A DNA stretch of 24,958 nucleotides, from IMG/VR virus record IMGVR_UViG_3300031721_000041, positions 1 through 24,958 of that record; one strand, written 5' to 3'. The notes beneath the pieces are model-generated. The model had not been told where the DNA came from. It saw only the letters and a list, made by a program, of their open reading frames with translations, and searched no databases. Below are positions 1 through 24,958 of this stretch, one piece after another. This DNA is from a virus. The position numbers were made by a program, and so were the translations under genes. Position 1 is the stretch's first letter. The number at the start of each line of letters is the position of its first letter.

Positions 1-477
1 CGTTACCATTACTGAGTATGTTGTTGCGCTTGTGGTTGAGGGGCTGTCTAAGTGCTGCATTGGCATCGATCCCATCTCAATTGCGTAAGGAGTTCCGTTA
101 GTTCGTACTGCCGCAGTATCTCTAAGTTGATTGCTAGTACCTGCATCACCAATACAAATGGTTGAGTCACTTCCTCTTGCTAAACGAAAGTGCATGGTTC
201 CTAGCCCATATCCATAAAATATATTTACGCTAACAAGTATTTTACTACTCGTAGAAGATGGAGTAATTGCAGCAGAAAGACCTGATGCTACATAAGTGTT
301 TGTTTCATTTGATGAAATTGCCACTGCTGATTTTAAAGTTGCACTTACAATTTGCAACACTGAGCCTGTGGGTAAAGTAGTAGTACCCTGTGACTTCAAA
401 TCAAGTGTCTTACCAGCTGCAACCTTTATCACTTGCCCAGCTGGGGCAGATATTTCTTTAACTACTATAGTAGACAT
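1..477 (-). CDS. Fiber-like virion protein, 3' end outside the window
   Basis: The reading frame opens at the ATG at 477 and stays open for 159 codons to the window edge, so the C-terminus is missing. The product starts MSTIVVKEISAPAGQVIKVA and continues with KTLDLKSQGTT and a beta-rich body containing SGLSAAITPSSTSSKILVSV. This opening and the 'SxxSKILV' stretch resemble small fiber or decoration proteins of marine myoviruses (from memory of the family). The start is joined to the stop of the gene before it as TAATG, and a GGAG lies 9 bases upstream of the ATG, so translation is probably coupled. It is the last of a run of small fiber-like genes. Its role in the virion is inferred from context. 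Confidence 0.75.
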   Translation of the reverse strand, partial: MSTIVVKEISAPAGQVIKVAAGKTLDLKSQGTTTLPTGSVLQIVSATLKSAVAISSNETNTYVASGLSAAITPSSTSSKILVSVNIFYGYGLGTMHFRLARGSDSTICIGDAGTSNQLRDTAAVRTNGTPYAIEMGSMPMQHLDSPSTTSATTYSVMVT

Positions 478-755
478 TAAACAATACTCCAATTTCCTGA
501 GTTACCAATAGTGACTGTCTTGTTATCAGCAATTGTGATAGGCCCAGCGGTCATTCCATTAGTATTTATAGTTATATTTTCATTTATGATGGCAGCATTG
601 GTTCGTATTATAGATAATGTCCCAAGGCTTGGACCACCGAGTGCAACAGCATCAGCAATCTTCTCTGCTGTGATTGCATCATTTGCAATATCTGTTGTAC
701 CAATGGTAGTGTCACCATTTAAAAGTTCTGCAATATTTTTTGAGTTACTGGGCAT
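477..755 (-). CDS. Small fiber-like virion protein (92 aa)
   Basis: The N-terminal part carries a GTTDIANDAITAEKIADAV stretch, close to a motif near the start of the glycine-rich fiber gene at 10443-11480 (ATADIANDAVTADKLA). Such 'D-I-x-N-x-A-I-T-x-x-K-I' stretches are common in phage fiber proteins. The C-terminal part (PITIADNKTVTIGNSGNWSIV, about residues 72-92) looks like the short beta-strand repeats that close fiber modules. It overlaps both neighbours by one base (TAATG at 755 and at 477), so all three genes look translationally coupled. No enzymatic motif is visible. Fiber assignment rests on the motif and context, not on a full-length match. Confidence 0.75.
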   Translation of the reverse strand: MPSNSKNIAELLNGDTTIGTTDIANDAITAEKIADAVALGGPSLGTLSIIRTNAAIINENITINTNGMTAGPITIADNKTVTIGNSGNWSIV

Positions 756-1561
756 TAGCTTTGATACCTCGCCATGATTTCGGATGTATTAACAGGCGCA
801 AATGTGAATGTTAATGTTGAACCGCTGATTGAATAGTCTGTAGTAGGTTTCATAGCGATACCATTATAGAAAATGAATGCACTGTTTGTTGTTGAAGTTC
901 CACTTGATAATGTGAATGCAGTTGCACTACCATTACCAGCGAATACATCTAACTGATAATCTGTACTTCTACGAACCACTCCACGAATACCAAAGTGTTT
1001 TGCTTCAATCTCTGCACTTGCGTCTGGAGCACCAGTGAATGTAAGTGTAGTGCCATTGATTGAATAGTTAGTGCTGGACTTCTGTAGGATACCATCAACA
1101 AACACTAACACGGAGTTTGCGTTTGGAGGATTCTCTGACAGAGTGAATGCGGTAGCAGAACCATTACCAGTGAATAAGTCAGTTGTAAATGACTTTAAAT
1201 TTGCGGCAAGTTCAGTTGCACCAACAGAACCAGTGGGCGGTTTAATTTGGAAAGAACCAATCCCTCTATGCATAACGTAAATAGTTGAACTACTTGCTGC
1301 GGCCTCAGAAAGTTTTAAAATCTTAGGTTCGCCAGCTGCGTTCTGGTGAATAGTGTATGCACTTGTACCTTGTTGGATTACGTTATTAATCACAACCTGT
1401 AAGTTTTCTGCGTTACTGCCTGGCACAGACTCAGTTAGAGCGACTGCATTGGCGTGAGTAATAGAACCTACTGTAATATTTCCAAAACTAGAGTCAGTGA
1501 AATCTTCCTGATGAAAAGCAGGTGAGACTTGATTGTGGAATGGAGTACCTATATACGACAT
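755..1561 (-). CDS. Fiber protein with internal beta repeats (268 aa)
   Basis: Two clear repeats of about 60 residues are visible, at about 128-190 and 205-266. Each follows the plan GNGSATAFTLS, a gap, a strand such as VLVFVDGILQ, then YSI-G-TLTF and AP. A degenerate third copy is at about 39-100 (VVINNVIQQ). This repeat type is typical of marine myovirus tail fibers. Related sequence also occurs in the hub genes at 20272-21324 and 18323-20272. The start has a good ribosome binding site (AAGGGAG, 8 bases before ATG) and sits 12 bases after the previous gene. There are no catalytic motifs. The protein is most likely a fiber or baseplate-attached adhesin segment; its receptor is unknown. Confidence 0.8.
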   Translation of the reverse strand: MSYIGTPFHNQVSPAFHQEDFTDSSFGNITVGSITHANAVALTESVPGSNAENLQVVINNVIQQGTSAYTIHQNAAGEPKILKLSEAAASSSTIYVMHRGIGSFQIKPPTGSVGATELAANLKSFTTDLFTGNGSATAFTLSENPPNANSVLVFVDGILQKSSTNYSINGTTLTFTGAPDASAEIEAKHFGIRGVVRRSTDYQLDVFAGNGSATAFTLSSGTSTTNSAFIFYNGIAMKPTTDYSISGSTLTFTFAPVNTSEIMARYQS

Positions 1562-1573
1562 TAATAAACTCCC

Positions 1574-1918
1574 TTATGATACATCTTCTAGGATGGATGC
1601 AACTACATCTACAGTGTTTGCAGAGGCGTAAACTCGAACCTTATCATTGCCGTTTAAAACGACCTTCTGTCCAGACACCACTTTCAACGAGGAACCAACT
1701 GGTAGAGGAGCATTTTTAATAATATGGAATGATGCACTTGCACTACTATCCAAAATTAAAACTGTAACCTGTACTGCTGAAGTACCTGTGTTTGAAATGT
1801 CAAGTTCGATAAGAATCGAATTACATGCACTTCCATTGTTTGCTGTATAAACATCTGTTGGAGAACCAGCATTAGTGGATACACTCGTTGCAAATGCGTT
1901 TTTAAAATTATTGGCCAT
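1574..1918 (-). CDS. Small virion/fiber-associated protein (114 aa)
   Basis: The product begins MANNFKNAFATSVSTNAGSP and contains SILIELDISNTGTSAVQVTV, then HIIKNAPLPVGSSLKVVSGQ near residues 67-86. This resembles a small conserved virion protein of marine T4-like phages that I recall only as structural. It looks all-beta, with no signal peptide or membrane segment. It is the first gene after a perfect late-promoter box (1941-1948), with AAGGAAA before the ATG, so it probably starts a late transcription unit that continues through the fiber genes to the left. The exact role (fiber tip, collar or decoration) is not visible in the sequence. Confidence 0.7.
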   Translation of the reverse strand: MANNFKNAFATSVSTNAGSPTDVYTANNGSACNSILIELDISNTGTSAVQVTVLILDSSASASFHIIKNAPLPVGSSLKVVSGQKVVLNGNDKVRVYASANTVDVVASILEDVS

Positions 1919-1940
1919 TATTGTTTTCCTTAATCTCTAT

Positions 1941-1948
1941 TATTTATA
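1941..1948 (-). promoter_or_regulatory. Late promoter box TATAAATA
   Basis: The minus strand reads TATAAATA exactly, the T4 late-promoter consensus recognised by the gp55-type sigma factor with sliding clamp. It lies 23 bases before the start of the gene at 1574-1918 and matches the spacing of the other boxes in this window. There is no -35 element, as expected for this promoter class. Confidence 0.75.
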
Positions 1949-1952
1949 GGTC

Positions 1953-2357
1953 TTAACCAAGCGCAACCGCAAGAGCAATACTAAAACCTTCTGTTGAAAT
2001 TGCCCCACCAACTGCTGGGAATGTTAAAGTTGTTGAGTCTGAGGCCAAAGTTAATGAACCCGTACCAGAATGTGCAATAATAGAATTATTACCATCATGG
2101 TACATTTGTAGGTCGTCTGATGTGCCTAGTTTTATTCGTGCAACACCAGCGCCTGTGGAGTCTGCAAGGTCTAAGACTGAAGTAGAGGTTATCAACCCAC
2201 TGTTAAGTTGAACAACTGCTTCAATAACATCTGTTACGGACTGTCCACCCACTGTGCTAGGAAGAGAAGCTATGTCACCGATATCCACAGCGAGTTCATT
2301 GAACTCAACTCTCCATTGTTCAAGGGTAAATGATGTTGGTGTATTACGATCTGCCAT
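1953..2357 (-). CDS. Small fiber-like virion protein (134 aa)
   Basis: The product starts MADRNTPTSFTLEQWRVEFN, an N-terminal helix-like part, followed by ASLPSTVGGQSVTDVIEAVV. It ends in a beta module with DDLQMYHDGNNSIIAHSG and GTGSLTLASDS (about residues 80-110). The 'DLxxYHDGxxSxI' motif recurs in fiber proteins of marine phages. The gene starts in a TAATG overlap with the stop of the 75-residue gene before it. A late promoter follows its stop by only a few bases, so it closes the transcription unit that begins before gp8. Function beyond a structural or fiber role is not visible. Confidence 0.75.
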   Translation of the reverse strand: MADRNTPTSFTLEQWRVEFNELAVDIGDIASLPSTVGGQSVTDVIEAVVQLNSGLITSTSVLDLADSTGAGVARIKLGTSDDLQMYHDGNNSIIAHSGTGSLTLASDSTTLTFPAVGGAISTEGFSIALAVALG

Positions 2358-2584
2358 TATTCTTTATCCACTAGTTTTAAAAGTAAAGATTTTATTTCGT
2401 GCATCTCACACTTTAAGTTATTTATGTCCCTTACTGCATCCCTAATACTGTCTTTTTGTTGTTTAACATTCCTAGAGCGATTTACAGCAGCTTCATATGC
2501 TTGCATATTTGTGTTGACGATTGCCCCCGAAACTATATCACGGGCAAGGTCTGGATGTTCTTGTACTTTTAAATAATCTGCCAT
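2357..2584 (-). CDS. Short conserved-looking protein with C-terminal helix (75 aa)
   Basis: I place the start at MADYLKVQEHPDL rather than at the ATG six codons earlier, because that earlier ATG lies inside the coding end of the giant gene. The chosen ATG follows that gene's TAA directly (TAATATG). The N-terminal MADYLKVQEHPDLARD resembles small proteins encoded beside the large fiber gene in marine T4-like phages. The C-terminal half (about residues 40-75) is highly charged and predicted helical or coiled-coil, ending in EIKSLLLKLVDKE. It could be a fiber chaperone or a small structural adaptor, but nothing visible proves either. It overlaps the next gene as TAATG. Confidence 0.7.
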   Translation of the reverse strand: MADYLKVQEHPDLARDIVSGAIVNTNMQAYEAAVNRSRNVKQQKDSIRDAVRDINNLKCEMHEIKSLLLKLVDKE

Positions 2585-2585
2585 A

Positions 2586-5500
2586 TTAAGTCGCCAATGC
2601 AATTGCTCGTAAGTCTTTTATACGAGGTGGTTCTGCACAGTTTGTTCCTTGCATTCTAATCTTAATCGCAAAAGAAATAAATTGTGGTAAATTATTTACA
2701 CTATATTCTCTTTCAATAAAGTCATCAAAATCAACTGAAGAGTTAACATTCGAATCTGGCACACCAGTAGTATTGAAATATGTCCAACCGATTTCATTGA
2801 AATCTGATGAATCATCTGAACGTAGTACTTTGTACATTAGTTGAATTTCTGCACTATCAAACTTAACTGCATCAACGAAACACTTCAGAGATGTAGCAGG
2901 AGTTTTTAATTGTGCCTTACGAGTAATATAAACAACCTCACCCGAATCTCCTTCTGGTTCAGTCGGAGAATTAAATTCTGCAACTGGGAATACATCGGCT
3001 GATGTATCTATGTTGTCTAATCTATTTGCAACTGTAACTAAAGTCTTTCTATCCAAATCTATGATAGGCGAAAGGTTTTCAGCAGATGAAGTCATCGTAA
3101 AGATAAGTTCAAATGATTTGTTACCCGATAGCTCGGAAGTCTCATTAATTTGTGAACAAATAATCTTAGGTACTTCGAAGTAATAGTTATCAGTAATCGG
3201 AATTTGATCTGCCTGAGACAGAGTTTGTTTTACGAAAGACTGTTGAGCACCACTTGGAGAAGTACCAGTTGTTGTTCTTGACTTAGCAGAAATGGTTGTA
3301 TTTGGATGTTCAATAACTGGAACAAGAGTTTGCATAGTATCAATCAATGCATTCTCTGTTGCAGTAACAGTTTTACCACCACCAGTAATGCTTCCATCAG
3401 CACTAGCAGTTGTTGATAAAGTATACGAATCCATCTGAATGTCACCTAATGCGACATGCGTCTTGTTAATTTGTGTTAGAGGAATACCACTTAGTTCGTA
3501 TAACTCTACTACTGAAGCATCTGCATGTAGAACGTCTGTTCCTTCTACTGCGCGAGTTAGTGAGGAAATAGTTGTTCCAGAAATAGTTCCAGATGTAATT
3601 TCACTACCAATCTTAACAAAGACAGTTCCACTATTTGGGAATCCTGTATCTGATGCAAGAGATAAACTAGTTGCACCGGCCGCTAGAGAACTATTTAATG
3701 TTGTATTCACTCCAGAACTAACACCAGCAATTGTCACATTATTAGTTGTAGTGTACATGTGATGATCGTTGTGAGAAACTTTAATTTTACTTGTACTAGC
3801 AAATGTTCTAATTGGGTTTTCTTTAAGTGTCTTAACTGGAAGCACATCATTAACTAATGTTACAGCAGCAGTCTTAGATATATCAAAGGTTGCACGATAT
3901 ATAGTAAACTTCAAGTCTTCTAAATCATATGCAGTCCATGTAGAATTGTTTTGTGATTTAAATAAAACTCCAAGATATGGTTGGTCAGAAACTAAACGAG
4001 AACCACCCACATCAGTTTCTCCCATTCGAGAAATCCATGTTAAGTAGTTTTGTGAGTCAGTGAACATCACTATACAATATTCAACACCATCCTTTACATA
4101 GACAGGTTCATCAAATGTAACTGTAGTGGCCACAGATGCATCTTCAGAGATAGAAACTTCTGAAGGTTCAAGTGACTTAGTAGCAAATGGGAGAACCTTG
4201 TTTGTAGGATACCCGTTAGACATTTCACGAATTTGAATAGTAACTGGAAGTGTAGAATCTTTACCTTGAAAGAAAGTATCAATCTTAGTAATATACTCAC
4301 CACCTGATGCCACAGGCATAAATGATTGTGCAAGTGGGTCGTACCAGCCAACTTGTGCTGTTCTGTCAGAAATTTGTCTGCTAGTTGTTTCTTGTTGAGA
4401 TGGATTACGAACCTCAACTCTTGCATTACGAGTAGCAACAATAGTTTCTTGAATTGTACTTAGGATACCAGTTGCAGAATAAATTGCTTGTGCGAAAGTT
4501 TCTGGTTCTGGAGAAAGTGCATTTACAGTAGAAGAGGTCAATCTGAATAACCTATCACCAGTTCTGAAACGTGAGTTTCCTTGAACATTGGGGTTAGGGA
4601 TTGCAAACGTACCTTCTACTTTTCCTGAGGCAGATGAGACAAGGTTTCCACCAGCACTTCCACCAGATGGTGTTACCAAGGCAGCGACATTCGATTTGTC
4701 AAAGAATGGATATACTTTAGTAAGAGGCTTCAATCCAGTAACAGTAAACGTAATGTTTCTTGCACGAATGAATGGAATTAAAGCGCGAGATACTACTCTA
4801 TCACCTTGTGACTCTGTATCTATTTGAGCAACTACAGTAGTAGTAACACCTCTTCTAGACAATGTTCCACGTTCATTAGTTACTGTTCTACGCAATACAC
4901 GGCGTCCCGAAGACCTCCACTCATTACTAGTTGAAGTTGTTACTCCACTCCACTGAGTTTGCCATGCATTCCATATCGTTCCTAATGCATTTGCATTTTG
5001 TGCTAAAACTGTATCGAAGTTTCCTTCACGATTGACAATCAAATCTGGGATTCTAGCAGTTTCAAACCACTCATCACCTGATGGAGATAATCTACAAATA
5101 CCAGCCCAAGCAAATGATAACACGGGGTTTAGGTTTTCAATGCGAGTTGCATATGGTTGTTCTACTGCAACCTTGTGTGTATAAGGAAGAGTTATAATGT
5201 CACCAGTTTTTGCATACTGGTCATTACTTCTATCAGAGGCAGTTGTATTTTCTTCTGAAAGAGTTACACCCTTCATAAAGTACTTCGGACGCAATTCTCC
5301 ATGTTGCATATCTATAGAGTTTCTATAGTCTGCGTGTTGAACATCACCAGTTGCATGTCCTTTAAAGTTGTCAACCAAGAAACCAGATTTGAATCTATCA
5401 AATCCATCAGCATCTTGAATCTGTAATGTATTTGCATCCTTCTCTAGAAGGTTCAATGCAGTGTAGTATTCTATGTTCTCAATACGAGCTTCTAGTTTAC

Positions 5501-8500
5501 CAATGTCACGCATTGTGTATCTACGATTATTAACTGAGGTATAAGTTACGTCATTAACATCAATAACAAATGGAGGCAAATCTAAATCTGCAAGTTTCAT
5601 TGCGTCATCAATTGGCTTAGGTGTTTGTGGAACTTCTGAATCTGCACCACGAACCACTTTGAATTTACCATCAGCAGCAATGAATAAAGAATCCTTTCTT
5701 CCAACATGGAAGTCTAAGTCATAGATGAAGTTTGAATTGTCTTTTGGTATTGATACTGTGGATGAACCAGACCCAGCAAAAGAGCGTGATTCCATATTAA
5801 AGGAATACGAAGTTACTCTATAAACAGTTTGAGTTTGGATAGTCTGAGTTGTTGTAGTTGCATCGGCAACACGGGGCCTAAAGTCCACTGTATCACGCAA
5901 GTCATATTCACCAGTAGGGTCTGCAACCTCTGGGTCAACGCGAGTTGCTGAATATGTTGGAATATCTTTGTAACTAATGGCACTGTATGAGTCAACATTA
6001 AAGAAGTCTCCTGTACCATGAGTAAAGTAGTCTGCAACAATCATCAATCGTCCAACAGGGGCGACTGTATTTGGTTTACGAACAATCCTACCAATATCGT
6101 AGAAGTTATCTCTTTGTCCATTATCTAACACAAAGTCGTTTGTTATAATTCTAGAACCAGCAGTAAAGGTATCTAGACTTCCAGTTTCAGCACTCTCTGC
6201 ACCAGTAATAGTTTCGCCAGTTTCAAAATCAGTGTTGTTGATTGGAATGAATGTCACAGGAGAAATTGTATTTACAACTCTTGCCTTTGCGCCAGACGTA
6301 GTACCAGTAATCAATTCACCTTGTGTGAAGTTACCTGTTGAACCTGTTACTGTCCACTGAGGAAGTACGGGGTCTGTTGAAGCACCCTCAGAATCAAACA
6401 CTGCCCATAGTTTATGGATGTCTGATACACCTAATGAAATATCAGGTTGATGTGCAGAAACACCATATTTTGCAGTACCACCAATACCAGCATTATGAAC
6501 AAGTACTTGATACATTCTAGTTCTTGTTTTAGATTTTTCTTGTACTGTAGTTCTTGTAATTGTAGTAATAAGTCTTACTGTTGCGCCGTTACCAAATGGG
6601 GAATCAGTACTATCTCCAATCACAATAGAGCCAGTACCAGCACCAGTAAAGGTTATGTGTGCATTTGTTAAATCAATCTTATCTCCAGCAACAGCAGTAC
6701 CACCAGTACCAGCAACTAACACAGTCAAAACATAATCGGTATTAGATACAGCATTGAATGTTTCATTTGCACCAGCAGAGAAAGAAAGATCACCGCCTGA
6801 GTTAGACTGTCCTACGAAAGTCCTACGAATAACAACTGAAGTATCTGAGACTCCGTTATTTAATGTCGTCTTTAATGTTTTAATTGAATTCTTCTGAAGT
6901 TTACGGAGAAGAATGTTTTTATTCTGGTCACGAAGAGATGCCCTCTTACGAACAAAGGCAACTGAAGAAATAGCGCCAGAAACATCAGCACTTAAATCAA
7001 GTGTCTGGCCAGAAATTGCATCCACTCTTCTTTCTTCCAAAGCACCACTTGTACCAGAAGGTATAGAAATAATATCTCCAACTTCTAGTTCTGTACCATA
7101 GTCTGTCTGGAAACCAGTAACCGCATCTTTATCACCAGTAAGAATTGTGTTAAGTCCTGCTATAGTTGTACTTGCTTCAAGAACAATATCAGATGTAAAG
7201 TGTGGGTCTGTTCCACTATCTGTTGAGGGCATGTATGCTTGTTTAACTCTACTAAAGTCAAAAGAACTAACAGCCGAAAGTGTTAAGTCTGCATTTGAAC
7301 TATTTTCTAATATCTCATCAGTTTCAGCAGAACTAGAACATGTCACCTTTTCACCAACAGTGAAGATACCAGTAACACTAGCAATTGTGACAACAGCAGC
7401 TGCTGTTACGTCAGTCGTACCATCAACCTCATGGGCAACTACGAAACCATATGCACCTGTACTTACACCAGTGATTTTATCACCAGCAACAGGAATTGCA
7501 GAAGGAGTACCACTTAATGTAATTTTGGTAAACATTCTGATATCGAAAAGGTATAGGTTATATACTGCGTCTGTACCAAATTCACTTTGACTGTTGGCAG
7601 TACCAGAGAAGTGTTCAAATGATCTTGCACGAGCAATACCAATTTGAGCACCAGACGATGATCCGGCAGATGATGTTTTAGTATCAAATAGTCCAATCTG
7701 TCTATAGGGTTCTGAAAGGTCGCCAGAGATGAATGGAGATATTTCTGGAGAACTGAATGCGTTTGTTACACGAACAAAGTTACCAACCTCTACAGGGGTA
7801 ACTGCGGCATTGTAGTTTTCAAAACTTCTTGGTTTAGGAACATCAATGTATCTTGGAGAAATAGTTTCTACTTCATAACCACGAACATATGCTTTGCCTG
7901 GCGCAACTTGAATTGTCAAGAAGTCATCAGATGCAGAGTTTTGATCGTCAGTAGTTGCTAATGGGTCATAGATACCATTATTCAATCCATCATTCGATGT
8001 CTCACGAATATCAATTTGGAAAGGACTTACTGAATAATCACCAGATTCGTCAAAAGTTCTACGGGCAAGTGTTTCGCCGAGAACAGAGTATTCTGTGTTT
8101 CTTGCTTTTTGTTGTACGATACCAGTATTTGTTCTAAGAAGTTCAATGAAGTCTCCATCTAGAACTGAATCTAAAGCAAGTTTTGCAAGGGTAAGTGTAA
8201 TCTTTAATCGGTGCGCGCCTTTAGCGTTTACGTTTGAAGAGCCTTGTGCATTGTCCAAAAGAGATACATCTTCTTCTGGTGTCTCTAGGGTTTCTGTAAC
8301 AGTCAAACCAATACGATAGTTTGGGGTGTTTGTATACTTGTCTAGAATAATTCTTTGTGTTGCAACCTTAACAAAATGTCCACGAACAAAGTAAACACCT
8401 TCTTGAATGTTTGCAGATGAACCAGTTGCTGTTGCTGAAAGTGCTTGAAGTTGTGCAGAGGCAACACCACTACCAAATGAACCAACAGTACCATTAGCAG

Positions 8501-8939
8501 ATATCTTTTCGCCATCGTTGAAAACAGTTGTTACATTGTTTGTACCTGTTGCAACATACTTTACAAATAGAGTGATAGGGTCAGCTGATGTTGCTGCGGT
8601 TGCTTGAATAACTTCTGCAACAACGCCACTGGCAGCACCAGTGATTCTCTTACCAACAAAATCTTGAATGTAACCTGATACTTCTGTTGACTCTAAAAGT
8701 CCTTCTAATTTAACTGCATAGTATTCGGTTGTAAATCCAGTTGAGCCTGGAATTACTACAGTTCCTTCTTTGAACATATGTCTACCATGTCTTTCGACTT
8801 GGTTCTGAAGGATAGTTTGAAGTGCAGTTAACTCTCTCGCTTGGACTGAAAAGCCAGGCCGAAAGAGTACCCTATGAAAGTTTTTGTCTTCTGCAAAATC
8901 ATCATAATACGGGGCTACATTAAGATTTGTATTTTCCAT
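2586..8939 (-). CDS. Giant DUF4815-type baseplate/tail fiber protein (2117 aa)
   Basis: This is the largest gene in the window. Residues 1 to about 80 (YYDDFAEDKNFHRVLFRPG, then ARELTALQTILQNQVERHG) match the N-terminus of DUF4815 proteins found in marine T4-like phages. Further family-like landmarks are LRDTVDFRPRV near residue 1015, a stretch with NLLEKDANTLQIQDADGF, and YDPLAQSFMP followed by a beta domain with YITKIDTFFQGKDS. At least four copies of a short motif of the type GE-x-I-T-G-x-x-S-G-A occur at about 95-112, 485-502, 871-892 and 905-922. A similar motif occurs in the gp7 and gp8 homologs. The gene starts 3 bases after gp8 stops, with GGAAT ahead of the ATG. It probably connects the wedge to host-contacting fibers; T4 has no obvious full-length equivalent. 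No frameshift is seen along its 6.3 kb. Confidence 0.85.
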   Translation of the reverse strand: MENTNLNVAPYYDDFAEDKNFHRVLFRPGFSVQARELTALQTILQNQVERHGRHMFKEGTVVIPGSTGFTTEYYAVKLEGLLESTEVSGYIQDFVGKRITGAASGVVAEVIQATAATSADPITLFVKYVATGTNNVTTVFNDGEKISANGTVGSFGSGVASAQLQALSATATGSSANIQEGVYFVRGHFVKVATQRIILDKYTNTPNYRIGLTVTETLETPEEDVSLLDNAQGSSNVNAKGAHRLKITLTLAKLALDSVLDGDFIELLRTNTGIVQQKARNTEYSVLGETLARRTFDESGDYSVSPFQIDIRETSNDGLNNGIYDPLATTDDQNSASDDFLTIQVAPGKAYVRGYEVETISPRYIDVPKPRSFENYNAAVTPVEVGNFVRVTNAFSSPEISPFISGDLSEPYRQIGLFDTKTSSAGSSSGAQIGIARARSFEHFSGTANSQSEFGTDAVYNLYLFDIRMFTKITLSGTPSAIPVAGDKITGVSTGAYGFVVAHEVDGTTDVTAAAVVTIASVTGIFTVGEKVTCSSSAETDEILENSSNADLTLSAVSSFDFSRVKQAYMPSTDSGTDPHFTSDIVLEASTTIAGLNTILTGDKDAVTGFQTDYGTELEVGDIISIPSGTSGALEERRVDAISGQTLDLSADVSGAISSVAFVRKRASLRDQNKNILLRKLQKNSIKTLKTTLNNGVSDTSVVIRRTFVGQSNSGGDLSFSAGANETFNAVSNTDYVLTVLVAGTGGTAVAGDKIDLTNAHITFTGAGTGSIVIGDSTDSPFGNGATVRLITTITRTTVQEKSKTRTRMYQVLVHNAGIGGTAKYGVSAHQPDISLGVSDIHKLWAVFDSEGASTDPVLPQWTVTGSTGNFTQGELITGTTSGAKARVVNTISPVTFIPINNTDFETGETITGAESAETGSLDTFTAGSRIITNDFVLDNGQRDNFYDIGRIVRKPNTVAPVGRLMIVADYFTHGTGDFFNVDSYSAISYKDIPTYSATRVDPEVADPTGEYDLRDTVDFRPRVADATTTTQTIQTQTVYRVTSYSFNMESRSFAGSGSSTVSIPKDNSNFIYDLDFHVGRKDSLFIAADGKFKVVRGADSEVPQTPKPIDDAMKLADLDLPPFVIDVNDVTYTSVNNRRYTMRDIGKLEARIENIEYYTALNLLEKDANTLQIQDADGFDRFKSGFLVDNFKGHATGDVQHADYRNSIDMQHGELRPKYFMKGVTLSEENTTASDRSNDQYAKTGDIITLPYTHKVAVEQPYATRIENLNPVLSFAWAGICRLSPSGDEWFETARIPDLIVNREGNFDTVLAQNANALGTIWNAWQTQWSGVTTSTSNEWRSSGRRVLRRTVTNERGTLSRRGVTTTVVAQIDTESQGDRVVSRALIPFIRARNITFTVTGLKPLTKVYPFFDKSNVAALVTPSGGSAGGNLVSSASGKVEGTFAIPNPNVQGNSRFRTGDRLFRLTSSTVNALSPEPETFAQAIYSATGILSTIQETIVATRNARVEVRNPSQQETTSRQISDRTAQVGWYDPLAQSFMPVASGGEYITKIDTFFQGKDSTLPVTIQIREMSNGYPTNKVLPFATKSLEPSEVSISEDASVATTVTFDEPVYVKDGVEYCIVMFTDSQNYLTWISRMGETDVGGSRLVSDQPYLGVLFKSQNNSTWTAYDLEDLKFTIYRATFDISKTAAVTLVNDVLPVKTLKENPIRTFASTSKIKVSHNDHHMYTTTNNVTIAGVSSGVNTTLNSSLAAGATSLSLASDTGFPNSGTVFVKIGSEITSGTISGTTISSLTRAVEGTDVLHADASVVELYELSGIPLTQINKTHVALGDIQMDSYTLSTTASADGSITGGGKTVTATENALIDTMQTLVPVIEHPNTTISAKSRTTTGTSPSGAQQSFVKQTLSQADQIPITDNYYFEVPKIICSQINETSELSGNKSFELIFTMTSSAENLSPIIDLDRKTLVTVANRLDNIDTSADVFPVAEFNSPTEPEGDSGEVVYITRKAQLKTPATSLKCFVDAVKFDSAEIQLMYKVLRSDDSSDFNEIGWTYFNTTGVPDSNVNSSVDFDDFIEREYSVNNLPQFISFAIKIRMQGTNCAEPPRIKDLRAIALAT

Positions 8940-8942
8940 TGT

Positions 8943-10352
8943 TTAGAATTCCACTACGATTTTAATATCTTCTGTTTGGTCTGAGGCACGACTAATTGGT
9001 CGCCTGTTCTCTATATAGATAATCTTACCACTATCGGGTTGTAGTTCTGGAGTTGCATAAGTTGCAGCTGTAGCAACACCACCACTAGTACCGCCAGTAA
9101 TAACATTAGTACCACTAAATGCAACTAAATTACCATTTGCATGAAGTCCATAAGTTGCATATTTTTCTTGATGGTAGTATATAATATTGTTAGTTGAATC
9201 AAACTCAACAACCCTACCTACTGCACCAGTAACCGATTGAGTGATAACCTCATCAATCTCATATGCAGCAGAGGGAGCAGCACCCAAGGTAACTTTTAAG
9301 GTCTGTCTTGCAGTCGATGATGTAGAAATAGTTGTTGTGCCGAAGTTGAATGGGTCTTTCACAAGTCCAACTTCTCTGAAATCGTTTGCAACTGTAAAGT
9401 CTGTACCTTCATTCTGTTCTAACTTTACGTTAGTTATTACGAAGTGGCCACCAAGTTCATGTACCGCATCCTTACCATGTCCACCCTTTGGTGAAATGAT
9501 TGGTTGTACCGAACCACCAGAACCACTACCAATGTTTGCGGCAGAACTTACAGATGTGTCAGAATATACGTCAGCCAAGTTAACATTTGCAAACCTATAA
9601 CCACTACCGATTGTGTACATGTTTGTACCAGAAGAACCTTGTTTTACAATTGCACCACCTGCTACTACAATCTTTACAATACCACCTGTACCATCTCCAT
9701 CAACTGGAGAATAGTAAGTTCCGTTTGTGTAACCAGTGCCAGCAACAGTACGAACAACATCCAATGCTCCATCTACTGCGTCACCAGAAATAGTTGCGTC
9801 TGTACTTACTGGCATGAAATCTGATGTCAAGAATTTTGTAACTTCAGCAGTTGTAATCTTGTACATGTATTGCAACCTGTAACCACCCAACTCAAAAGGA
9901 GTTGAAGTTTCAGATGTAGGTTCAGCACCACTATATGCAACCCCAGCATTATTGTCAAGTACTTTGTAAACTCTGTAAGCAGAAGTCATAAAGAAGTATG
10001 TACCAGCATAAAGATTTGTTGCACTGCTGGTTGTGGTATTTGAACCACTGATATCATGTTCGTACATATCATAAGTTGTACTGTTTGCCCAGTTCCTTCT
10101 AGGTAGAGCAAATGAAACATCAGATGATGAAATAAGTTTTGCGGCAAGCATAGAATCCCATTTGTAATGTTCCGTTGTTACATCATCAATAGGTACAGGA
10201 GGAGAGGTATCGTCACCACCAGTAGTCGATGTTGTAAATGGAGTACTCTTACCAATGAATAGATAATAAGTTGTCTTAGCAGATTCCGAGAACGATTCAA
10301 AAAATTGTTCTGCATTGTGCTGTCTGAAATGTTCTGTTATAATTGCTGCCAT
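8943..10352 (-). CDS. 8: Baseplate wedge subunit, T4 gp8 homolog (469 aa)
   Basis: Two landmarks match T4 gp8. The N-terminal third has an Arg-Arg-x-Trp motif (ALPRRNW, about residues 83-89), like the RRDW of T4 gp8. The C-terminus reads IYIENRRPISRASDQTEDIK, against YMENRPPI and DQTEEI in T4 gp8. In T4, gp8 binds gp7 and gp10 in the wedge. At 469 residues it is longer than T4 gp8 (334). The extra length includes glycine-rich beta inserts (about 190-290) and one copy of the shared 'DEVITxxxTGAVGRVVEFD' type motif near residue 395. It is first behind a CATAAATA late box and has AGGAAA before the ATG. The giant gene follows after 3 bases. Confidence 0.9.
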   Translation of the reverse strand: MAAIITEHFRQHNAEQFFESFSESAKTTYYLFIGKSTPFTTSTTGGDDTSPPVPIDDVTTEHYKWDSMLAAKLISSSDVSFALPRRNWANSTTYDMYEHDISGSNTTTSSATNLYAGTYFFMTSAYRVYKVLDNNAGVAYSGAEPTSETSTPFELGGYRLQYMYKITTAEVTKFLTSDFMPVSTDATISGDAVDGALDVVRTVAGTGYTNGTYYSPVDGDGTGGIVKIVVAGGAIVKQGSSGTNMYTIGSGYRFANVNLADVYSDTSVSSAANIGSGSGGSVQPIISPKGGHGKDAVHELGGHFVITNVKLEQNEGTDFTVANDFREVGLVKDPFNFGTTTISTSSTARQTLKVTLGAAPSAAYEIDEVITQSVTGAVGRVVEFDSTNNIIYYHQEKYATYGLHANGNLVAFSGTNVITGGTSGGVATAATYATPELQPDSGKIIYIENRRPISRASDQTEDIKIVVEF

Positions 10353-10377
10353 AATGGTTTCCTGTTTCCTATACTTT

Positions 10378-10385
10378 TATTTATG
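10378..10385 (-). promoter_or_regulatory. Late promoter box CATAAATA
   Basis: The minus strand reads CATAAATA, one base from the T4 late consensus and matching the nATAAATA form described for marine T4-like phages. It is 26 bases before the gp8 start, in the 90-base gap after the glycine-rich fiber gene. The rest of that gap shows no clear terminator. Confidence 0.7.
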
Positions 10386-10442
10386 CATCTTTCAAAACTT
10401 GATAATTAGTCTGGGCTTGATGCGGTTATTTAATACGTCCTA

Positions 10443-11480
10443 TTATGATATGGCATATCTAACAACAACAATACCAGAACCGCCTGCAGCAGCATTAGTG
10501 TTAGAACCTGATGTAGATGAAACGCCCGAAGCACCATTGCCTGTGTTTGCAGCACCAGCAACACCATTCGTTTGGCCTGCGACACCAGCACCACCAGCCG
10601 CATATGTTACGTTAGACCCTGTTCTAAATGCATTCGTCTTACCAGCACCACCAGCAGCAGTACTACCATTTGAAGCAGTACCAGCAGCACTAGCACCACC
10701 ACCACCACCCGAACCACCATCGGAGCCATATGCGCCACCAGCACCACCAGCGTTACCAAATCCTGCTACGTTTGTAACTCCAGCGTAAGATGCTTGGTTA
10801 GCTGCGCCTGCTGGCGTATTATTCTCTGAACCACCAGAACCAGAACCACCAGCATTACCATCTGTGCCGTAGTCTGGGGCACCGCCACCCCCTGTTCCTG
10901 TATGTGCGTTAAAGGAACTATTACCACCATTTCCAGCAGATGCGGCCACGTTAGCTCCTGCAGCACCACCAGCACCAACTACAACTGCATAGTTTCCAGA
11001 TGTGACTGCTTGTGAGGTTGCGACAACCATACCACCAGCACCACCACCACCAGTAGAACCAGCATTACCCTCAGCCTGTGCAGCACCACCGCCTCCACCC
11101 ACAATCATATAATCACAAGTCAGACTTCCAGTAAATGAAATTCTTGATGTTGCAAGGAAAAGGTGAACTCTGTATGTAGTTCCACCAGATACATATTCTG
11201 ACACAGTTCCACCGACTGCAAAACTGGGTGAAGTTAGTGAATCAACATACGCTTTAGTTGTTGCATGCCCAGTAGCTGATGGAGCACCACTTAAAGTTAA
11301 TGCGCCCGTCATCGTACCGCCAGCTTTTGGTAGGGCGGCACCAGCTGTAGTTGTGTTGGCTGCTATAGTTGTATTGATTGAGTTAGCAAGCTTGTCTGCC
11401 GTTACTGCATCATTAGCAATATCTGCCGTAGCGATTGCCCCGTCCAGTACTGCTATAGATTTAATTGTATCAATTGCCAT
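10443..11480 (-). CDS. Glycine-rich tail fiber/adhesin (345 aa)
   Basis: The N-terminal part holds ATADIANDAVTADKLA and then GGTMTGALTLSGAPSATGHA with TTKAYVDS (about residues 52-81), the classic phage fiber linker repeat. From about residue 127 to the end the protein is dominated by glycine runs (MIVGGGGGAAQ, GGGGAGG, GGSGSGG, DGGSGGGGGAS) and ends GGSGIVVVRYAIS. This is the layout of the glycine-rich domain of marine phage fibers, and recalls the polyglycine-II sandwich of T4-type adhesin gp38. Such domains are usually distal and receptor-binding. The gene lies between gp7 and gp8 homologs, where T4 has no fiber gene. Its start has AAAGGAA ahead of ATG, 16 bases after the previous stop. Codon use follows the glycine bias, so opposite-strand frames stay open by chance. 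Confidence 0.85.
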   Translation of the reverse strand: MAIDTIKSIAVLDGAIATADIANDAVTADKLANSINTTIAANTTTAGAALPKAGGTMTGALTLSGAPSATGHATTKAYVDSLTSPSFAVGGTVSEYVSGGTTYRVHLFLATSRISFTGSLTCDYMIVGGGGGAAQAEGNAGSTGGGGAGGMVVATSQAVTSGNYAVVVGAGGAAGANVAASAGNGGNSSFNAHTGTGGGGAPDYGTDGNAGGSGSGGSENNTPAGAANQASYAGVTNVAGFGNAGGAGGAYGSDGGSGGGGGASAAGTASNGSTAAGGAGKTNAFRTGSNVTYAAGGAGVAGQTNGVAGAANTGNGASGVSSTSGSNTNAAAGGSGIVVVRYAIS

Positions 11481-11496
11481 GTGTTATATTCCTTTG

Positions 11497-12372
11497 TTAT
11501 CCAATTGCACAGCCATTATTTGAAAGAATTACCCAACCAATTGTGGTTGCGTAAGTGAGCATAATACTGTCGCCAGCATCACCCATAGTAATAGTTGAAC
11601 CACCAGCAAATGTAGATGGAGTAATAGTAGCATCTCCAGCATCAACCTTTAATGTAATAATTTTTATTTGACCTACAGTTCCGTTAGCAAGTGAAAATGC
11701 ATCAGCAGAATCTGTTGTAATTTCTGTTACACCAGTTGTTAAATTAATAGCACCAGCACCAGTAATAGCCTGTACACTTGTCTTTAAGTCTGCAAGAGTT
11801 TTGTTAGTAAGGATATCAGTAGAAACTTTACTTACCAATGTAGAAGTGCCTGTGCCTTGAGGAAGCAAACTTATGTTTGTTATGCCCGCACTGTGTGGTT
11901 GTGCTTTGAGTGTTTGACCATGAGTGTTTGCATGGCAGTTAAGTTTAAGCATTCCCTCTAAGTTTGAACCATTACCTTTAATTTCTAATATCTGTGATGC
12001 AGGGTCAACGACTAAGTTTCCAGATGCAGTAGTGGCAGTACCACCAATAACTGGTGAAGTCAATGTTTTGTTTGTGAGTGTTAATGTATTGGTGGCTAAA
12101 CAGATGGCTGCTGTGTTACTCAAGTTTGTACTTGCAAGTGTAATTGCAGCACTACCATTGAATGCTACTCCAGCAATAGTTCTTGAAGCTGCAAGAATAG
12201 TTGCTGTTGCAGCGTTGCCTCCTACTGATACGTTACTTGATAACGTACTACCATCACCAAACTTAGTGTACAATTCTACAAAGTTGTCATTAACCTTATC
12301 GCCGCCTATGCGTAAAGTATCACCTGTTCCGTCATTTGCATTTGTACCTAATCCTAGTGCTTGATACGCCAT
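11497..12372 (-). CDS. Fiber protein with T4 gp10-like N-terminal attachment domain (291 aa)
   Basis: Residues 1 to about 40 read LGTNANDGTGDTLRIGGDKV and NDNFVELYTKFGDG. This matches the start of T4 gp10 (DDGTGDYLRKGGIKINENFDE), the part that ties gp10 to gp7 in the wedge. The rest is unlike gp10: short fiber repeats (SRTIAGVAFNGSAAITLAS, TLTNKTLTSPVIGGTA, TDILTNKTLADLKTSVQAI) and a C-terminal beta part ending TIGWVILSNNGCAIG. I infer a trimeric fiber anchored to the gp7 homolog encoded just upstream. It starts behind a perfect late box, with AAGGGA before the ATG. It is much shorter than T4 gp10 (602 residues), so I do not call it gp10 itself. Confidence 0.8.
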   Translation of the reverse strand: MAYQALGLGTNANDGTGDTLRIGGDKVNDNFVELYTKFGDGSTLSSNVSVGGNAATATILAASRTIAGVAFNGSAAITLASTNLSNTAAICLATNTLTLTNKTLTSPVIGGTATTASGNLVVDPASQILEIKGNGSNLEGMLKLNCHANTHGQTLKAQPHSAGITNISLLPQGTGTSTLVSKVSTDILTNKTLADLKTSVQAITGAGAINLTTGVTEITTDSADAFSLANGTVGQIKIITLKVDAGDATITPSTFAGGSTITMGDAGDSIMLTYATTIGWVILSNNGCAIG

Positions 12373-12397
12373 GTTAGTTTCCCTTATTTCTTTCTTT

Positions 12398-12405
12398 TAT
12401 TTATA
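12398..12405 (-). promoter_or_regulatory. Late promoter box TATAAATA
   Basis: The minus strand reads TATAAATA exactly, 26 bases before the start of the gp10-N-like fiber gene and between its ATG and the gp7 stop at 12417. A short inverted repeat, TATAAG/CTTATA, overlaps its upstream side; I see no U-tract that would make it a terminator. Confidence 0.75.
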
Positions 12406-12416
12406 AGACTTATATG

Positions 12417-15233
12417 TTAGTTTTTGTCAAAAGTTTCTACGTTAGCATCAAATTTTACAGTAGTAGAACTAAATCGTTTCGAGCTAGTAGTAACTATAAT
12501 CTCACTTGGAGGCATGATGTTAATTCTTTTTGCAAATGCACTTTCTGGAATAGTTCCATCTGCATTTACTATCTCTCTAATTCCAATGAATCCAATTTGT
12601 GCTAGTGTATATTGGTCGCGTGATTGGTTGTTTGAATCAGTCACTTTCCTTCCACTAGGGTCACGATGATTTGGTATCACCGCAGCAATAGTTTGAGGAT
12701 GCACCGAGAACGCATAGTGTGCAACATTCTCTAGTGTTGGGCCTGTAAGTTGTGAACCCCTTGGGCCATCCATTTTCACACTGATGTCACTTGTTAACGA
12801 AACATCTCTTGTGCTATCAGTTAGTCCACTTGGAGAAACGACTCCTACTCCAGCATTAACTCTTTGAGTCGTGTTAGTGGAAGTACCCAAACGTCTACCA
12901 AATATTGTAGTGAATAGGTTAGTGAACGTAGATGCGAGTTCTGGAGAGAATGTCTCATCCCCTGTGAATCCACTGACTGTACCAGCAGCAGGAACTTGAA
13001 TAGTTGCACCCACTTGAGTTGCAAAAGACACTTCACCGAATACGTTCCAACCAGCTGGGTGAACAGAACGTCTAATTGAATCTCTCCACTGGTTAATAGA
13101 CTCGCCAACACGAATAACATATGAGTAGTCTTGATAGTAATAACTATCTTGAACCTTCATACTTTCAGTTGAAAGTTTACCTCTATCCGTTGCGAAGTTT
13201 CCAACAGTAGCACCGATAGTACCAATGTCAACAGTACCAATAGCAAAATTAGATTGCACAATTGTAGCAGTTGCGCCTGTGATTGTGCTTATCACATCTC
13301 CATCGTCTAATGTTATATCAGTTTGTAGTTTTAGTAAATTTCTTGAACTGTCAAAGTTTATAACTGTTGCAGAATGACTTGTTAAAGTATCTCCCTTTAC
13401 AAATGTACCAGAGTAGTTTTCTATGATAAAGTTTCTGTTAAAAGATACAGTTGGTGGCGTGATATAATCCAAACCAAAGTTTGTTATTGAAACATCACCT
13501 ATCGAACCAATTCTTGGAGATTGAGTTGAGACAGCATATAATTCTGCACCTGTACCACCAGAAGTTGATACAGTGACAGTTGGAGTTTTTAGGAAACCAT
13601 TACCAGTGTTAATTATCTCTAACTTAGTAATTTGACCAACTTCAGCAGAAACACTCAAGTCAATAAATGTCTGAGGTTCTAAAACAATTTGTGTACCATC
13701 TTCTAGTACTAGATGGTCTGCTTCGCCTATAGTTTGTTCTAATGAGGTGAAGAAAATATCTGCATCTTCTCTAAGAAGCTGCAACCCATCTTCCATGATG
13801 ATATCACCAGTGAGGTCTTGGGAAGTTCCTTCCTCTAATGCATAATCTAAAGAAGTTTTTTCCGTGAGTACTGATCCGCTCTGTTCTAGGAAAAGATTGT
13901 TTCCATCTTCCATCACTAAGTATGCATTACCTAATGTGGCATCTTCTATTTCGAAATTGTCACTCTGAATTACTAGTATATTCTTATTGTCTTCAGTAAC
14001 AATTTGATCTGGCGAAGTATCAGACTCTAAGTTTATTCCACCACCAACTACAGCAACCTTCGCAACAACTCCTTGTCCAGATGTATCAGAATTATTGAAT
14101 ACAAGCGCGTCCCCTATTGCATATCCAGTACCACCACTCTCAATTAAAATATCATCTACATCGCCAGGCTGAATAGATTCTATTCTACCAGTGGCAGCAT
14201 TATTGCCACCAGAAGCAATATTAACAGTGTCATTAACTTCATAATAAGAACCTCTATCAGAAAGAGATAGCCCTGTAACAATCCCCTTCACTATACCACC
14301 AATTTCTAAATCTTGGTTAGTGTCAGTTGAAAGAATAACCTCACCAGTTGTGAAGGCTCCAACTATAGAGTTTTCGTCTAGACTAAGTTCAGCAATGTCA
14401 ACCTCGCCCTCTCTAAACTTAATGACAGTTATGAGAATTGCCTTTGCACCAGAAGTCGAACCAGTTACAAATTCACCAATTGCATTTGTGAAATCAGAGT
14501 TTCCAGTTTCAGTAATTCGAATTACTTTGTCTGTTGACCATTCACCATCAGAGGCTCGTAATAAATTATCTCTAGGATAAATTACCTCAGGCTCTTCGTT
14601 GAAAAGAATTCTAAAGAATAGCTTGTGTGCATCAGCAGTACCCTTTGCTGCGTACAAGTCTTTAATACTCTTGATGAGTTTTCTTTTCTCAGTACCTTCT
14701 GCCAAGGTATTGGGAATAGACTCCATAAGAGAGTTTCTAAAATTATCAAGAAAACTATAAACAGTATTATCAACATCTGCGTATTCTAATAGTTGCTGAA
14801 TATTCTGAACAGGGTTAGCGCGATACGACACAACAGTTGTTGTCGCACCAGATGTAGCACCCGTTATAATTTCGCCAGTTTCAAATCTTTGTTGAGATGT
14901 TATGAATAATCTGTTGGCAGCATCAAAGTCATCTACAAGTATTGTGGCAGTAGCTTTAGATTTAGTACCAGTAATGATTTCGCCAGCACTAAACTTTCCG
15001 ATAGATGCTTCAAGAACAACCTTCAACCCATCTTCACTAAGAATGAAATTCTCTGTGATAGTCTCTTCTATTACATAATCATTAGAACCAGATACGACAA
15101 GTTCACCAGACTCCAAAAACTCATAGTAGTGTTTTAAGAATGATGAGAACAGGGGATGGTCTGACTTAATAAAGCCAGGCAGTTGCTCGTTTATATGTGG
15201 TGATACTTTATTTTTTAAAGTCGAACTAGTCAT
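12417..15233 (-). CDS. 7: Baseplate wedge subunit, T4 gp7 homolog (938 aa)
   Basis: Two segments match the C-terminal half of T4 gp7 (1032 aa). Residues 193-215 (LYAAKGTADAHKLFFRILFN, then EEP) match T4's STKGIEASYKFLFKVLYNEE. Residues 712-733 (SINQWRDSIRRSVHPAGWNV) match T4's SSRWKSDVIRFVHPVGFG. The N-terminus (PGFIKSDHPLFSSFLKHYYE) is typical of the marine form. In T4, gp7 forms the core wedge with gp10, gp8 and gp6. Between the two matching segments is about 500 residues of beta-repeat sequence not seen in T4. It includes four 'EDG-x-x-x-x-LE' repeats (about 66, 441, 480 and 510) and GE-x-x-TG motifs at about 84, 120 and 253. The gene follows gp6 by 18 bases, as in T4, with AAGG before the ATG. 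Confidence 0.88.
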   Translation of the reverse strand: MTSSTLKNKVSPHINEQLPGFIKSDHPLFSSFLKHYYEFLESGELVVSGSNDYVIEETITENFILSEDGLKVVLEASIGKFSAGEIITGTKSKATATILVDDFDAANRLFITSQQRFETGEIITGATSGATTTVVSYRANPVQNIQQLLEYADVDNTVYSFLDNFRNSLMESIPNTLAEGTEKRKLIKSIKDLYAAKGTADAHKLFFRILFNEEPEVIYPRDNLLRASDGEWSTDKVIRITETGNSDFTNAIGEFVTGSTSGAKAILITVIKFREGEVDIAELSLDENSIVGAFTTGEVILSTDTNQDLEIGGIVKGIVTGLSLSDRGSYYEVNDTVNIASGGNNAATGRIESIQPGDVDDILIESGGTGYAIGDALVFNNSDTSGQGVVAKVAVVGGGINLESDTSPDQIVTEDNKNILVIQSDNFEIEDATLGNAYLVMEDGNNLFLEQSGSVLTEKTSLDYALEEGTSQDLTGDIIMEDGLQLLREDADIFFTSLEQTIGEADHLVLEDGTQIVLEPQTFIDLSVSAEVGQITKLEIINTGNGFLKTPTVTVSTSGGTGAELYAVSTQSPRIGSIGDVSITNFGLDYITPPTVSFNRNFIIENYSGTFVKGDTLTSHSATVINFDSSRNLLKLQTDITLDDGDVISTITGATATIVQSNFAIGTVDIGTIGATVGNFATDRGKLSTESMKVQDSYYYQDYSYVIRVGESINQWRDSIRRSVHPAGWNVFGEVSFATQVGATIQVPAAGTVSGFTGDETFSPELASTFTNLFTTIFGRRLGTSTNTTQRVNAGVGVVSPSGLTDSTRDVSLTSDISVKMDGPRGSQLTGPTLENVAHYAFSVHPQTIAAVIPNHRDPSGRKVTDSNNQSRDQYTLAQIGFIGIREIVNADGTIPESAFAKRINIMPPSEIIVTTSSKRFSSTTVKFDANVETFDKN

Positions 15234-15251
15234 CTAAAACCTTGTACCTTG

Positions 15252-17102
15252 CTAGTATGAGCTGTATGTGTTTTGTGTAGTACTGTAACCTGTACCAGCA
15301 GAAGAACCGCCTGCAGCAACAATATCCACTGTACCATTTACAGTTGTATTTGATAAATCAATTTCTAACAACTGGTTCCTAACAGAAACAACATCGTTAG
15401 AAGCAGGAAGAATATCAACTGATATTGTCCCATCTGTGTTAGTTGCAGAAGTAATATTTACAGATGTAATTACTATCTTTCCACTAGTGTAATCAATCGT
15501 CCCAGCTGCTGTGTCAACATATGTTCTGGTAGTACCACCAACTAGATAATAAGTTCTGATTTTACCAGCACCATCATCGTCAAAATAAATCGTATTGGTA
15601 TTTCCCGAAATAGTAAATCCAGTAGAAGTAGTAATACCACCCAACGCAGCATTATGTCCAGTGTGTGGATGATACAATGCATTGTTAAAACTAATGACGT
15701 ATTGAGTCAACTCACTTAGCGTTGGAGTAATAATCTGATTGAGGGACAGTCTTGTACTGTTAGAAAGTAACGAAGGGTCTGTACCATCAATCAATCTAGA
15801 AAGTTTGGAGTGTCTAAACACAACATCGAAGTTTGTCAAGTCACTTGAATTGTAAGTTGATATTGTTTTTCTAATAAGAGTTTCTAAATCAATAGCAGTC
15901 TTTGTGGTAGTCTTACTATCAAACTTAAAGTCAACCTTCAGTTTAATCTTCGTAGCTACTGGGTTTACTAATATTGGACGAATAGATGCAATATTGTATT
16001 TCTTTAAATCTAATGCAATGCTATTCTTTTGAGCCTGTGTTAAATTAACACCAGACTTAGTTCTTACAGAAAGGAATACTTGTCCGTAGATAGGTGGGTC
16101 ATTATCTTCACCACCCCATACTTGAACTGCCTTAGTGCCTGCATATACTTTTGGAAGTATTGTTTTATAATCTTGTGTAGTTACTGCTCTACCCTGTGAT
16201 GCATAATCAAGAGGAGCATTAAACTTAATAGATGCAATGGTTTCTGCTTCTGCACCACCTGTTGCAATAACCAATGACGCAACAGTTATATCAGTTTCGC
16301 CAGCAACAGATGTTGTAGAAAATAACTTTGCACCATTCGCCTTGTCTTTGTTTGTGACAATATATTCAAGTTGAACTATGTTACCATTGGAGATTGAACT
16401 TCCGATAACACCATCTCCGAAGTATACTTCAAATTTTCCGTCTGAGGATTCTTGAAGGAAATACACTTTAGCACCAGAAGTCACTTGTGTAATGTCAGTT
16501 GCAAGGGTGTAGGTTGTAGTCGAAACATCACTTGCAGAAGTTTGTACTGATACCTTTAATGTGGTAGTGTCACCGCGATCATCAGAAACCAAAAACTTCT
16601 GATCAATGTTATTTAAATCTACTGTGTATCTGGATGTGATAAGAGTGCCTTCATAAATCGGCACGTTGATGAATCTCATAACACCATTTGTTGCAGTAGT
16701 AGATATTGCTTCGTTTGCGACAAATCCAAATGTACTACCATTCATCTTTGTAGTAAATCGTGTGCCCTTTGCAAGAGTTGCACTTGCAGCCGTTGAAGAA
16801 TTTAAAGTAACATCAACATATGCAACAGGAGCTCGAGCAGAACGAGGAGTGTATCCAAGTCCCTTTGCGTGAGAGACAACAGAAGAACGAAGAGTTGCAC
16901 TATCTAAGAATGCTTCGTTCATTGCAAAGTTGGCGTTCATTGCGAGGTAGTGAGTATTGTATGCGAGAAGGTCAATAATTTGAGTCATACCAGAACCTTC
17001 AAAATTATAGTCCGAAAACTCAGTCTGATTTTTCATGTATGTCTTGAGGTTGCTTTTGATTAGATCAAAGTCTAACTCTGTGACTTGTAGTTTGGTTGCC
17101 AT
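15252..17102 (-). CDS. 6: Baseplate wedge subunit, T4 gp6 homolog (616 aa)
   Basis: The N-terminus (LDFDLIKSNLKTYMKNQTEF, then GSGMTQIIDLLAYNTHYLAM) and the following FLDSATLRSSVVSHAKGLGY with TPRSARAP are the signature of gp6 / Baseplate_J-like proteins. Their dimers close the inner ring of the T4 baseplate around the hub. Residues 250-345 carry the conserved PLDYASQGRAVTTQDYKTIL and KAVQVWGGEDNDPP. The length is close to T4 gp6 (660 aa). The gene lies between the gp25 and gp7 homologs, the expected order. The start is fixed by the family N-terminus; the ribosome site is a modest AGAG. The C-terminus ends in a serine/tyrosine-rich tail (about residues 595-616). Confidence 0.93.
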   Translation of the reverse strand: MATKLQVTELDFDLIKSNLKTYMKNQTEFSDYNFEGSGMTQIIDLLAYNTHYLAMNANFAMNEAFLDSATLRSSVVSHAKGLGYTPRSARAPVAYVDVTLNSSTAASATLAKGTRFTTKMNGSTFGFVANEAISTTATNGVMRFINVPIYEGTLITSRYTVDLNNIDQKFLVSDDRGDTTTLKVSVQTSASDVSTTTYTLATDITQVTSGAKVYFLQESSDGKFEVYFGDGVIGSSISNGNIVQLEYIVTNKDKANGAKLFSTTSVAGETDITVASLVIATGGAEAETIASIKFNAPLDYASQGRAVTTQDYKTILPKVYAGTKAVQVWGGEDNDPPIYGQVFLSVRTKSGVNLTQAQKNSIALDLKKYNIASIRPILVNPVATKIKLKVDFKFDSKTTTKTAIDLETLIRKTISTYNSSDLTNFDVVFRHSKLSRLIDGTDPSLLSNSTRLSLNQIITPTLSELTQYVISFNNALYHPHTGHNAALGGITTSTGFTISGNTNTIYFDDDGAGKIRTYYLVGGTTRTYVDTAAGTIDYTSGKIVITSVNITSATNTDGTISVDILPASNDVVSVRNQLLEIDLSNTTVNGTVDIVAAGGSSAGTGYSTTQNTYSSY

Positions 17103-17135
17103 ATTAGTTACTCTTCTCTTCTAATTGTTTTAACA

Positions 17136-17570
17136 TTATCGTAATCTCTCCATACCTATCTCTAGAGTCTCAAGACCAGTTGCAGAGTTTATAAGATAAA
17201 ATTCTATGGTTACATGGTATCCGTTTATCCCAGCTACATTAACTTGTACAGAAGATAACTCTGCTCTAGGTTCAAAGTTTGAAATACACTCTTCAATGTA
17301 TGTAGCTAAGTTTTCAGCAGTTGACGTATCCACAGGCTCGAACAAAGTCTTTCGAATGTTAGAACCAATCTCTGGATGGAAAGGGCGTTCATAGAAATCT
17401 GTACTTATAAGATTCCTTACACTTCTCTTTACGGCATCAGCATCAGACAGTTTAGCAATGTCTCCAGTGATAGGATGTCTACTGAAAGACAGACTGATAT
17501 CCTTATAAACTCTGGTGCTTCTAGACTTTGATGCTGATGCATCAGTAAAAGAATTCGGTGTCAACGCCAT
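17136..17570 (-). CDS. 25: Baseplate wedge subunit, gp25-like (144 aa)
   Basis: The protein carries the gp25/TssE-family core: YKDISLSFSRHPITGDIAKL, then AVKRSVRNLISTDFYERPFH, PEIGSNIRKTLFEP, and the conserved Glu-Pro-Arg (NFEPRAEL, about residues 97-104). In T4, gp25 sits with gp6 and gp53 in the inner baseplate and helps start sheath assembly. Length 144 compares with 132 in T4. It is first behind a perfect late box at 17590-17597 and has AAGGAG 8 bases before the ATG. The gp6 gene follows after 33 bases, so the wedge genes 25, 6 and 7 form one late unit. Confidence 0.93.
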   Translation of the reverse strand: MALTPNSFTDASASKSRSTRVYKDISLSFSRHPITGDIAKLSDADAVKRSVRNLISTDFYERPFHPEIGSNIRKTLFEPVDTSTAENLATYIEECISNFEPRAELSSVQVNVAGINGYHVTIEFYLINSATGLETLEIGMERLR

Positions 17571-17589
17571 TTGTAAATCTCCTTACTTC

Positions 17590-17597
17590 TATTTATA
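17590..17597 (-). promoter_or_regulatory. Late promoter box TATAAATA
   Basis: The minus strand reads TATAAATA exactly, 20 bases before the gp25 start, in the 34-base gap after the nuclease gene. Position and sequence match the other late boxes here. Confidence 0.78.
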
Positions 17598-17604
17598 ACG
17601 AAAA

Positions 17605-18006
17605 CTAGAGATTAATGAAAGATCGGTTTGCAATATGTTCATCTTCAATATCTTCTTTACATTGTCCGAAGTATGCTACTGCATGATGTTCTTTAATCAT
17701 ATTGTCATTAAGAATACTACCATCTTCCAATCTGAACTTTCCAAGTATTCTTCCGTACTTACCCTTACCATCTTTAACAGTGACTAAGGTTTGAGTAGAA
17801 CCTACAGGCATGGCATTCAACACATATTCCTTTGATGCGAGTCCGTACTTCTTTTCTTCTAAGTCTCTTGTTCTAGATTCTGGTGTGTCGATACCAAAGA
17901 ACCTAACTCGTTGTTTGTGTAACCAAACACCAAACCCTAAGTCAATATCAACATCTGTGGTATCACCATCAATCACTTTAACTATCTTACATGTGTACTC
18001 GTACAT
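17605..18006 (-). CDS. Staphylococcal-nuclease-like (thermonuclease) protein (133 aa)
   Basis: The fold signature is VIDGDTTDVD at residues 11-20, then QRVRFFGIDTPESR at 32-45. Arg35, Asp40 and Glu43 fall at the same numbers as the catalytic residues of Staphylococcus nuclease, and KYGR ends at Arg86 (Arg87 in the enzyme). Asp13 and Asp15 complete the calcium-site pattern. The active site therefore looks intact, and the likely activity is calcium-dependent cleavage of DNA or RNA. I see no signal peptide. It lies in the late hub block, 10 bases after the PAAR gene with AAGGAG before the ATG. Similar genes occur beside baseplate genes in marine T4-like phages. Whether it is packaged with the tail and acts at entry, or acts inside the cell, is not known. 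Confidence 0.88.
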   Translation of the reverse strand: MYEYTCKIVKVIDGDTTDVDIDLGFGVWLHKQRVRFFGIDTPESRTRDLEEKKYGLASKEYVLNAMPVGSTQTLVTVKDGKGKYGRILGKFRLEDGSILNDNMIKEHHAVAYFGQCKEDIEDEHIANRSFINL

Positions 18007-18016
18007 TTACTTCTCC

Positions 18017-18319
18017 TTAACCAGTGGAAACATTTCCACTGCCTGCTGTCATTGCACCAGCATCAATTGCGTCTGTCACTCTACCCACCTTCTTGCCATT
18101 AATACTAACAGTACCAGAACCAGCAGACAAGGTAACTACATGAGATGTCTGACAGCTGTCACCTGTGTGGGTATGTGAAACTGTTGGAGCACCAACAACT
18201 ATTATATTTATTCCGTTTGCTTTAACAGTTCCGTCAGTATTAGCTGTGTCAATAGTTGACGTAGTACTACAACTGTGTCCTGTATTTAGTGCGTCACCCA
18301 CTCTGCAAATTGCTGGCAT
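18017..18319 (-). CDS. 5.4: PAAR-domain tail spike tip protein, gp5.4-like (100 aa)
   Basis: The product starts MPAICRVGDALNTGHSCSTT, the usual opening of PAAR proteins. It continues with VGAPTVSHTHTGDSCQTSHV and ends SINGKKVGRVTDAIDAG plus a short tail, the repeated PAAR beta arms. The His/Cys set (Cys5, His15, Cys17, His48, His50, Cys54, His58) is of the kind that holds metal at the sharp tip. T4 gp5.4 caps the gp5 beta-helix, and this gene directly follows the beta-helix gene. The purine-rich AGGAG directly touches the ATG, an unusually short spacing. Perfect 9-bp hairpins lie just before it and at its 3' end. Confidence 0.9.
   Translation of the reverse strand: MPAICRVGDALNTGHSCSTTSTIDTANTDGTVKANGINIIVVGAPTVSHTHTGDSCQTSHVVTLSAGSGTVSINGKKVGRVTDAIDAGAMTAGSGNVSTG
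18022..18041 (-). other. Perfect 9-bp inverted repeat at the end of the PAAR gene
   Basis: CAGTGGAAA and TTTCCACTG are separated by two bases; in RNA a 7 to 8 bp stem with a small loop is realistic. It covers the last codons of the PAAR gene and ends 16 bases before the nuclease start, just ahead of its AAGGAG. No U-tract follows, so it is not a classical terminator. It may be an RNA-processing or stability element. Confidence 0.55.
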
Positions 18320-18322
18320 CTC

Positions 18323-20272
18323 CTATGCCAACTGGTAAAACTTACCAGTTTCCTTATAGTTTCTATGGTTATACATTGTTAAAATGAGAGCAGCGTTTCC
18401 AGTTTCCTTACAAGATATATGTATCCAAGGAAGTCCCGAACCTGTATTCTTAAATTCAAGAATCAATTTATCATGGGGAATGTTTTCTCTCATCCATTGA
18501 GCTCTTGCAAAGTATCCAGATTTTGCGAGGCCAGGGAATTGAATATCCGCAGCTTCACCAATGTTATGTTGACTTGTACCAGCCCTACCTCTGTAAGCAT
18601 TAGTGACTATCATATCAGGATACTGTTCTTTGATTGGGTCGAGAACATGCACCGCAAGAGTTTTAAGTTTGTCAATAATTTGTTTCTGTGTCTTACCTTC
18701 ATTGCCACCATTGGCGATTGTCGAAGATGCGACAACAGAGTTCTTGGATAGTTGTCCAAGTGTGAAGTGTGTAGATAGAGGAAGAGAATAGTTTACCCCA
18801 CCAATAACATTACCAGAAGTATCATACTTAGAATTTGCTTGTGCAATCTCAGCTGAAGATGTTATGGAAGTTGCAACTGGAGTCGCTATAAAGTCAGAAC
18901 CTAACGTACCATGTTCTTCACCTTCATCTGGTATGCGAGGTAAAGATACAGCCTTTCTAGTTGCGCCACTGGTATTAATTTTTCCTGTTAGTGAATTATA
19001 AGAGTAGTCAGAGAAAGTCGAGGGCAATACCTCACCCGATTCAATTGCAGTTTTGATATCACTATCAGTCTTCTCTTCATCATCACCTGCAAAGAAGCTA
19101 TCTGATTCAGTTAGAGGGATGAATGCTTTATCCGCCTTGATGTCTGCAAGTTTCATTGCAGCAATCTTTGTAGAGAATGTATCAAGCTCGTACTCACCAA
19201 TATTAATACTCCAAGGTAGAATGCCTGTTGCAATATCTCCAGTGTCCATGAATGTAACTTCTGGTGTAATGTCTTCACCAATAGCAGGGGATGGAGTTGT
19301 GCGAGGTACAATAGGAGTGATCGTTACCGCACTTCTTGTAACAGAGTTCAAGTCGATTGTCGCACCAGAAAGATTCATTGCACCAGCAGAACCTATGTTC
19401 AATGCTCCAGCAGTGTCAAGTACCATTGCACCAGTTGATGCGACAGTGTAAGTTACTTCTGTGTTCAATGCAACTGCACCCGTGATGTTGGTAGTAAGTG
19501 TACCTTTAATATCTGTGAGGGAATTACCATCCAACACCATGTCATAGTTACCATGAACAGAATTTGTAAAGTTACCACTAGTAACTATTTGCATATCCCC
19601 TACAGATTGTTGTAAGAACTTTCCAACAGACTGTTGTGCCATAGTTGTCTGTGCTGTCATCTCAATAGATTCATTTGCAAACATACGAATGTTCTTGCCT
19701 GCATGGAAGTCTATGTTCTTACCGACATTGAAATTTAAGTTCTCATCAACCTGAGCATCCATACTGCCACGGACATACAAAGACGCATCACCATCAACAA
19801 AGACTTTCATGTTACCACGAACACGAACATGTTTGTTTTGATGAACGATTTCAAACCCGTCACCAACAATCTTTGTTACCTTAGTTCCGTCTGGATGTAT
19901 TTCGTAGAACGTACCAGAACGATGGTATTCGTGAATACGCTCGTGGCCTGGCGTATCATCCATCTCTTGAATATGACCACTTTCGGTTTCCCGTACATGG
20001 TTGAAAGGGTATTGTGCATTGTAAGACGGAGCTGGTTCGCCCGTTAAGTCATCTAGATTATCTTTCTTAAACTTGTTGACAGGGTGTTGGTTTCGTGCAT
20101 CGTTAACCGCAAGTCGATTAGTGTCTGCCTCATTAACTCTACGAGGATAGAACCCTCTTGGGTCAGTAAATCCTTTAAGAGTGTTTACTGTGGATACAAC
20201 TATCTCAACTTCAGAACCTTCTCTTGGTGCATCTTGGAAGACTACCTTGCCTGCTTCAATTCTATACGACAT
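18323..20272 (-). CDS. 5: Hub spike protein: gp5-type beta-helix plus C-terminal M15 peptidase (649 aa)
   Basis: Residues 1-30 (YRIEAGKVVFQDAPREGSEV) look like the second half of a fiber-type beta repeat. Residues 84-130 (NHVRETESGHIQEMDDTPGH, then YHRSGTFYEIHPDGT) are the VgrG/gp5-type lead-in. About 135-310 is a run of short repeats (VFVDGDASLYVRG, FNVGKNIDFHAGKNIRMFA), the triple-stranded beta-helix that pierces the outer membrane in T4. Residues 500-645 form an M15-type D,D-peptidase: HFTLGQL, TNAYRGRAGTSQHNIGEAAD (zinc ligands His569 and Asp576) and WIH with His618. The start is TAATG-coupled to the OB-fold gene, with AGGGGAG 7 bases before the ATG, so it is a true separate start. Together the two genes make one gp5 equivalent. 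Confidence 0.88.
   Translation of the reverse strand: MSYRIEAGKVVFQDAPREGSEVEIVVSTVNTLKGFTDPRGFYPRRVNEADTNRLAVNDARNQHPVNKFKKDNLDDLTGEPAPSYNAQYPFNHVRETESGHIQEMDDTPGHERIHEYHRSGTFYEIHPDGTKVTKIVGDGFEIVHQNKHVRVRGNMKVFVDGDASLYVRGSMDAQVDENLNFNVGKNIDFHAGKNIRMFANESIEMTAQTTMAQQSVGKFLQQSVGDMQIVTSGNFTNSVHGNYDMVLDGNSLTDIKGTLTTNITGAVALNTEVTYTVASTGAMVLDTAGALNIGSAGAMNLSGATIDLNSVTRSAVTITPIVPRTTPSPAIGEDITPEVTFMDTGDIATGILPWSINIGEYELDTFSTKIAAMKLADIKADKAFIPLTESDSFFAGDDEEKTDSDIKTAIESGEVLPSTFSDYSYNSLTGKINTSGATRKAVSLPRIPDEGEEHGTLGSDFIATPVATSITSSAEIAQANSKYDTSGNVIGGVNYSLPLSTHFTLGQLSKNSVVASSTIANGGNEGKTQKQIIDKLKTLAVHVLDPIKEQYPDMIVTNAYRGRAGTSQHNIGEAADIQFPGLAKSGYFARAQWMRENIPHDKLILEFKNTGSGLPWIHISCKETGNAALILTMYNHRNYKETGKFYQLA
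18330..18350 (-). other. Perfect 9-bp hairpin before the PAAR gene
   Basis: The minus strand reads AACTGGTAA, GTT, TTACCAGTT: a perfect 9-bp stem with a 3-base loop, within the last codons of the beta-helix gene. It ends 11 bases before the PAAR ATG, whose AGGAG has no spacer. No U-tract follows. It may tune PAAR translation or mark an RNA cut site. Confidence 0.6.
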
Positions 20273-21324
20273 TAGGAAACTCCCCTCTCTGTGGAATATT
20301 CTGCCAAAGTAATCTCTTTTGATTTCAATCTATCATCAACCTTATTAGGAAATTCATTAGGGTAGAAGTGTCCGCTATCATTTTCAATATCATTCTTCAA
20401 GCCTGCAGTGGAGAATGCAGTACGAGCAATACCTTCATACAGAGTCTTATCCCAAAGCGCATTGCCGTAAACATCTGTAATAATAAAGTCAATCGCTGCA
20501 CCGAAGTTGTGCCATGAACTGCCTGGCCTTGCTGCATTTTTCCCACCAGATTTATATGTTCGATGTAGTTCTTGTTGCTGTGCAGAAGAGATGTATGCAT
20601 AGGATATAATACAATCATAATCTTCATTCTTAGCAAGGAAGGTTTGAACACCCTTAACAAACTTGGGACGCAGTTCTGGTGCGATCTCATTAATACGAGC
20701 AGCAAGTCTAGTCTTATGTCTTGACCTTTCAAATGCACTTGCTTCCACTGTAACACCATCACCATAATAAGAGTCAGGTGGTATCTCTATATTGTTTTGA
20801 GATTCGGGGGGATTGTTTTCTGCTGCTTGCACAACTCCATTAATCTTAACGAGTACTGTAGAGTCTGTCGTATCTGCTGGTGTAGAAAATTCTGTTGTAG
20901 TACCATCGCCCAGTGTTGTAGAAGCAGCTACTTCTGGAATAGGTAGTTCTTGATTGGGGGAGTAGTCGTGTGGAGATTGACCTGTGGGTGCAGACTCAGG
21001 AGAGTTGATGCCAGGAATTGTTCCTATCACCATAGGTTCTTGCATAAAGTCTGGGTCACGCCAGAAACCAAATACCCATGAACCTTCAATAGGCCCTGTG
21101 GGAGACATACCGATACCGCCAGCAGATGCCGATGTAGTTGGTTGTACGCAAACTGCCCAAGGTAAATCTACTGTGGGAAGTTTAGTTTTATCTGCTGTGT
21201 GATAACCATATACACGAGCTCGTACACGACCCAATGCTAGTGGATCATTTCTATCTTCTATTACACCAAACCACCAGACGAACCCGTCACGGCCAGCGAA
21301 GAATGTGTTGTCAGTTGTCGCCAT
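20272..21324 (-). CDS. 5: Hub protein: gp5-type OB fold plus M15-type endopeptidase (350 aa)
   Basis: Residues about 12-105 form the gp5 N-terminal OB domain (GFVWWFGVIEDRNDPLALGR, then VRARVYGYHT and LPWAVCVQP; GSWVFGFWRDPDFMQEPMVI). Residues 134-166 (GDGTTTEF, VLVKINGVVQ) are half of a fiber-type beta repeat. Residues 205-330 look like a VanY / L-alanyl-D-glutamate peptidase: SAQQQELH, PGSSWHNFGAAIDF with zinc ligands His272 and Asp279, and SGHFYP with His319. This replaces the lysozyme of T4 gp5 and would open peptidoglycan during entry. The usual Tyr-Arg-Ser before the helix reads Tyr-Ile-Ser (Ile245), so activity is not certain. The gene is first behind a weak late box with AAGGAG before the ATG, and overlaps the beta-helix gene as TAATG. 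Confidence 0.87.
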   Translation of the reverse strand: MATTDNTFFAGRDGFVWWFGVIEDRNDPLALGRVRARVYGYHTADKTKLPTVDLPWAVCVQPTTSASAGGIGMSPTGPIEGSWVFGFWRDPDFMQEPMVIGTIPGINSPESAPTGQSPHDYSPNQELPIPEVAASTTLGDGTTTEFSTPADTTDSTVLVKINGVVQAAENNPPESQNNIEIPPDSYYGDGVTVEASAFERSRHKTRLAARINEIAPELRPKFVKGVQTFLAKNEDYDCIISYAYISSAQQQELHRTYKSGGKNAARPGSSWHNFGAAIDFIITDVYGNALWDKTLYEGIARTAFSTAGLKNDIENDSGHFYPNEFPNKVDDRLKSKEITLAEYSTERGVS

Positions 21325-21343
21325 TTATAAATCTCCTTAAAAG

Positions 21344-21351
21344 TATTTAGG
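21344..21351 (-). promoter_or_regulatory. Probable late promoter box CCTAAATA
   Basis: The minus strand reads CCTAAATA, 20 bases before the hub OB-fold gene. It departs from TATAAATA at two positions, but lies at the same distance as the box before gp25 and just after a terminator, where a promoter is needed. Confidence 0.5.
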
Positions 21352-21375
21352 TGATTTAATCAGGAGTACTAAATT

Positions 21376-21408
21376 AAAAAAAGGAAGGGCATCTCTACCA
21401 TTCCTTTT
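21376..21408 (-). terminator. Rho-independent terminator ending the small-gene operon
   Basis: On the minus strand AAAAGGAA pairs with TTCCTTTT (arms 21401-21408 and 21379-21386). An inner GG/CC pair adds to the stem, and the U-run extends to 21376. It stands between the 100-residue gene and the late hub gene. The plus strand also ends in a short T-run, so it may work weakly in both directions. Confidence 0.75.
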
Positions 21409-21416
21409 GTTTCATA

Positions 21417-21473
21417 TACATTACAATGTATACTACAATGTACATTACAATGTATACTACAATGTACATTACA
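21417..21473. repeat. 24-bp tandem repeat with internal palindromes
   Basis: The unit starts TACATTACAATGTATACTAC and ends AATG. It occurs twice without change at 21417-21440 and 21441-21464, and a third partial copy follows from 21465. Each junction makes the perfect palindrome AATGTACATT (21437-21446 and 21461-21470), and each unit holds GTATAC. It lies between the stop at 21534 and the terminator, outside any gene. Confidence 0.85.
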
Positions 21474-21533
21474 TGTAACTTACCACGACAGTCACAAGGA
21501 GTTGCATTGCTACTATAAACAATACTGTCTCAA

Positions 21534-21836
21534 TCATAACTGCAATCCAGCTGAACCACTGATCGATGTCATCTTCATTAAGATGTTATCTATGTCAGAC
21601 TCCGAACAGAATCCCTTTACAGTATCACCCTTACGAGTAATGCCAGGCAGTTCACATTGCAACCTTGATTTAGTCATCTTGTAGTACTTAGAAACCGAAA
21701 TCTCATACAGTCCCTCTTTGTTACCATAGGACATCTCATTCTTAATAACAGATAACTCATACCCTCCAAACTGAACAAGGGCTTGAACACCATTGGGTGT
21801 TTCTGTTTCTTTAAACTTTAACTCATCGAATTTCAT
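21534..21836 (-). CDS. Hypothetical protein, MKFDELKF-type (100 aa)
   Basis: I choose the ATG at 21836 (MKFDELKFKETETPNGVQAL) rather than the one eight codons earlier, because GGAG lies 10 bases ahead of it. The start then overlaps the metalloprotease gene by 14 bases. The sequence GGYELSVIKNEMSYGNKEGL (about residues 24-43) recalls small conserved proteins of marine T4-like phages with no known function. The C-terminus ends in a helix-like DIDNILMKMTS. There is no membrane segment or catalytic motif. It is the last gene of the operon that starts at 22867, and is followed by the tandem repeat and the terminator. Confidence 0.75.
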   Translation of the reverse strand: MKFDELKFKETETPNGVQALVQFGGYELSVIKNEMSYGNKEGLYEISVSKYYKMTKSRLQCELPGITRKGDTVKGFCSESDIDNILMKMTSISGSAGLQL

Positions 21837-22464
21837 TGCGTATTTTCTCCATACGTTCATAACTCTCTAACCATTTCAAAGGGGACATAATGCTTTGACT
21901 AACGGACATCTTTAACTTGCGAGAGCGAAACTCTTTCTTCAAGTCTTTCGCCACCTGCACTCCCAAGAAACGGGAGACTAACTTCACTAATGTTTGTCGG
22001 AACCCTACATCGTGATTCATGTTCCCAGCCGTGTGTGCCAGTTCATGGATGATGGTGTACTTGTTGGTTCCGTGATTGGGACGCAGTGCAATCCCATAGT
22101 AACTTGCCTGTCCAGCAACACGAGCATTCTGAGAGGCCTTCATAAAACGTAATTGAGGGTCACTCATACCACGATCACCCGTTACCAAAGACTGATATGT
22201 CTTTGACTTGACAATACGATTAAAGTACTTTTGACATTCCTTTTCGGATAGGTTACTTGAACACTCTGGATACAATCGTTGAACTGCAAACTCACTCTGA
22301 TAGACCTTAGATCGACCACTGTCTACTCCGCTGTTCTGCAATCGGTTAGTGTTGATGGACTTTGACTTCTTTAGGTAGTAGAGTGCCCACTTGTCGCCAA
22401 GGTTATCATAGGTGAGTCCATAGTCTCTTGCCACTTGCCCAGCTTCAGATCGAGTCATACTCAT
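21823..22464 (-). CDS. Putative HEXXH metalloprotease, TIGR04338-like (213 aa)
   Basis: The zinc motif is HELAH at residues 140-144, with a downstream HDVGF (His151, Asp152) that can supply the third ligand. This spacing, and the preceding part with KVYQSEFAVQRLYPE (about 53-67) and ASYYGIALRPN (about 120-130), resemble the TIGR04338 family of putative metallohydrolases of actinobacteria and phages. The pattern HExxHxxGxxxH is one residue longer than the metzincin pattern, so I do not call it a metzincin. The product has no signal peptide and is rich in basic residues at the C-terminus. The target is unknown; host regulators or a phage protein are both possible. The start shares ATGA with the previous gene's stop, with AGGAG 10 bases ahead. 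Confidence 0.75.
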   Translation of the reverse strand: MSMTRSEAGQVARDYGLTYDNLGDKWALYYLKKSKSINTNRLQNSGVDSGRSKVYQSEFAVQRLYPECSSNLSEKECQKYFNRIVKSKTYQSLVTGDRGMSDPQLRFMKASQNARVAGQASYYGIALRPNHGTNKYTIIHELAHTAGNMNHDVGFRQTLVKLVSRFLGVQVAKDLKKEFRSRKLKMSVSQSIMSPLKWLESYERMEKIRNEIR

Positions 22465-22688
22465 ACGCTCATTACTCCTAATTCGTTTGTGTGATCAAAT
22501 GCACTTGAAAGGAAACCATACGCTGGACTTACAAAGTCTTTTGCGAACATCCCTATCTCATTGAACCCGTAGAGAACGTAGCCATCGACTGGCGAACATT
22601 CTGTTTCGTAGATAACAAGGTCATAACCCGAAGGGATACGACCCTTAAATTCTTTGATTGATGGTATTGCAATAAATGGGGTAGTCAT
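22461..22688 (-). CDS. Hypothetical protein (75 aa)
   Basis: I do not recognise this gene. The product begins MTTPFIAIPSIKEFKGRIPS and holds several aromatic, beta-like stretches (YDLVIYETECSPVDGYVLYG). There is no clear membrane helix or metal site. It is joined to both neighbours by ATGA overlaps (start at 22688, stop at 22461), which makes it a real member of the four-gene operon, and it precedes the metalloprotease gene directly. A partner role for that protease is possible, but rests on position only. Confidence 0.7.
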   Translation of the reverse strand: MTTPFIAIPSIKEFKGRIPSGYDLVIYETECSPVDGYVLYGFNEIGMFAKDFVSPAYGFLSSAFDHTNELGVMSV

Positions 22689-22867
22689 AGTGTCTTCTCC
22701 AATAGCTGTTCAGTAGTCAACCACCGAGTAGTACCGCGTTTTTTTTGACCTGCTAAAACCCTTGTCTCAGCATCCTTAGTTAAGTTACCATTCGCATCAA
22801 GGAACTTGGCTAGGTGGGGAGGAAGTGCAATCTTTGCTGGTTTGATTGAATCGTTTACTATTGTCAT
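22685..22867 (-). CDS. Hypothetical basic protein (60 aa)
   Basis: I do not recognise this gene. The product is MTIVNDSIKPAKIALPPHLA, then KFLDANGNLTKDAETRVLAG, a basic QKKRGTTRW and a short C-terminal helix-like LTTEQLLEKTL. It is small, basic and without membrane segments; a nucleic-acid or host-protein binding role would fit but is not shown. It is the first gene behind a strong sigma-70 type promoter (22902-22930), with a leader of about 28 bases and AGAGAACG before the ATG. It shares ATGA with the next gene. Confidence 0.7.
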   Translation of the reverse strand: MTIVNDSIKPAKIALPPHLAKFLDANGNLTKDAETRVLAGQKKRGTTRWLTTEQLLEKTL

Positions 22868-22901
22868 AATCGTTCTCTTCTGTTCTTCATTCTATGTAGC
22901 T

Positions 22902-22930
22902 ATTATATCACTGTTACGATAACAAGTCAA
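22902..22930 (-). promoter_or_regulatory. Sigma-70 type early promoter of the four-gene operon
   Basis: On the minus strand TTGACT (22930-22925) and TATAAT (22907-22902) are exactly 17 bases apart. The start of transcription is expected near 22895, about 28 bases before the ATG at 22867. The spacer (TGTTATCGTAACAGTGA) resembles those of the promoters at 23861 and 24489. Confidence 0.85.
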
Positions 22931-22983
22931 CAATAGAATGAAAATAGTTTTAAGGAAAACTCTAATGAAAACAACGACTTAAC

Positions 22984-23004
22984 AAAAAGTTATATGCATA
23001 TAAC
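22984..23004 (-). terminator. Probable terminator after the MazG-like gene
   Basis: The minus strand holds the perfect 16-base palindrome GTTATATGCATATAAC (22989-23004), followed by TTTTT (22988-22984), 9 bases after the stop of the MazG-like gene. The stem is AT-rich, so termination may be incomplete. Its place between that gene and the next promoter supports the call. Confidence 0.55.
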
Positions 23005-23012
23005 AAAAGAGT

Positions 23013-23636
23013 CTAAACTAACTTAGAATAAGTTTCGAGTTTAATCCGTTTCTCACGCTTGTAACGCATAACGTCCATAGGATTAATGTCATGGATACTC
23101 ATTGCTATGTCCATGATACACTGTAAGTCACCAATCTCCTTCGCAAGTGCGTGAGGAAAGTTCTGAGGGAAACGAATTAACTTCGATGCCTCTTGGATAA
23201 CCTCACCACACTCTTCCATAAGAATGACAAGGGACTCTGCCTTCTTCTCTAAAAGGTTCATAGGAATGGGCTTGACATATTGCTTCTCAACTGCTTCGAT
23301 GTCTCCGAACTCATCATCAAAGTCATTCAGATTCTCCTTGGGTAAAACTCCCAGAGTTCTAAAGGGTAGTACTCTGCGACTCTTGTAGAAGGGAACACTC
23401 TCCCCTGTATGCTGATGAATGACTGTCATTAGATTAGCTTCGATTTCACGGAACCGATCCAAGTCTTCCTCTGTGTCTGCATCTAGATGGAGTGCGTACT
23501 TGTACATTCGATGATCTACTTCATTGTGAATCCATTCTTCACACTCCCAGATGGTGTTGAATTCTTCCGAACTGCATTCATCTTTCATCGACTCTGGTAG
23601 GACGTTTGAATGACCCGCGATTATTTTGTATTTCAT
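23013..23636 (-). CDS. MazG-like nucleotide pyrophosphohydrolase with extra N-terminal part (207 aa)
   Basis: The C-terminal part (about residues 127-207) has the all-alpha NTP pyrophosphohydrolase pattern: EECGE at 141-145 and EIGD at 167-170, that is EExxE then ExxD with 21 residues between. These acidic residues bind magnesium and the substrate's phosphates. Proteins of this superfamily (MazG, dimeric dUTPases, HisE) cleave nucleoside triphosphates or similar molecules; the substrate here cannot be told. The N-terminal 125 residues (MKYKIIAGHSNVLPESMKDE, then acidic segments) are not recognised. A ribosome site AGAGG lies 5 bases before the ATG. The gene stands alone between a strong promoter with a long structured leader (23861) and a probable terminator. 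In phages such enzymes are thought to adjust nucleotide pools or alarmones. Confidence 0.82.
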   Translation of the reverse strand: MKYKIIAGHSNVLPESMKDECSSEEFNTIWECEEWIHNEVDHRMYKYALHLDADTEEDLDRFREIEANLMTVIHQHTGESVPFYKSRRVLPFRTLGVLPKENLNDFDDEFGDIEAVEKQYVKPIPMNLLEKKAESLVILMEECGEVIQEASKLIRFPQNFPHALAKEIGDLQCIMDIAMSIHDINPMDVMRYKREKRIKLETYSKLV

Positions 23637-23681
23637 GTAAACCTCTTTGTGTCAGTTTTGGGGGTGGCCCTTTGCGAACCT

Positions 23682-23722
23682 GTGAAAATGCTTTGAGTTG
23701 ATTGATATAAATCTTTAGGTAC
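23682..23722. repeat. Copy B of a repeated non-coding block
   Basis: This plus-strand stretch (GTGAAAATGCTTTGAG, then TTGATTGATATAAA and ending TTTAGGTAC) aligns with 24549-24587, sharing TGAAAAT, CTT, ATTGAT and AGGTAC in the same order and with two short gaps. It lies in the leader of the MazG-like gene. Its function is unknown. Confidence 0.45.
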
Positions 23723-23766
23723 TTGCATTCTGTATAGATTACTTTTGCCCGGCCAGTCTTGACGGG

Positions 23767-23846
23767 GGGTGCTGAGTACCCTCTAAGATATGCGAGAGTC
23801 TTGCAGTGGCGCTGCCGCCCTAGTCCGAAGACTCCAGTAGACTCTC
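23767..23846 (-). ncRNA. Structured leader RNA upstream of the MazG-like gene
   Basis: The 218-base leader between the promoter and the MazG-like start can fold. GAGAGTCT (23846-23839) pairs perfectly with AGACTCTC (23801-23794). Inside are AGTC-TTCG-GACT (23833-23822), a stem closed by a very stable UUCG tetraloop, and GGCG-GCAG-CGCC (23819-23808). A further GGGT/ACCC hairpin lies at 23781-23767. This makes a three-way junction plus one hairpin. The other three early promoters have leaders of only 24 to 28 bases. I could not match it to a known riboswitch or ribozyme consensus by eye. Confidence 0.5.
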
Positions 23847-23860
23847 TACCCTATGTACCT

Positions 23861-23889
23861 ATTATACCATTGTTCTGTTAACAAGTCAA
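23861..23889 (-). promoter_or_regulatory. Sigma-70 type early promoter of the MazG-like gene
   Basis: TTGACT (23889-23884) and TATAAT (23866-23861) are 17 bases apart on the minus strand. The spacer TGTTAACAGAACAATGG is shared, but for one base, with the promoter at 24489. Upstream lies ATAACAAAACAGTCTAA (23914-23898), also shared with that promoter. Confidence 0.88.
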
Positions 23890-23918
23890 GACTTCTCTTA
23901 GACTGTTTTGTTATATAC

Positions 23919-24113
23919 TTAGAAGGCTGCCTCCTCTCCGTTCTCTCCACTCATACCGAGTACGACATAAGGTACACATGTGTTCATCGTCACAAGCCCA
24001 GCCCAAGCACATGCAGTCTTCCATGATGGGAAACGCATTGACTCTACTGTGGTGGTTCCTTCGAGCAATCCTTTCAAGTGATACTTGGATAGCTCTACTG
24101 TAATCTGTTTCAT
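23919..24113 (-). CDS. Hypothetical protein (64 aa)
   Basis: I do not recognise this gene. The product starts MKQITVELSKYHLKGLLEGT and has a mildly hydrophobic middle (WKTACAWAGLVTMNTCVPYV, about residues 31-50) that is short and broken by polar residues, so a membrane helix is doubtful. The tail is acidic (GENGEEAAF). It is preceded by a perfect-consensus promoter (24147-24175) and AAGGAT before the ATG. Right after its TAA the upstream element of the next promoter begins. A single small gene behind its own strong promoter is the usual pattern of early phage host-takeover genes, but no function can be given. Confidence 0.65.
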   Translation of the reverse strand: MKQITVELSKYHLKGLLEGTTTVESMRFPSWKTACAWAGLVTMNTCVPYVVLGMSGENGEEAAF

Positions 24114-24146
24114 AATCTAATCCTTCTTTCTCTCTAGTACATGACT

Positions 24147-24175
24147 ATTATACCATAGTCTCTGATGCCTGTCAA
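24147..24175 (-). promoter_or_regulatory. Consensus sigma-70 promoter
   Basis: On the minus strand TTGACA (24175-24170) and TATAAT (24152-24147) match the bacterial consensus in all 12 positions, with 17 bases between. Transcription should start near 24140, giving the 64-residue gene a leader of about 27 bases. Its spacer differs from the other three early promoters except for the end TATGG next to the -10 box. Confidence 0.9.
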
Positions 24176-24179
24176 GTGT

Positions 24180-24458
24180 TTATGCTAGATAAACATTATT
24201 CTTTTTCAACATCCACTTCTCTACCACCGGCATACCATAGTCATCTTCATCTGTCACCACATAGGCCACAGTCTTCTTGACGATTGCATACCGCCACCCT
24301 TCGTCATCAGTACGTCCTACCCACACCTTGTGAGGATAGTTCTCTACCATGCACATGGAGTAGTCATCAGTGTCCTTGTTCATAGAGTACTCAAAGTACT
24401 GGCCATGATCCTTCTCAGTGAAACAACCGATGGGCGACTTAGTGTAAGTGTAGTACAT
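24180..24458 (-). CDS. Hypothetical acidic/aromatic protein (92 aa)
   Basis: I do not recognise this gene. The product begins MYYTYTKSPIGCFTEKDHGQ and is rich in Tyr, Asp and Trp (KVWVGRTDDEGWRYAIVKKT, about residues 44-63; TDEDDYGMPVVEKW). It looks like a small soluble alpha/beta domain with no membrane segment or known motif. It has its own promoter (24489-24517), a leader of about 24 bases and AGAAGGAAG before the ATG. The next promoter's -35 box lies just after its stop. It is most likely an early gene of unknown target. Confidence 0.7.
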   Translation of the reverse strand: MYYTYTKSPIGCFTEKDHGQYFEYSMNKDTDDYSMCMVENYPHKVWVGRTDDEGWRYAIVKKTVAYVVTDEDDYGMPVVEKWMLKKNNVYLA

Positions 24459-24488
24459 ATCAACTTCCTTCTCTTTATTCTATAACTT

Positions 24489-24517
24489 ATTATAACATTG
24501 TTCTGTTAACAAGTCAA
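24489..24517 (-). promoter_or_regulatory. Sigma-70 type early promoter of the 92-residue gene
   Basis: TTGACT (24517-24512) and TATAAT (24494-24489) are 17 bases apart on the minus strand, with the spacer TGTTAACAGAACAATGT. Upstream at 24542-24526 is ATAACAAAATAGTCTAA, shared with the promoter at 23861 except for one base; the AT-rich part may act as an UP element. Confidence 0.88.
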
Positions 24518-24548
24518 CTGTTTCGTTAGACTATTTTGTTATAAGGTT

Positions 24549-24587
24549 ATGAAAATACTTCTAAGGATTGATTCAAAGTACAGGTAC
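24549..24587. repeat. Copy A of a repeated non-coding block
   Basis: Plus strand ATGAAAATACTTCTAAGG (24549-24566) matches 22938-22955 at 16 of 18 bases, just upstream of the promoter at 22902. The longer block to 24587 aligns with 23682-23722. The rest of the gap 24588-24627 shows no gene and no convincing terminator. Confidence 0.5.
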
Positions 24588-24627
24588 GCTGAAAGCCCTG
24601 ACCCCACTAGGATACAGAGGACTGCTC

Positions 24628-24957
24628 TTAGGAACACTCTCGTATAAGACGTTGGACATCTGACTTGTGCCAGTACTTAACTTCAACCTTCTTCTTGGTT
24701 GTCTTGTTATGCCCATGGCCATGGTTCACTAGTCTTATGACTGTCTTAGTGTCCCAACCATCAGTATCCCAATAGTCTCCTGTTGAACACCAGTTACGCA
24801 TTGCAGAACACTCAGTCATGTCTACCTTACAGGTATCGAACATAGGACAGGTGTCACAGGGACAGTCCTTCTTGTTCTCTGGGCCATAGTGTTGATCTTC
24901 ATGGATGATATTAGAACGTACTGAATCATATATACCCTGTCCCACAGAAGTACTCAA
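24628..24957 (-). CDS. Hypothetical cysteine-rich protein, 5' end uncertain (about 109 aa)
   Basis: The frame is open to the window edge; the first possible start inside is a TTG at 24957, so the true start may lie outside. The middle holds six cysteines (with this start: 32, 34, 37, 43, 50 and 57) in CPCDTCPMFDTC, TEC and RNWC, a pattern that could bind zinc. It is followed by STGDYWDTDGW, a His/Lys-rich stretch (NHGHGHNKTTKKK) and a C-terminal helix-like DVQRLIREC. I do not recognise a family with certainty. Similar Cys clusters occur in small unassigned proteins of marine T4-like phages. The reading frame and motif make a real gene likely. Confidence 0.65.
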   Translation of the reverse strand: MSTSVGQGIYDSVRSNIIHEDQHYGPENKKDCPCDTCPMFDTCKVDMTECSAMRNWCSTGDYWDTDGWDTKTVIRLVNHGHGHNKTTKKKVEVKYWHKSDVQRLIRECS

Positions 24958-24958
24958 C

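Follow-up and report, generated by a model that had tools for sequence, protein, structure and literature searches.

For cell puncture by contractile tails, gp5 of T4 is the reference protein. The window, by which we mean the whole stretch of DNA analysed here (one virus record, 24958 bases), encodes its counterpart on two adjoining minus-strand genes. In the window's ORF list gene 1 occupies 20272-21324 (350 aa) and gene 2 occupies 18323-20272 (649 aa); base 20272 is common to both and lies within a TAATG stop/start overlap. A first-pass annotation had described this pair, the overlap and a ribosome-binding site 7 bases before the ATG of gene 2, and all were recovered when the window bases were read. 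The one precursor chain of a T4-type gp5 is absent: there are two ORFs in the window, in at least 85 contigs and in the Methylophilales phage Melnitz (MZ577095-MZ577098). The features of the locus, and a comparator elsewhere in the window, are as follows.

20272..21324, minus strand: gene 1, with OB domain, first half of an XD2-like beta domain and predicted M15C-type peptidase
18323..20272, minus strand: gene 2, with second beta-domain half, OB tail/linker, triple beta-helix spike and putative C-terminal M15-type domain
20270..20274, minus strand: TAATG stop/start overlap, read from the window bases
20280..20286, minus strand: ribosome-binding site AGGGGAG of gene 2, 7 bases upstream of its ATG
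21010..21291, minus strand: Gp5 OB domain, gene 1 aa ~12-105 (PF06714, E 2e-18, over cut-off)
20818..20934, minus strand: first portion (half A) of the divided beta domain, gene 1 aa 131-169 (intact-domain HMM; AF2 strands)
20287..20742, minus strand: predicted M15C-type (L-Ala-D-Glu endopeptidase-like) peptidase, gene 1 aa 195-346 (fold and residues)
20192..20269, minus strand: second portion (half B) of the divided beta domain, gene 2 aa 2-27 (intact-domain HMM; XD2-like fold in model)
20105..20173, minus strand: GFTDP...DTNRLAV segment, gene 2 aa 34-56, corresponding to T4 gp5 ~113-134 (phmmer)
19337..20038, minus strand: gp5C-like triple beta-helix spike, gene 2 aa ~79-312 (phrog_430, PDB 9f4a, T4 gp5)
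18353..18781, minus strand: putative M15-type peptidase domain at the C-terminus of gene 2 and the end of the spike, aa ~498-640 (phrog_894, E 2.7e-14)
1004..1186, minus strand: for comparison, an intact copy of the beta domain within the neighbouring structural protein at 755-1561

The OB region of gene 1 aligned by phmmer with T4 gp5 8-122 and 9f4a 5-124. The peptidoglycan-hydrolase-type domain that had also been ascribed to this gene was recovered as a VanY/M15-type match (Pfam, E 2.3e-4) that did not reach the cut-off, at 21.4 bits against 25. A model of the domain superposed on Ply500 (2vo9) with Z 13.0 and rmsd 2.5 over 134 aligned residues (VIA-align). His272, Asp279, Asp316 and His319 were invariant across 32 aligned sequences, and fit the M15C Zn-site motif HxxxxxxD...DxxH. 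On its modelled fold the gene 1 hydrolase is predicted to be an M15-type peptidase near Ply500 rather than a T4-type lysozyme. No lysozyme domain was found in the window pair by Pfam scan, and the PHROG hub families labelled 'tail lysozyme' match its OB and spike stretches.

In gene 2 the last portion of the OB family model (positions 71-118) was matched by Pfam. The GFxDP segment is found close behind the OB barrel in fused relatives. The beta-helix was confirmed on this gene by phrog_430 (E 4.4e-63), PDB 9f4a (E 1.4e-26) and T4 gp5, while its PF22178 match (E 1.2e-4) was sub-threshold. The C-terminal domain matched phrog_894 and 116 phage records, gp5 and PAAR proteins among them, and we therefore regard it as putatively M15-type; it shares 45% identity with the C-terminal parts of gp5 from phages pf16 and Cr30. 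Its VanY match reached only E 0.039, and a sequence search of the PDB gave no M15 match for it, the sole matches being to two fiber proteins (E 0.045 and E 0.14). The OB-model tail and C-terminal domain of gene 2, and the beta-domain halves flanking the break, had been absent from the first-pass annotation. Two peptidase-type domains are now placed in a phage group that has been reported to be without lysin-like genes other than gp67 (PMC9004378).

Conservation of the split

We examined 220 loci, comprising the Melnitz locus L003 and 219 from scans (including the best 80 of 166 and the best 80 of 409). Both sides were present at 201, and 196 of these were split as in the window; the 196 readings include repeats, and come from at least 85 IMG/VR contigs (matched by hand) and Melnitz. 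The contigs contained 61 distinct 300-base junction regions and were 41-100% identical to the window's proteins; three contigs (L007, L008 and L028) were 100% identical to its gene 1 over the portion present. The split is present in four Melnitz genomes, in one of which (L003) the junction bases were read. The split is carried by a widespread group of marine bacteriophages. The five two-sided exceptions among the 201 loci are all remote: L102-L104 have one fused ORF, and L237-L238 have another layout.

As the split is conserved, a chance split is excluded. That a sequencing or assembly error broke one gene might be entertained for a window that is a single virus record, but recurrence of the split across these contigs and Melnitz, in three frame relations, rules this out, and the earlier judgement that error was unlikely therefore stands.

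The junction was TAA +2, the window's offset, in 110 of 127 split readings, TAA +6 (in frame) in 11, TAA +4 in 3 and TGA -1 in 3. A programmed frameshift or stop read-through that also yields a fused gp5 would suit L024-L027 and their kin, in which gene 2 is in the frame of gene 1, 3 bases past one TAA. However, the frame relation differs among relatives, which disfavours such a mechanism and indicates that separation is kept while the junction drifts. No slippery heptamer was noticed by eye, and an SD-like motif of at least 4 bases was present at 26 of 28 distinct junction sequences, as scored with a lenient motif list and no background control. We consider production of a fused protein by either route highly improbable.

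A tree placed 35 split taxa in one clade against 43 fused taxa (UFBoot 100); it left out L096, L237, L109, L113 and L114, whose segments were short, and one duplicate. In the outgroup (sixth) scan, which covered the best 80 of at least 597, OB and spike lay in one ORF at 76 of 80 loci, including L358, in which the OB is divided between two ORFs, and some loci truncated at contig ends; the other four had spike only. Fewer than 40 residues separated the OB and spike matches in 74 of the 76, so that no enzyme fits between them, and the remaining two (L392 and L393) carried long inserts. No fused gp5 with an internal M15C was found among the loci examined (best 80 of 166, of 409 and of at least 597). 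Fission of the gp5 gene is well supported.

Position of the break relative to the T4 cut

T4 gp5 is one gene product, cut between Ser351 and Ala352, and both gp5* and gp5C remain in the particle (PMC3004832). The first-pass annotation had put the break at this cut, and suggested that separate translation has replaced a maturation cleavage, which would give the two events one site and one function. Gene 2 residues 24-56 aligned with T4 gp5 103-134, and residues 53-168 with T4 352-467 (phmmer). The T4 site therefore maps approximately 52 residues inside gene 2, where the residues just around it form a weakly conserved linker. The break lies earlier, between the OB barrel and the GFxDP motif, and gene 2 retains a stretch that is part of gp5* in T4. 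The end of gene 1 at residue 350, which had been offered as a parallel, is a coincidence, since members of the family have a gene 1 of anywhere between 344 and 356 residues. Homology of the break to the T4 cut is ruled out by the alignments and by this spread of lengths.

Replacement of a cleavage would be in keeping with the shared order of OB and hydrolase followed by spike, and with the retention of both T4 pieces in the particle. An uncoupled chain could matter, because trimeric gp5 with gp5C has a lysozyme activity of ~10% of that of the monomer (PMC3004832). Against it, besides the position of the cut and the variable length of gene 1, the enzymes are of different kinds, fused relatives in the sixth scan nearly all lack room for an enzyme, and no cleaved ancestor was seen. 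We therefore judge it improbable.

Beta-domain halves on either side of the break

A feature newly seen here is that the break and the peptidase interrupt one small beta domain predicted to resemble XD2 of gp10 and TSP4, so that an XD2/XD3-like domain is not contiguous in one chain and its halves sit on separate ORFs. The intact copy at 1004..1186 matched DUF4183 just below threshold (E 3.4e-5). In a 67-position HMM built from 233 intact copies, gene 1 aa 139-169 corresponded to positions 8-39 and gene 2 aa 3-25 to positions 42-66, the latter being weak alone (2.5 bits, i-E 0.017). The joined halves of 37 distinct pairs scored a mean of 21.0 bits (range 6.4-28.4), against means of 10.8 for A alone, 10.9 for B alone, 9.9 for the reversed order and 0.3 with both shuffled. 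Control maxima came near the true joins, at 22.1 bits for A with shuffled B, 24.8 for shuffled A with B, 24.6 for A with other gene 2 pieces, and 37.2 for other gene 1 pieces with B, which may overlap half A. Single-half shuffles reached the true means in 1 of 1850 cases for A and 0 of 1850 for B. The first such test, with one window protein as target, was weak: the true join gave 16.3 bits, and 200 shuffles each gave up to 12.2 with B shuffled and up to 19.8 with A shuffled. The joined segment also matched phrog_2710 (tail fiber) at E 1.9e-4 and, sub-threshold, DUF4183 at E 0.011.

In a modest-confidence AF2 model of relative L024, with the stop read as Q to give one chain (mean pLDDT 61.7, pTM 0.44), both halves folded together, with strands at 132-161. 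Sixty-four residues between 131 and 383 superposed on TSP4 187-250 (7rfv), a contiguous 64-residue stretch in TSP4, with rmsd 1.6 and Z 8.7; this Z is barely above the tool's "common" level, and only the first and last aligned residues are printed. Block pLDDT values in the read-through model were 74/79/62 at 131-160 and 64/73/66 at 351-380. The corresponding values at 131-160 in a model of gene 1 alone were 28/30/26, and no strand was present at 121-159. The gene 1-alone model was built from a different sequence and alignment, and in it pLDDT stayed below 50 over almost the whole of residues 1-185, OB included. As its N-terminal half is poor throughout, the difference between the models can be attributed to half A only in part. 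The structural matches listed for it were M15-like and hedgehog-like entries only, which is no proof against XD.

These observations bear on whether the chains reassemble. Both could be hub parts that do not, in which case half A would serve as a flexible linker and half B would extend the N-terminus of its chain, each a remnant of an old domain. The disorder predicted for half A in the gene 1-alone model and the low score of half B alone in the window protein would agree with this, as would the drift of half A from NGVVQ to DGESD in one subclade, and the failure to detect a half in 45 of 187 OB+M15C ORF readings and in 57 of 206 spike ORF readings without OB. The complementary model ranges in the 37 distinct pairs and the joint fold near TSP4 XD2 argue the other way, and we think it rather unlikely that the halves are mere remnants.

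Proposed assembly and comparison with known systems

We favour, with a probability of roughly 0.63, a T4-type gp5 hub and spike made as two chains through an old, stable gene fission, and held together in part by domain complementation; reassembly of the chains via the split domain is inferred. In this scheme a beta domain would once have separated OB barrel from spike; the peptidase would have entered one of its loops, and the stop/start would have arisen at the far end of the inserted peptidase. Coupled translation, through TAATG and the separate ribosome site, may yield comparable amounts of the two chains, whose masses are estimated from length at about 38 and 70 kDa. Two contacts would join them in the virion, namely the packing of OB against spike within the gp27 ring and the completed split domain, and the peptidase would then sit on a chain end that is not tied to the spike. 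This would be a two-chain state as in T4, reached without a protease and at a different point. In fused relatives no XD match above 4 bits was found within 120 residues after OB (87 of 87 ORFs), and none of the examined loci (best 80 of 166, of 409 and of at least 597) encoded a gp5 in which an unbroken XD lies between OB and spike, so the proposed ancestor has not been seen. More tentatively, and at somewhat under even odds, the hub may assemble by strand complementation, with chain 1 giving the first strands and chain 2 the last; such a clasp would hold one putative peptidase outside the spike trimer, with a second at the tip.

The clade, with its genetically separate gp5 chains, offers a protease-free way to ask what purpose the T4 cut serves. 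If the proposal is correct, a conserved gene boundary within a folded domain would be a case of natural domain complementation in a virion. It would also be a split-protein joint occurring in nature, through which the phage arrives at the two-chain state that proteolysis produces in T4.

The closest known system is Melnitz (recorded host Methylophilales sp. H5P1), which has the same two adjacent genes (63% and 65% identical). Its EXVC044M genome has the TAATG overlap of the window, and a nuclease-like gene and two baseplate wedge genes come next. Its annotators had already recorded the pair, as 'OB domain protein' ('hypothetical protein' in MZ577095) and 'baseplate hub subunit/tail lysozyme', and it differs little from the window.

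The OB/GFxDP point emerges as a recurrent site for different cell-wall enzymes or other long inserts. The fused IMG/VR hubs L392 and L393 have inserts there of about 460 and 320 residues, with a sub-threshold Glyco_hydro_19 match in that of L393, and M15-like C-termini (by eye in L392, sub-threshold in Pfam in L393). Unlike the window pair they are single ORFs with other inserts, and have no XD or M15C profile match. L237-L238 encode OB and Phage_lysozyme2 in one gene, and their beta-helix gene starts shortly before GFSDP and ends in an M15C-type domain; in contrast to the window, an amidase-like gene lies between the two, and no XD halves were noticed by eye. Mosig/KVP40-type gp5 shares OB, GFxDP and beta-helix with the window, but in one ORF with no hydrolase between.

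The XD2-XD3 jelly-rolls of CBA120 TSP4 and T4 gp10, whose fold the joined halves appear to match in the read-through model, serve trimer-trimer binding (PMC8825819). They are contiguous in one chain, whereas their putative counterpart in the window is interrupted by an enzyme and a gene boundary.

T4 gp5 itself, like the window pair, combines an OB barrel, a hydrolase module and a triple beta-helix, and in the fused hubs of T4, Ci1 and Cr30 the enzyme lies between OB and spike (Ci1 and Cr30 by eye). In T4 a T4-type lysozyme follows the GFxDP segment, whereas in the window pair a predicted M15 peptidase precedes it. In the part of PMC3004832 covered here there is no mention of XD halves or of a tip peptidase in T4 gp5. 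T4 gp5 is present as two chains in the particle, and two chains are predicted from the genes of the window pair.

Two chains in a baseplate operon

The T4-type gp5 hub and spike is encoded in the window by two adjacent genes:

20272–21324, minus strand: gene 1, 350 residues
18323–20272, minus strand: gene 2, 649 residues

The genes overlap by one base as TAATG, and AGGGGAG lies 7 bases ahead of the gene 2 start, just as the first-pass annotation had described. PAAR-like (match below Pfam's cut-off), staphylococcal-nuclease-like, gp25, gp6 and baseplate wedge genes lie downstream, and the pair therefore belongs to a T4-type phage baseplate operon. The nuclease-like gene (17605–18006, minus strand; PF00565, E 9.5e-11) lies between the PAAR-like gene and gp25, and a nuclease-like gene is present in the same stretch of the baseplate operon of Melnitz. 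The Methylophilales phages Melnitz (Kyanoviridae) are the nearest named relatives, with 63% identity in gene 1 and 65% in gene 2; they share the two-gene layout, and both genes had already been recorded by their annotators. Upstream of gene 1 is a 24-base repeat, TACATTACAATGTATACTACAATG, in about 2.6 copies (21417–21477), which is possibly regulatory. A 213-residue protein (21823–22464, minus strand) has a HELAH motif that, judged by eye, is like that of a zinc metallopeptidase; Pfam gave no match to the protein at E 0.01.

Gene 1 contains a Gp5 OB domain (PF06714, E 2e-18); it also matches VanY in Pfam, below the threshold. In its AlphaFold model, residues 199–350 superpose on Ply500, an endopeptidase of a Listeria phage (2vo9; Z 13.0, rmsd 2.5, 134 residues aligned). 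His272, Asp279, Asp316 and His319, which we take to be the M15C zinc motif, are unchanged across 32 aligned sequences. Just eight phage records, four from Melnitz and four from Bacillus phage, match the peptidase region at E 1e-3. Gene 2 encodes the gp5 spike (phrog_430, E 4.4e-63) and ends in an M15-type domain (phrog_894, E 2.7e-14), missed in the first-pass annotation, which is matched by 116 phage records. In phages pf16 and Cr30, gp5 ends in a relative of this tip domain (45% identity); in other phages, relatives are found on proteins annotated as PAAR. In one group of loci (L265–L272) the conserved LLE/ILE glutamate reads ILQ in eight readings (complete in L265 and L271), and the tip domain may for this reason be inactive there.

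Conservation and position of the break

We examined 220 loci, comprising Melnitz and 219 from IMG/VR scans, two of which kept the best 80 of 166 and the best 80 of 409 loci. Both sides of the junction were present in 201 and one side in 19. OB and spike are on separate ORFs, as in the window, in 196 of the 201 two-sided loci; three (L102–L104; spike identity 29%) have one fused ORF, and two (L237–L238) have another layout. The 196 split readings represent 85 IMG/VR contigs, matched by hand, together with Melnitz. These contigs are 41–100% identical to the window's proteins and include 61 distinct junction regions. Among 127 split readings the junction was TAA with ATG at +2 in 110, TAA +6 in the same frame in 11, TGA –1 in three and TAA +4 in three. 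A Shine-Dalgarno-like motif was found at 26 of 28 distinct junction sequences, using a lenient motif list with no background control. The break is real, as had been supposed from the window by itself, and old. In contig L032 a frame break or stop disrupts gene 1 around 2675–2829; its junction with gene 2 is normal.

When Mosig-type gp5 was used as the seed of a sixth scan, 76 of the best 80 of at least 597 loci had OB and spike in one ORF, and four showed the spike only. In a tree of OB and spike segments, 35 split taxa formed one clade (UFBoot 100) versus 43 fused taxa, and a single fission event therefore suffices for the split taxa.

The first-pass annotation had placed the break where T4 gp5 is cut during maturation. 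That cut lies at Ser351/Ala352, in the linker that joins lysozyme to beta-helix (PMC3004832). Gene 2 residues 24–56 align with T4 gp5 103–134, and residues 53–168 with T4 352–467, which puts the cut about 52 residues into gene 2. The break itself corresponds to T4 residues ~102–105, after the OB barrel and before the GFxDP motif. These two elements adjoin closely in the fused hubs of KVP40, K566, D479 and Mosig, and among the 76 fused loci of the sixth scan the OB and spike matches are fewer than 40 residues apart in 74. As the length of gene 1 varies from 344 to 356 residues over 109 readings (350 in 37), the nearness of its end to T4 residue 351 is a coincidence.

In loci L392 (1809–5276) and L393 (2256–5054) gp5 is a single ORF in which a long insert separates OB from GFxDP, in L393 with a sub-threshold Glyco_hydro_19 match. 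In L237 (74–5270; also L238), a gene for OB and Phage_lysozyme2 is followed by an amidase-like gene (in L237, phrog_822 E 7.4e-12; Pfam Amidase_2 sub-threshold), and then by a spike gene that starts shortly before GFSDP and the beta-helix and has a C-terminal M15C-like domain. With inserts or breaks in all of these, the point between OB and GFxDP is a recurring insertion and break site. A pelagimyophage survey (PMC7029224) describes gp5 divergence far above that of VrlC, and its authors suggest that gp5 adapts to the walls of hosts; this divergence is in line with enzyme swapping in these hubs. In cyanophages RB11-B, P-SSM5 and P-SSM2, gp5-like ORFs contain OB. No spike match was found in the OB ORF of RB11-B or P-SSM5, nor any spike family in the three downstream ORFs scanned.

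A beta domain probably interrupted by the break

Gene 1 residues 131–169 (half A) and gene 2 residues 2–27 (half B) resemble the beginning and end of a single small beta domain. A 268-residue structural protein of the window (755–1561, minus strand) carries this domain intact and in tandem: it has two XD/DUF4183-like beta domains, and inspection by eye suggests a possible third, in degenerate form, at the N-terminus. Against a profile of 233 intact copies from relatives of this protein, joined A and B scored a mean of 21.0 bits (range 6.4–28.4, 37 distinct pairs). The window's pair scored 21.9, with half A at profile positions 8–39 and half B at 42–66. Mean scores were 10.8 for A alone, 10.9 for B alone, 9.9 in reversed order, 11.1 for A with shuffled B, 12.0 for shuffled A with B, 11.0 and 10.9 for mis-joined pieces and 0.3 with both shuffled, single controls reaching as high as 22 to 37 bits. 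Shuffles of a single half equalled or exceeded the true mean in 1/1850 cases for A and 0/1850 for B. The N-terminal half was present in 142 of 187 readings of ORFs with OB and M15C, and the C-terminal half, at any positive score, in 149 of 206 readings of spike ORFs without OB, contigs being repeated among readings in both counts. Among the loci examined, none of 87 fused OB-spike ORFs scored above 4 bits for XD in the 120 residues that follow OB.

A read-through chain was modelled for the relative L024, in which a single in-frame TAA between the genes was read as Q. The chain joined gene 1 to 62 residues of gene 2 and was modelled from a 46-row alignment that was for the most part unpaired; its mean pLDDT was 61.7 (41–60 in the OB blocks, residues 11–110). 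Residues 131–160 and 351–380 form strands (block pLDDT 74/79/62 and 64/73/66). Sixty-four residues between 131 and 383, of which the superposition table gives the end residues only, superpose on CBA120 TSP4 187–250 (7rfv; Z 8.7, rmsd 1.6); since the TSP4 stretch is contiguous and 64 residues long, most of the peptidase must lie outside the alignment. About the same range is also matched by LME-1 (9efk; Z 8.8, rmsd 3.5) and by other phage tail chains. The XD2/XD3 domains of TSP4 and T4 gp10 are jelly-rolls that bind other trimers (PMC8825819). When the window's gene 1 was modelled alone from a 32-row alignment, residues 131–160 scored 28/30/26 in block pLDDT and were free of strands up to 160, and pLDDT was below 50 for nearly all of residues 1–185, OB included. 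The contrast between these two models, which differ in both sequence and alignment, supports reassembly of the halves but is not proof of it.

Proposed working and comparison with T4

As read from the sequence, chain 1 consists of OB, half A and M15C, and chain 2 of half B, the OB tail, the spike and the second M15-type domain. Coupled translation would yield similar amounts of both chains, which would meet in the gp27 ring via OB barrel and OB tail. The beta-domain halves would complete each other, and the M15C domain would lie at the end of a chain, unattached to the spike. Trimeric T4 gp5 with gp5C has about 10% of the lysozyme activity of the monomer (PMC3004832), and by analogy a detached chain could free the enzyme. 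We have classed the gene pair as a T4-type hub in fission form. In function the window's two chains would resemble mature gp5*-gp5C of T4; T4 gp5, however, is made as one precursor chain and carries a T4-type lysozyme, whereas the window encodes two chains and no such lysozyme.
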